A stretch of 64,000 nt of DNA from Meandrina meandrites (Eukaryota > Cnidaria > Anthozoa > Scleractinia > Meandrinidae): NCBI GenBank assembly GCA_963693305.1, contig OY855903.1, positions 32,269,598 through 32,333,597 of the forward strand, written 5' to 3'. A program made the translations under genes and the position numbers. Position 1 is the first letter of the stretch; every line of letters starts with the position of its first letter. The notes beneath the pieces were generated by a model. That model did not search any database, was not told the origin of the DNA, and saw only the letters and a program-made list of their open reading frames with translations. Shown here one piece after another: positions 1 to 64,000 of the stretch.

Positions 1-2285
1 TATCCCCCTTGGGGGATAAGGTCATTTTCCCCTTTTGAAGGATGACATCATCGGTTGGAGGGGCGTCTGCGCAGGGGCGTAAGGGTGTTCATGACGTAAT
101 TCTCCATTTTTTTCAGAGGATGACATCATAGGTTAAAAATAGACGGATGATGTAATAGAATACTTTTAGAGGATGACATCATACCTTTTCCTACGTCTGT
201 GTTTGTCGTCCGAAAATAGATCTAGAGTAGATAAAAATATTTTGATATTTGACATTGATATTTCTGTGATTTAGTAGGGTAACCTCGTAATACGATAAAA
301 ATTATCTTTTTCAAGACTGAATTACTTTTTTTTCGCGTTGCAGTGTGCCTTGCAGACCAGAAATTCGTATTTACACTTCAAATAGTCGCTCAGCAGGGCA
401 AGTGTGATGTATAATGAAAATTAGAGAAGTCTTTTCACGTATCGATAATATAAAGAACGGCAGATGGAAAGAAATAAAGCAATGGCTCTTGTATTTTGAT
501 CTCGTATGAATATAGAATATTCTTTACAAAATGTAATAATTGAGTTATAAACACTATTTGTTCTGTCTTAACTTGCCTGGTTAGTAGACGATTATTTTAC
601 TGACTACGAAGTTTTACTAATGGGAATTGTTTTGCGTTTCATGCATTTTTCGATTTTCCTCTTAACTTGTATGTTAGTCTTCTAGGAAAAGTAAATGTGT
701 TCACGCTCAACTAAATCGAATGAAAAATATGTTTACCTTTTTTATCCTCAGTGATTTCGGTCTCACTAAGATTAGAATACGTTTTGACTCAACAGATTCA
801 GTCAAATTTATTACCCGATCTGCCGTTGTGCAAGCGCGCACGTGTTTATTTCTTTTGATCCAAGTTCTAATTAAGTCACCGAGAACACTAAAACCTATAA
901 AAATGTTTGCGTTTTAGAAATAAGCCTTCAAGCGAAATCATTGAAGCACATCATTTGCGCAAGCCTGAGTATAGTTACCGTCTAATTGTTTGCTGTCTTG
1001 AAAAGAATCCTTTGAAACACCGTGTTTGCCTATGAACAAAAGCGGTAGCTGCTATTTTCGTATCGACATACTACTGAAAACCGTTTTTTCGCAATTGCGA
1101 GGGAAATTAGTTGAAATTAATGTCTTACTTTGAATGATTGTCCTTCAGTGAACCTTAAAAACCCATTTTTCACCTTTACCACATATGGATTACCGACATT
1201 GACCAGGACAGTGCTCCAAAGCGGCGAAAGGGTATTTGTACGAGCGAGTCTTTTAGGTATTGTGGAATTTGCTGATGCGGGGTTTGACGGGAAAACGGCA
1301 ACCCGGAACACTTTTAAAGGTATGAAAAGATAGGTTCTTTTAATCAGTGCAGAAAAACGAAGTGGAAATGAACTGATCCGCTTATTATGACTATGAATTC
1401 CTTGCTCTTTTTAAAAGCGGTTTATTGTATTTGTTTACCGTTGTCTAGATACTCGTTGGCATTCAACTGAATGAATTTCTTAGAAGATGACGATCTTGTA
1501 TTAACATAGACGTCGAAAATTGGAAACGTTTAACGACTTATAAACTCTTTCTACAGTAAGAAAGTTTTATTTTATCAGTAAAAAGCGAAAATAAAGTGCT
1601 GTGAGGTTTGTTGTTTATCTGGAGTGTGTGAATTTTTGGCTTCGATAATAACCCTTGGGAAACGCGTGTTATAAGCGCCTTTGTTTTAGCCGAAACCTCT
1701 AATTCTAGAAAATAATTGAGTGTCAATTAAGTAAACGAGGTAAAATGAGTCCATAAGAGTATTTTAGGGGAAGCCTCCTAATGTAATACCCAAATAACGA
1801 GACCATCTTTATGACCTTTAGGAATTTGGCTGTACGATAAATTTCATTTTTGTAAATATAGATTCTTTTTACATAATTATCTTAAACTTTGCGCCATGAT
1901 AAAGTCAACCCATAAATAACAAACAAAGCCCAACGCAACTACTTTTTATTATTCATTTCATTCACGGTCAGCCGGTTAAGTAGTAACATCTCAATCGTTC
2001 GTCCCATCACGAATGTATCTCGAGGTTACTGCTGTTGAATATACTTTTGAGCGCCTTTGTTCACCGAAAATGTCTTGAAAAGCTCTTTGTTGTAAGGTTT
2101 TGTACTTAACATACAATAACGATAATACCTTCAGTACTTTGCGCCGGTTTGCCAGCTGTAACTGTGGCATATTTTAACTGATAGGTGTGATAGATGAACT
2201 CGCACCCCAGATGTGTTCTTTCTTCTTTTGATCCTTTCAAACAAATAACTTTCGTAACAAGAGCTGTTAAAACAATGATGTCATC
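1..2285 (+). repeat. Left inverted terminal arm of the PolB element
   Basis: This block matches the reverse complement of 15387-17666 along its whole length with scattered substitutions and a few small indels. Matching landmarks include the GGATGACATCAT boxes, the run around 720-917 against 16751-16948, and the run around 1538-1726 against 15942-16130. Clear similarity ends near 2285. A weaker match around 2380-2405 suggests the right copy lost about 80 bp there. Short open frames inside the arm are mirrored in the other copy only because the DNA is mirrored; none looks coding. Confidence 0.85.
40..182 (+). repeat. Three terminal copies of GGATGACATCAT
   Basis: The 12-mer occurs at 40-51, 118-129 and 171-182, and in inverted form at 17488-17499, about 17540-17551 and about 17618-17629 in the other arm. 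The core resembles CRE/AP-1-like binding sites, and TGACG-type half sites lie nearby. Repeated boxes near both ends could be binding sites for a replication or transposition protein, possibly the zinc fingers encoded just inside the arm; that is speculation. Confidence 0.55.
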
Positions 2286-2440
2286 GCTAAATATACGATC
2301 ATTACCTTAAAGGCGATGGTGCAATGGCTGGAACTGAACCAGTGCTGCCTCCCTGAATCTAAAAATAGAAATGATGTTTTCGGAGAGAACTGGGGTGGTT
2401 GTTAATTTAGGTGATGATGTAATGCTGTGGTTTTTTAAGC

Positions 2441-2448
2441 TATAAAAG
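2441..2448 (+). promoter_or_regulatory. TATA box of the zinc finger-PolB gene
   Basis: TATAAAAG lies 46 nt upstream of the ATG at 2487, just inside the left terminal arm, with a TTCAGTT initiator-like sequence near 2470. Position and sequence fit a conventional RNA polymerase II core promoter. Confidence 0.6.
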
Positions 2449-2486
2449 CGAGAGTTACTCGAGCTGCTGCTTCAGTTGTTAGAAAC

Positions 2487-3272
2487 ATGGATGCTGATCA
2501 CGAATTAGCAGAGTTAAACATGCAAGAATGGGAAGACCTATGTCGCTATAACCCAATCTCTTCGAGAGATTTGAAAACTCTTCTAGAAGACACCATCAAC
2601 GAGGTAGATGCGCCATCTCTCGAACACTTCCACCGGCCTAAAAACAATAAGAATTTTCTTTGCACTCGATGCGAGAGGAATTTTACAAGGAAATACGATT
2701 TACAGCGACATATGAAAATACACATGCGGGAAAAAGGATATGGTTGTTACCTTTGCCCAAGAATGTTTTATCGCAAAGACAAACTTCGACAACACCAAGA
2801 AATTTGTCAGAGGAAGGTGAATGATGATCAGTGTTCAAAAGAACAATGTCCGATGCAAGTGATCGCTAATGATTGTGGTGTTTTTGGAAACACTATTACT
2901 GCACACGAATATCACTTCCGATCTAACGTCTCCAAGAATTTTGTTTGCACTCGTTGCAATAAACATTTTACAAGGAAATTTGATTTACAACGTCACATGA
3001 AGATACATGCTCGGGAGAAGGAGTTTCAATGCAGTACCTGCACTAAAACCTTTCATCGCTGCGATAAGATACTCCAGCATGAACAGAACTGCAGAAGACT
3101 ACAACTGCCAGTAGAAGACAACAGGCTCAATCAGGGAAGCATGGTTCAGGTCGGTCACGGAGAAAGTAGCCCAACGGAAGAAAGGGAAAATGACGTGTGT
3201 GAAAGTGCGCTCAATAGGAATTTGAAAACTGTACAGATGAAACCAAGGATAAAAACGAAAAGCACGACTTAA
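2487..3272 (+). CDS. C2H2 zinc-finger protein, probably the N-terminal part of the adjoining PolB
   Basis: The 261-residue frame starts at a good ATG and has two pairs of C2H2-type fingers. The first of each pair is C-x2-C...H-x3-H (CTRCERNF at about residues 58-65, CTRCNKHF at about 152-159). The second of each pair (CYLCPRMF and CSTCTKTF) ends in an H-x4/5-C variant. The two pairs look like an internal duplication. Downstream, a different frame is open from 3218 through the PolB start and contains a lysine-rich stretch that continues smoothly into PolB, while the zinc-finger frame ends at 3272 in sequence of similar character. I therefore infer that fingers and polymerase were one protein, now separated by a frameshift or a short intron ending at the TAG/G near 3217. 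The alternative is an independent DNA-binding protein upstream of PolB. Confidence 0.7.
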   Translation: MDADHELAELNMQEWEDLCRYNPISSRDLKTLLEDTINEVDAPSLEHFHRPKNNKNFLCTRCERNFTRKYDLQRHMKIHMREKGYGCYLCPRMFYRKDKLRQHQEICQRKVNDDQCSKEQCPMQVIANDCGVFGNTITAHEYHFRSNVSKNFVCTRCNKHFTRKFDLQRHMKIHAREKEFQCSTCTKTFHRCDKILQHEQNCRRLQLPVEDNRLNQGSMVQVGHGESSPTEERENDVCESALNRNLKTVQMKPRIKTKSTT

Positions 3273-6200
3273 CACTCTTCCTAAAAGGAAAGAAAGCAAA
3301 TATCTTCAAAAACCTGAAAACAGAGCTGAAAGAGAAAAAAGGTGTAAAATGGTTTATATCAGTACAAGTAAAAATGGTAAAATATAGGCCAGATGGTCAA
3401 GATGAGTTCGCCACACCCCATTTCAGAGGCAACTGCCAGCGACTGACGAATTTCAACGCGCTCCCCGATCAATACGAAGAATGCGTGGAAAAAATAAAAG
3501 AATCATTTCAGAGTTACCAGCGTGAAGGGAGCGGTTGGCAATTGCTAGAGGTAAGATTACTCCTTTTCTTTTACGACAAAGTTCTTCCTACAATTTGACT
3601 CTTTCGTTCTAAATATAAAAGTATTTCAAACTAATAGACTCTAGTGATTTCCACTTAATTAATTTTTTTGCCTGTTAGGTGTTGAAATTAGACCTCGGCA
3701 TTGCTGTGTATACCCCACTCCATGGTTCTAGCTACGTGAAACTTCCCAAGGAGCTGCATGACAAAAAAGCGATACTGAATATACAGAATGACGATCAAAA
3801 GTGTTTCGTCTGGAGTGTACTTGCTGCCTTGCACCCAGTTAATCGGAAAGACCAACCTCATCGCCTTCACCACTACAGACCTTTTGAAGGAGAGTTGAAC
3901 GTAAATGGCATTGAATTTCCAGTGAAAGTAAGTGACATACCAAAATTTGAGAAACAAAACCCAGCGCTGAGCATCAACCTCTTTGGATATGAAGAAAAAG
4001 AACTCTTCCCGTTGTATATAACGAAAGAGAAAAAAGAAAACCATGTAAACTTAATGCTTATCTCGAGTAATGAGACGAAACACTATTGTTTGATTAGGAA
4101 TTTAAACAGGTTATTGTTTTCGCTGATAAAATATAAGGGTAAAAAGTTTTTCTGTGTATATTGTTTGCATGGGTTTGTTAGAGAGGATTTGTTATTAGAA
4201 CACGAACCCCACTGTAGCAAAAACGGACCACAAAGAATCAAATTACCAGACGAAAATAATGATGTATTATATTTTAAAGATGTTCAGAAACAACTTAAAG
4301 TACCTTTTGTCATTTATGCAGAGTTCGAGTCGATTTTAGTGACGTGTGACGACCAAAGATTAGACCCTAGTGTTTCGTTTACGCAGAAAACGCAAGTGCA
4401 TCAACCTAGCGGTTTTTGCTATACGGTGGTTTCTGAGGTAGAGGGTTACGATACTGCACCTGTTGTGTATCGTGGGGAGAACGCAGTTGACAAATTTTTA
4501 GACCATTTATTGCACGAAGAAAAACGAATTAAGGAAATTTTAGAACATGTTGTCCCGATGTCGATTAACAGGAATGAGGAGCAAGCTTTTCAAAGGGCAA
4601 CACACTGTCACATTTGCGGAGATGTGCCTGACTCTGATCGCGTCAGGGATCACTGCCATCTGACGGGAAAGTATCGCGGAGTGGCCCACAGCGATTGTAA
4701 TCTTAACTACAAGTTTACCAATCGCATACCTGTCGTGTTGCATAACCTACGGGGCTATGACTCACATCTGATCATGCAAGGGCTGGGAAAATTGAAAGGA
4801 GTTCCTATCACCTGTATACCCAACAACTCGGAAAAGTACATTTCGTTTACTGTTGGGGACTTGGTTTTCATTGACTCCTTAAAATTTATGAATGCTTCTC
4901 TTGAAAAGCTTGTCTCCAATTTAGCAAAGGAGGGAGATGGTAAATTTCGCATACTTAAGAAATACACGCCCGTTGAGAAGGTACCGTTACTCTTGAGAAA
5001 GGGGGTCTACCCTTATGAGTATGTGGACAGTTTTCAGAAATTTCACGAAACGAACCTCCCACCCATTGAAGCATTTTTCAGTACTTTATGAAATGAAGGA
5101 ATAAGTGTAGAGGATTATGTTCATGCACAAACTGTGTTTACCGAGTTTCAATGTCAATCACTGGGAGATTATCATGACCTTTACCTGAAATCTGATGTTT
5201 TACTGTTAGCAGATGTATTTCAAAATTTTCGCGACATATGTTTAAACTATTATCAGCTAGATCCAGCTCACTTTTACACCTCTCCCAGCCTAAGCTGGCA
5301 GGCCTGTCTAAAAATGACGCAGGTAGAACTAGAACTCATTACCGACCCAGACATGTACATTTTCATTGAGGAAGGTCTTAGGGGTGGAGTTTCTATGATA
5401 TCGAATAGATATTGCAAAGCAAACAACCCCTATATAGCGAGCTATGACAAAGATCAGGAGACGAATTATATCATGTATTTAGATGCAAATAATCTTTACA
5501 GGTGGGCTATGTCACAACCGTTACCCGATAGTGGGTTTGTCTGGTTGAGTGAAGAGGAAATTGAAGAATTAGATGTGTCAAACATCGCCGATGACAGTGA
5601 GGAGGGGTACATATTGGAAGTGGATTTGGAATACCCTTGTAGTTTACACGAGCGTCACAACGACTACCCACTGGCCCCCGAGAAGATGGTGGTGAAGACC
5701 GACATGCTATCTCCCTACTGCGATCAGATAGCAGGTGAATTACACTTGAAATCTGCGTCAGTCTCTAAACTTGTTCCAAATCTCGACAACAAGACGAAGT
5801 ACATTTTGCATTACCGCAATTTAAAGCTCTACCTCAGTTTGGGTATGAAGTTGACAAAAGTTCACCGGGTTCTCAGCTTCCAGCAATCTTTCTGGCTCAA
5901 GTCCTACATTGACTTCAACACCGAAAAGCGAAAACAAGCTTCTAACGACTTTGAGAAAGATTTCTTTAAACTGATGAACAATTCTGTCTTTGGGAAAACG
6001 ATGGAAAATCTACGAAAACGCGTGAATGTTAAACTTGTGAATGATGAAAAAAAGCTCAAGAAACTGACCGCCTCCCCTTCCTTCGACTACTTCAGAATTT
6101 TTGCAAACGAGTTGGCCGCAGTGAACATGAAAAAACCCACGTTGTACCTCAACCGCCCCATCTACGTTGGCTTCAGCATACTGGACTTGTCTAAAACATT

Positions 6201-6804
6201 GATGTACGATTTTCACTACAACTATATCAAGGTGAAATACGACAACAAGGCAACTCTGCTTTTTACTGACACAGACAGTTTGTGTTACAACATACAAACC
6301 AAAGACATTTACAGAGATATGCAAGAAGACTCCGAACTGTTTGATACGTCAGAGTACTCAAACGATCATTTCCTGTTCAGCACGAGCAACAAGAAAGTTC
6401 TGGGAAAGATGAAAGACGAGACACACGGAGTTCCTATCGAAGAGTTTGTTGGTCTTCGACCTAAAATGTACTCATTACTCTATACGGAAAACAGCAAAAC
6501 GGTTGAGAAAAAAGTGGCGAAGGGAATTGCGAAGAATGTGACAAAAAGGGAAATAAGACATGAACACTACAAAGAGTGCCTCTTCAACACAAAGCAGCAG
6601 ATGGCTTCCATGCACCAAATACGAAGTTTTCAGCACAATGTCTACTCTATTAAACTGAACAAAATTGGGCTGAGTCCTTTCGATGACAAACGATATATTT
6701 TGGGTAACGGTTGTGACTCATTAGCGTATGGACACTACTTATTAAGAGACTCTAATTTAGATCAACATGATCAAGAACTGATAGAATTATTAGCGGATTT
6801 GTAA
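3218..6804 (+). pseudogene. Protein-primed type-B DNA polymerase with embedded HNH/endonuclease-VII-like motif; one intron, one nonsense codon
   Basis: Replicative polymerase of the element. Frame open from 3218 (an ATG at 3374 could serve if the zinc-finger ORF is separate), a 128 nt intron at 3551-3678, then 3679-6804 in one frame interrupted by an in-frame TGA at 5089-5091. Exonuclease motifs: YAEFES near 4315 (family norm D-x-E, so the first acidic residue is E), NLRGYDSH near 4745, and YLKSDV near 5185. A zinc-binding cluster with CHICGD and RDHCHLTGKYRG (about 4605-4690) resembles recombination endonuclease VII/HNH inserts seen in cnidarian PolBs. Polymerase motif A is YLDANNLYRWAM near 5475, motif B KLMNNSVFGKTMENL near 5965, and motif C FTDTDSL near 6262. 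All catalytic aspartates of motifs A and C are present. Apart from the single stop and the frame change upstream the gene looks intact, so inactivation is recent, or the stop is suppressed or a sequence error. Confidence 0.85.
3551..3678 (+). other. Spliceosomal intron in the PolB gene
   Basis: Donor GAG/GTAAGA and a T-rich acceptor ending CCTGTTAG/GTG. Removing 128 nt joins 59 codons counted from the ATG at 3374 to the frame beginning at 3679 in phase 0, restoring continuity of the family's N-terminal domain. A nuclear intron shows the gene is transcribed and spliced by the host machinery. Confidence 0.8.
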
Positions 6805-7012
6805 ATAAACTATTTAAGTAATGTCCCGGAGTTGAAACATCTATCTTTCCCCGCATTTCCTTGATTTCATTACTAAATCAGATCAAAAATGTTCTTGTTT
6901 CAAGTCTCAGTAGTTATCCCTCGTTAAGGTGTTGACAATGTAAGGAGAGTTTAGATGTGGATCACTCCCGGGGTTTATGCAAACATGTGTAAAAGTAATT
7001 AGTGGCTATTTC

Positions 7013-7018
7013 AATAAA
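7013..7018 (+). terminator. Polyadenylation signal AATAAA downstream of PolB
   Basis: AATAAA about 210 nt after the PolB stop at 6804, followed by an A-rich run at 7031-7036 and GT-rich sequence (TGTTTGTGTT), as expected of a cleavage/polyadenylation region. The opposing LRR gene ends at 7097, so the two genes converge. Confidence 0.5.
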
Positions 7019-7096
7019 ACACAATGGGGGAAAAAAAACTGTCGTGGTGTTTGTGTTCCAAAACAAAACAAAACGTTGTATCTGTGAACTACATAT

Positions 7097-7808
7097 TTAC
7101 ATCTCCGTAGTGCGAGAGAAAATAACATCCTCATCACTTGCATAATCTTTCTCATCATGTTCGATGTTGAGTGGCGATAAATGGAGTGCCACTGACGGTG
7201 GTCGCTGTCTTGATTTCCAGCATCGGATGATTGATCGGAGTAAAATCACACTCGCTGGTATAAACAGCAGAGTACCAACTAGTGTGTAAATGTATGGTAT
7301 TGCGCGATGATCAACTCCTATTTTCATGATCTGTTTGTGATTTGAAGTATACGGTGTTTGATTTTTTTCCAGTGCTGAAAGTATAAGTGAGGTGGTTCTG
7401 GTGATGAGTCGGTGGCTTTGTAGAGAAGGTGGCTGGAATCTCAATTGTCTTGTTGGTCGGGATCTTTTTCATTGAATAAGTACAATCGGAAATTATAGTG
7501 ATTAATTTGGAAGGTTGAAATCGCTTGACATCGTCACATAACAGCCGATTATTGTCGCGCAAATCCAAAAGTACAACCCGTGGAAACACTTTGAATAGAG
7601 AGGTTAAATTGAGGTGTCGAAGGTTGTTACCACGCAGTAAAATTGAAGTATAGTTCACCAGGGTGGACTTTGAGTTGTGGCATTGAATATAGATCTCCGT
7701 GCATGAGCAGTCGATTATCTCCGATGCTTCATAACAGCAATACTTTCCCTCTAAGCAGGCGTTAGAATACCGTAATAATATGAACATAAGGAAAACAAGA
7801 GCAGACAT
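7097..7808 (-). pseudogene. Secreted/type I membrane protein with N-terminal cysteine cluster and leucine-rich repeats; frame break before the membrane segment
   Basis: Reading 7808 to about 7370 gives a signal peptide (residues 1-18), a cysteine-rich LRRNT-like stretch, two short LRR units (NNLRHLNLTSLF and VVLLDLRDNN), a DDVKRFQP cap and a Thr/His/Pro-rich stalk. That frame stops at 7311. A second frame, 7444-7097, supplies a hydrophobic segment YIYTLVGTLLFIPASVILL and a basic/acidic cytoplasmic tail. Together they make a plausible LRR ectodomain-stalk-TM protein of about 230 residues. The frames change near a T7 run at 7362-7368, so a 1 nt indel is the simplest reading; a small intron is possible. 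It converges on PolB and is the only cargo gene. Its function is unknown; a captured host receptor or a surface protein of the element are both possible. Confidence 0.6.
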
Positions 7809-8559
7809 ACTGCTATCTTTCTGGAAACGAGGAATTCGAGATTTCCTTTACCGTGAAATTATTAACTTATTTTATCAGTGATTTTTACATAGATAAGGGA
7901 AAACTTTTGTTAAATGACACGCGCGCGCTTTCATATCGCGAACCCACGCACGCGCACGCGCATTTCCATGCGCGTTCACAAGAAAACACGGAGGTTAAAG
8001 AGGCTCTAATGGCCCTTAAGGCTCTTTCAGCCCTTTTATTCCTTATTTCAACCGTTCTGTTCTTCAGTAACGTTTATATTAGAAAAGGATGATAATAAAA
8101 CTCTGTCATTTGCTTCAAGTTAACAACCTGTTAACATGATGCGAAGGAGATGTAAGCATTGTCCGATCCCACGCGTGATTCCACTCGTGCTCTCAGAGAA
8201 AAACACAAGCGGATATGTGCCCTTTAGGCCCTTTATGCCCCTTTGGCCCTATTAATTTAGCGAAGGAAACAAATTTCTTCAGTTTTAATTTTTAGGTTTG
8301 TGAAAAATTATAAACATGTTTTTCAAAATCTCTTTTTTGACACGATTTTTTTCTTCAAATGATTTAACCTTAACAGTTTTTCTTTTAAATTTTTACCTTT
8401 GAACAAAAATATCAAGATATATCTTGCATTTACTCTTTGCCATTTTCGAAATGTGTTTCTATTCTAATAATTATCTCCACCGAATCCACTATATCATGTC
8501 TACATGATTGCATCTTGAGAAATAGAATCATTCCGGCAACAAGACTTTTTTTCTCTAAA
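7809..8559. other. Intergenic stretch between LRR gene and LINE
   Basis: AT-rich, with an alternating CG/CA-rich patch near 7919-7975 (ACGCGCGCGC and CGCACGCGCACGCGC) that could form Z-DNA. Two similar 'gcccttt' phrases occur near 8010-8040 and 8220-8250. No convincing gene; the longest frame has no ATG start. It may include the promoter of the minus-strand LRR gene, but I see no clear TATA box. Confidence 0.4.
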
Positions 8560-8615
8560 GGGCAAGGCTATTTTACACCTTTATCAATAACTACGGAGCT
8601 ATGAACTGGGTCGAG

Positions 8616-8631
8616 CAAGATGGCGGCCGGT
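8616..8631 (+). promoter_or_regulatory. YY1-like site in the LINE 5' leader
   Basis: GCAAGATGGCGGCCGG matches the YY1 core AAGATGGCGGC found at the start of many L1-type 5' UTRs, where it sets transcription start. It lies 144 nt before the ORF1 start codon position. Confidence 0.5.
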
Positions 8632-8759
8632 CGTGCGTGCCGAGCTCCGTAATCTTCAAACGAGCTAAAAGCCCTGCGTTCACAAAATACGGCTCAACAT
8701 AATGAAGTAACAGTATCTTGTTCATAATCGCGGCCAATTATAGCAACTTGTAAATTCTG

Positions 8760-9708
8760 GTGGCCAAACGAACGGACACAGAACGATTATCTCCAATACA
8801 AGTACAATCTTCTCCTAAAAGAAACAGACTTCAAAGCGACGAGATGGGTTGGGGCGAACAAAATGGCGAATCTCCTGGCCTTGATACTTTCCAACAGATC
8901 CTGGACAAACTCTCCAACATGGACATGCGAATGGAAGAACATTTCGGTAGCCTCAAATCCGAAATATCTTGCTTAAGACACGAGCTGCGAGAGGAAATCG
9001 AAGGTGTGAAAAATACATTACACGACGTCGAAGAATCCTTAGAAGGTGCATGGGACGCTATCAGTGATTTACAAAAAGCGGAAGAATCCCACAGTGACTT
9101 CAAGAATACCATCGAGCCTACCCTTCAAAGTCACCAAGAAGATCTAGACAACATGAAGTCAAGTATGAAAAACCAAGAGGCAGAAATTCAAGCTTTAAAA
9201 AGCAAGCTAGCAGATGAACAAGAGAAAATCATCGCCCTCGAAAGCTATTCCAGAAGGGAAAACCTATGTTTCATGAACATCCCGGAGCAGAGTGACGAAA
9301 ACTGTGTGGACACTGTTTATGATATTATTGAAAACGAACTGAACATCGGCGCCGAAGAATTTCAGTTCCATGCAGTACACCGAGTTGGAAAACCGCGTTC
9401 GACGGTCGACGCATCCGATACCTCCCCGAGACCTATAATTGCTCGTTTTTTTATGTAGGGAAGACCGGGACACAGTATTCAGAGCGAAAGGAAGACTAAA
9501 GAAGTCAGCAAGATTCAAAGATTCGTACATAACTCAAGACTACGCCAGAGCTGTTCAGCTTGAAAGGAGAACTCTAATCAAAGCAATGTATCAAGCCAAA
9601 GAGAAAGGTTTGCAAGCCAAAGTTGTAGACCAAAACTTAACCATAGGTAATATGGTATACCATGTAGGTAACATTCCAATTGAATTCATGCCTCCATCAG
9701 CTAGTTAA
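8760..9708 (+). pseudogene. LINE ORF1 (coiled-coil nucleic-acid-binding chaperone), frameshifted
   Basis: The frame begins MAKRTD-like at 8760, but its first codon is GTG; the first ATG is near 8844. A heptad-rich coiled coil spans about 8890-9230, followed by an RRM-type segment beginning SYSRRENLCF and a C-terminal domain with REDRDTVFRAKGRLK, matching the L1 ORF1p (Transposase_22) arrangement. The frame changes at a T-run around 9447-9452, so residues up to about 9450 are in one frame and the rest, to 9708, in another. Loss of the start codon and the frameshift make it nonfunctional. Confidence 0.8.
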
Positions 9709-10096
9709 TTTATGATGTTTAATCATATTTATGTCCTCCTTCATTATCAATTAAACAAATGAGAACGCACGGCTTAGCCCAGCGTGCAAACCGAAAAATC
9801 ACAATTTCGAGCTCAGTAACTAAGTCTGTCCTTTTTGTGTGTGTGTTTTTCTTATGTGCATGTGTTCACTTATCTGATATATTTTCACATAGGCACCTTG
9901 CACTATTAATACTTAGGTTAATCGTAAGCTTGCACTGTCTCAACTTTATATGTATTACCGATACGTCTAGTTTTAAGCAACTGTTATTCTCTATTGTCCA
10001 ACTGTTTTGTCGCATCAGCCCAACAGCGTTATACTATATCTTGATTCAATTCTCCGTTCGCGTTGAAAGAAATCTAGCCGCTACTCCGCCTGGCTT
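9709..10096 (+). other. Spacer between LINE ORF1 and ORF2
   Basis: A 388 bp inter-ORF region, T-rich, with an open frame from 9759 that has a hydrophobic middle but no similarity I recognise. Probably noncoding linker of the LINE. Confidence 0.35.
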
Positions 10097-13000
10097 GTGT
10101 CTCTTAAAACCAAAAACAAATCAGATGCTGTGAATACTGCCAATGCTTTCGATCTAAAATGCCTGTCTTTAAATGTTAGAGGCCTCAACAAGTCGATCAA
10201 ACGCCGAACCATTTTTCGTTGGCTACATAAACAAAATCATCACGTCACTTTTTTACAAGAATCATACTGCTCCAAAGAGAGCGCAGCCATTTGGGAAAAC
10301 GAGTGGGGTGGCAAAGCTTTTTTCAGCCATGGAACAAATCATAGTAAAGGTGTGATAATACTAATTAACCCCTCTGTGGAAATCAAAGTCGAGAAACTTA
10401 TCTCGGACAAACAAGGAAGGGTCATTATTTTAAAAGTCTCCTTTGATGAAAAAACCATTGTTCTCGTCAACATCTACGCACCTAATGACGTCGTCCAACA
10501 AGTTAATTTTTTCCAAAAACTTAATAAACAACTCGAAGAATTTCCCCAAGATACAATTATAATCGGTGGAGACTTTAATTGCGCACTTACCTCAAAAGAC
10601 AAAAGTGGCGGAAACCCCGTTTCTATAAAATCACCTGTCATTAAAGAAATCAACACGCTTTGTGATTCGTATAATTTAGATGATTTATGGCGAAACCTCA
10701 ACCCAGATAAGCAGAGTTTTACCTGGAGAACAAAATCGTTTAAAATTCAGTGCCGATTAGATTATTTTTTTGTTTCACAAGAATTGATTCAATCCGCGAA
10801 GAAATGCGATATCGTCCATGCACCTGAATCCGCTGTGTTTTTTGTTCTCCAGTCTGACCACCAAAAGCAAAAAAGAGGACCTGGTTTCTGGAAATTTAAC
10901 ACTGCCCTTCTTAAAGATGAAAAATACATATCAGCAATTAAGTTAAACATTCCTATCTTCAAAAAGAAATATGAGGAGACGCAAGATTTAGGTTTAAAAT
11001 GGGATCTCATAAAAATGGAGATAAGAGGATTTACGATTCAATACTCTAAACGAAAAGCAAAAAAACATCGAGACGAAGAAAAAATATTGCATCAAAAAGT
11101 GAATAACCTTCAAGCCAATGCTGAAAAAAACCCACATGACAGAAACATCATACTTGAACTTCAAAGTGTCAGATCACGTCTTAAAAAAATCACTTTAACA
11201 AAAACCAAAGGCGCAATCCTAAGAAGCAAAGTGAGAGGGCACGAAGAAGGGGAACGCAACATAAAATATTTTTACAACTTAGAAAAATGCCACCATGCCT
11301 TAAAAACAGTATCAAAACTCAAAGTGGGCGAAAACTCCTACATAGAAGATCAACTTGAAATATTAGAAGAAGAAAAAAACTTCTATGAGTTACTATACCG
11401 CTCAAACAATATCAACTGTAAGAAATTCAAGAATTCGCCTTTCTTTAATCCAGAAAACGTAACCGCACTCAGCGAAGAAGAAAAGGAAACCTGCGAAGGA
11501 TTGGTTAACGAAGAAGAATGTATAAACGCGCTTAAAGACTTTAGCAACAACAAAACCCCAGGCACCAATGGTCTGCCGGCGGAATTTTACCGATTTTTCT
11601 GGCCCGACATCTGCCTTGACCTGCAAGCCAGTTACAACTACGCTTTTCAACATGGCACGCTTTCTATAAGCCAAAAGCGTGGAATAATTTCGCTTATACC
11701 GAAAAAAAACAAGGATAAAACGATCCTGGAAAACCTAAGGCCCATCTCACTTCTAAATGTTGACTACAAAATTCTCACTAAAGTAATAGCCAAAAGAATA
11801 GAAAAAGTTTTGCCAACATTAATAAACCCAGACCAAACAGGTTATGTTAAAGGACGCTACATTGGCGAAAACGTCAGATTGATTTACGACTTATTACAAT
11901 ACACAGATAAGCTAAATAAAAAAGGCATCGCTATTTTTTTGGACTTTAAAAAAGCCTTCGACTCGATTGAATGGAACTACCTTCTAGAAACACTACGGCT
12001 CTTTAATTTCGGCCTTGATATCCAAAATTGGATAAAAATTTTCTATAATAATGTCACAAGCTGCGTTTTAAACAACGGCCACGCCTCTACCTTTTTCTCC
12101 CTACAGCGAGGAGTCAGACAAGGTTGTCCATTGTCTGGCGTCCTCTTTGTTCTCGGCATAGAACTTCTCTCTCGATCCATAAGAAGTGATCCCACTATCA
12201 AAGGTATTCAAGTCAACAAACATGAGCTAAAAATAAGCCAATATGCCGACGGCACAACGGTGTTTGTTCGTGACCTTGACTCCGTCAAAAGCCTATTGAA
12301 GTTGTTGAATGAATTCAACGAGTGTTCTGGCCTAGAAATTAACAACACCAAAACCGAAGCAATGTGGTTAGGCGAATGGAAAGATAAAACAGATTAACCT
12401 TTCGGTTTTAAGTGGCCAAAAGAACCAATCAATGCTCTCGGTGTTTCTTTTTCTTACAATCATGCAAACGCCGACAGACTCAACTTCAGCAAAAAAATAC
12501 TTAGCCTTGAAAAAACACTTAACACTTGGAAACGGAGAATTGATTTATTCAGCCTCCATGCTGCCAGTTCCAGTTCACTATATCCAAGAAATCAATAAAT
12601 TAATCTTTGACTTCATATGGGTGGGAAAGCCCCCTAAAATCAAAAGAAATACCCTGATTGGAAATAAAAAAGACGGCGGTTTAAAAATGTGCGATTTTAA
12701 CATCATGGAAAAAGCTCTCAAAATAGCTTGGGTCTACAGAATACAAGACGATTCACAAGCTTCCTGGAAGATAATCCCCAACCAGCTCCTGCACAACCAT
12801 GGAGGCCTCGCCTTTTTAACAAAATGCAACTTTCCAAGAAATATACTTGACCAAGAGAAGAAGCTTCCATCCTTTTATAAAAAAATGTTAGAGTATTGGT
12901 GCGAGTTCAAAACCTCAACAGGAATCGCCTGTAAAACGCTTCCAAAAAACGAGCTATTATGGAACAACAGAAAAATTCTTGTAGAAAACAAACCTGTTTT

Positions 13001-13811
13001 TTACAACACATGGTATCACGCCGGTATTACCAAGATAAGCGACTTATTAAACTCAAACAGCGACTTTCTAAAACTGCACGAGTTTGCATTAAAATTCAAG
13101 CTGAATGTCCCTTTTACTAAATACTATGGTCTGGTTAATGCAATCCCAAAAGAATGGAAAGCAAATTTTAAAAACCCAGCTCCAAGTGTCGAACACAATA
13201 ATACCCCTGTCAACACTCTAAAAACCAGTTCTATTTACACCGCCCTTTTAAAAACCATCTTCATTTCCCCCACCGCTGAATCCAAAATTCTTCGTCATGG
13301 TTTCACAAAAAACACCGTCCAAAAAGTCTATCGCATGCCATTTACGGTCACAAATGAAGTAAAAATCATAATGTTTCAGTACAAAGTGATCCACAATGTG
13401 CTTCCAACCCGCGTCACACTTTATCGAGACGGCCTCTCAGAAAACCCCATATGCAACTTATGCAACGTCGAACAACAAACTCTGCATCACCTACTCATAG
13501 AATGCACTCTTACAGTCGATTATTGGACCTTGTTTCAAAACTGGTGGTACCAAAAAACGAATGAAACAATAAAGTTATCCGAAACCAATGTACTTTATGG
13601 CTGGCATGATAGAACAAAGCTTTGGCAAGCACTCAATTATTGTCTACTTTTAGCTAAATATTGTATTTTTTGCACAAGCCTTCGCGGAGATGTTTTAGAC
13701 TTTCAATGCTTTTTACTGTTACTTAACGGAAAACTTGAAATTCTTAAAGAGATCGCGACTGCGAAAAAAGCACTACCAAAATTTTTTCGCACTTGGGCTG
13801 CTATACTTTAA
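10097..13811 (+). pseudogene. LINE ORF2 (APE endonuclease + reverse transcriptase), catalytically damaged and truncated
   Basis: The endonuclease domain shows SLNVRGL, LQESYC, GGDFNCAL and SDHQ. Reverse transcriptase follows with RPISLLNVDYKILTK, FLDFKKAFDSI and QRGVRQGCPLSG. The active-site box reads YADG (codon at 12251-12253) where the family requires YADD, so a metal-binding aspartate is missing. An in-frame TAA sits at 12395-12397. Around 12535-12545 reading jumps to the frame that ends at 13811, with about 50 bp of the usual sequence apparently absent. No in-frame ATG lies near the start; the first codon here is GTG. The C-terminal portion retains the cysteine cluster. Family placement as L1/Tx1 rests on motif style. 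Confidence 0.85.
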
Positions 13812-13850
13812 TTATCTTTAATCACTCTAATTACTTTATTTGCGTAATCT

Positions 13851-15386
13851 ATACAAGTTGAAAATATGTAAACTGTAACTATATGTTGTTATGTGAAATA
13901 TGAAAACGATTGTTCATTTTGTTTCAAAACTGAACACAAAACTCCCTTTGAATTGTTTACTAATGCCTCGCAGCAGTTCAAGTTGTATTGGTTGACTAAA
14001 AAACTTTCTTACCGTTAAAAGAGTTTATCAGCACTAAACATTTCCCAGTTGAACTATTCTGTTTTAACGCTGCTTAATACTTAAGACTTAGAGAATTAGA
14101 TAACTTAATGATATCCTTCGTTCCTTATAAGCAACCTGCGGAAGAAAAAAGTATGAACTCAAGTAACTGGCAACGAAAGCGAAAATTTTTTAGCGTAAAT
14201 ATTCGATTACGACTTCAACCTTCGACACTTACTGATAAAAAAAAGTGCAAAAAAAATAGAGCAGTTGGATGATAAATCTCTTAGTATACATCTGTATATT
14301 TTGTTTTCCAGTACAGCTGAGTAGTTTTATTCGCTGTTTTTGTTTTGATGTGTTTGCGGGATTTTCTGCCATGATAGTTGATCCACGTAGCTTAATAATT
14401 TAATATTCTTTTCATAAAACTTTTAATATAAAGATCATTTGCCAGTCAAAACCTAACAAAGTGTCAAGTTAATTCCACCTTATAACTAAATTAAATCAAA
14501 AAGTTTACAACAAAACATTGTGCTTGTATAGTGTGATCATGTTAAACATTAAAAATTGAAAGCATCAAAAACAGATTTTCATAATACATTTAGAGCTTTT
14601 GTATTCAGTAAAGATTAGTATTTTAGTTACTTCATATTTGGAGAAAGCATTTGGAGAAAGCTTCTCAATTCAGAGGGGAAGCTTTCAAACTAGGCTCAAT
14701 GAATATCGGAGACGAAGCGACAAGTTTTCGTGATAGTATCAGGTTATTGAAAAAAAGCCACCTACATTATATATTATCTGCGAATATCAATTTCCTTCTT
14801 AATTTCCACTCGTGCGCCTTTTGGCCGTTTCTTTTATCTTTCATTTCAGTGAACTTGAGTGGTTCTGAGTTCACTTTCATTTTAGCTTAATTGGTTTTCT
14901 ACTCTTGGTCAGCGCAGGAATGACAGAGAATGCTCCTACAATCATTTTGACTTGAATACAATGAATCATGCTCGGAGCCGCAATTATTTCGGATCTCTCC
15001 GTTAACCTAATTTATTTATTATAATTATCCACAATGTAGAATACTCACTGCAAGGTAGAGCGAGAAATATTTATGAAAAAAATATTTTTTAGCCTGCTCG
15101 CTATTTTTTTTGGTTCAGCTTACAAAGCGAATTTGCCTTTTTTTGCGCCTTTTCATACCATCAGTTATCTCGATCACAGTGCTCCCGAGCCAGAGGTTAG
15201 TGTTAAAAGTGCTTGATAATAATGATGCAAGGAAAGCTAAGAAATAATAAAAAAAAACAAGAAAATTGTAGTATTTCAACCAAATAAATAAAATTAAGAT
15301 GTATTTATTTTATACAATGACATCCCTTTTAAACTGACTTGGAAATGTGCTGTTTGAAGGAACCACCCCATTCATTTCTAGCACAA
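13851..15386. other. AT-rich remainder of the PolB element
   Basis: About 1.5 kb between LINE and right arm with no credible gene. It contains poly-A/T runs and a short frame near 14651-14890 in an imperfect direct repeat (TTTGGAGAAAGC twice at 14637-14660). It presumably includes the sequence that lay next to the 7.8-8.5 kb region before the LINE landed. Confidence 0.4.
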
Positions 15387-17666
15387 AGACATCAATTCTA
15401 TTAACAGCTCTTGTTACGAAAATTATTCTGCTTTAAAGGATCAAAAAGAAAAAGAACACATTTGGGTTGCGAGTTCTTCATTCACACCTATCAGTTAAAA
15501 TATGCCACAGTTACAGCTGGCAAACCGGCGCAAAGTACTGAAGGTATTATCGTTATTGTATGTTAAGTACAAAACCTTACAACAAAGAGCTTTTCAAGAC
15601 ATTTTTGGTGAACAAAGGCGCTCAAAAGTATATTCAACAGCAGTAACCTTGAGATACATTCGTGATGGGACGAACAATTGAGATGTTACTACTTAACCGG
15701 CTGACCGTGAATGAAATGAATAATAAAAAGTAGTTGCGTTTGGCTTTGTTTGTTATTTATGGGTTGACTTTATCATGGCGCAAAGTTTAAGATATGTTAT
15801 AAGAATCTATATTTACAAAAATGAAATTTATCGTACAGCAAAATTCATAAAGGTCATAAAGATGGTCTCGTTATTTTGGTATTACATTAGGAGGCTTCCC
15901 CTAAAATACTCTTATGGACTCATTTTACCTCGTTTACTTAATTGACACTCAATTATTTTCTAGAATTAGAGGTTTCGGCTAAAACAAAGGCGTTTATAAC
16001 ACGCGTTTCCCAAGGGTTATTATCGAAGCCAAAAATTCACACACTCCAGATAAACAACAAACCTCACAGCACTTTATTTTCGCTTTTTACTGATAAAATA
16101 ATACTTTCTTACTGTAGAAAGAGTTTATAAGTCGTTAAACGTTTCCAATTTTCGACGTCTATGTTAATACAAGATCGTCATCTTCTAAGAAATTCATTCA
16201 GTTGAATGCCAACGAGTATCTAGACAACGGTAAACAAATAGAATAAACCGCTTTTAAAAAGAGCAAGGAATTCATAGTCATAATAAGCGGATCAGTTCAT
16301 TTCCACTTCGTTTTTCTGCACGGATTAAAAGAACCTATCTTTTCATACCTTTAAAAGTGTTCCGCGTTGCCGTTTTCCCGTCAAACCCCGCATCAGCAAA
16401 TTCCACAATACCTAAAAGACTCGCTCGTACAAATACCCTTTCGCCGCTTTGGAGCACTGTCCTGGTCAATGTCGGTAATCCATATGTGGTAAAGGTGAAA
16501 AATGGGTTTTTAAGGTTCACTGAAAGACAATCATTCAAAGTAAGACATTAATTTCAACTAATTTCCCTCGCAATTGCGAAAAAACGGTTTTCAGTAGTAT
16601 GTCGATACGAAAATAGCAGCTACAGCCTTTGTTCATAGGCAAACACGGTGTTTCAAAGGATTCTTTTCAAGACAGCAAACAATTAGACGGTAACTATAGT
16701 CAGGCTTGCGCAAATGATGTGCTTCAATGATTTCGCTTGAAGGCTTATTTCTAAAACGCAAACATTTTTATAGGTTTTAGTGTTCTCGGTGACTTAATTA
16801 GAACTTGGATCAAAAGAAATAAACACGTGTGCGCTTGCACAACGGCAGATCGGGTAATAAATTTGACTGAATCTGTTGAGTCAAAACATATTCTTATCTT
16901 AGTGAAACCGAAATCACTGAGGATAAAAAAGGTAAACACATTTTTCATTCGATTTAGTTGAGCGTGAACACATTTACTTTTCCTAGAAGACTAACATACA
17001 AGTTAAGAGGAAAATCGAAAAATGCATGAAACGCAAAACAATTCCCATTAGTAAAACTTCGTAGTCAGTAAAATAATCGTCTACTAACCAGGCAAGTTAA
17101 GACAGAACAAATAGTGTTTATAACTCAATTATTACATTTTGTAAAGAATATTCTATATTCATACGAGATCAAAATACAAGAGCCATTGCTTTATTTCTTT
17201 CCATCTGCCGTTCTTTATATTATCGATACGTGAAAAGACTTCTCTAATTTTCATTATACATCACACTTGCCCTGCTGAGCGACTATTTAAAGTGTAAATA
17301 CGAATTTATGGTCTGCAGGGCACACTCCAACGCGAAAAAAAAAGTAATTCAGTCTTGAAAAAGATCATTTTTATCGTATTACGAGGTTACCCTACTAAAC
17401 CACAGAAATATCAATGTCAAATATCAAAATATTTTTATCTACCCTAGATCTATTTTCAGACGACAAACACAGACGTAGGAAAAGGTATGATGTCATCCTC
17501 TAAAAGTATTCTATTACATCATCCGTCTATTTTTAACCTATGATGTCATCCTCAGAATAAAATGGAAAATTACGTCATGAACACCCTTACGCCCCTGCGC
17601 AGACGCCCCTCCAACCGATGATGTCATCCTCCAAAAGGGGAAATGACCTTATCCCCAAGGGGGATA
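15387..17666 (-). repeat. Right inverted terminal arm of the PolB element
   Basis: Reverse-complement partner of 1-2285. The outermost shared sequence is a palindrome at 17650-17666, followed outward by TGACGTCA-containing sequence that may still belong to the element, since its left counterpart is outside the window. No gene is visible inside. Terminal arms of this length exceed the few-hundred-base repeats usual for Polintons; that comparison is general knowledge. Confidence 0.85.
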
Positions 17667-18179
17667 ATGACGTCATGAGCGCCCCTTACGCCCTTACGCA
17701 TGCGCCCTGTTGCAAAAGCCCTATTCTTATACTACTACCGATTGTTTGCACTCGGTGTTACCGTCACCGTTGCCATCATTATTTAATTATTTTGTAGGGA
17801 CATGTTGCACAACCATCTACACGACGGGACATTGCATCTCTGCAACATTTTTCCCTGCAACACGTCCCACAAAGTTTAATGAGTTCAAGGAACAAAATAT
17901 CTGCAAAATTTGTGTTGCATGAGCTTAAAGTAATCAGCCAAAGAATAGGACGTGTCGCTGCAACTTGCCCCTGGGACATGCTCCCCGCTACAATTTTTTA
18001 ACAAATTTATGGTAGAATTGGGGAGGGGACTATTACAAGGGTCTATGCTGTTAAAAGTGTCACTAAGATAGTGAGCACGAGTAATATAGAGCCATTTTTA
18101 TGCTTTGAATTATGTAGGGTGCTTTACGTTATAATTTTGAACTGATTTCATATACCGGTCAGTGCCCATCTCCTGACAA
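17667..18179. other. Flank right of the PolB element
   Basis: Begins with TGACGTCA-containing sequence that may be the outermost element end, then 'cccttacgc' repeats at 17683-17700. An ORF from 17710 has no recognisable features. Nothing else seen. Confidence 0.35.
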
Positions 18180-18620
18180 CGAACCAGGTTGTGTTACGGC
18201 TAGGGTTATTATTATGGACATGTAACAGACGGGTGTAGAGTTAGGGTTATTGTAACAGACACGTAATGGACCGGCTAAGGGTAAGTGTTATTGTAACATA
18301 CGCGTAACTGACGGGTTTAGAGTAAGGGTTTTATACCAGACAAGTAATGAACGGGTTAAGGGTAAGGGTTTTTGTACCAGACACGTAACGGATGTTTTTT
18401 TGTTGTAGGGTTATTATAACGGACGCTCAACGGATGGCCTTAGAGTTAGGGTTATTGTGACTGACATGTTACGGATGGCTTTAGGTTTCGTTAGGGTCGG
18501 TGCAACACGTGCTTAATGAATGGTAGGGGTATTGTAATGGACGGGTTATGGAGGGTTTTAGGGTTAAGAGTATTTTAACGGATGAGTAAGAGTGAGGGTT
18601 AGCTTACATGCCGGACACGA
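18180..18620 (+). repeat. Degenerate minisatellite carrying TTAGGG-like cores
   Basis: A unit of about 55-65 bp, roughly 'TAGGGTTATTGTAACGGACGGGTTA', recurs six or more times with drift (near 18200, 18245, 18265, 18320, 18410, 18450 and 18540). The repeated TTAGGGTTA core resembles the animal telomere hexamer, but intervening sequence is conserved between units, so this is a minisatellite rather than a telomeric array. Confidence 0.6.
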
Positions 18621-18736
18621 GAAAATTAACCTTAATGACCAGCGTGGTGGCCAGCCTTTTACGATCAGCATGTGAAAAAGAAGCAAACAAACAGTTTTCA
18701 TCACACCAGTTTATTTAATGATGTACATATATAATA

Positions 18737-20045
18737 TTCTTTGCAACCGAGGCATTGAAACAGTTTTGTTCCTTTCTTCTCTCTTTTAATTCCTCCATTG
18801 GCCAAGTTGAGTATTTTGGCTCAAACGCATCACCTGAAGAACACAATAGCAAATGAGGAATTAAAATCCACTGTACATGTATAACAAACAATGACTTCCT
18901 ATTCAGTGTTTCCTTTTCAATCACATTAATTTAGTTTCTTTACATGACCCCCCCCCCCCCCCAGCAAATAAAAGAGGGAAGTAAAATTCTAACTTCTTCA
19001 TATATCCAGCTACCATTAATAGCAGATAGACTTGCAGTATGAAGCAATAACAATAGTAGTTCGTTTAGTGTGATCGTCTGGCTGAGTGTAGTTCTCAAAA
19101 CAACTGTTGTTGGTGACTGATGTTTTGACAACCTGTTTGGAAGTCATCTTTAGAGTAAAGTATAAAGTTGTTGTCAGTCAATAATGTTCCGAGAAAGAAA
19201 ACGTCCTACAAACACAAACCTTTAAAAGAACCTCACAGATGAACCCAGAGAAATATGAGTGATATTCATAACATCTAATTTTATTTCATTTTCACCTACC
19301 ATTGGTATTTCCTCTTCTGAATAAATGACGCCCCTTCAGTCGCATTCTTTGCAACCGAGGCATTGAAACAGTTTTGTTCCCTTCTTCTCTCTTTTAATTC
19401 CTCCATTTACCAAGTTGAGTATTTTGGCTCAAACGCATTGCCTGAAGAACACAATAGCAAAATGAGGAATTAAAATCCGCTGTACATGTATATCAAACAA
19501 TGACTTCCTATTCAGTGTTCCTTTTAAATCACATTAATTGCCTGTTTATGTAGTTTCTTAGTTAGGGACTGTGTAATAATTTTCAGTTTGGTAGAGGGGG
19601 GGGGGGGGTTTAAAAAATGCAACAAGGCCAAAAATTTACTTAGCCCCATCCCCTGGACAAAAGGCCCCATATTTTAATAAGATATGATAGGGGACCGTTC
19701 TTTTTTTATTGGGTAGGGGGAGCTAGTGGTATTTCATATGTAGTCTCTGAAGTATCTTATGACACCCTCTCCATCAGAAATATTTTACCCTTGTCCACCT
19801 AATAATACTAATTTCTTTAGATAACCCCCCCCCCAAATAAAAAAGGGAAGTAAAAATATATCCAGCTACCATTAATATCAGATAGAATTGCAGTTTGAAG
19901 CAATAACAATAGTACTTGGTATAGTGTGATCGTCTCGGTGAGTGTAGTTCTCAAAAGAACTGTTGTTGGTGACTGACGTTTTGACAACCTGTTTGGAAGT
20001 CATCTTCAGAGTGAAGTGTAAGGTTGTTGTCAGTCGATGATGTTA
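18737..20045 (+). repeat. Direct duplication (copies at 18737-19190 and 19345-20045)
   Basis: Both copies start TTCTTTGCAACCGAGGCATTG and end near GTTGTTGTCAGTC. Copy 2 carries an extra segment of about 240 bp (about 19535-19815) containing a poly-G tract. Poly-C tracts of differing length sit at the same place in both (18950-18962 and about 19825). No coding signal is evident. Confidence 0.75.
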
Positions 20046-23000
20046 TAAGTCTGGTCTGTTAGAGTTGATTGGTCGGTTTAGCGGTGCTGTTAGTGGCTGT
20101 AACACTCGTGTTTAATTCATCAAGAGTAATTGGTTAGTTTTGATTCGTCTATTGTTAGTCAAATTAAATCGTTCTGTTTATCAGTTGTGTTTATGCCATA
20201 AATAAGTTGTTTGTAAGGTGCCTGTAGTTGTTGACATCTGTTGATAGGCATTCGTTCCAAGTTTGTGTACCAGCTTTCTAGAGTCATCGCCAAAATAGTT
20301 TGTACTGTAGGGTAAACATTCAGCAGAGCCTCAGTCAATATTGTGACTAGTTAGTCCATGGCATCCAGAAATGTGATTGTTGTTAGGCATTCTGGTAGAA
20401 CTTTTGCACTTTAATAGATACAGTCATTACAACACTCAAAAGTAATTATTTTGGGTGGATCCCCCATACAGACCATATTTTTTGCCTGCGCCCCCCCCCC
20501 CCCCCCCCCCCCACTCCCCAAATCCCACCAATCCCCCAACCTCATAAAAATGGAACGGTCCCAAATGGAGCATGATGATAGTGTCTTCAGATAAGGACAG
20601 GCAAATTACAGAGAGGGCTGACTTGCCACCACCAGAATAACTCCGGGGGGAATACTCCTTTAATTTTACTATGGGGGTCAGCAGCAAAGTCCCTGAGACT
20701 CTTGACCTTGAATTCTGACCCTGTTCTAGAGAAAAATTGCAAAAAAGGTAAATGACAACTGAAAGCAAGGGACCGTGGACGAAAATGCTGCTGGTGTACG
20801 TAGGAGCTCCTGACAGCTCTGATCAGCCAAAAATAAAATACAAAGACAATAAACTGCAAGGCTGACACTACGTAGAAATGAAAAACCTTAACGGGACAAC
20901 GACCCTGTTCCACACAAGACAGTACACCGTACAAGAAAGTGTTTGTCATGCCATGTTTTATTCTTTGCCTACATCGAGTTTTCACCTTATGGCCTATTTG
21001 GGTAAAAACGATCATTATGCAGCTGAGAAAGCACAGTTGGCATAACATTGAACTTGTTTGTATCATTATACTGGAACTGAAACATTATCTGAACTATCTA
21101 AACTCGACTCTAAACTGCACAATTGTGCGCGTTTTTTGCGGCCTCTTCGGACCACCTGTAAGTGACGTCTCAACAGGACATACTGCCATTTCCATAATCT
21201 CAAAGTCGCTTGCATACAGTCGAAGCTCTTGGAAGTGGACACACTGAACATTTATTTAACTTAACTGTTTAATGAATAACTGGTTAATGTACTGGTTAAA
21301 TAGATTACAGAAATGGAAGAGACGATCCATAACATAAGTGACATGACCGATCACGTAACGAAAATGGCCTTTTTTGTGGAATACCATGGCAAACAGGAGA
21401 TATCACAAAGCGAGTGACCAAGGAAGCGGAGTTTCCTAGCTATACTAGACCGTGGTTAATAAAAAATACCCTCTTCCACAGAGAAAGGGCGATTTTTATA
21501 CCCTGTAAAAAGCATACCCTGTGCACATCGCACATACCTGTATGGGCCATATATGGGATTCCCCCCCACCCCCCTGGAAAAACTCCAGCAGGTACTATCC
21601 ATGCCATGTACTTAAGTGAAACAATATCAGTTAGAAACAGAAAAGAACTTCAAGTAACATCTTTTTGTCACAGGGGGGGGGGAGGCATGGCAAAAGATAA
21701 TCACCCTGAGGGATATGGTGTTGAATAAAATAATTGAGAATACATTAGATTTGGAACTGATAAAGTATGCTTTCAAGAAAGACAGTCTGCAAAGAGAAGT
21801 TCCCTCTTGGTGTATTTTTTAACACATCGCCCCCCCCCCCCCCCTCCACCCACCCACCCCCCCTTCCCCCACTTTCATGATGTTTGTTCCCTTTACACTT
21901 AATGTGAATTTATATATATGTTTTCTATTTGGTCAGAAATGGACACGTACCTGCCAGATATTCGTCCCACCAAGTATTCCTTTCTTCCAATTTATCTTCT
22001 TAAAGAAGGGGGTGTTTCAACAGGCTAAAAATTAATCATCAAGATGTCAAAATGGCAGTCATTATTGATTGTGAGAATCCAAAACATGATCAAAGACTAA
22101 TCAAGCCATGTACAATGGTTTTAACACAAATAAATTTCTTTCAAAGGCACTTCTAGGCAACTAAAATACTTAACAATATTTTGAATGATTGAGGGCTAAG
22201 TAAATAGTGTTTATTTTTTAATTTCCATGGCAGTTTCACTTTTTAACAATGACAGTGTTAAGAATTAATCAAATTGGCCAAAGTTAACCAAAACCACAGT
22301 CTAACCATGAAAGCTGTTAAACAATAAACATTTCATGTGGACATTACCATTGGCAAGTGTGCTTGTGATCTTAAAATGAAGTTTAACTTTTGGAAACCGT
22401 TACTGGAAAACTATTTCGTCCTATGCAAGCTACCAGGGACTGGGATGTGGGCTCTAATTGTTCATCAGCCTTCCAATTCGCTTACTTGCTTTGTTAACAT
22501 AACTTAAAATAAAAAGTATTTAGCAATAAAAATGCTAAATGGTAACAGCTGTCGCGTGAAGAAAAAAAAGCCAACAACATGGGGTAGTTACCAGCTTGTC
22601 ACCCATCCAAACACTAACCCTGCCCAACGTGGCTCAACATCAGCGATCAGACAACGAGAAGTGGTGCTTTCCTTGTGCAATCAGTCATAATAAAATAAAT
22701 TATTTTTATACATTACAGAAACACACATATACCTAATTGGCATATACTAAAACAGTGGATAGCATTGCTGGCATGCTTTGATTGGCTACTCAAACTCCAA
22801 ATATCCTTTGTTATTATTCAACAAGCTGCGTGATGCCCATATATGGTCAGAAAGCCATTGTTATCCGTCATCTGTACATGACAGATATCCTGCGATATAT
22901 GTAGGTTGCCAAAATTTGTCTGAAGTCTTGCAAAGCACTGTACAAACACAGTTTCATTGACAAGTTGTTGAATAATAAGACAATTATCCTGCTCAACCTT

Positions 23001-23694
23001 GTGGAATATTCTCTGATTTTAGCCAACTTGGCATATGGCCTTATTGGCTGAGTATCAGGCAATATTCCGCACAATTTCGCAGGATAATTGTTAACTATTC
23101 ACCTTCCAGCAAAATAATAATCGTTCATAGGAATATATGATTAAAAATCATCTTTCTGGGTTATTTTATCGCACTGTTTAAGTTTATACTTAAACAACTA
23201 TATATTCAACTTGGTGGCCAGTAGTGGATATTTACCTCGCCGCTTGAACAATACGTATACCTAAATTACTTGTCATAATCTCAATAAACACTTACGCCTA
23301 GAGGTGTAGTGAACAGAAAGATGTGTAGTATAAAGTTTATTAAGATTTATTGTGTTTAGTGTTTATATGCTTAAACTACAAAGGCAGATAAAGTGATTTG
23401 TTCTTAACAAAATTAGATTTACTTAAACTGACTATGTAGTGGATTTTGTGAAAGGGAATGTTGACATGGCAACCATGAAAAACAAAAAAAAAATTCCTTC
23501 TCACCAGGTGAGAACATACAGCACTTATTTTGGGCCAATCCTCTTTTTTATTCATTTGTTACAGTAAAACAAACTTGACAGGGGCCACCCAACATTTTTT
23601 AGCCAATCGCAAGACTAGCTTGACATGTTTTGGTAGGACATGTACTTCTCCTTTAAGCTTGAGTATGAAATGTATATCAAGATGTTTGTAAATA
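20046..23694. other. Noncoding, homopolymer-rich intergenic region
   Basis: Contains long C/G tracts at 20491-20512 (22 C), 21672-21682 and 21830-21844, and TTAGTC-like short repeats near 20080-20170. Short frames on both strands look like chance and several run through the homopolymers. No gene, RNA or clear transposon terminus recognised. Confidence 0.4.
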
Positions 23695-24435
23695 GTGAAT
23701 TCAATTCTCCAATTTATATCTGTTACAGGTCATTTTAACTTCAGGTTGATAAAAGTGCTGGAGCTGAAACCCCCGGACAGCGAGAAGCTGCTGCTGACAC
23801 TTGAGAACAAAAACAACTATGTCGTGCATTACAGAAACTTGCAGTTTTATCTGAAGCAGGGCATGAAACTGAAGTGCGTGTACAGGGTGTTGGAGGTCGA
23901 ACAAGAATGCATGATGGAGCCGTACATCCGGATGAATACAGAATTCAGGAAAAAAGGAAAGAACGACTTTGAAAAGAACTTTTATAAGCTAATGAATAAC
24001 TCAGTTTTCGGCAAAACCATGGAAAACCTGCGTAATCGTGTTGACATAAAAATAGTGCGCAGCAATGAGACAGACAAAATAAGGAAAGTGGTTGCAAGCC
24101 CTTTGTACTCAAGGCATGTTATATTTTCAAATGACCTGGTCGGAATCGACATGCGCAAAAGCCGGCTGCTGCTCAACAAGCCGGTCTACACGGGGATAAC
24201 TATCCTTGACAACAGCAAGATCCTGATAGACGACTTTTTCTACAACCATCTCAAAAAGCAATATGGCCAAAGGTGCGAGCTCTTGTACACAGAAACAGAT
24301 AGCCTTCTGCTTGAAATCAAAACGGATGATGTCTACAAAGACATCAAATAAAATGAAAATCAATATGATACGAGTGACTACCCGAAGGAGCATCCACTCT
24401 ACTCAAATGCGAACAAAAAGGTCTTAGGCAAAATG
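23695..24435 (+). pseudogene. Older Polinton PolB, left fragment (motifs B and C), cut by the younger Polinton
   Basis: Translation from about 23745 is PolB: NYVVHYRNLQFYL, motif B KLMNNSVFGKTMENL near 23985, KPVYTGITILDNSK and motif C reading YTETDSLLL near 24293. The first aspartate of the DTD signature is E here, and an in-frame TAA follows at 24349-24351. Reading then continues in frame to KKVLGKM at 24435, where the younger element begins. The gene resumes at 46020. It is of the same PolB subfamily as the 5134-6804 polymerase. The 5' part is absent in the window. Confidence 0.85.
24430..24435 (+). repeat. 6 bp target-site duplication, left copy (AAAATG)
   Basis: AAAATG lies immediately left of the first base of the 24436 terminal repeat and is repeated directly after its right end at 46020-46025. 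Six-base duplications are the hallmark of Polinton/Maverick integration by an rve integrase. Removing the element plus one copy rejoins the older PolB frame exactly. Confidence 0.93.
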
Positions 24436-24631
24436 AGTAGTAAGGGGGGACCCTTTGGGGAGTAACCAATCAGTGAGCCGTATTTGGCCCACGTGACAGC
24501 TCTAGACCAATCAGAGGAGAGCGTGACGTCAAACGGTCGCCTAGCAACCAAGGGGATTGGAATGCGGAAGTGACGTAACCGGAAGTCACGTGAGCGGAAA
24601 CGGAAACGACTACATGAATTTCGAACGTGAT
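24436..24631 (+). repeat. Left terminal inverted repeat of the Polinton (196 bp)
   Basis: Matches the reverse complement of 45824-46019 over the full 196 bp with only a handful of substitutions. It includes CCAAT boxes (ACCAATCAG and GACCAATCAGAGG), CACGTGAC and TGACGTCA-like sites, so it may also act as a promoter. Confidence 0.93.
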
Positions 24632-24818
24632 CGGGTACACAAACTAGGTGGTAAAACAGTAGTTGTATGGTTTTTCCATCAAGTTTGTGTCTTGCTACAG
24701 TAGTGTTAATGGTTGCACGTAACGTTGTGGCCGTTAAAGAGGAGGCTCGAGTCCTTGCTGTAGCAGATGATTTTTTTTTTACAAAAAAAATGGAGACAGG
24801 AGTAAAAAAATAACCTGT

Positions 24819-25049
24819 TTATTTTTTCCTGCAATGTTTGGCTAATAAATTAACAGCATTGTCATCTTGAACTGTTGCAGGTTGTATTTCAATTGGCTTG
24901 GTTACTTTGTTTGTGTGGCTATACTTCATGGCTTCGCAATGCCATGATCCATGGTTTGTTGGAGTATCTGGACAATGGACACAGCAGTTTTTGGCGAGTG
25001 GTTCTTCATCGTCTAGGAGTCCAAAGAGTTGACTGAATACTTTTCCCAT
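24819..25049 (-). CDS. Small Cys/His-rich protein of unknown function
   Basis: 76 codons from an ATG at 25049. A cluster NCCVHCPDTPTNHGSWHC at about residues 21-38 has the spacing of a zinc knuckle. A TATA box (TATAAAAG on the minus strand, 25083-25090) lies about 35 nt upstream and AATAAA (24817-24822) overlaps the stop, so this small gene has a complete expression unit. First minus-strand gene inside the left terminal repeat. No homologue recognised. Confidence 0.55.
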   Translation of the reverse strand: MGKVFSQLFGLLDDEEPLAKNCCVHCPDTPTNHGSWHCEAMKYSHTNKVTKPIEIQPATVQDDNAVNLLAKHCRKK

Positions 25050-25082
25050 TTTGATTGAGTGGAAGCATCATATTGAAAAGTG

Positions 25083-25090
25083 CTTTTATA
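25083..25090 (-). promoter_or_regulatory. TATA box for the 25049 gene
   Basis: CTTTTATA on the plus strand, i.e. TATAAAAG on the minus strand, about 35 nt before the ATG. Confidence 0.5.
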
Positions 25091-25100
25091 GTTAGCAGAA

Positions 25101-25370
25101 TCAGCCGTGAATGTTGCGTTGTACGAGTTCGTCGTATTTTCGTTCCAATTCTTTCAGTTGGTTGTAGACCTTTTGGTAATCGTCCAACAATTGGGATGTG
25201 ATGTTTGTTCTGCTATCGGAGAGTCGTTGCAACTGATTCACAATATCGACGATTTTGTGGATGTTTTGACATGGATCTTGTTTACTTTCCCGTAGTTGCG
25301 TTAGGATCTGTCTCATTTGCTTCTCCTGATTCTGCATTGTCTGACTTGCCTGTTTTATCAACGCATTCAT
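25101..25370 (-). CDS. Small coiled-coil protein, overlapping its upstream neighbour
   Basis: 89 codons if started at the ATG at 25370; a GTG at 25379 is the upstream frame limit. Nearly all of it is predicted helix with heptads (MRQILTQLRES, IVNQLQRLSDS, VYNQLKELERKYDEL). It overlaps the end of 25282-25530 by 89 nt in another frame and has no TATA box of its own. Either the two are read from one transcript or they were one coiled-coil protein split by a frameshift. No homologue recognised. Confidence 0.45.
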   Translation of the reverse strand: MNALIKQASQTMQNQEKQMRQILTQLRESKQDPCQNIHKIVDIVNQLQRLSDSRTNITSQLLDDYQKVYNQLKELERKYDELVQRNIHG

Positions 25371-25530
25371 CGTGTTCACTGTGACTGCACAATTCTACAA
25401 GTGTTTCTTGTAATTCGATCATGTCTTCTTGTAGGTCTTCGAGTTCTTGTTTTATGGTAGTGACGTGCGAGAATAGATTGTCATTGATTTCTAGCAACAC
25501 GTCAATCATGGGATGATTGATGTTCGCCAT
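25282..25530 (-). CDS. Small acidic helical protein
   Basis: 82 codons from the ATG at 25530, chosen because a TATA box (TATAAATT, 25575-25582) sits about 45 nt upstream; the longer frame to 25626 begins inside the promoter. A helical segment (VTTIKQELEDLQEDMIELQETL) is followed by an acidic, low-complexity tail that overlaps the next gene. Unknown function; could be the N-terminal part of a frameshifted coiled-coil protein continuing in 25101-25370. Confidence 0.45.
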   Translation of the reverse strand: MANINHPMIDVLLEINDNLFSHVTTIKQELEDLQEDMIELQETLVELCSHSEHDECVDKTGKSDNAESGEANETDPNATTGK

Positions 25531-25574
25531 CGTGCTCACGGGGTGAAAAATGCTAGGTGGAATAGGGTAGGGTA

Positions 25575-25582
25575 ATTTATAG
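25575..25582 (-). promoter_or_regulatory. TATA box for the 25530 gene
   Basis: AATTTATA on the plus strand, TATAAATT on the minus strand, about 45 nt upstream of the ATG. Confidence 0.45.
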
Positions 25583-25634
25583 TTTTTCTCAGTCAAGGAA
25601 AAAGACGCAATATTGTTTGAACACAAATGTTTAT

Positions 25635-28410
25635 TTAATCAAGATGAATGGCATAATACAAAATTTCGTAATAAGGCATGCTTTTTCTAAACAACGAGAA
25701 TGGACTGTAAGTTAAATAAATACGAAAATTACAAGGTAAATGTAACAATTGAATAGCTTGCATTATGTGAGTATCTACAACCATGGAAGCATTTCTAGGT
25801 CCCACTACAAGAAGATGAATTCTCAATTGGCTGTGCTCGATATTCCATTCTTCTATACAATCTATAATAGCGTTGAAAAGGCTCTTGATCGAGAAGCAAA
25901 ATCTGAAAGGTAACTGAAAAATTGGGAAGTGTTTTTACAAGTCAAAGAAACGGTTATCGTAGAAAAAGCCATCATGTATGTAAGATAGGCTAGTTAATTT
26001 ATACATGGGTAGTGGAATATTGTCATTACACGAAAAAATAAATTTGATTTTTGTATCTAAAAAGTCTTGAGTGAATTGAGTGGGTAAAAGGGAGTTAAAT
26101 AGTCTGATCATGTCGTTCCTGTGACGATATCTCAATTCTTCATTTGCATCTAAGAAGATAATAATTCGATTGTTTCTGTGATCGATAAATCTATCATAGT
26201 GTTCTAGAATGAATTGTAGAAGATGATTAACATCAATTGGACTCAATCCCAAATTTATCTGAAAGAATAAAAAAAGGTGTAAATTAAAAATGATAGTAAC
26301 TTCGCTTGTATTCAGTGTATAGTTGAGAAAAGATATTGTATTTTGTAGTGAAAGCACCTATCTCAACATGTTCTATCAAGAAGCGAAAAGGTGTTATTGG
26401 AATGCTTTCTCTTTTCCAAATAACGGTGAGATTAATTTCGTCTGGTAAATATTTCAGAAATTGTTCTTTCATTTCTTCATACACTGCTTCTCTATCAGTG
26501 TCTTCATTGGCAATCAGTTTAAAGTATAATCTGCTTCGTCCTCGTTCTCGCGGCAGAGTTGGCGAATAAAATTCTGTGATCATCGTCAATAGGTTTTGCA
26601 GGTCGCGTCGATGACAAGGAAATGGTAACTAAAAACAGACAAAAAAAGTTCAAGTTATTTGAGTGAAAACCCATGCCTTTCCATTTGATAGCGTTCCAAA
26701 AGAAAAGACTTCTAGAGTGAAATCGATGCGATTGGTAAATTTACGCATCAAAGCTTGCATACAAACAACAAATCTATCGTAATCGCGCGTGTGTTCATTA
26801 CAAAATATAGTAAACTTAATGCTTGGTTCGTGTCCTTCTTCTGTCCTTTCAGCAACTTGTCTTAGATTGTTAATAACGCGAAGTAATTTCCATGGTGAAG
26901 TGTGTATAAACTAAAAGAAACGAAAATACGAGTCAAGCGAATGTGCTTACAATAGTACCATAGGTATGTTGAGTTACTGCGTTTTCTATAATTATAAAGT
27001 AAGAGTCCATATCATAGTCTACAGAGTGATACAAGATGTGAACGTCTTCATCTACGGCAACTTGATCCGTCATGCGATCAATCAAGTCCAAGTAATGCTT
27101 TCTTCCCATAACGATAACCATATGATTATTCACGGATTGGGTAGATAGTGTGTTATAGTAAGTCGATATACTTCTTTTCTCTCTTTCGCAACACTAAAAG
27201 AGAATATACAAGTAAAAAAGTTTTTTTTTATTGGTTCCTTTTACATGTGCATAATGTCATCGCTGTTCACGTCAATAGTACTTGTGAACATGCGAAAGTT
27301 AACGAGATGAAAACGATACGCTTTAATGAAAAACGAGTTAAGTTGAGTACAACGGTAAAATCTCACTGTGTTGCGTTTACATTGAATACGCAAGGCTAGG
27401 TGCCCTCCAGTATTGATGAATTCATTTGATCCCATGAATACATGAACTTGGTAAGCTGGTCGTTTTTGGTTCACTTTGTCGGTGCTGACTTTGTAACTCC
27501 ATAAAAGTTTTCTTTGAAAATCCGTCAACTGAAATTATCAAACGAGGATAATTTTCATTAGATCGAAAAACCACGGGGAAAATTTCAATCCATAAGTCCA
27601 CAAAGTTTGAACGTGAAATCGATACACAATCGTATCATCTTGATATTTTTCCCGCAATTTGGTTTTGATTACATTTAGCATCTTGTGAAATCCAAGCAAA
27701 CACTGAATTTCTTTGTCGTGCAACTGGAATGAAAAAACAGGAAGTCTTTTTTAAAAAGCAGCTAGTATTATTCTTTGCAATAGTAACCGACTATTGTAAG
27801 AGGCAAATTTCAGTTCTCGAGGTGCCACCATTTGCATGAACTCTTCTAAAGGTAGAGATTGAAGGAAATCACGAGTGTCCATTTGTTGTTGAAGATTCAT
27901 TTTTTTGACAACATAGTTGACGTGCAGTAACAATTGTAAGTCATACCAATTTGTCTGAAATAAATGAAAAAGGGGATTATTTTTTTTGCAAAGGGTGGCA
28001 TGAAAGAGAAAATAATAGATTCTTACCATCATGAGTTGTTCTTCCAGTGCTGGCGAGTCAAGCAATGCTCTCAATCTAGCAATGATTTGGTCACGTGACA
28101 TTGTCATCACTTCATTGCTGATGGCCTGGTGGTCAATCATTTCTGTGGGTAAGGTGACTTGCACCGTTTGTTGTTGCCCTCGTGCCACTGTTGTATTCAA
28201 GGGGCGTCTGCTCATTCCACAGTTTGCATTTTGACCTTCCAGCTCCCATCGTTGTTGGAAACGTTTGTGAACGAAATTCCCACAACATGGAAGACGCATG
28301 CTTCTGGATGACAAATTTTCTTCATGGTTATGACATATGAAACAATCATAGCTTGTGCTACAAATTTCGGGCTCCTCTCTCTTCAGTCGTTTGCTTTGTC
28401 TTCCAGCCAT
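25635..28410 (-). CDS. Multi-exon gene: degenerate RING-like N terminus followed by tandem ~80-residue exon modules
   Basis: Exon 1 (28410-28027, 128 codons) starts at an ATG 37 nt after a TATATAAA box. It has a RING-like cluster (CFIC, LPCCGNFVH, NCGM) in which one or two expected cysteines are absent. It ends ATG/GTAAGA; exon 2 begins at 27954 after TTTATTTCAG. Further open modules begin directly after T-rich (T/C)AG signals at 27723, 27528, 27193, 26910, 26628, 26258 and 25902/25913, and each runs to a stop within a short gap before the next. Exon 27193-26951 is 81 codons and 26910-26671 is 80, both phase 0. Most modules share a pattern: helix with LL..I, a hydrophobic beta strand (IKFTIFCNE, RIIIFLDANEE, LRIHLLVVG), a second helix, then another strand (INLTVIW, KIKFIFSCND). 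AATAAA overlaps the final stop. Three junctions (27723, 27528 and 26258) do not keep frame, so the copy may be partly decayed. Function unknown. Confidence 0.55.
25903..25938 (-). other. Ultra-short intron (36 nt) before the last module
   Basis: Donor CTT/GTAAAA and acceptor ACCTTTCAG/ATT give a phase 2 junction that keeps frame; an alternative acceptor at 25914 would not. Confidence 0.4.
26629..26670 (-). other. Ultra-short intron (42 nt) of the RING-module gene
   Basis: Donor TGG/GTTTTC (weak), acceptor GTCTGTTTTTAG/TTA, phase 0, contains an in-frame TGA. Confidence 0.45.
26911..26950 (-). other. Ultra-short intron (40 nt) of the RING-module gene
   Basis: Donor ATT/GTAAGC, acceptor GTTTCTTTTAG/TTT, phase 0 on both sides, in-frame stop inside. 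Joining preserves the open frame through two modules. Confidence 0.55.
27955..28026 (-). other. Intron 1 of the RING-module gene (72 nt)
   Basis: Donor ATG/GTAAGA and acceptor TTCATTTATTTCAG/ACA, phase 0, joining exon 1 to the exon at 27954. Confidence 0.65.
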
Positions 28411-28446
28411 GCTTCAAAAGATGTGCAAAATGGGGTCACTCGATCG

Positions 28447-28560
28447 TTTATATAGAGACCGGTAACCACGTGACGGGGGTCACGTGACGGGGGGATACCC
28501 CCCCTCCCCCCCGGTCGTGACGTCACGGTCACGTGTCAGAAAATGAAATGTATAAATATA
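28447..28560. promoter_or_regulatory. Bidirectional promoter between two RING-like genes
   Basis: TATATAAA on the minus strand (28447-28454) serves the 28410 gene and TATAAATATA on the plus strand (28551-28560) serves the 28586 gene. Between them lie CACGTGAC boxes, a GGGGGGATACCCCCC palindrome, G/C tracts and TGACGTCA. About 90 bp of it recurs, inverted, at 38248-38327 upstream of PolB. Confidence 0.7.
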
Positions 28561-28585
28561 TTTTGAGCAAGAGGGTCTTCGCATC

Positions 28586-29032
28586 ATGATGGAGGCTATC
28601 AAAGAAGAGAAACTGCGTACCATTTGCTTGAATCCTTCTGATTTTCAAGATGAATATACCTATTGTTGTCGGGAACCGATTCATTACAATTGTATGGAAA
28701 CGTTGATGTACGATGACCATTTGGGGAGACGTTGGAACGAAATAAAGTGCCCCTTTTGCAAGATGCTGCTTAATAGCAAAGAGTGTGACGCAAAGGTAGA
28801 AGCAGAGGAAAAGCGCTTGGCCAACTTCCCTTACTTTGAGGATAAGAAGTTTATGCGGATGATGAAGAATGTCTGGGGAGATCGTTTGTTTTTGAAAAAT
28901 GGCGAGGACCAGTGTTTCTATGGCGAAATAAAGAATCAAGATGACAAGCCCGAGATTGTCTACCTTGGAAGTAACAAGAGTTACGCATTAGAGCGCGCAA
29001 AGAGGTACGTGGATTCGTTTAACTTTCATTGA
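28586..29032 (+). CDS. RING/PHD-like zinc-binding protein
   Basis: 148 residues from an ATG 26 nt after TATAAATATA. The N-terminal half has a cross-brace-like layout: ICLNPSDF, then YCCREPIHYNC, then CPFCKMLL, close to a RING-variant with Cys-His spacing and a final C-P-x-C. The C-terminal half is unassigned and charged (WGDRLFLKNGEDQCFYGEI). AATAAA at 29068-29073. It is divergent from the RING-module gene and convergent with the PLA2 gene. By family resemblance it could be a ubiquitin ligase acting on host factors, but no partner can be read from the sequence. Intact. Confidence 0.6.
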   Translation: MMEAIKEEKLRTICLNPSDFQDEYTYCCREPIHYNCMETLMYDDHLGRRWNEIKCPFCKMLLNSKECDAKVEAEEKRLANFPYFEDKKFMRMMKNVWGDRLFLKNGEDQCFYGEIKNQDDKPEIVYLGSNKSYALERAKRYVDSFNFH

Positions 29033-29067
29033 CTATTTTTTATTGTACAACAACATTTTTTTGTACA

Positions 29068-29073
29068 AATAAA
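29068..29073 (+). terminator. Polyadenylation signal AATAAA of the 28586 gene
   Basis: 36 nt after the stop and overlapping, on the opposite strand, the 3' end of the PLA2 gene (stop at 29076-29078), whose own AATAAA on the minus strand is at 29039-29044. The two genes therefore have interleaved 3' ends. Confidence 0.55.
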
Positions 29074-29075
29074 AG

Positions 29076-29432
29076 TTACAGTTTCAAACGTGCTTTTGTT
29101 TTGATGATCTTCTTAACGATTTTTTCGGTGAGTTTTTTCTTTCCGGGTAAACGATCTATTGCTTCTACCATTTTCCGATCTGCTTTCCATATATCTTGCT
29201 TGCTCTTGGCTTTTGAGTAGGCAATGTCGTGTTGTTTAGCAATGCGATCAAGACGACTTATACCGGGGTCACCACGCTTGAGTCGTTTTTTCAGTTTAGT
29301 GAAGGGTCACATGTATTGATAGCCTGGCCAATGCATCTCTGGAGGGTTGAGTTTTTGAAGTGCACCAGCCACGTTGACACCTTCTCCACGTGGCCCTCTT
29401 CGCCTTCTCGGAGCTCGTCTCGCACGTACCAT
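29076..29432 (-). pseudogene. Parvovirus-type phospholipase A2 domain protein with one internal stop
   Basis: Frame 29432-29076 holds 118 codons with an in-frame TGA at 29309-29307. The first 41 residues are Arg-rich (MVRARRAPRRRRGPRG) and then read LNPPEMHWPGYQYM. After the stop the same frame has GDPGISRLDRIAKQHDIAYSKAK, i.e. the H-D-x-x-Y catalytic box of the parvoviral/adintoviral PLA2 family, and a lysine-rich tail. In related viruses this domain helps virions leave endosomes. Its calcium loop lies around the stop codon. It sits 13 bp downstream of 29446-30024 in the late gene block. The single lesion makes the catalytic part untranslatable unless the stop is bypassed. Confidence 0.75.
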
Positions 29433-29445
29433 GACGAATTCTGTT

Positions 29446-30024
29446 TTACCAGGGTTCCCAACCAGTGGGCTTTTTAAACCTTTTGCTGCGTCTCAAAACT
29501 TGTGGGGTTTTGGTTCGTCTCAACCCTCTTTCGACCGCTGCTTCCAATTGCTCTGGGGTGGGTGGAGGTTTTTCTTCCATCACAGGTTCCAACCTTCGGG
29601 GTACTCTTGGTTTTGTCGTAACAGCTCTCGGCGTTTCCCCGATGGTAGGGCTCACTCTGGTTCCTTTGCTTTTGCTAGGTGTCACACTTTTGAGAATGCG
29701 CCTGAGCAGTTTGGTTTGAACGGGTGAAACCAAGTCTTCGTCCTCTTGTTCCTCTTCGTCTTCACCTTCTTCCAGGAGACAACTGGCGCTTGATCCAGGC
29801 AATTGACGCATTCGTTTGATAAGGGATTGTATTTTAGGATTCAATTGTTTAACAAGACTTTTTTTACGCGACGTTGACATGCGTGGATCACGTAATATCT
29901 TAGTCTTTCTTGCTGATAGTTTTGCCGCGGTGTCCAGCAAGGGGTCTTGCGTTAGTCTTTCCTTGTGATACTCTACCAATTTTGGGTCTTCTGCCGGTAT
30001 CATGTACATTTTTCGATAAGCCAT
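29446..30024 (-). CDS. Polinton late-type protein (MAYRKMY... family), virion-associated by context
   Basis: 192 residues, basic overall with an acidic patch (EEGEDEEEQEDEDL, about 85-98) and Pro/Arg/Thr-rich C-terminal third. The N terminus MAYRKMYMIPAEDP and the spacing DPLLDTAAKLSARKTKIL...DPRMS resemble a small conserved protein I associate with Polintons and adintoviruses, role unknown. It lies between the PLA2 gene and the 30384 gene on the same strand. A TTAAAAAG sequence (30113-30120) about 90 nt upstream may be a weak TATA element. Intact. Confidence 0.5.
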   Translation of the reverse strand: MAYRKMYMIPAEDPKLVEYHKERLTQDPLLDTAAKLSARKTKILRDPRMSTSRKKSLVKQLNPKIQSLIKRMRQLPGSSASCLLEEGEDEEEQEDEDLVSPVQTKLLRRILKSVTPSKSKGTRVSPTIGETPRAVTTKPRVPRRLEPVMEEKPPPTPEQLEAAVERGLRRTKTPQVLRRSKRFKKPTGWEPW

Positions 30025-30159
30025 GATTGCTTAGTGACAGCAGGTTCTCAGGACAGTTCCTAATCCTATCCAGAAACCGGATCCTTTTTGATTTTGTAGT
30101 ATCCGTCGCTGCTTTTTAAGTGATGATCTGCGGTTACCCAACTTTCACAGACTTTGTCT

Positions 30160-30384
30160 TTAAGGTCTGAGGCGAGCCATGGTGACGGGGGAGGTTGGAA
30201 TGTTGTTCTTCAAAAGATTCAATGTCATTTCACTAATGGCATTGATTTGATCTTTGTTAGCATGTTTCAGGAGGTCGCGTCTTCGATGTCGATTTGCTGC
30301 CTGCAACACACTTCGCAGAAAAGGGAGTTGTCTTTTCAATCTCCTCATGACGACAGAAAGAAGTTGTCTTTGTAGTTTACTCAT
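30160..30384 (-). CDS. Small conserved Polinton protein
   Basis: 74 residues: basic helix (QRQLLSVVMRRLKRQLPFL), then RRRDLLKHANKDQINAISEMTLNLLKNNIP. The pattern of a basic LPFL helix followed by 'LLK..A....I.E...N.L..NIP' fits a short protein seen in several Polinton/adintovirus genomes, function unknown. ATG at 30384. Upstream, short direct repeats of GTAGTTTACTC and GTGATGATCTG (30400-30460) surround the start region; no clear TATA box. Confidence 0.45.
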   Translation of the reverse strand: MSKLQRQLLSVVMRRLKRQLPFLRSVLQAANRHRRRDLLKHANKDQINAISEMTLNLLKNNIPTSPVTMARLRP

Positions 30385-30543
30385 GATTTTGTAGTATCCG
30401 TCGCCGCTTATTAAGTGATGATCTGCTTTTTAAGTGATGATCTGTAGTTTACTCTTTGTAGTTTACTCATGATGAATGAATCATGCCACGGAGAGTGATT
30501 TTTATACCTCAAAAGACCTACTGGTTCTGTCCACGACTGGTCG

Positions 30544-31566
30544 TCATCCGTCTTTAAACGTAGTGGTAATGGTATTGGTGTGCGTCACGCCTGCAATGTG
30601 TCTGCCTCTAAGGCGTTCGATGTTTTCTTGCTGAAGTTGCTGCAATTGCCTCAAGAGTCCTTCTTGTCGTCTACGGGCTCGAATACTGCTCGTTCCACTT
30701 TGGTCACTTCTGTCACTTCTGTCACTGTCTCCTCCTCCACCACCTCCTCCACCACGTCTTCGTCTTCCTCTTCTTCCACCACCGCCACCGCCGCCACCAC
30801 CGCCTGCTCCTCTTCCTGCCCCTGCTCCTCTTCCTGTCGCTGCTCCTCTTCCTGTCGCTGCTCCTCCTCCTGCCCCTGCTCCTCTTCCTGTCGCTGCTCC
30901 TCTTCCTGTTGCTGCTCCCCTTCCTGTCGCTGCTCCCCTTCCTATCGCTGCTCCCACCATCATTGCTTCTAGACGTCGCACGACTGGAGAGGGCAGAGGA
31001 TCTATGGGGATTGGTAATGTTGGAGAACTCGCCCGTGGAGGACCCATTGGTAAGTATCCTGGTGCAGAGGAAGGTCTTCCAACACCAGCAGGTGTTGAGG
31101 CTGCTAACGGTGACACCCTTGCAGGCGATACTCTTGCAGGTGACACCCTTGCAGGCGATACTCTTGCAGGTGACACCCTTGCAGGACTGACGAGGTCTTC
31201 GAGCATACTACTAAATTGTTCGTTGTCAGCTTGGGAACCGTTTGGAGTATAATCGATTGGACTCAAATTGATTGGGCTCATGTTTGTAAAAAAAGCTGCT
31301 GTGTCTGGCGTACTCGCTGATCCTGCGCCGGCTGGAGATGCTCCTCGTTGTTTAGTTTCTCCTCGTGTTCTAGCTGATCCTGCACCGGGACTAGATGAAG
31401 TTATCGCCGGTGCGATTGGGACTGTCACTACTGGCACCACACGTCCCACTCCCGCTGGGGAATTTGCAGGCTTATCCACTATACGTTCGAAGATTTCATC
31501 TCGATCCACACCACCGTATTCTCGATTCAATTCATCTACCACATCAGTGAAACCTTGTACAACCAT
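30544..31566 (-). CDS. Low-complexity GRGA/SPARV-repeat protein overlapping the ATPase gene
   Basis: About 340 residues from the first ATG, 31566 (the frame is open further upstream inside the ATPase gene). The N terminus (VVQGFTDVVDELNREYGGV) looks folded. Then come a Pro/Ser/Ala linker, five tandem VSPAR units (about 31115-31185), a GRGAAT/GAG array (about 30790-30940), poly-Gly with Arg, SDRSDRS repeats, and a C-terminal coiled coil (GLLRQLQQLQQENIERLRG). It overlaps the last 30 nt of the ATPase. RGG-like stretches suggest nucleic-acid binding. It could be a scaffold or core protein; unassigned. Confidence 0.5.
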   Translation of the reverse strand: MVVQGFTDVVDELNREYGGVDRDEIFERIVDKPANSPAGVGRVVPVVTVPIAPAITSSSPGAGSARTRGETKQRGASPAGAGSASTPDTAAFFTNMSPINLSPIDYTPNGSQADNEQFSSMLEDLVSPARVSPARVSPARVSPARVSPARVSPLAASTPAGVGRPSSAPGYLPMGPPRASSPTLPIPIDPLPSPVVRRLEAMMVGAAIGRGAATGRGAATGRGAATGRGAGAGGGAATGRGAATGRGAGAGRGAGGGGGGGGGGRRGRRRRGGGGGGGGDSDRSDRSDQSGTSSIRARRRQEGLLRQLQQLQQENIERLRGRHIAGVTHTNTITTTFKDG

Positions 31567-32258
31567 CCGTTCTCGAAGTAACAAATCATATCCCCTAGGA
31601 CTGTCGGTGATGGCTGTTTGCTGTAGACAGTAGTAAATCCTTCTTGATCGAGAATGTTGTTTATCAGTCTTTGTTTGTCGCTACTATTTGGATGAAGATC
31701 AAAAATCAAATACCCGTAGGGTCGGTTGGTCGCGTCTCTATATACCTTGAGTACTTCCTCCCAGTCACCAGGAAAGGCCTGTAGTGCTAAATTCCTTACT
31801 CCAAGTTGATCTCGAGGGTTTTTAAAGGCAATCACATAATGAGCGTTTCTTGAAATGGTCTTAGCGTACTTGCCTGGTGGAAACATGTCTTGACACAGGT
31901 ACAACACTGTCACGTTGTTATGGTGAGAATACTTGGTAAACAAATCCAGGACAGGTTTGTCATTGCTTCCTTCATCCATCAAGTCGTCTAAAATCAATAA
32001 TCCTCCCGAGTTAAACCATTTAGGAATGGTTTCACGTTCAGGAATTGCCTGGTGAAAGTGAATGCCACGTTTCTGCATGTCATTGAATTTCGACTGCCAC
32101 GCCCCGTAGCAGTAGTACACTTTGTCTGCATGGTTGTCAAACAAAGATTGTTTTTCATGGAGTAACCGTTCTACAAACACGGTTTTCCCACAACTTGATG
32201 GGCCTACGACCAAAATGCTCGAGGGTGATTTAAAACGAAAGCAATCACTAGTTTCCAT
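31536..32258 (-). CDS. FtsK/HerA-superfamily genome-packaging ATPase
   Basis: 240 residues, uninterrupted. Walker A GPSSCGKT at residues 19-26, Walker B LLILDDL at about 87-93, followed by a conserved LYLCQDMFP segment and NPRDQLGVRNL. It is an A32-like packaging ATPase, which pumps viral DNA into preformed capsids, and is one of the core morphogenesis genes of Polintons and adintoviruses. ATG at 32258; TTTATAAAAGG on the minus strand (32293-32303) is a clear TATA box about 40 nt upstream. The last codons overlap the 30544-31566 frame. Confidence 0.9.
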   Translation of the reverse strand: METSDCFRFKSPSSILVVGPSSCGKTVFVERLLHEKQSLFDNHADKVYYCYGAWQSKFNDMQKRGIHFHQAIPERETIPKWFNSGGLLILDDLMDEGSNDKPVLDLFTKYSHHNNVTVLYLCQDMFPPGKYAKTISRNAHYVIAFKNPRDQLGVRNLALQAFPGDWEEVLKVYRDATNRPYGYLIFDLHPNSSDKQRLINNILDQEGFTTVYSKQPSPTVLGDMICYFENGWLYKVSLMW

Positions 32259-32292
32259 GTTGTAATGTGTTTTATTTGAACAACTGAATGGC

Positions 32293-32303
32293 CTTTTATA
32301 AAC
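32293..32303 (-). promoter_or_regulatory. TATA box of the packaging ATPase gene
   Basis: TTTATAAAAGG on the minus strand. AATAAA at about 32268-32273, between it and the ATPase ATG, can serve as the poly-A signal of the upstream protease gene, so the promoter and the previous gene's terminator interlock. Confidence 0.55.
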
Positions 32304-32342
32304 TACATGGAATTAAAATTACACTGTTGTTTTAGGTAAACA

Positions 32343-32885
32343 TCATACAGCATGCAAATCTTTTAAATGGTCTTCAACGAGCGTTTCTAACATAGTTCCC
32401 ACTTTATGATCATTTGCTACAAAATCATTCCTCTTGAACATTGATGTGAAGTCGTCCATGGTCACTCCTCGACAACGACATTTCAGATAAATTAACACAT
32501 ACTGCCCACAGGAGTTGGAGTCTTTTTCTTGTAAAGTCTTGGCATTGCTGGATACATCTTCCCATCGCGAGAAAATCCATGGGATGACTGGAGACGACTT
32601 GTACGCTTGCAACGGCAACCCATAACTATCCATGATCTCACATGTTCCTTTTTCGGTAAAGATGCCTAACCAGTGACTACCCGCTTGTTGAATGGGGTCT
32701 AAGTTGACAATGTATGCGCAAGGTTTTCTTTTCCGCGGATTGCTTGGTAGTTGATCTGCACCGTAGACTCCACGAAAAATAGGGTTTAACACTGGGTCGA
32801 TTCGAGCAAGATAGTCCAACTGCAAGGTAGAATAAGGGACATATTCCATGATTTTACATGGGGTTGCGCTGATTGTAAATGTCAT
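32343..32885 (-). CDS. Adenain-like cysteine protease
   Basis: 180 residues. The adenain/Ulp1-fold triad is visible: GSHWLGIF (His), EIMDSYG (Asp) and DSNSCGQYV (Cys). It matures capsid and core precursors during virion assembly in adenoviruses and by analogy in Polintons. The ATG at 32885 is used here; the internal Met at about residue 13 (MEYVPYSTLQ) is a plausible alternative start. It lies between the capsid and ATPase genes in the same orientation. Intact catalytic residues, no lesions. Confidence 0.88.
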   Translation of the reverse strand: MTFTISATPCKIMEYVPYSTLQLDYLARIDPVLNPIFRGVYGADQLPSNPRKRKPCAYIVNLDPIQQAGSHWLGIFTEKGTCEIMDSYGLPLQAYKSSPVIPWIFSRWEDVSSNAKTLQEKDSNSCGQYVLIYLKCRCRGVTMDDFTSMFKRNDFVANDHKVGTMLETLVEDHLKDLHAV

Positions 32886-32923
32886 AGAAGATGCTGCCTT
32901 CTGGTTTTATTTCCATCATATTT

Positions 32924-34261
32924 TCATATTCTCCATACACGATCACATTGATCACGTGATTGTTTGTTGGCTCCAAACTGAATCACGACATTGCAACGTC
33001 CGTCTTGTCTAGGGTTGAAGACATCACTTTCGCTACATCCAGAGGCAACGTTGTCCCACATGAACAGGGTGCAGGACTTGGCGTGTCCCCAGTGATCTGG
33101 TTTGATCATGCAACGCCCTTGTCTGGCCAAGCATCCTGCTGTTACCAATCGGTGATATCCGTCCATGTCTAATTGTCCGTTGTCATGATTGAGCTCTAAG
33201 GTTTCATAAGGGTATTCTTCTCCTTCAATAACTTGCTTGATCGATTTCACGTTGAACTTTTCAAAGCAGAAGGGGTTTTGTTGGTACCTCCCGTTGAAGG
33301 CATCTAGGTGGACTAAACCTACAATGAGTCTATCTGGAATTCTGCCACTGAACAGGTTCGTTTCTTCCCAGTAACGCGTATTAGGTGGGATAGAATGAAC
33401 ACGGATCTCGGATCGAACCGTAGGATAGTACACGGACATTCCTCTTGCTCGGTTGAGAGAGATAGCTGTGAATTTGTCAGACCTCACTCGAACCATGCAG
33501 GCCACAAAGGTCATCTTGATGTCTTCATCTACCAGTCGTCCTGCAGCTCCTGTTCCATTCATGAAGAAACTGGGGTCATTGAGGAAAAACTTCATTTTGA
33601 GATCCACTTGCGGGGGTAACAATCGCTTGACATTGAAGATATCTATGTGAGGTTTTCCAAGTAAGACTAACGTTTTACCACTTGTTACGTTTTTCTTGTA
33701 TGCCAAGACATTTCTGATGGCTTTCTGTTGTTCTGGTTCTAGTGCTTGGAAATCATTATGCCCGGCACCTGCGTTGTCTGCGAGGTCGATGATGTTATTG
33801 GTAAGCGCAGGGGGGTGATTCAAGGCAGAGTAAAACCCTTGCATTTGAAGATAGGTATCCGCTGCTTCTTGGTCATAATTCATGATGGTCCCCAAGTAAG
33901 CTTTGAAGGCATAGGTATCCGTTTGCTCTGACACGGTGGTTCCATTGAGGGTAACCACTGGTTGCTTGATGATCGTGTGGAACAGATTGGGTGCTGGGGA
34001 TAGGGCATTTGCATTTTCTATGTTACCTCCATTGGCTAGTTTCAACTTCAATTCCATGCGTAAGTAGCTCCGTGTGAGATCGATGTGGTCCCTTCCACCT
34101 GGAATGTTAAACTTGATAGGTGTAGTGCTCCGGCTGATAGGATGTACCATGACCATGCGGTAACTGTGAATAGACGTGTCCGTCTTGGGAATGGAAAATA
34201 GGTCTAAAACAGCATTTTCCACCTCACCCGAGCCTGCATGGACTGGAACAGGTTCACCCAT
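32924..34261 (-). CDS. Major capsid protein (double jelly roll, hexon-like)
   Basis: 445 residues, uninterrupted. The N terminus contains DLFSIPKTDTSI, then PIKFNIPGGRDHIDLTRSYL and VVTLNGTTVSE, and the linker region NYDQEAADTYLQMQGFYSA, matching the layout of Polinton/adintovirus hexons that form pseudo-hexameric trimers. ATG at 34261 preceded by GTATAAAAAG (34303-34312); AATAAA on the minus strand near 32907-32912. It is the longest uninterrupted frame of the element. As only a C-terminal piece of penton remains, capsids could not be completed from this copy alone. Confidence 0.9.
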   Translation of the reverse strand: MGEPVPVHAGSGEVENAVLDLFSIPKTDTSIHSYRMVMVHPISRSTTPIKFNIPGGRDHIDLTRSYLRMELKLKLANGGNIENANALSPAPNLFHTIIKQPVVTLNGTTVSEQTDTYAFKAYLGTIMNYDQEAADTYLQMQGFYSALNHPPALTNNIIDLADNAGAGHNDFQALEPEQQKAIRNVLAYKKNVTSGKTLVLLGKPHIDIFNVKRLLPPQVDLKMKFFLNDPSFFMNGTGAAGRLVDEDIKMTFVACMVRVRSDKFTAISLNRARGMSVYYPTVRSEIRVHSIPPNTRYWEETNLFSGRIPDRLIVGLVHLDAFNGRYQQNPFCFEKFNVKSIKQVIEGEEYPYETLELNHDNGQLDMDGYHRLVTAGCLARQGRCMIKPDHWGHAKSCTLFMWDNVASGCSESDVFNPRQDGRCNVVIQFGANKQSRDQCDRVWRI

Positions 34262-34302
34262 GATTCTCTGTTAGTCAAATGTGAGGAAAGACTGAGTTCT
34301 GT

Positions 34303-34312
34303 CTTTTTATAC
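34303..34312 (-). promoter_or_regulatory. TATA box of the major capsid gene
   Basis: GTATAAAAAG on the minus strand, about 45 nt upstream of the ATG and overlapping the stop codon of the upstream basic-protein gene (34307). Confidence 0.6.
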
Positions 34313-34666
34313 CTCCCACGGTTTATAATAGCGTTTTCCACCTTGATCAGAAAAACTCATTTGGTGATAACGTTTGTCTTTGCCTAACGTGTACCCTATC
34401 TTGGCTGCCTTTTCAAATATGTTGCCACCACCTTGTCTTTTCTTTATCTTGCGTGACTCTCTATACCATCGACGAGCGAGTTCTGCTGCCTTTCTTTCCC
34501 GAGCAGGTAAGCCTAGACCTGCAGCGATGCTTCCACCGCGTTGCTTCTTTCGTTTACGACGAGTTTTTCTGGCAACAACCGATATTGGTAAAGACAAACC
34601 AGCTAGGCCCAACTGTCCACCCCGCTGCTTGCGTCGTCGTTGGCCTTTTCGTTTCCTCAATAACAT
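34307..34666 (-). CDS. Basic core-like protein with duplicated K/R-K-Q-R-G-G motif
   Basis: 119 residues, strongly basic. RRRKQRGGQLGLAG and RKRKKQRGGSIAAG form an internal duplication, with a third KKRQGGGNIFEK. The Gly-Gly steps resemble adenain cleavage sites, so this may be a DNA-condensing precursor cut by the 32343-32885 protease, like adenovirus core proteins. CCTATAAT (34703-34710) about 40 nt upstream of the ATG is a possible TATA element. Intact; role inferred from charge and position. Confidence 0.5.
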   Translation of the reverse strand: MLLRKRKGQRRRKQRGGQLGLAGLSLPISVVARKTRRKRKKQRGGSIAAGLGLPARERKAAELARRWYRESRKIKKRQGGGNIFEKAAKIGYTLGKDKRYHQMSFSDQGGKRYYKPWEV

Positions 34667-34734
34667 GGCTTGCTTCCAATAGTATCCAGTGTTTCACGGC
34701 GGATTATAGGCACTGAGTAAAGGCGGAATCATCT

Positions 34735-34989
34735 TTAATAGACAAATATATCACCTCGTCGTATTCTTTTGCGTCGTTTTCGTCGTCGTAGTGCACCACC
34801 TGACTGACCCAACAAGCTGGCTACCTGGCTTTTTATGGCCTGTTTTGCTTTTCTTTTCAGCATTCGCTTCGCAGGTTGCGTCACGTATTTATCGGCAAGA
34901 ATGGCACCCATTGTTTTCAATAATCCCCCCAATCCACGTCCCCCTTGACCATTTTCTGGCTTGTAGTAACGTAGTGCTCCTCCATGCAT
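34735..34989 (-). CDS. Adenovirus pX-like small basic virion protein
   Basis: 84 residues. The N terminus MHGGALRYYKPENG is followed by GRGLGGLLKTMGA, a Lys-rich helix, a second SGGALRRRKRRKR and the terminal GDIFVY. Gly-Gly steps preceding hydrophobic residues fit adenain-type processing, and the layout resembles pX-like proteins of Polintons. TATATAAAG (35030-35038) lies about 45 nt upstream of the ATG. Intact. Confidence 0.55.
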   Translation of the reverse strand: MHGGALRYYKPENGQGGRGLGGLLKTMGAILADKYVTQPAKRMLKRKAKQAIKSQVASLLGQSGGALRRRKRRKRIRRGDIFVY

Positions 34990-35029
34990 GATGAACTCAA
35001 AACTATGTAACGTTTAGTTGGGGTTTCCC

Positions 35030-35038
35030 TTTATATAC
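35030..35038 (-). promoter_or_regulatory. TATA box of the pX-like gene
   Basis: TATATAAAG on the minus strand, about 45 nt upstream of the ATG at 34989; AATAAA of the preceding integrase frame is at 35072-35077. Confidence 0.55.
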
Positions 35039-35072
35039 ACGCCAATCACATGATTCGTCAACAACAACTTTT

Positions 35073-35846
35073 TTATTTCTTTTTCTGAAAGAACAATGTT
35101 ACAACTGTATTGCCACCTTGTAAGTTGAGAGGCGTTCCATCGTTTTCAGTGATACCAACTTCGATGGTATCCAACCAATTCATTCTGACTGGGAGAAACT
35201 GTAAATGTTGCGGCTCGAATCGGGCTCGACCTCTCTTCCGACTGTCGTACACCACTGTCATGTTGTTGGCTGTAAAGGCACGATACATGCGCTCTTTGAG
35301 GGTCCGGTTGAATCGTTCCACAGTAGCAGCTTTGGTATCGCCGTGCGTACTAAAATGATGAATATTTTGATCTTTCAGATAGTCGGAGAAGGTTCTGTTA
35401 TAAAATTCACTTCCTTTGTCTGTTTGTAGTTGAACAGGCTTGCGGTTCTCTTTCAAAATCGTCTCAAAGGCTCGTTTTTGTTCTGATCCCGTCTTATTCT
35501 TCATCGGTACCACCCATGCATACTTGCTCAATACGTCGACTACTGTTAAGAGATACTTGAATCCTTTGTTGTGTTGGCTCAAATTTTTAACATCGACGAG
35601 ATCAGCCGCCCATTGATGATCAATGGAAAGAGCCACGGTTGGCGCGGTGCTGTACTTTCGTCGTACCGGTTTGTGAAGAGTATAAGTGAGATTCTTGTTC
35701 AATATGGTCAAGAGTTTTTTGATTGGCACGCCAGTGGCTCGTTGCAAACGAGCTAGTCCACCATAACTTCCTGGGTTAAGTGGGTCGTAATACACTTTTA
35801 GCACTTTTTGTTCTAAGGATTCGCGTTTTTTTCTTTTCTTTCCCAT
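35073..35846 (-). CDS. rve integrase fused in frame to a penton-like C-terminal tail
   Basis: 257 residues. Residues 1-195 are a retroviral-type integrase: YYDPLNPGSYGGLARL and YTLHKPVRRKY N-terminal region, then the D,D-35-E core with D82 (HQWAADLVD), D143 (QTDKGSEF) and E177 (ATVERFNRT). After FTANNM (about 35258) similarity to integrase stops; the usual C-terminal and chromodomain-like part is absent. The last 60 residues (LQFLPVRMNWLDTIEVGI, then TVVTLFF) look like the C-terminal strand region of Polinton minor capsid (penton) proteins. A deletion joining two adjacent genes in frame is the simplest explanation, and there is no other penton candidate. All three catalytic acids remain. Confidence 0.75.
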   Translation of the reverse strand: MGKKRKKRESLEQKVLKVYYDPLNPGSYGGLARLQRATGVPIKKLLTILNKNLTYTLHKPVRRKYSTAPTVALSIDHQWAADLVDVKNLSQHNKGFKYLLTVVDVLSKYAWVVPMKNKTGSEQKRAFETILKENRKPVQLQTDKGSEFYNRTFSDYLKDQNIHHFSTHGDTKAATVERFNRTLKERMYRAFTANNMTVVYDSRKRGRARFEPQHLQFLPVRMNWLDTIEVGITENDGTPLNLQGGNTVVTLFFQKKK

Positions 35847-36065
35847 TCATACAAACTGCGCACAGCAACACACTAACACATTGAGTAATGCGAGCAGTAA
35901 CTCCTTGAACGATGGTACCTTGTTGGGGTGAGTATTAAATACCCAATCTCTGTGTAGGTCGTACTCCTGCCTGGGAAGTTTGATACGCATGTTTTCCATG
36001 TGAGCAATGAAATGAAATGTGGTGAATGGACGACTCTCTTCATCTTCTATTTGAAACGTGAACAT
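35847..36065 (-). CDS. Small ORF directly upstream of the integrase
   Basis: 72 codons from the ATG at 36065 (frame open to 36083). Its TGA is directly followed by the integrase ATG. Residues FTTFHFIAHMENMRIKLPR look structured; the C terminus is hydrophobic and Cys-rich (LLLALLNVLVCCCAQF), possibly a membrane anchor. GATATAATC (36112-36120) may be the promoter for both. It could be a separate small protein or a leader of the integrase transcript. No homologue recognised. Confidence 0.4.
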   Translation of the reverse strand: MFTFQIEDEESRPFTTFHFIAHMENMRIKLPRQEYDLHRDWVFNTHPNKVPSFKELLLALLNVLVCCCAQFV

Positions 36066-36262
36066 AGCTTGCGGGTCCAACACATCAGCAGGGAGATCAG
36101 TCTCCTTTCCAGATTATATCATTTTGATCTCCTTCGAGTTGATTCCAAATGAACCTCCATAACCACTCCTTCGTATGAGACATTGTTCTGAGTTCATGAA
36201 GTACCCATTTGACATTTAAATACCTTTTTTCGGCTGCTGTCAATCACGTTAGTTTTTTCTCT

Positions 36263-36272
36263 CTATAAAAAA
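36263..36272 (+). promoter_or_regulatory. TATA box of the 36300 gene
   Basis: CTATAAAAAA, 37 nt before ATG 36300 and 64 nt before the better-context ATG at 36327. Confidence 0.5.
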
Positions 36273-36299
36273 GATGCACCTTCGTTCTTATGATCAATC

Positions 36300-36899
36300 A
36301 TGTGTATTTTTGTCCCACTGCCAAAAATGGCTCATTCTTTTAACGACATGGTAGATGAACCCATTCGCTGCGATGGTAGTGTTTTGCAACACAGTCACTT
36401 CTATAGCGAACTAGTCGGTGAACCATGGAAGAAATACTTTGTCATGGCCATACTGAAGGTCATTCACAAAAAAGAAAATTTGGAACCTGCATGTCTTGCG
36501 ATGTATTCCCTCGATTCCCTACAACACGTGATCGACATTCAAGATAAGATTTGGAAGGGATTGAAAAGGCTAGTCTTTGGAGAGGTCTACGACACGTGGA
36601 AAACCTTGATGGAGCAAGCAGGTGTGATCCATGACTATTTGAATCATGACGATTGTGAGTTCGTCAAACGCATGACAACTCCCAATAAAAACATTGAAGT
36701 GACATTGACAGAGATCATGTCATTCAACAAGCAAGGCGTCGCCTTCACACACGAATTGTTGGGTCTGCAACATCGGGACATTGACAACATCCTTGATTGG
36801 ACGAGAAGTCGGTCAGATGACAACCGCTTTTGGTCAGGATTGGACGAAGTGGATTTTCATTTGGAAAGGAATGACGGGAATGACCCAAACGACATATAA
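36300..36899 (+). CDS. Unassigned alpha-helical protein
   Basis: 199 residues from ATG 36300, or 190 from the internal ATG at 36327, which has a stronger context (AAAAATGG). Composition is mixed and predicted mostly helical (WKKYFVMAILKVIHKKENL, DIQDKIWKGLKRLVF), with an acidic end (ERNDGNDPNDI). No Cys pattern, membrane segment or signal peptide. First of two plus-strand genes divergent from the integrase block. I considered a Bcl-2-like fold because adintoviruses can carry one, but saw no BH motif. Intact. Confidence 0.5.
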   Translation: MCIFVPLPKMAHSFNDMVDEPIRCDGSVLQHSHFYSELVGEPWKKYFVMAILKVIHKKENLEPACLAMYSLDSLQHVIDIQDKIWKGLKRLVFGEVYDTWKTLMEQAGVIHDYLNHDDCEFVKRMTTPNKNIEVTLTEIMSFNKQGVAFTHELLGLQHRDIDNILDWTRSRSDDNRFWSGLDEVDFHLERNDGNDPNDI

Positions 36900-36944
36900 T
36901 CTACAATACTATGACATTCGTTCTCTTTTACGTCAGTAACCAAC

Positions 36945-37466
36945 ATGAATCAGAAGAGACCGTTGCAAGCCATGCAAGAGATGGTGGATAAGTTACCCGA
37001 AAAAGATAAGAAAAAACTAAAACGAGTGAAGAAACAAGAAGCACCGCCATGTTTACCAGCCATAAAAGTGGAACAACAACAACAAATAGAAGACGGGGAA
37101 CAAGCCATGGCAGACTTACTGCATAGCCTATTAACAGCCCCTGTACAAACCGAAGTGGTTGAAGAAAAACCAAGCTACGATCTGAACGTGTGTCCTTTTC
37201 ATCTCTGTAACTTAACCGTGTTTCAGGCCGTGAAAAACAAAGACCACTACGTGAAATGTGCATTCTCGCCTTGTGGTCTGTTTACTCACAGTAAAGAGGT
37301 CATCCCCTACATGACGACAATTTACAACAAGGTGAATGGAGTTTACTACACCATGCAAGGGAACATTAAATGCGAGTGTAACAATCAAGCCAGTCTGAAA
37401 GTGAGTAGATCAGCTGCCAATTTCAACCGACCCTATTACGCTTGCCGAAACAGGAGAGGGTGCTGA
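36945..37466 (+). CDS. Zinc-ribbon protein with GRF-type finger
   Basis: 173 residues. Basic N terminus (KDKKKLKRVKKQ), Gln/Glu linker, then a Cys/His cluster (VCPFHLCNLTVF, VKCAFSPCGLFTH) and a C-terminal GRF-like finger: KCECNNQASLKVSRSAAN...RPYYACRNRRGC, i.e. C-x-C, a basic strand, Y-x-C and a final C. GRF fingers bind single-stranded nucleic acid in TOP3, NEIL3 and APE2. Its position near PolB suggests a DNA-replication or repair accessory role, which is inference. CATATAATC near 36891-36899 may be its TATA element. Intact. Confidence 0.6.
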   Translation: MNQKRPLQAMQEMVDKLPEKDKKKLKRVKKQEAPPCLPAIKVEQQQQIEDGEQAMADLLHSLLTAPVQTEVVEEKPSYDLNVCPFHLCNLTVFQAVKNKDHYVKCAFSPCGLFTHSKEVIPYMTTIYNKVNGVYYTMQGNIKCECNNQASLKVSRSAANFNRPYYACRNRRGC

Positions 37467-37609
37467 TTCTTTCAGTGGGCAGATGTAGGACTAACAAGAG
37501 GAAATGAGGAACTACAAAACAAGATATTTTAAATGACACGGTTTATTCACAAAAAAGACTTGAAATGTACAGTTTTAATAGTCGCTTTAATACAGTTTTT
37601 AAAGTCTCT

Positions 37610-38220
37610 TTAATGCTTTCTTTTTCTCTTCAACAAACAGTCATGCTCATCGATCATCTTCCCAAGAACATCATCTTCGAGTTTGTTGAATTGTTCAAAA
37701 TAAAGTTCCATTCTTGCCATGTGCATTTTCATTCGTTTCTGCTGCTTCTGCGACCATTTATCCCAAAACGGTTGGAATTCGAGAATGCTCCTCAATAACT
37801 TGTAATGCTCGCGACTCACTGGTGGCTTCACGCCAAGGTTAAATACAAGATTCTTATAAGCCACGTTATCACATTATGTAAAGTAATGCTAAAATTGCGT
37901 TCAATCTTTCTATAGTTCTTCTTGGAAAAGGTCCAATCTTCTTTGGATGCAACAAACGAGTGGATCTGGTGGATGGCAAATTCCAACTGCGAACTATATC
38001 CGAATCCCTTAAGCCCTCTCAATCCGGCGAGCCCATCGCGAATCGGAATCCCACGCTCCTCGTGCCAACGAAAGAAACGATCTGCTGCGTCGGTTGAATT
38101 TTGAAACAGGATGTCCTGTCCCCACCAAATCGTAATATTGGGGTTCAACTCATCAGGTCTGTTGATGGAGTTCTCCTGCAAAGTGGTCAGGTCACGCGCC
38201 ATTTTGAAAATGACCGCCAT
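37610..38220 (-). pseudogene. Unassigned protein divergent from PolB, frame broken
   Basis: Starts at ATG 38220, just after a TATATATA element (38234-38241). Frame one carries QENSINRPDELNPN, WWGQDILFQNSTDAADRFFRW and LAGLRGLKGFGYSSQLEF to about 37875. A second frame (37864-37610) continues the same style (VKPPVSREHYKLLRSIL, FWDKWSQKQQKRMKMHMARM). Around 37862-37880 a GTG-ATAAC-GTG pattern suggests a small insertion that shifts frame; a tiny intron is less likely. Combined length would be about 200 residues. It shares the bidirectional promoter with PolB. Function unknown. Confidence 0.5.
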
Positions 38221-38233
38221 TCCGACTGCGTTG

Positions 38234-38327
38234 TATATATAGGCTCTATATGTCACGTGACCGTGTCGTCACGAACGGGGGGGAGGGGGGTATCCCCCCG
38301 TCACGTGGTTACCGGTCTCTATATAAA
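38234..38327. promoter_or_regulatory. Bidirectional promoter between PolB and its divergent neighbour
   Basis: TATATATA (38234-38241, minus gene) and TATATAAA (38320-38327, PolB) flank GTCACGTGAC, CGTCACGA, a G-rich tract, GGGGTATCCCCC palindrome and CACGTGGTTACCGG. Bases 38248-38327 are an inverted near-copy of the promoter at 28447-28540. Confidence 0.7.
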
Positions 38328-38373
38328 CGGATGAGCCGCCAGCTCAAATCACAAATTTGTCAAGCAAGCAAAC

Positions 38374-41300
38374 ATGAGTCAAGCAGAAGAAGAAGAAGGT
38401 GAGAGATATTTTCGCTTTGAATTTGAACAGTTCAGAGATCGAGAAGCTAGAAGCTATGGCGTTCGCAGAAGAAGTTATCATTTGAGAGTGCAAAATCCTG
38501 TTGAAAGTCGACCCATTGGCCATGCCAGCATTGTACGTCAGTTTGAAGAAGGATTGGCCGAGGTCATTGATCGCTTGGTCGAGGACTTGCCTGAGCAAGA
38601 TAGAATTCAAGTCTACTTTGGGTCAAGACGATTGCGAAGCGCTCACACCTCGGCGCACGTGTCGGTGGGCGATTGGAGGCAATCGCTAGGGCCTGCCCGA
38701 CAGATATTGGATACTATTTCTAGAATGTTAAACTCCAACGAGAACTTGACATGGATGAGACCATGGAGTTGGACTTGACGCACATTACCATGCTACAGCC
38801 TGGCACGGGAAAACGCAATTTACCGTTTGGTAGTGCCAATTACACTGAACTTTTGAAACAAAAGAAATCCATCATTGTGATCAAAAACCAAGATCAACTA
38901 TGCTGTGCCCGAGCTCTCGTGGTGGCCAAAGCCAAAGTGGATGACGACCCGGACTATGATAGCATCAAAAGGGATCTACCTTTTCAAAAAACAAGAACCT
39001 TAACTTTGCCCATTGGTCCATGCGGATTGAAAGAGATCAACGTCTTTCAACAAGCCTTGTCCGAGTATCAGATTATTGTTGTCTCGGCTGAACATGGTCA
39101 TTCTGTCCTTTACAAAGGAGAGAAACGAGACAAACAATTGATTCTTTTATCTCACGATGGCCATTTTGATGTCATTACCTCGTTACCTGTTTTTTTTCAA
39201 CCACGGTTATTACTGTCTTGAATGCGAGAAAGGGTTCAACCATGACACTTTGAAACACCACCGCTGTGAAGGCATCAAATGCGCAGGGTGCCATCAAACA
39301 GATTGTGATGACTTTCAGATGTGGGGAAGGTCCTAGTTACCACAAATCACCTGTTCCTATTGTCAGCGTCGGTTTTATGGCGTGATTTGTCAAACCAATC
39401 ATATGATCAGAACCACCAGCGGACAGGATGCAGACCATGCGGTGAAAAACAGCGTGTGCAACACGCAACGTGTGTGCTCGGAATGTGGCAAAGCAAAACG
39501 GACAGCCCACCAATGCTGCGAGAGCGAGTGCCCGTGTTGTAAAAAGATGGTGAACTTATTGCAACATCAGTGTTTCATCCAAACCGTGGACTTGAACGAG
39601 GAGAATATTTTGACATCGAGGCCCGCCAAGATACAGGTCAGCACGTGGCCAACCTTGTGTGCGCCGAGACGGATCAAAGTGACGAACAATTTACATTCAA
39701 GGGGGACAAGTGTTTGGAACAGTTTTTGGCCTTTGTCCATGGCATTGCCAACAAAAAGAACGTGTCCAAGACCATTGTCGTAGCCCATAATTTTAAAGGC
39801 TATGACGGTTATATGGTCATGGAAGAACTGTATCGTCAGCACGCGACCAATCTTGAGATGATCGTCAATGGAGCCAAACTCTTGATGGTGGAATTGCCGA
39901 GGGTCAAATTTATAGACTCGATGAACTATTTTCCGATGGCGTTAAGCAACTTTCCCAAAACCTTTGGCCTGAAAGAACTGAGAAATGGCTTTTTCCCTCA
40001 TTTCTTTAACACGATCCAGAACCAGATGTACGTGGGACCGATGCCGTCTGTGGAGTACTACGACCCGGACGGGATGTCGCCAAGTCGACGAGACGAGTTT
40101 ATGACTTGGCACGCTGCTCGAGTGACCGAGCAACACGTGTTTGACTTTGCGCACGAACTGTTGACTTATTGTCAATCGGACGTACGACTGTTAAAGGAAG
40201 GCTGTATGAACTTTCAGCGAGAATTTTGTGCCATTGCAGGATTTAATCCCATGCAATACTGCATCACCATTGCCTCGGCTTGCAACGTGGCGTACCGATG
40301 CAATTGGATGCCAGAGAAGCAGATCACCGTGGAACCCCTCACAGGTTGGCGAGGAAATCACAACCAATCGCACACGGCCCTCGAGTGGCTGTACTGGGAA
40401 GAAAGTCGACTAGGTCAGGAAAGTGAACTACCAAGGATTGCCCATGTGGGGAACCGAGGAGAACGCCGATTGATGCACGGGCGCCTGCACGAGTTCTTGG
40501 TAGACGGGTACGACGAGAAAACCAAAACCGTCTATGAATTTCAAGGCTGTTTCTTTCATGGCTGTTTGACCTGTTTTCCAAACCGTTCGCAAAAACATCC
40601 CAAACAACTTGGCAAGACCATGCACGTGGTGCGCATGCAGACCCTGTCCAAAATCATGAGGATGAAAGCATTGGGCTACACCGTCAAAGATATGTGAGAA
40701 TGTGAATGGAGCAAACTAAAAGAAAACGATCCCACCGTAGCAGAATTTGTAAAATCCTTGGACATTGTCCCTCCGTTGAACCCTAGAGATGCCTTTTTTG
40801 GAGGCAGAACCAATGCCGTGCAGTTGTACAAGAAGGTGGATCAAGAGCAACAGATCCATTACATGGACATCACTTCATTGTATCCATTCATCAACAAGAC
40901 CGGGTGTTATCCCGTGGGACATCCCGAGTACATTGACCAACCTGGGCACGTGAATATCTCGCCCTACTTTGGTCTGGTCAAATGCCGTATTCTGCCACCT
41001 TACGGACTATACCATCCGGTGTTGCCCTACAGACACGAGGACAAATTGACTTTTCCATTATGCCGGAAAATGATTTTCGCGCGTCTCTCCACAAGCGGTC
41101 AATGCATTGCAACCATACGCCGACACAGCGTGCCTTGACAGGGACGTGGTGCACACCTGAACTGCAGAAAGCGTTGGAGAAAGGGTACGAGATCTTATAC
41201 CTGCACGAAATATGGCACTTTGAAAAGGTCAGTGAAGACCTATTCAAGAACTATGTGAACACGTGGCTTAAAATTAAGCAAGAAGCTTCGGGTTGGCCGC

Positions 41301-42138
41301 GAGAAGGAATGACAGAGGGAGAGAAGACAGAGTACGTTGAAGATTATTACCATCGCGAAGGCATTTGTTTGGATCCTGACAAAATTGTGAAGAATCCTGG
41401 GTTGCGTTCACTGGCTAAGCTCATGTTGAACAGTTTCTGGGGCAAGATCGGGCAGCGCTCCAATCAAACCAGAATGACCCAATGCACCAAACCCTCTGAA
41501 TTCTTTGAAATGCTTCGAGACGACAGTCAAATCATCGAACGCATCGAAATCATCAATGATGACATGTTGGAACTATTTCACAAGTTTAAAACTGAATGTG
41601 ACGCAATGCAAACGAACGTCAACATATTCATTGCAGCCTTACGACTTGTCACGCCAGATTGAAATTGTACGAAGCCTTGGAAAAACTAGACGAGCGCATC
41701 CTTTATTTCGACACTGACTCTGTCATATATACGTGGCAACCTGGACAAGAACAAATTGACAGTGGAAATTATCTCGGTGATTTCACCAGCGAATTGAAAG
41801 AAAACGAGTACATTACAGAATTTGTAGCCGCTGGCCCAAAAAATTACGCCTATGCAACGAACAAGGGTGTGGTATGCTGTAAAGTGCGAGGTTTTACATT
41901 GAACACGCGTGGCCAAGCTGTACTTAATTTCGCGCCCGTCAAAGACTTGGTCTTGGCCGAAATCCTACAACCGATGGAAACGCGACGAACATTGACCCTT
42001 AGAAACCTTCACAAGATAGTACGAGAGCCTGTCGAGAAAAGATTAAGAACGGTCTCGCAAGACAAACAATATAAACTGGTGTTTGACAAACGAGTGTTGA
42101 ACGCATTCAATACAAAAGAAGCTGAAATGTTGCAATAA
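38374..42138 (+). pseudogene. Protein-primed type-B DNA polymerase of the Polinton, multiply broken
   Basis: ATG 38374 begins an N-terminal domain (YHLRVQNPVESRP, LRSAHTSAHVSVGDW). Later pieces give a Cys/His-rich zinc region (YYCLECEKGF, CSECGKAK), exonuclease motifs FDIEA near 39612, HNFKGYDGYM near 39786 and YCQSDVRLL near 40170, polymerase motif A YMDITSLYPF near 40862, motif B KLMLNSFWGKIGQR near 41417 and motif C YFDTDSVIY near 41705. All catalytic residues of the recognised motifs are present. Breaks: frameshifts near 38745, 39195 (T8 run), 39600, 41105 and 41640; in-frame stops at 39334-39336 and 40695-40697. AATAAA overlaps the final stop (42134-42139). Length of the joined frame would be roughly 1,250 residues, normal for the family. 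It cannot yield a functional enzyme as it stands. Confidence 0.9.
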
Positions 42139-42349
42139 ATGGAAAAAAGTTCATGGAGTCAATGAACACAATTCTTTTCGATCTTTGTCGAGTGTGGTTG
42201 TCACGACTGTGGGGACTACTTGTTTTTGCTCTGTGGCGCAAATGGAGAGCATCATTTTTCCCCTCTTCTTTACGATGACTGGAGTGACCCACCTTATCCC
42301 ATAACTCCTTCAATGCACAGGTGCGCATTGCTTGTGCAACTTGATCCAT
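42107..42349 (-). CDS. Possible small ORF antisense to the PolB 3' end
   Basis: 80 codons from an ATG at 42349, charged and His/Lys/Arg-rich in the middle. It overlaps the PolB stop region on the other strand, lacks a clear TATA box and has no recognisable motif. Listed at low confidence because the start context is reasonable and the PolB 3' end overlap may be coincidental. Confidence 0.2.
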   Translation of the reverse strand: MDQVAQAMRTCALKELWDKVGHSSHRKEEGKNDALHLRHRAKTSSPHSRDNHTRQRSKRIVFIDSMNFFPFIATFQLLLY

Positions 42350-42654
42350 GCTTGTTTAATGCAGAGGATGGAACTACAAAAAAAAGAATTTGTCAATGAA
42401 CAGCCACAAGAAACCTGGATTTGTCCTACCATGGTCTCGAGATCTGCCTAGGCATTTCCAGCTGTATTACACTTCCAAAGCTCTTCATCGATATCAAAAC
42501 ATTTTTTTCCAGTATCCAATTACACATGACTAGAGAGGACACAATACCACATTGGATTTTCTTTTTCTACATTTGTCTTCCTGAGTCCATTCTTCCGCCA
42601 GAATGATAACAAAATGGGAAGAGTAGCCATTGACATCTTCTGAAAAACAACACA

Positions 42655-42790
42655 AATGAATGGAATAAAATGAACAAATGGAATAAATGGAACAATGAAA
42701 CAAAAGAAATAAAATGGAACAAATGGAATCAATAAAATAAATAGAACAATTGAAACAAATGGAACAAATGGAATCAAAACAAATGGTTCA
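42655..42790 (+). repeat. Imperfect AATGGAATAA/AAATGGAAC tandem array, copy 1
   Basis: About 14 loosely periodic copies of ATGGAAYAAAT-like units of 10-15 bp. The same unit makes the array at 45390-45605. Confidence 0.6.
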
Positions 42791-45389
42791 ATGGCGATGC
42801 TTACCTCGTGGGCTTCAGTTCGTCCCTCGTCTTCAATCGCGACCATTCGCATTCCCATATGGTCAGATTACGTTTTTCCACTGTCAGGAGGGCCAGTTCT
42901 CCATCTTGAAAGCATGTAGAGCCGTGCATGCAACTCTGATATCCATCACCTCTTGACAAAGAACATCTTTTGGTGTAGACCTCCTGTAGAAAGATTAGAC
43001 TGACTGGGGTGAATGGCTTCCTCTACACTCGCAGGCTGCCTTTGAAACAACTTTCTTTGGGCTCTTTGGACACTTGTTGGCAAGCATCCTCTTTCAGTCT
43101 TGACAACACAATCCCATTTGGTTGGCTGATGTAAAAAGTAAGACTGAGTTACAACAAGACTGGGTTATAACATCTACTTGAAGAGCTGATGCAGTAACTG
43201 GGCATCGCAAGTATGGATGGCACTTGGCAGTACATTTCGGAAGACCTCAACTTGAAGTTTTTCCACATGTAGGATTGGTTGCACTCTTCCAGTGTACTTG
43301 GTTTGGCTGGCGTCGCTTTTCCAGCTCCTCAGTTTTCCAGCCAAGTGTTTCCAGTTCCTCCTCCTGTAGCAGCTGTTGAAGAGGAGACATAGATTGTGAC
43401 GAAAATCTTGGCGGGATCCCCCGGCGAATTTTTTTGACCAAACTACTGGAATCTTTGCCCTGATCTCTTCACCAAATTGACGTTCTTGCATTGTCATGGT
43501 TTGAGGCACGTGGAGCATTGAATGTGCTCTACTGTCACTGCCCTTCCTTACCACGATAGGCTGCCACCTTTGCACTTTTGGTCAGCATTGACCAGGAGCT
43601 AAAACAAAGCAGAATGTCTTATCAGTATCCACAGTGGAAAGGGATGTTAGGGCTTGCATTGCCATCGGAATGGAGTGAAGTTGGGCTGTACCGCAAGTTC
43701 GACTCGAGGATGATGAGTAACGCAAGTTGAACTCGAAGATGATGGCATCCTTTTACGGCGAGGGGCGCTAATGGACCCTTGCTGTAACTCACGAAAACTT
43801 CCTGTTCTTCATCTTCTTCTATCGATAAGATGTGCTCTTTCCGAGGATCAGTGTCACGATTAGAGTGATGTTGTCATATTGCTGTGAAGGCCTTACCGAC
43901 ACACTACAACGGCAGTATTTGTGAAGGAAACGCAGTTCAAGTTGACTTGCTTTTTCCTTGGCACATAGGCGATGAGAGTTGCTGACTACCACAGTTCAAG
44001 TTGACTTGCATGCCCAATTTGCCTGCTGTGAATTGGGTTCTAGTCTTGCAAAAAAGCATCGAAAGGTGATTGTAGTCCCGCCCTGTCGTGTTATCACCCT
44101 ATCGAATTGTCACCTTGGCAGTGAGTACATGTAAAATACAAGGATTACTCGTACCACAAGCACTGAACATAGTTGGGCATTACAACGAATCTTGGATATG
44201 TAGGCATGGAAATCAGAGCAATATTCCTGATAGCCTATCCTTAGGATAATCTGCCATTTCCATTTCCTTGGACTAGTACGTTCAGGTGATGGAGAAGCAA
44301 TATCCAGGTACTTGGTATCCGATCGTATGTGATTGAGCAAATGTTATTTACCAACCAAGATTCATTGCAACCCTGAAGGTTCAGAGAAGCAGCTCCTGTC
44401 GATGCATTTTCAGTCAACTGGATTGCTGTACGATCAACTTGTTCCCGCTCTTCGTGAGAATTCTCGAATGGAAATGGGCTGTGTCCTTTTTCTCTGTCTC
44501 GCTGACGGACTGACAGTTCGTTTTAAGTGCGTGGAAAAGTGCTCGTGACTCTCCTATGGCGGGCCAAAAGGACTGTTTTTCTTGTGACGTTTCCCCTGGA
44601 CAAGAATAGGTTTGGCTCCCTGGTTGGAAAAGAACAATGTGTTGCCATGCACACCTGTTGGCTTTTTTTCTCGCTAGAAAACGTTTTGCTCATCACACTC
44701 TCCCGTAGTTTAGTGGTAGTGCATCCATCTTGCGAGGTAAAACTGGGGACTGAATGGTATAATCCAAAAAAGTGGAAAATAAGACATCCACCTTAGCCAC
44801 TCCAACAAGAAGTAGTATTCCTTCTTCTTCGTGTCCTTTGAACAAGAAACAGAATGTTGATGCCTTGTTGAACAGAATGTTGATGCCTTGTTGTTACCAA
44901 GACCTTCTTCAAGTTTCATGGCTTACCATTCACCAAGAATTAATACAGTAATAAAAGATGTTCGCCGCTTCATGTACTGGTGTAAGTCCAATGAACAGGA
45001 ACCACTGCCTTGTGTAGGGTGTTTCTTGAGTATTGTTTCATTGCTGTCTTTCCTTCCACTGTTTCCTGGAGAGACGCCAGATGTTTGACGTTCATGGAGG
45101 TGGCTGAGTGTCCGGTCCGACCACTGGATTTTGCACTGGCCATTTCGGGAAAGAACTTTTATCGTTTGCCCCGTCTTTGCCTCTTGCAAATGTGGTGCCT
45201 CCAAACTTGTCTTTGTCAACAGTTGGCCTCTAATATCAATTTTGAAGAAATCATTATCACCGTCTCGTACATATGAAATCGCTGTCTCCGTTATCATCCC
45301 TTCGACTTTCCTTCACCTTCCCTTCTCCGTCTGCCTTTGTAAATGCAAGATGACAAGTGATTTCCACGACTCGAGCAGAGGGTGCAATG

Positions 45390-45605
45390 GATACAACAAG
45401 TGGAATAAATGGAATAAATGAAACAAATGGAATAAATGCAATAAATGCAATAAATGGAACAAATGGAATAAATGGAATAAATGGAACAAATTGAATAAAT
45501 GGAATAAATGGAACAAATTGAATAAATGGAATAATTGAATAAATGGAATAAATGGACAAATGGAATAAATGCAACAAATAGAACATGAAAAAATACAACC
45601 AATGG
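45390..45605 (+). repeat. Imperfect AATGGAATAA tandem array, copy 2
   Basis: About 20 units of roughly 10-15 bp built from GGAATAAAT and GGAACAAAT. All six frames stay open for long stretches because the unit lacks stops in some phases; the resulting 'IPFIPFV' translations are artefacts. Confidence 0.7.
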
Positions 45606-45823
45606 AACTTTGAAAATCAAGCTGTCTCCGCCACATCAAAGCAATCAGGATTCCTTCGCAGACTGCTTGGTTTCTTGTGACAATTTTAAGGCAGTCACGG
45701 CTTTTGATTGAGTGTGTTCATTATTGTATTTGGTAGCGTTTTCTCAGGCTTCTGATAGATGCTTCTAGTCCTGTTAACCTTATCCTTCTGTTGTAATGTT
45801 ATTCTTGAGAATAAATAAAAAAA

Positions 45824-46019
45824 ATCACGTTTGAAATTCATGTAGTCGTTTCCGTTTCTGCTCACATGACTTCCGGTTACGTCACTTCCGCATTCCAATC
45901 CCCTTGGTTGCTAGGCGACCGTTTGACGTCACGCTCTCCTCTGATTGGTCTAGAGCTGTCACGTGGGCCAAATACGGCTCTCTGATTGGTTACTCCCCAA
46001 AGGGTCCCCCCTTACTACT
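45824..46019 (-). repeat. Right terminal inverted repeat of the Polinton (196 bp)
   Basis: Reverse-complement partner of 24436-24631; the low divergence between the two ends argues for a fairly young insertion. Confidence 0.93.
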
Positions 46020-46025
46020 AAAATG
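46020..46025 (+). repeat. 6 bp target-site duplication, right copy (AAAATG)
   Basis: Direct repeat of 24430-24435 adjoining the right terminal inverted repeat of the Polinton. Confidence 0.93.
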
Positions 46026-46432
46026 AAAGACGAATGTGCCGGAACCCCCATAGCAGAGTGTGTTTCTCTGAGGCCGAAAATGTACTCTATCTTGAAGGCA
46101 GACGACAAAATATCAAAAAAGCAAAGGGTCTAAAAAAGAGTGTTGTCAAGAAACAAATAATGCATGTAGTACAAGGAAATGCTTTTTGGTAAGCAGCAGT
46201 TATGGCATGGAATTAACATTCTTGGAAGCGAGGGGCATGAAAAATTTCGCTTTCCCCATTTGATTCAAAGTGCTGGATAGCAGATGATGGGATCAGTACA
46301 AATGCTTACGGGTACACAAGGCCTTTATTCACAAAACCTGAAATCAAAGAAATAGAAGCTTTATTAACAAATACTGAAATCAAAGAAATACAACCTTTAA
46401 CAGAAGAAGCTTTAACAGAGATGCTGAAATGA
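46020..46432 (+). pseudogene. Older Polinton PolB, right fragment (C-terminal part)
   Basis: Continues the frame cut at 24435: KDECAGTPIAECVSLRPKMYSIL, then degenerate sequence with stops and small frameshifts (near 46130 and 46193), then NAYGYTRPLF. The end contains a duplicated phrase, EIKEIEALL and EIKEIQPL, before TGA at 46430-46432. It converges, with only 8 bp between stops, on the minus-strand integrase remnant. Confidence 0.8.
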
Positions 46433-46440
46433 AAGAAATG

Positions 46441-46995
46441 TTATAGTTGCTCGGGGGGTAATTGTGTGTTTGGAGGCACAACCAGCAGTTCTTCACACAC
46501 CAAGCCGCGCTTGGGCCCGTCGTGCAAATAGTAGAGAACGGGCTGATTTGTTTTGGTAAAAGATTGGATCGTGGCTCTTTTGACGCCACCCTCAAGCTCG
46601 CCAGGTTGGTGCAAATACCTAATATGCACGAGAGAGGGGAGCTTTTTTTCCTTTGCCCAACAGGCCTCGAATAAGGTGTCTATGGCTTTGCAGAAACATT
46701 ATTTTTTTCTTTGATGGCAACGGCGAGTTTCTGGCCGGTAAGGCTTGTTACCTCGTTGTTCAGAGCGGCCACAACTTCAGGAAGCCTTTTTACCCACGCC
46801 GGGCAGGCGCATTTCAACGGCGTACTGGTGCCCAAACAAGCGCTCAGCCAGGGTGCGGTTGAAATGTTCAACAATGGCCTGGTCACGGTGAATGTCAACT
46901 CGCCCGCGACGAATGTATGTTTTGTGATTTTCCATTTCTTTTGTAACAGCGCCCATGAATTCGCGCCCAGGGTCAACCTGCAGCAGCAGGGAACT
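46441..46995 (-). pseudogene. Older Polinton integrase, C-terminal half, frameshifted
   Basis: Minus-strand pieces give LLQVDPGREFMGAVTKEM and HRDQAIVEHFNRTLAERL (second aspartate and glutamate of the rve core), then in a second frame VKRLPEVVAALNNEVTSL, and in a third GELEGGVKRATI and QPVLYYLHDGPKRG, typical of Polinton integrase C-terminal regions. The N-terminal half is missing; sequence to the right belongs to the repetitive gene. Together with the PolB pieces this identifies the disrupted host element as a Polinton. Confidence 0.85.
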
Positions 46996-49402
46996 AGCAA
47001 AAGACATCGATTATATTTTGAGTGATGATATCGGTACAACTGAATCTAATGAACAAGTCTCCGATGTTACAGTCTCACCCACGAAAAAGGCGCAGCGTCC
47101 CAAGAAATATTCCACAAAAGCACAAACGAACATGGATGACGAAGAACTAGCAGAGGATATTGACTACATTTTAAATGATGATACTTCAGCTGAATCAAAT
47201 GGAAAAATCCGCTCTGGTACGGATTCACCTACAAAGAAGACACGGAATACAAAGAAAGATTTCATGAAAAAAGAACAAAAGGGCATGGATGACAAAGAAC
47301 TCGCAGAGGATATCGACTGCACCTTTAAACAAGATGTCATTTCAACTGATTCAAATCAACAAAGCTCCTCTGCTACAGTTTCGTCCTTGATCAAACCACA
47401 GTGTCCCAAGAAATATCCTACCAGTAAAAAAGAGGTTATGGACGATCAGAAACTAGCAGAGGATATCGATTATATTTTAAATGACGATGTCGGTATCAAT
47501 GAACCAAATGAACAAATCTCCTTTGCTCCAGTGCCACCCACGAAAAAGGCCAAGCACGCCAAGAAACTTTCCACTAAAGAACAAAAGAACGTATATGTCA
47601 AGAAACTGGAAAAGGATATCAACTTCATTTTGAATGACGATATCACTACAGCTGAATCAGTAGCTTCTTCAAATCACGCAGATGATAAATTAGTACAGGA
47701 TATCGAATATATTCTAAATGACGATCTTGTCGACGTCTCCTCGAATGGACCAGCTCTGTTGAGATCTGGAGCAGCACGGGGCCTCAAAAAGCAATCTCTT
47801 CCGACACCAAAGCAAGCAGATGGCGAATTGTTAACTACTAACGAAAGGACTTTAAATGATGAAAATGTCCAGGGTGCCTCAAATGAACCATTATCCTTGA
47901 GTCCCGGTGCGGCTCTACATCTACCAATGGTAGAAAAAGTGGCTGAAGAAACTGATTCAAAGGCGTCAAAAACTTCAACTAGCCAAGAGTTGCGACTGCA
48001 GAGAGATTTCGCGTCGAAATCGAGCACAGCAAAACATCAGAGAACACATTCGACGAGGACGAAAGAGGACACGGGAGAGAGAGCATTGTCAAAGCATATC
48101 GATGATACTTTAAAAGTAGACTTACATCCTGCTGAATCAGTTCCACCTATTGGTAGCTCATTACCACGACGAAAGACTCGTCATCCAAAACCAACGTTAG
48201 CTACAAATATAAGCAAGACCCAAGTTTCTTTATCAGCAGCTTCTAGTTCTTGTGCAGTGCCACACCCAAAGCAGGATTTTAGTCCAAAACCAAGACATGT
48301 AACGGAAGATGGCTCTATATAGTGTGTATCAAATGGACAAATCCTCTCGAGTGCTTGCGCAGCTCAGCGCACCAACAAAGATTTCACAAAGAAATCAAAA
48401 GATATGTTAACCCTCGAAGACGTTGATTCGAGTATGCAAATCGATTCAAGCTCTTGGGCTGTGCCGCGGTCGCCAAAGGGTTCTTTTCGGAGACAAAGGC
48501 CTGCAAATCGTGATAGGAAAAAAGTGCGACGATAATCTACAAGATACTGAAAAAGTGTCTTCAATCGGATCAATCATGTCGAGTCCTGGTGTTAGTACTC
48601 CTTTGAGGATGAAGCGTCCCACAAGACAGCCCAAGGAAACAGAGGAGAGTAACTTGGACCAAATTATCGACGACATTTTTGACATTCCAACGGCTGACTC
48701 TAGTACGTCAGTGGAAAATTTTTCTGATGTTGGAGTAAGTTTAAGAAAAAGTAATTCTACAAGGCAGCCCAAGCAGTCCAAGCATACAGGGGAAGTTAAC
48801 TTGGAAGAAACTATCAACGACATTTTAGAAATTCCAACACTTGACAGTGACAGCAAAGCAGCAGTGAAGCTTAGCACTGTAATAAAGAACGGAAGACAAA
48901 GTCGAGAAAGAAAGTGGACACGTGTGAATCACGTGGTATAGATACTCAGCAGCCTACTGCACAGACACTTGCTGATAGAGGTGTCCCAAATGTTGAAATC
49001 CCGGATGCTAAGGCTAGTTCGTCTAGTATTGAAACTAAGAATTACGACAGTGGAGACACCATGCGACCTATGGCGACAGGATCTTCTAGAATAACGTCTA
49101 AGGGATGTTCTGCTTCTCCTGATACAGTTAAGCCCCCATCTTCCGACACAACAAGACAACAGCTCTCCAAAAGAAAACAAACACTGCCAGCTATCCTCAA
49201 GGACGAAAGTATCGTGTGAAAACCGCGCATGAGAGCTTCCAGAAACCAGACGGACGGACGTTTGGAGAGGATGGCAAAACAAAACAAACCCGCTGTCCCT
49301 TTGACTGGCTTAAACAGCCATAGAACCACTTCTGGAATCTTTTACAAATCTGACGAAGTTGAGCTAATGAAGGAGATCGAGAGAGAGTCTCGAAGGCACT
49401 GA
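46995..49402 (+). pseudogene. Repetitive acidic/basic protein gene of unknown function, frame-broken 3' part
   Basis: An open frame to 48322 encodes repeats of about 51 residues: an acidic helix (ELAEDIDYILNDD) followed by an SPTKK/RPKK-type basic patch. Acidic units start near 47000, 47154, 47306, 47460, 47611 and 47696, with related forms near 48093, 48652 and 48808. After a TAG at 48320 the frame shifts more than once (48423-48941, 48914-49219, then to about 49402, where a segment SDEVELMKEIERES ends the gene). The region begins just after CAGCAG, which could be a splice acceptor, so a 5' exon may lie elsewhere. SPTKK patches resemble CDK or DNA-minor-groove motifs. No family recognised; may be a decayed host gene or element cargo. 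Confidence 0.5.
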
Positions 49403-51297
49403 ATAACTTTATTGATATCTATAATAATCTTACTAAATTTATTATATTTTTGTGGAAATACTTTTTACATGGTTAGAGATTTTGATGCCTTTAAAAAGTA
49501 TTTCATTTATTTTTATGCAATCTTAAGTTCTAACCAACAAAAACAAACTTAACAATATAAACAGTTCGATTTACGTATTTCAATAACCATTTTATTTCTG
49601 CCGGTATTACTAATTTTGTTTAGAAAAGGTTGTTATAGAGGTACGTAAGAATTTTTTTTACTTTTTCCAGTTTACATGTTTTGTTACTACGATATTTTAA
49701 GTTAATTTATCTTACTGCAGTGCTGGCGTGTAAACACTTAATTTATGACAATTCCCAAGTCATTTAGATCTTTGGATCAGTCTCAGAGGAACAGAGAAGA
49801 GTTTTGGTGTGAAACAACTTTTAGCGTCATCCTTCGATCCTAAAATCCTAATTCCTGAGCCTCCCCTCCCTTGGTGGTTTTCATCCGAAGTCTTCTCAAA
49901 CTCATTAATAATTCATCAAGTTAAAACATAGAAAATCATAACCGTGAAGGATTTTATTTCTCCGTTTACTTATTAGTTTTTTGTTTTAATTGAGAAGATA
50001 TATCAAACACTCGAGACAGTGCTTCATCGGCTCTCCAAACACCTCGAATTTCGCTGTGGGTCGTGTTTTCACTCCCTTCTCGGTGCTTGGATGTTCCAAT
50101 GAAACACTCTCTCTAAAATCTAAAATCTAACCTTTTTATTTACTCTAGACATAAAGAGCATAAACCTCAAAGAAATTTTTGGCATCGATTAAATGCTTTG
50201 TTTAGGAGATGAAGGATTCTGAAATTTGTGGAGTCTCGATTTTTTTCAGGCAAACAAACAGTTTTTGTAAGGCTGATGAGAACCACCGATACTCCTTAAA
50301 TTTCCCCTTATCGTTCAATCCCAATTTGACCCTCCAAACAAATTTGTAAGTCACCCCAATTTCCCATTGCACGTGCCCCCCTCCCCCAATATTCCCCTTA
50401 TTGCTAAAACACCCCTTTGTAATCCCGAGACATGCGCGAATTTGGCGATAGCTCGCTTGCACAGCAGCTTGTACGTGTATGGTGCAAAATCTAGTCGGTA
50501 TCTACATGTAAGCAGTGAAAGATTGTATTTTTTTAAAGTTTGATTTATTTTTGCTTCCTCCATAACAACCTATTCTGTGACTTGTGTTTATTGCGTTAAA
50601 GTCAGCTCTCGGTATTAAGAACTTATGAATAACACTAAGTACCTATTTATTTATTTATTTTTATTATTTTTTTTTCATATTGCGAATCGTTTCTCTAATT
50701 ACCGTTCTTCCCGAGTACTTCGATCTTCCAGCAAGAAACAACATTCAATCTTAAAATCTATGGTGGAGGATAATTTGAAGTCACTGCCCCTCTTTAAAAA
50801 AATTTCTACCAGATGACAAATGAAACTGTGATTCTGTAAACCTTTTTATAATAATATTCAAAACATTTCCCTTCAAGCAAGTCTGTGGTTAACTCAACAT
50901 AAATTTGATTTCAATTCTAGTGATTTTATATTTTCATTGTCTTAAGTACCTCATCCACTTATTTCGCGAGTTTTTCGAGTTTTTACAGACATCAATAGCA
51001 AAAGACGTATATCGAGTAAAAAAACTGTAAATGATTTAAATCTTTTTTATTAAATATGGTCGCATTCACGAGGAGTGAGATTTGTCTTCTGGGTTTGATT
51101 CATGTAGTTATAATGGCGGCTTGTCTTGATTCAACTTACGTGCGCCAAAACTTTGTGAGCAAGATTTCAGGCGATTTGATGTTGTAGGGACATAAATAGA
51201 CTCTCCTAGGGTAGCAGGGATCGCCTGGGTTTATTGTCCTCCAAAATCCTGCAGAATCAAATGAGTTTTAAAGAAGAATTTCAGAGCGATTTTTCTT
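49403..51297. other. AT-rich intergenic region
   Basis: No gene seen. Contains T-rich runs and (TTTA)n at 50645-50675. Small frames with no conserved features. Confidence 0.4.
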
Positions 51298-51470
51298 GGT
51301 TGCCTAAAATGGTTAGTGCGCTGGACTCCGGATCGAGCGTTCCGGGTTCGAGCCCTGGGTGGGTCATTGCCTTTTTTGTTAAGCAAGACACTTTTCTATC
51401 ACAGTGCCTCTCTCCATCGAGTTGTGTGAATGGATACCGACGAATACCGAAGGTAAGGTAAAACATAAAC
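51298..51470 (+). mobile_element. tRNA-derived SINE, coral type
   Basis: Pol III A box within TGGTTAGTGCGCTGG (51311-51325) and B box GGGTTCGAGCCC (51346-51357), followed by the body sequence AAGCAAGACACTTTTCTATC and GTGCCTCTCTCCATCG. I recognise this arrangement from SINEs common in corals. Its reverse complement contains a misleading frame reading PGLEPGTLDPESSALT, often annotated as a protein by mistake. Confidence 0.7.
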
Positions 51471-51959
51471 TTGCCATAGTTACGCACGTTCAAACACGTG
51501 CATCGTTTGGGAGCGCTGGTTTCTTGTCCAAAATTTCTGCAAACGACTATTAGATTCCCACTTTTGATAAAAATTCGACGATAATTTTAAAAAGAAAAAG
51601 AGAATGACGGTTCGTTTTCCTAGGAGCCAGAACTATTTTAGCAAAAGCTTTTTCAGCCCAAATTTATCCAATTTGATCATCCCAGCGTGTAAAAGAGACT
51701 GCGCTAGAACAGTTGAACTGGTTTGTCTTCCAAAACGCTAAAAGTTATATTTTAGCACTAGTACACTTATCGATCGATCGATCACCGATTTTGACCAATT
51801 TTCATTTGATTTTGACTTTCCTGCAGCTAACGTGGTGAAAGTAGTAAGTTTTGAAAGTGACTGGTGATTTAGGCCACAAGCGTCAACGAGCAGGTTTAGT
51901 AAGTATGTATATTTTACATTTGAATTCTCATCTTTCTGTCGCCCCTTCCCGGCCGCTGA

Positions 51960-52565
51960 TCAATGTCCGAATTTTAGGACTATATTCAAACCTTTAAGCC
52001 ACAGCTTTGAAATGGGGAGGGGGTTTAGAATAAAAAGGCATTTGCTTATTCTTCGAGTGAAGGAATGTTTTTAAAGACAGAGTGTGTTTTAACCCTTTAG
52101 AGTGGTTGCTTTGACTTTATGACAAGAACGAAATTTGAAGTGATTAATCTTTTCAATGTGACCTTTTCAAAAAACAGTATTTCATTTTTGTTAGTTTGCC
52201 CGTTTTAAAACCGCACAATAGAAAAGTGAGTCTTTTGCACTTTTGCTTTTGACATAATAATATTGGGCCTAAAATTGTTCGAGAAAGGGCGGGCGTTCAA
52301 AAATATATAAGTAAGATCATGGATAATTCAATGAACAGAGTGCTATATCTTCTGATCTCCCTGTGGTGATGCTTAGCCGAAAAAAGGTTACACCCATAAG
52401 CGTTTATCGGTGGGATCAAAGATCTCAATACAGCACTGGAAGTTAGAAACGGTGGCAAAGAAACCAGGAAAGCACAAAATTGTATTGTATTTACAGACTT
52501 TCAATACACAAAATTGTATCATTGCACACAACATTGTATTATTTTCAAAATCTCGGGTTTATATA
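51960..52565 (+). repeat. Interspersed repeat, uninterrupted copy
   Basis: Matches 56627-57176 plus 62399-62485, the copy split by the foldback element, including TTCAAACCTTTAAG, AAATGGGGAGGGGG and GCGTTTATCGGTGGGATCAAAGATC. No coding capacity, so a nonautonomous element or part of one. Confidence 0.65.
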
Positions 52566-52619
52566 TTCTCGCCTTTTTATATTAATCATGTTTTATTTTT
52601 AATCCAAAGCAAATTGTAA

Positions 52620-52693
52620 ATTATTAAATTTATATTTTACTTTTTAAAATTGTAAAGCGCCTTTGAACTTATGGAAATGGCGCTATATAAATG

Positions 52694-52725
<32 letters not shown>

Positions 52726-52735
52726 AAGTGAAACC
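52620..52735 (+). mobile_element. SINE/LINE-type 3' tail with (ATT)n
   Basis: GTAAAGCGCCTTTGAACTTATGG followed by GGCGCTATATAAATG and an (ATT)n run at about 52694-52725, a 3' end shape shared by many invertebrate short retroelements. The body is not clearly delimited. Confidence 0.5.
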
Positions 52736-53984
52736 GGTAAAAACAATATATAATTATATATCCCATTTAAAACAGGTAAATGTGAAAATAGATTAGTGTG
52801 TATCAATAAGCAAATGCCTACATTGTGTGGTTCCAGAAAATATTAATACCCACGCCAAGGATGGTCATTGGAAATTCCGAGGGGGATGGGGGTCTCAATA
52901 ACACCAATTTTTAAAAGAAATTATGAAACTAACCTGAAATCCCAGGGGGTGGGGGGGTCCAAACCAAAGAACCATCCTTGGGGAGAGGTATGGATATTTT
53001 CTGGAACCACACCCTGTGGAACCAAGCCTGTGCTGCAAAATAAGTAAAATTTATGGCCTGTGTTAATAATTAATGATGTAAATTCTCTGTTATTTCATTA
53101 TTTTTACATGTTTGTATTGAAATAAATTTTTTTTGTCATGAACCCCAGAATGGTTTTAAAACTTACATGTAATTAAGTGTCAGTATTTAAATGTAGCCAT
53201 ATTGGGTTCTGGGATTTTCATATTATATAAATAGCTTTAAATGTCACTAAAGTACATTCAGGTTTAAACTGGCAACATGTGGGAGTCAATCATGTGACCA
53301 TTTCATTACAATGATACAATGTGTATTTTTTAGTTCATTTTGACTGACAGGAATGCCCTTGCAAAGTCTTGAACTCACCTGTAAATAGAAACAAAACAAA
53401 CAAAAACTATTTATTTTGATGAAATTGCAATTTTCCAGCATGCAGACTGTATATTAAAATGAAATGGCCTTTTTAAGTGTGTGAAAAACACTGGCTGCTT
53501 TTATGTTGGGCTAGTGGATCCAATAATTTTTTCCACTTGCTAGATAGCCAAATGACATTTCTGGATTTTTATATTTTGTTGTAATTGTTCCGAAAGAAAA
53601 ATAAAACTTTGGGTAAGCTTATATTGGTTTCACCTTGCCCAGTCTACCTGGGTCAGGCAAGGAAGAAATCAATTTTCTTTGCACCCCTCCTTTCATTAAT
53701 CATTGCAGAAAAATGTCAGATTATTTTAATGTTTAAAAATGTTTTGGACCCTAAAGCTGAATTTTTGTAGCCTGTTCATTTCAAAACATTACGTCACAGA
53801 AATCTAAGTTTGGTTTTCTTGTAGAGCATGTTGCCAACCAAAATTAAGCTGGAGTTTATTTAAATCAAATCTACAGCTACTACTTGGCTAATTCCCATAT
53901 GACTTAGAAAAATAAAAAAAAACTTGGGTCTTGACAAAGTGCGAGCCAACAAGTCATGAGAGCCATTCCACTATATATAAATAG
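52736..53984. other. Noncoding region
   Basis: No gene. A near-duplicate phrase (GGATGGTCATTGGAAATTCC at 52860, then AACCATCCTTGGGGAGAGGTATGGATATTTTCTGGAACC at 52969 against TTCCAGAAAATATTAATACCCACGCCAAGGATGG at 52831) forms an imperfect hairpin of about 170 bp, a possible small foldback. Confidence 0.4.
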
Positions 53985-54215
53985 CACATTGGTTAGCCTA
54001 AAAAGCTCACTGGAAAGCCTAAGCAGTACTCCAGTTAGCCTGAGTATAGTTAGCTGAGGTGGCTTGAGGTTATGCTACTTATTGGAGTTAGGTATTTCTG
54101 GCTTGTATGGCACTTATGTGTCATGAAAAATGCTTGCCATCCAAGCCACTTCAGTTAGCTTACATAAGATTCCAGTTAGCCTACATGTACATAGTACTCC
54201 AGTTAACCAAACGGT
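53985..54215 (+). repeat. Degenerate CCAGTTAGCCT minisatellite
   Basis: Units related to CAGTTAGCCTxxGTA recur near 53992, 54015, 54031, 54150, 54172 and 54193, spacing 16-45 bp. No coding signal. Confidence 0.5.
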
Positions 54216-56166
54216 ACATCATGTTGCTTGTACTTAGCTTTGTATTGGGATTAGGGTTTTCTGGCTTGCTTAAGTTTAATGCCTCCTGAATTTTCATATT
54301 ACTACTTTAAAATGCTACTGAAGGTCATTCAACAACTGAAAATACAGGCCTTAAAAAAATGTCAAACAGATTTTTTATAAAGTAGACAAATGTCTGGTCA
54401 AAAAGCAGATCTTGATTGCCTCAGGTAATGAATGTGTGTAGAGAGAAGGATAGGAATTGCTAGAATTGACTGTCACATAACTATGTGCAAAACTAAGAGA
54501 TCAACAACTACCTGAACTTGTTATAATCCATAGTTTAACTCAACAGTAATCCAGAATATCCTCAGTTCTGAATACTGTAAATCCTGTCAAAACATTAGGC
54601 ATTCTATTAGTCCCAAAAATTACCTGTAGACCACAAAATGCAAAAGAAACGTAAATCTATGTTTACCAATACAATAAAACATCATGGGAAGAAGAAATTT
54701 TAAGTTAAGAAATGATCTCATTTATTAAACATGCCCAAAGAGGCATTTCAAAATGTGAGTAGCACTGTTTAATTGAAGTCTAGATTAGCTATCAGGTTGA
54801 CTGCAAGTAGTCTCTACTCTAATTTAAAAAAAAGAGATCACACTGAGCTGAGATTTTTCTTCCAATTTCAAAGGTATCACATCAAATGACTGCCATGTAA
54901 TATTATCTCCTCGTTCTCACTATCTATTTTTTTACGCCAAGCTCGGCTTTAATTCCAGTAAGCTGAGTTGATAAACATGATAAATGTCGAAGACATAAGC
55001 TTTATAAACCAGTCTAAAAAAAAATCATTGTACAATGAGAAACGCTTACCTCAGGTCCCTGTAAGTTGTTGTTAACCATGTTTTCGCACGTTTGTACTCA
55101 TTCCATATTCTTCTTTATCGGGAATACAAATAAAGGAGGTATACCCTACGTTTGGGGACTCGTTTTGATCGCGTCAAGAAGGAAAAAATCGACAAAACTG
55201 TCCTCTATATCTCAAAATCACTCCATTAGATTCCCTTTTCTTGTCGCCAAACGTCGCCATTTTGAAAATGCGCTTGTCGTGAGTCCGCAATACGGACCAC
55301 GGGGAATCCACTGGGGAGACCCCAGCAGGGGGGAGGGGAGGGGCAGCTACTTAACTTCTCCCCAGGCCCACTCCTTTCGTCTGAAAGAAATTAAATCCAA
55401 CCTCGCCAACAGCAATTGAAATGAGAAGAAACTGACAATGCCATCATAGAGAGCATGCACTCCTGCCTTTGGCAAAATTTTCTTTTACTCCTACCGCAAA
55501 TGGTCGCTGAGTAGGAAGCTAACAAACTTTTCAATTGTATTTTTTACTGCCGTACGTTTCTAGGAAAAAGTAATAATGGCCATTTTTACAAACACTATTT
55601 AAAAATCTACAACTTTGCTTAAAAATATCCTAAGAGGGAGATCCCAGTAAAGGTTTCAAGCGTATTTTAAAATGCGGTCCGTTCTTCTCACGTGACCGAT
55701 GACGTCATTACAATAAACGTGATAAAAATGTACTTAACATATAAATATCTACCATCATGTAATTTGTTGTTTCCTCACATTTAATGCAACGCCGGATACG
55801 CACTTGTACCCAGACTCCCACTTTTAGAAAATTGTACATAGCTCCCTTAATATTTATATTTTGTTCGGTACTCGGGCAGTCTGAAATGCATCACACCAAT
55901 GTGCTTCAAACAGCAATGCCTGCTTTTTCAGTAACAAAATATCTTCGTTACAGTGAGCAAAAACGAACTTCAGAGCAATGTCACGTGACTAATGACATCA
56001 TCGCCCTACGTCTTATACAAGAAGTGGTTATTGTTAAGAGCTATTTCTATACGACGTTGTACCCCTGCTGGCTCAAACTGACCAAGTTATTTGGCATTGT
56101 CGATTTTTCAGTTGCAAAGGATTTTGGGAAGGTTTTTATTATAATTATATATTGTTTTTATAATTA
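54216..56166. other. Noncoding region
   Basis: No gene recognised. It includes a CG/GA-rich patch at 55290-55350 with a weak frame (55066-55419), and an (ATT)n/(ATAATT)n run at 56140-56180. Confidence 0.4.
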
Positions 56167-56435
56167 TTATTATTATTATTATGAAAATATTCTTGAAATT
56201 TCGCAAATTTCGGCCTCGAAATTCTTATAAGATATATTCTTTTAAAAAAGGTGTGTGGTAAAGAAAAAATCGGCAAGAAAGGAAGAGAGAAAAAAAGCGG
56301 ATTTCTGGGGAAGAATTATCCGGCCCCCAAGCCCGATGGAGGATAATTCCTTCAGCTGTGAGCAGCAGGCTCGAGTCAACACGCGGGGAGAGGTTATTTG
56401 GCCCCCAAGCCGTTGAGAATAGCCCCTATACAGGA

Positions 56436-56503
56436 AGACTCGAACCCACGACTCTGAGATGATTAAATTATATCAGCCGCACCGCAGCGATACCACTTAG
56501 CCA
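56436..56503 (-). ncRNA. tRNA-like Pol III promoter module (SINE head), copy 1
   Basis: On the minus strand an A box TGGCTAAGTGG (56493-56503) and a B box GGTTCGAGTCT (56436-56446) are about 47 nt apart, as in type II tRNAs with a long variable arm or SINE heads. It lies inside the repeat that recurs at 62486-62960, so a transposable SINE rather than a functional tRNA is likely. Confidence 0.5.
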
Positions 56504-57406
56504 CCTCGAAATCCCTTGGGCGGATAACAGAATAACTTGGTGATAACTAACTTCCGCCGGATGTTGAGTGAGATCGAGTGCACACTCAGTTAATAACCAG
56601 TCTATTGTTATCATTTAGCACTTGTCCGAATTTCAGGATTCTATTCAAACCTTTAAGCAACAACTTTGAAATGGGGAGGGGGGCTTAGAATAAAAATACA
56701 TTTGCTTATTCTTCGAGCGAAGGCATGTTTTCAAAGAATAATTCAATTTTCGGGTGAGTGTTTCCAGAATGTTGAAACTTGTTTTCTCGGAGAGTATTAA
56801 CTCTTTACTGCTGTTGCTTTGACAAGAACGAAATTTGCAGTACTTTATCTTTTCAGTGCGACCTTTTCAAAAGGCAGTCTTTCACTTTTCTTAGTTTGCG
56901 CGTTTCAAAATGGCACAATAGAATATTGATTTTTTTGCACTTTTGGTTTTTACGTAAATGGACCTAAAATTGCTCGAGAACGGGTGGGTGTTAAACAATA
57001 TAAGTGAAAAAAAATCGCTGGATAATGCAATGAACAGGGCGTTATATCTTCTGATCTTCTTGTGGTGATGCTTAGCCAAAAACGGGTTACACCCATGAGC
57101 GTTTATCGGTGGGATCAAAGATCTCAATACAGCACTGGAAGTTAGAAACGGTGGCAAAGAAACCAGGAAAGCACAATTCGGAGAGTCCAGACCATGCAAT
57201 CCGATACACATTTTTGAGCCATATATACAAGCACAGCACCTGTGTCCTTGCACACTTTGCGCAGCGTTTCACGAAATGTTAAAAATCGTCAAGAGGCTAT
57301 ATGATAACGTCTTTTTCAATACCTATTCGACCAGAGTTTTACTCTTTTCGTCAGTGTTCCTTTGCAGAATACTTCAAAACTAACTTGTTTCTTTGCATTT
57401 AAGAGT

Positions 57407-60400
57407 TTAAGAGGCTGTCCGCGTAACAGCGGATAAGGCAAATTTTGGACCTTCACCGATTTCTCTAATATTTTCAGGGAACGTGGACCATTATATCCCA
57501 TGAACAAATATCACATTTATTTGGATCAAATCTTTTATTTTTATTTTTTGCGAGGCGGTTTTCACTGCAACCTCAAAACCACCAAATTTGCATTTGAAGA
57601 CTCTATAATTTAGCCTCAGGAATGCGTGACACGTAACATACCTGTAGTCAAAAGCGATTTTCTCGAATGTGGGACCTGATCAGAAGTCAAGTCTATTGTA
57701 TCTCGAAAGTACTAATACCAGTCTAGAAACCTATCGAATAAAATTTGTGGGCACTCTGCACTTCGCGCCGTACAGAGCAGCAAGATTTTCCCAAATTTTC
57801 GCCATTTTGATTAAAACCAAAGATAACGACGGTCCGATTTCTTTACAGGGAACGCCTATAGATACTATCATTACCACTAAACACCACACTGTGGCATGCA
57901 AATAAATAATAATTGTCGATTTAGGCGTTGGTTGGGGAAAAAAGCTACCGTTGTTGCAGGATTGTCAAAAGAAACAGCGATAAATATCAATATGCAAATT
58001 AGCTCCGAAAACGACATTTTGCTGTATTTCCCTTTGCAATTCCCGGAAACCTTTTTCCTTAAAAATTATTTTACAAGGCAAAGAAATGTTTCTTACCTGA
58101 GAAAAGATGCCTTTCAGACTATGTAAATGCGTTTCAGTTTTGCTGTGAGTGATTATTTTCATTTCCCACGCTGCGGCCGGTAACGCAGTGTTTGTTTGCT
58201 AGGCGGTTGGTTTCACTCTAATTCAATTAAAAGCGGGCAAGTTGTCTACATTTTCAAAGCTCTCTCAGCTCATCCTTAAAATGTCTGAGGTACCTGACTA
58301 TTTTTGTCAATAAAGAGTTTATTAAAATGTCATGATAAAATCTTTCGAGTCCACCTCTATTGTATGTAGTCAGTTACATGGCGGATCGTGGCGGATCACT
58401 GGAATTCACGGGAACGGGGTGGGAGGCGAGGAGGGGGGAGGGTGACAAATTAATTTCCCCCTATAAATGTGGGAAAAAAATCCTAAAACTAAGCCGAACT
58501 ATAATATCAAAACGAAACTTTGTTAAGTAGTGGATCTTAATGAGGTTAGCCGTTAGCCGTAAAGCGACCAAAAAATTAAGTCTTAGGCGTAACAGTCGTT
58601 GGCCGAAAAAAATGTTAACCGTAGAAAGAAAGTTCTAGCCGCAAAAGCGAAAGTCTCAGGATTTCTTGTCAAGACGTTTACGTGTTTTGGTATCGAGAAG
58701 AGTTACATTTGCTCCAAGTCGTTCGCTTTTTCTTTGTGTCAACAGAATTATTTGAAATAATCATTCTGGCCCCCAGAGCCCGCGATCCTTCTGGTCTCCA
58801 TCAGGGATCAAGAACTCAAATTTCTGAGCATTAACATGCGCAGAGCACTCGTTCTATTTCTTTCAGCCAATCAGATTTGTCAGATTTGACAATGAGTCCG
58901 TTAATCGCGGACTAATGGTTTTGGAGGCGGCCAGAGGTCTCGATTCCTGGCGCAGACGAGAAGGATCGCGGCCTCTGGAGACGAGACTGTGAATTGATCA
59001 CTTACAAAAAAGGAAACAAAATCGCGCATTGAAGTGTTCGCGCGCGAAGCGCACTATTAAATTCCAGGAATGGCTCATGCCGCGAAGAGAAGCAATTTTT
59101 GATTTTCAAGCCACGCTTGCGACAAATGAACATATTATCTTTATCACATTTAACGCTATAGGACCTTATTCTACAACGGTAAACTGTATCTTTGAATCAT
59201 ATAACTTGATAGGGTCATTACTTCCCGCCTGAGCCTGCGGACCATTGTCTACACGAATAACTTGCTATAAAATCCCATTTTGATGCCGTCATAATGATTT
59301 CTTATAATTTGAACTGTAAGAACAAGGAACGACGAATCATAGCAAGCTGACCAGAATTTTCAATGGCCTACACATTCATCAAACATTAATTTTTGACCAA
59401 TGAATGCACTGAAATTCTCTCAATTATTGTATAACTGCAATAAACTATGTCATAAGTACATTTGCTACAGCGTCACGGTAATTATGTGCCTGTTGAAAAT
59501 TTTGAAATAACAAGCATGCTGTAAGGAGTCTATGAATTACAATGTGCTACGGCACTTGCTCCAAGTTGCTCACTCGTTTGATTCGCAAAAGAGCGCTGGA
59601 TAAGGAGGGCGCACAGTCTGGCGTCTGATCGTGGAACGAGGCATTCCTGGAAATCCTGCGTTTCGCGCGCGAACACTTCAATGCGCGATTTTGTATCCTT
59701 TTTTGTAAGCGATCATAAGACCTTTTTCGCTTGGGCGGTTTGTTTTCCCATTACAGACCACGTGATATTCTCTAGAGAATTTTTCTTTTATCCATATAAA
59801 ATTTATTCATTCATATACACGCGACTATTTGAAAATTTGAAAGCAAGAATTCTCAAGAGTATCATCAAATGGTCTGTAAAGGGGCAACAAATCGCCCAAG
59901 CGAAAAAGGTCTATAGGCCATCTCCGAGTTGCCTTTTGCCTCAGATTCAAAACGAGTCTTCGTGCGAAACCATTCAAATAAAAAGAGGTTTGATTTGCAT
60001 GAAAATGGACGTGAAGGTGGAAGGCATTTTCATATGAATAGCTTCGCACGTAGTTTCGTTTTCAAACGGAAGCAAAAAGTAACTCGATCCTTCTGCTCTG
60101 CGCCAGGAATCGAGACCTCTTTCCGCCTCCAACACCGCAAGTCCGCGATTTACGGACTCATTGTCAAATCTGAAAAATCTGATTGGCTTAAAGATACAGA
60201 ACGAGAACTCTGCGCATGTTCATGCTAATGCTCAGAAATTGGGAACGGTCAGAGTTCTCGAACCCTGATGGAGACAAGAAGGATCGCGGGCTCTGGGGAC
60301 GAGAATGATCAATTTAAATACAGTAACTCTTTTGACGCAAAGAAAAAGCGAACGACTTGGAGCAAATGTAACACTTCTCGGTACCAAGACACGTGAAAGT

Positions 60401-61650
60401 CTTGACACGAAATCCAGAAAAATCCTGAGGCTTCTGCTTTCGTGGCTAGAATTTTCTTTTTACGGTTAACATTTTTTTTTTCGGCCAACGACTGTTACGC
60501 CTAAGACCTACGGCTAACCTCATTAAGACCGACTACTTGAAGTTTCGTTTTAATATGATACATCAGTTTATTTTCAGGATTTTTTTTCGACATTAATTGG
60601 GGAAATTGTCAATAAACTTTTTATTGACAATTAGTCAGTTACCTCAGACGCTGTAAGGATGAGCTGACAACTTGCCTGCTTTTAATTGAATTAGGGTGAA
60701 ACCAACAACCTTGCAAACAAAACAAACACTGTGTTACCGGCCGCAGCGTGGGAAATGAAAATAATCACTCACAGCAAAACTGAAACGCTTTTACATAGTC
60801 TGAAAGGCATCTTTTCTCAGGTAAGGAACATTTCTTTGCCTTGTAAAATAATTTTTAAAGAAAAAAGTTTTCGGGAACTACAGAGATAAATTTAGCAAAA
60901 CGTCGCTTTCGGAGCTAATTTGCATATTGATATTTATCGCTGTTTCTTTTGAAAATCCTGCAACAACGACGGCTAAATCGACAAATACTATTTATTTGCA
61001 TACCACAGTGTGGTGTTTAGTGGTAATGGTAGTATCTATAGGCGTTCCCTGTAAAGAAATCGGACCGTCGTTATCTTTGGTTTTAATCAAAATGGCGAAA
61101 ATTTGGGAAAATCTTGCTGCTCTGTACGGCGCGAAGTGCAGAGTGCCCACAAATTTTATTCGATAGGTTTCTAGACTGGTATTAGTACTTTCGAGATACA
61201 ATAGACTTGACTTCTGATCAGGTCCCACATTCGAGAAAATCGCTTTTGACTACAGGTATGTTACGTGTCACGCATTCCTGAGTCCGTTAGGAAGTGTTTT
61301 TGAAAATTCATAACTCAGTCCAAATTTTATAGAATACAATTGTTTAACCGTTAAAGTATAGAAGAAACATAAAACCTTGATATATAAAATATTCAGCTTG
61401 TTTGGTTGAGGAAATACGCTTTGGCAACGACCAACATTTGACGCTAAATTATAGAGTCTTCAAATGCAAATTTGGTGGTGTTGAGGTTGCAGTGAAAACC
61501 GCCTCGCAAAAAATAAAAATAAAAGATTTGATCCAAATAAATGTGATATTTGTTCATGGGATATAATGGTCGACGTTCCCTAAAAATATTAGAGAAATCG
61601 GTGAAGGTCCAAAATTTGCCTTATCCGCTGTTACGCGGACAGCCTCTTAA
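57407..61650. mobile_element. Foldback (palindromic) element, about 4.2 kb
   Basis: Left arm 57407-59080 and right arm about 59640-61650 are inverted copies (TTAAGAGGCTGTCC against GGACAGCCTCTTAA at the outer ends; ATCGCGCATTGAAGTGTTCGCGCGCG against its complement at the inner ends). The loop is about 0.55 kb. The right arm carries an extra stretch of about 360 bp (59719-60080) that is itself a hairpin (CCTTTTTCGCTTGGGCG and complement). A mirrored frame at 57669-57905 and 61228-60992 contains RAARFSQIFAILIKTK, but neither copy looks like a conserved gene. It is inserted in a copy of the 51960-52565 repeat. Confidence 0.75.
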
Positions 61651-61759
61651 TACCGATGCATTATTGGAGCCAAATCTATAGATTTTATCAGAAGGCCCTT
61701 AGTTGTTAACATTCTTTACTACCAAACTCCTGGCGTGTTGGAAACCTGAGATCCGACGA

Positions 61760-61965
61760 TCTACACGGTTTACAACACGGTTTACATCTTTAAACAAAAT
61801 AGATTATGATAATCTTTTACAGAAAGTGTTGTAAACCGATGTAAACCGTCATTTACATGTAAACCCTGGTAGTTTCTCTCTATTTGCCGTAGTCAGCTTT
61901 GACAGAGAGTGTTGTAAACCGCTGTAAACCGTGGTAGTTTTTCTCTATTTGCCGTTGTCAGCTTG
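61760..61965 (+). repeat. TGTAAACCG tandem repeats
   Basis: GTGTTGTAAACCGNTGTAAACCGT occurs near 61828 and 61909, followed each time by GGTAGTTTYTCTCTATTTGCCGT: two units of about 80 bp, with shorter TTTACA-containing copies at 61768-61790. Imperfect TTTACA/TGTAAA palindromes could form hairpins. Confidence 0.55.
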
Positions 61966-62740
61966 TAAGGTATCTATGTTAATGCTGAAGACTATTGTTA
62001 GCTTTGGCTAGCTATAGAAAAAATCAACACCAAAAATCGATCGTGTAGAGTAAGCCGAAAACTAAAGGAAATTATTTTGAATAACGACGGTGCGTGAAGA
62101 AAGAGGCTGTAGGCAGCATTAAAAGTACACTCTTTTCTTTTATAAGAATGCTGTTTTTCCGACCCAGGCTCGATAGTTTTATTTTCCTGCCGATTTTAGG
62201 CTGAAAATATTTTTGTGAATATTCTTAGATTATAGCTTATGGCTTGTTCGGTGCCTAGATCTGTATACCATCTGAAAACCATACAGCTGAATTACATGTA
62301 CCGTTCATCGAACAGTCATTAGTATCGAACATTTGGCTAGTGTAGGTTTTAATCGTTTCACTGGCTAGTTTTGCCGTTTAGGGAAAGGAATAAACATATA
62401 ATTGTATTGTATTTACAGACTTTCAATACACAAAATTGTATCATTGCACACAAAATTGTATCATTTTCAAAATCTCGGGTTTATTCTGAAAATATTCTTG
62501 AAATTTCGCAAATTTCAGCCTCGAAATTCTTATAAGATATATTCTTTTAAAAAAGGTGTGTGGTAAAAAAAAAATCGGCAAGAAAGGAAGAGAAAAAAAA
62601 AGCGGATTTCTGGGGAAGAATTATCCGGCCCCCAAGCCCGATGGAGGATAATTCCTTCAGCTGTGAGCAGCAGGCTCGAGTCAACACGCGGTGAGAGGTT
62701 ATTCGGCCCCCAAGCCGTTGAGAATAGCCCCTATACAGGA

Positions 62741-62808
62741 AGACTCGAACCCGCGACTCTGAAATGATTAAATTATATCAGCCGCGCCGCAGCGATACCA
62801 TTTAGCCA
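62741..62808 (-). ncRNA. tRNA-like Pol III promoter module (SINE head), copy 2
   Basis: A box TGGCTAAATGG (62798-62808) and B box GGTTCGAGTCT (62741-62751) on the minus strand; near-identical to the 56436-56503 copy. Confidence 0.5.
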
Positions 62809-62960
62809 CCTCGAAATCCCTTGGGCGGATAACAGAAAAATGGCTTAAATAACTTGGTTATAACTAACTTCCGCCGGATGTTGAGTGAGATCGAGTGCGC
62901 ACTCAGTTAATCACCAGTCTATTGTTATAGTTTAGCACTTGTACACATGTTGCTTGATCT

Positions 62961-63524
62961 ATCACCGGTTTTGACTTGATGACATTCCTGCAGCTAACGT
63001 GGAAAATAAGTGATGATGCATTTTTTTTATTTCTTTTAGCTTAGTAGACGCACGAGGAGAAACATCCGCTTCGCTCCTCTTAATAATCTTCTTCGGAAAA
63101 AACCCCAAGCTAAAGATAGCCGGGGATAACGTAAACCTCGGATTGTGATACTCACGTGACTACTTTGCTAGTCTTTTACTCACAATGCAAACAGATTAAA
63201 TTTTACCGTGACTATTGAGAAAGAAAGCTGTTAATTAGCAAAAACTAAAAGCGCGGTTTTAAGTTGCTAGCAACTTCTTGTTCAGTATACTTTGAACAGA
63301 AGTTGGAGGCTGGACTGTTACTAGTTTTTCAAGCAGGTAAAGAAGTAAGAACGTACCTGCCCTTATTGACAGATGTGTATGTGGCTACAATAGAGGATGG
63401 GTTGTTGAAGTGGAAGATCCCTTATTTTAAGTGATGGAAGTAGAATTCAATTTGATTCAATTCCAATAAATCAGAATGTTAATATAACACATACTCTGCC
63501 TTTTAAAGTTATGGGTGTGCACAG
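62961..63524. other. Noncoding region before the HIRAN-like fragment
   Basis: Nothing coding seen. The sequence just before 63525 ends GTGCACAG, which could be a splice acceptor for the downstream frame. Confidence 0.35.
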
Positions 63525-63851
63525 GATCAGTTAGAGGCTGCCCATGACCATTTGTATGATGCAAATGGAATTGTGTTTCCAGAGCCTGAAAGTGCCTATG
63601 ACAACAAAGCAATTGCTGTTGCAATTAAGTACATTAATAATGATTGGTGTAAAGTAGGTTATATTGCGGCAGAGGTAACCAAATATCTACATGCAATGTG
63701 ATCTGATTGCTTAGATTTTGAAGTCAATGTAAAGCACATAAAGTTTAGGCCTAGTTACATGATAGAAGGTTATTATTATATGGCTATAAACCTCACCAAG
63801 AAAGGAGAATTGGAACCTGAAGTGATCAGAGCTGCCAAGAAAGTTCAGTGA
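63525..63851 (+). pseudogene. HIRAN-like domain fragment with one internal stop
   Basis: In one frame from GAT at 63525: FPEPESAYDNKAIAV followed by KVGYIAAEVTKYL, the E-P-x-x-x-Y-D-x-x-A-I-x-V...GYI signature of HIRAN (DNA-end-binding) domains. An in-frame TGA sits at 63699-63701, after which the same frame continues (VKHIKFRPSYMIEGYYY, VIRAAKKVQ) to TGA at 63849-63851. It is preceded by CACAG, so it may be an exon. HIRAN domains occur in HLTF-type helicases and as stand-alone copies near cnidarian transposons; the second type seems more likely here. Confidence 0.55.
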
Positions 63852-64000
63852 CATGTCATGTTTCATATGTTAATAGTGACTGTTTACATGTAAATAATGT
63901 GATAGTATAAGGACTACAACAAAGGTATATTGCAACAAAACATATTTCAGTTTATTATCTTTCTTTATTACATGTATACTGAATCCAACTATCTTGAAGC

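What the first reader, a model, noticed from the sequence alone, without database searches (positions are those of the whole stretch)
25635..28410. Multi-exon RING-like gene built from repeated ~80-residue exon modules with very short introns inside a Polinton
At least seven open blocks each begin right after a T-rich (T/C)AG and share a helix-strand-helix-strand hydrophobic pattern, as if one exon had been duplicated and diverged. Four junctions fit GT-AG introns of 72, 40, 42 and 36 nt that keep frame; 36-42 nt is unusually short for an animal. Modular repeats behind a RING-like domain would suit a fast-evolving recognition protein, but that function is pure inference. I know of no described Polinton gene with this design. 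Three junctions do not keep frame, so decay or wrong splice choices remain possible.
Basis: partly seen in the sequence, partly recalled or inferred. Interest (0 to 1): 0.88.

Follow-up and report, generated by a model that had tools for sequence, protein, structure and literature searches.

The report
One RING head, eight alternative tails
A virus-like mobile element in what looks like a coral genome carries a gene that appears built to join one zinc-binding RING exon to any one of eight different end exons, so that one gene could make a set of different proteins; this is read from sequence and has not been seen in RNA.

Summary
The blocks are real: eight of them, on the minus strand, behind one RING exon inside a Polinton bounded by inverted repeats. 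Each block starts right after a pyrimidine tract and YAG, in the frame left by one strong donor on the RING exon, and each ends with its own stop 9-47 nt before the next acceptor. Block ends mostly lack usable in-phase donors; block 7 has none near its end. The best candidate (the 40-nt intron) is absent from 2 of 7 genomic copies. Sequence after each block's last possible donor still evolves as coding (0.36 of neutral N/S, p=1e-4). Related RING-plus-block genes occur in other Polinton families of this genome, and an Oculina patagonica gene model ends after RING plus one block, at the junction predicted for one such family. Best reading: one donor, eight alternative terminal exons, a RING ligase-like head with exchangeable tails. 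No transcript shows it, tail function is inferred, and the window copy has two substituted RING cysteines.

The parts
28027..28410 (-). RING exon (128 codons), ends in phase 0; two conserved zinc-ligand cysteine positions are substituted in this copy
   Evidence: coding constraint 0.33 of neutral, p=0.0015
27955..28026 (-). 72-nt intron RING to block 1, donor GTAAGA (kept in 6 of 6 copies that have the region), acceptor CAG
27751..27954 (-). block 1, 67 aa plus stop
   Evidence: 0.40, p=.037
27538..27723 (-). block 2, 61 aa plus stop
   Evidence: 0.42, p=.053
27241..27528 (-). block 3, 95 aa plus stop; AATAAA 8 nt after the stop, in an A-run
   Evidence: 0.56, p=.14
26933..27193 (-). block 4, 86 aa plus stop; relative of first block of L037
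   Evidence: (0.68, p=.26)
26650..26910 (-). block 5, 86 aa plus stop
   Evidence: 0.58, p=.20
26284..26628 (-). block 6, 114 aa plus stop; open in 7 of 7 genomic copies
   Evidence: 0.31, p=.0016
25935..26258 (-). block 7, 107 aa plus stop; no in-phase GT in the last 200 nt before the next acceptor
   Evidence: (0.39, p=.014)
25635..25913 (-). block 8, 92 aa plus stop
   Evidence: 0.45, p=.067
25630..25635 (-). AATAAA poly(A)-like signal overlapping the stop of block 8
28449..28454 (-). TATA-like box about 40 nt before the RING exon ATG
   Evidence: consensus match only
24436..24631 (.). left terminal inverted repeat arm of the Polinton
   Evidence: 98% complementary to the right arm
45824..46019 (.). 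right terminal inverted repeat arm

Best explanation
One transcription unit with one coding head exon (RING) and one main splice donor, followed by eight alternative terminal exons. Each terminal exon has its own pyrimidine tract, YAG acceptor in phase 0 and stop codon. An mRNA joins the RING exon to one block; blocks further down remain in the 3' untranslated part before a shared poly(A) signal. The gene would give up to eight proteins of about 190-240 aa with the same RING and different tails, mostly of a helix-strand-helix-strand-strand make-up. Shown by sequence: phases, stops, donors, coding constraint, relatives. Inferred: that all eight acceptors are used. More weakly inferred: that the RING is a ubiquitin ligase and each tail binds another target, so that the array is a kit of exchangeable adaptors.
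For: Eight tandem acceptor-ORF-stop units against a shuffle maximum of 3. Strong donors (GTAAG or GTGAG) before the first block in 6 of 6 loci examined; block-internal in-phase donors score at most 5.2, blocks 5-7 at best -1.6, -2.7 and none. Best in-block donor not kept in copies. Pooled constraint 0.45 of neutral, p=2.4e-7, shifted frames 0.99 and 1.48; after the last in-phase GT 0.36, p=1e-4, without block 7 0.34, p=0.0024. Stop positions kept in the copies while pyrimidine tracts vary in length. L039 has one block only, and Oculina model P0018 joins RING to a single block at the predicted junction and ends at its stop.
Against: No RNA evidence. Protein searches gave 6, 9 and 11 hits; none shows a RING joined to a second or later block. 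A second Oculina model, P0020, leaves the block after about 30 residues and runs into other sequence. The gap between the best in-block donors (5.2 in block 4, 5.1 in block 3) and the weakest head donor (6.1) is small, and the matrix is approximate and recalled. Blocks 2, 3, 4, 5 and 8 are not significant for constraint one by one (p .053-.26). The block finder looked for phase-0 ORFs only, and one ORF in L035 is in another phase. L010 and L011 are close kin.
Confidence: 0.75

Rival explanations
1. All blocks are spliced in series into one long RING-plus-repeats protein through very short introns.
For: Blocks are in the same phase at their starts, as duplicated symmetrical exons would be; block 4 has GTAAGC in 5 of 7 copies.
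Against: No in-phase donor near the end of block 7, only poor ones in 5 and 6; block 4 donor lost in 2 of 7 copies; sequence after the last in-phase GT is coding up to the stop; L037 block ends lack good in-phase donors too.
Confidence: 0.06
2. Mixed use: a few serial joins (block 4 to 5, or 3 to 4) beside alternative acceptors, and perhaps two 3' ends, one after block 3 and one after block 8.
For: GTAAGC in block 4 and GTGAGA in block 3 score 5.2 and 5.1; AATAAA 8 nt after block 3's stop.
Against: Block 4 donor not kept in 2 of 7 copies; the AATAAA sits in an A-run; a 40-nt intron would be unusually short for an animal (recalled).
Confidence: 0.12
3. Only RING plus block 1 is made; the other blocks are relics of former copies.
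For: Block 1 is nearest to the donor; some related loci have one clear block (L039, L035); the RING of the window copy and of L008 is damaged.
Against: Blocks 6 and 7 are constrained (0.31 and 0.39, p .0016 and .014) and block 6 is open in 7 of 7 copies; acceptors keep their tracts.
Confidence: 0.07

Closest known systems
Drosophila mod(mdg4) (and lola): common exons joined to one of many alternative 3' exons (PMC12692577, start of abstract in listing; lola from recall)
   Same: One common 5' part with a protein domain, many alternative C-terminal exons each giving another isoform.
   Different: mod(mdg4) makes over 30 isoforms by trans-splicing from exons with promoters of their own; here the blocks lie 9-47 nt apart behind one head exon, in a mobile element, and cis-splicing is proposed. 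Heads and tails are of other families (BTB and FLYWCH there, recalled).
Adenovirus major late transcription unit, alternative 3' splice site use (PMC3283702, start of abstract in listing)
   Same: One donor side, several alternative 3' splice sites, 3'-co-terminal messages; a virus related to Polintons (recalled).
   Different: In adenovirus the common leaders are untranslated and each message brings its own start codon (recalled); here the common exon is coding and gives each product its RING.
Polinton/Maverick elements of vertebrates (PMC8097293, passages)
   Same: Inverted repeats, PolB, integrase, protease, ATPase, capsid gene.
   Different: No introns were observed in genes of intact vertebrate elements; this gene has at least one intron and eight acceptors.
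RING-H2 ubiquitin ligases such as Arkadia (PDB 2kiz)
   Same: Profile match over positions 17-74, E=7.6e-5.
   Different: A CC pair stands before the H-x2-C, and N or K where RING-H2 has its fourth ligand (ligand scheme recalled); the tails have no known relative.

Membership tests
Polinton/Maverick element | Terminal inverted repeats around the gene set | tested here: met
   196-nt arms, 98% complementary, 21.2 kb apart
Polinton/Maverick element | PolB, rve integrase, adenovirus/C48-type protease, A32-like ATPase, double jelly-roll capsid protein | tested here: met
   PolB, rve, C48 above Pfam cut-offs; A32-like ATPase at 21.3 bits, just below 22.8. Capsid gene named from position and 72 genome matches, no Pfam hit
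Polinton/Maverick element | Target-site duplication | not tested
   not examined
RING-type ubiquitin ligase | Sequence similarity to RING domains | tested here: met
   six-family profile hits Arkadia, E=7.6e-5; single members hit zf-RING_2 below the cut-off (E .006-.024); the window copy alone does not
RING-type ubiquitin ligase | Full set of zinc ligands | tested here: inconclusive
   C-x2-C, CC-x4-H-x2-C and C-x2-C are shared by most families, fourth ligand position is N or K; two cysteines substituted in the window copy, present in relatives
RING-type ubiquitin ligase | E2 binding and ubiquitin transfer | not testable with these tools
   needs a biochemical assay
Gene with a common head exon and alternative terminal exons (mod(mdg4)-like plan) | One strong donor, several downstream acceptors of the same phase, each followed by an ORF with its own stop | tested here: met
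Gene with a common head exon and alternative terminal exons (mod(mdg4)-like plan) | Transcripts joining the head to different terminal exons | not testable with these tools
   no RNA reads at hand; only single-block gene model P0018 of another species
   block 7 has none near its end; blocks 5 and 6 at best -1.6 and -2.7

The most novel reading that the evidence does not exclude
Coral Polintons carry a combinatorial ligase gene: one RING head spliced to any of up to eight exchangeable tails of an undescribed alpha-beta-alpha-beta-beta domain. The tail set is gained, lost and shuffled between element families (block 4 here is the first block of another family), so that a mobile element keeps a switchable set of target-binding adaptors for host factors or rival elements.
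Probability: 0.35. Interest if true: 0.92.

Novelty: new variant of a known kind. Interest (0 to 1): 0.8.

Why it matters
It would be a diversity-generating gene inside an animal Polinton, where intact vertebrate elements were reported as intronless (PMC8097293, passages). It is a compact natural case of one donor facing eight tandem acceptors, and it points to an undescribed domain family paired with a RING. The reading is directly testable with long RNA reads from a coral that expresses a family member.

Full report
What is there. The gene lies on the minus strand near the left inverted repeat of a Polinton bounded by repeat arms at 24436-24631 and 45824-46019. The element has integrase, C48/adenovirus-type protease and PolB above Pfam cut-offs, an A32-like ATPase just below, and a capsid gene matched at 72 places in the 551-Mb genome. 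A RING exon (28410-28027) ends in a phase-0 donor GTAAGA. Eight blocks follow: 27954-27751, 27723-27538, 27528-27241, 27193-26933, 26910-26650, 26628-26284, 26258-25935, 25913-25635. Each starts directly after YAG, is open for 61-114 codons, and closes with a stop; from there it is 27, 9, 47, 22, 21, 25 and 21 nt to the next block. The last stop overlaps AATAAA. Eight such units were found where 1000 dinucleotide shuffles gave a mean of about 0.25 and a maximum of 3.

Serial or alternative splicing. If all blocks were joined in series, every internal block would need an in-phase donor near its end. Donors before the first block score 6.1-10.2 in six loci (window, L035, L036, L037, L039, L061; in L036 the donor sits on a linker exon). 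The best in-phase GT within 200 nt of a next acceptor scores, for window blocks 1-7: 3.2, 2.6, 5.1, 5.2, -1.6, -2.7, none; for L037 3.8 and 3.6; for L061 2.1; for L036 -3.9 (the matrix is approximate and recalled). No 36-nt in-phase intron was found.

Coding constraint. Seven copies (window, L008-L013) were compared; L011 lacks the 5' part and drops out of units where it does not align, and L008 has a deletion in the RING exon and one base missing in block 1. Over all blocks there are 73 synonymous and 105 nonsynonymous variants, 0.45 of the neutral ratio, p=2.4e-7; shifted frames give 0.99 and 1.48. By unit: RING .33 (p .0015), B1 .40 (.037), B2 .42 (.053), B3 .56 (.14), B4 .68 (.26), B5 .58 (.20), B6 .31 (.0016), B7 .39 (.014), B8 .45 (.067). 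After the last in-phase GT of each of B1-B7, where a serial model must place intron, the ratio is 0.36 (28 synonymous, 32 not, p=1e-4); for B1-B6 alone 0.34 (16, 17, p=0.0024). Sites are counted, not independent events. Length differences between copies fall mostly in the pyrimidine tracts; a 15-nt deletion at the block 7 acceptor in L009, L012 and L013 keeps the phase (the script set the boundary wrongly there, so these three print as broken).

Relatives. The RING exon query has 19 matches in the genome: the window, five near copies in six rows, and 12 divergent rows at 30-40% identity, two of them with stops inside; several of the 12 are copies of one family. Eight of the 12 lie within 12 kb of a capsid match (searches compared). 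Downstream of the ones read: L037 has three blocks, with 29 and 17 nt from stop to next acceptor and AATAAA on the last stop; L039 has one; L061 has three, the third 1.1 kb further on, and no capsid match nearby; L036 has one clear block and a second ORF behind extra linker exons; L035 has one block in phase 0 and a second ORF that is not. In L033, L034 and L040 no clean array was seen. The block finder sought phase-0 ORFs only. P0018, a 211-aa gene model of Oculina patagonica, joins ...RVTPE to FPFSV..., the junction predicted for the L039 family, and ends at that block's stop; another model, P0020, leaves the block early and is against, or mispredicted.

The block domain. In the leave-one-out profile test, shuffles beating the real sequence were 0 of 300 for B6, B7, L061_2 and L061_3, 1 for B5, 3 for L061_1, 5 for L039_1; the other ten (B1-B4, B8, L035_1, L036_1, L037_1 to 3) had 22-207. 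AlphaFold2 on P0007, the L061_2 block without its first five residues, gives helix-strand-helix-helix-strand-strand (pLDDT 66, pTM 0.50). Block 6 gives a like order at pLDDT 54, too low to rely on. No Pfam family above cut-off and no PDB relative were found for the blocks.

How it likely works. One promoter (TATA-like box at 28454-28449) drives one pre-mRNA. The RING donor pairs with one of eight acceptors 72 to 2113 nt away. The chosen block gives the C-terminus and stop; the rest is 3' untranslated. As blocks carry few usable donors, little or nothing downstream would be spliced. The RING profile matches ubiquitin ligases, so the products are probably RING proteins with exchangeable tails; that tails choose targets is inference. 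The window copy has two conserved RING cysteines substituted; relatives with them in place exist. The host is coral-like by its relatives (Oculina), not identified.

Compared with what is known. mod(mdg4) shares the plan of a common head and alternative 3' exons, but trans-splices (PMC12692577, start of abstract). Adenovirus uses alternative 3' splice sites (PMC3283702, start of abstract). Intact vertebrate Mavericks were reported without introns (PMC8097293, passages). The listings I searched did not show this gene (see Tried and rejected).

Noticed in passing
28586-29032 (+): Divergent ORF, RING-like by a weak zf-RING_2 match (E 0.022, below cut-off), with a TATAAA at 28551: two RING-like genes seem to face away from one short promoter stretch.
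   Followed up: partly
27227-27240: AATAAA within an A-run 8 nt after the stop of block 3; could mark a second 3' end, or be chance.
   Followed up: no
L035, gene-sense 1458-1637: Second ORF (EWNVTQLL...) after a T-run and AG that is not in phase 0, kept in several copies of that family; does not fit the simple plan.
   Followed up: partly
39337-42138 (+): PolB of this element lies in several overlapping frames, so the window copy of PolB looks broken or spliced.
   Followed up: no
23692-24351 (+) and 3679-6804 (+): PolB-like ORFs outside the inverted repeats (my reading of the translations), perhaps pieces of other elements.
   Followed up: no
10067-13811 (+): LINE-like ORFs with endonuclease and reverse transcriptase look (my reading).
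   Followed up: no
   Followed up: partly
L061 (G000:C1:38047500-38053500): RING-plus-block array with no capsid match nearby: either a remnant or a gene outside a Polinton.
   Followed up: no
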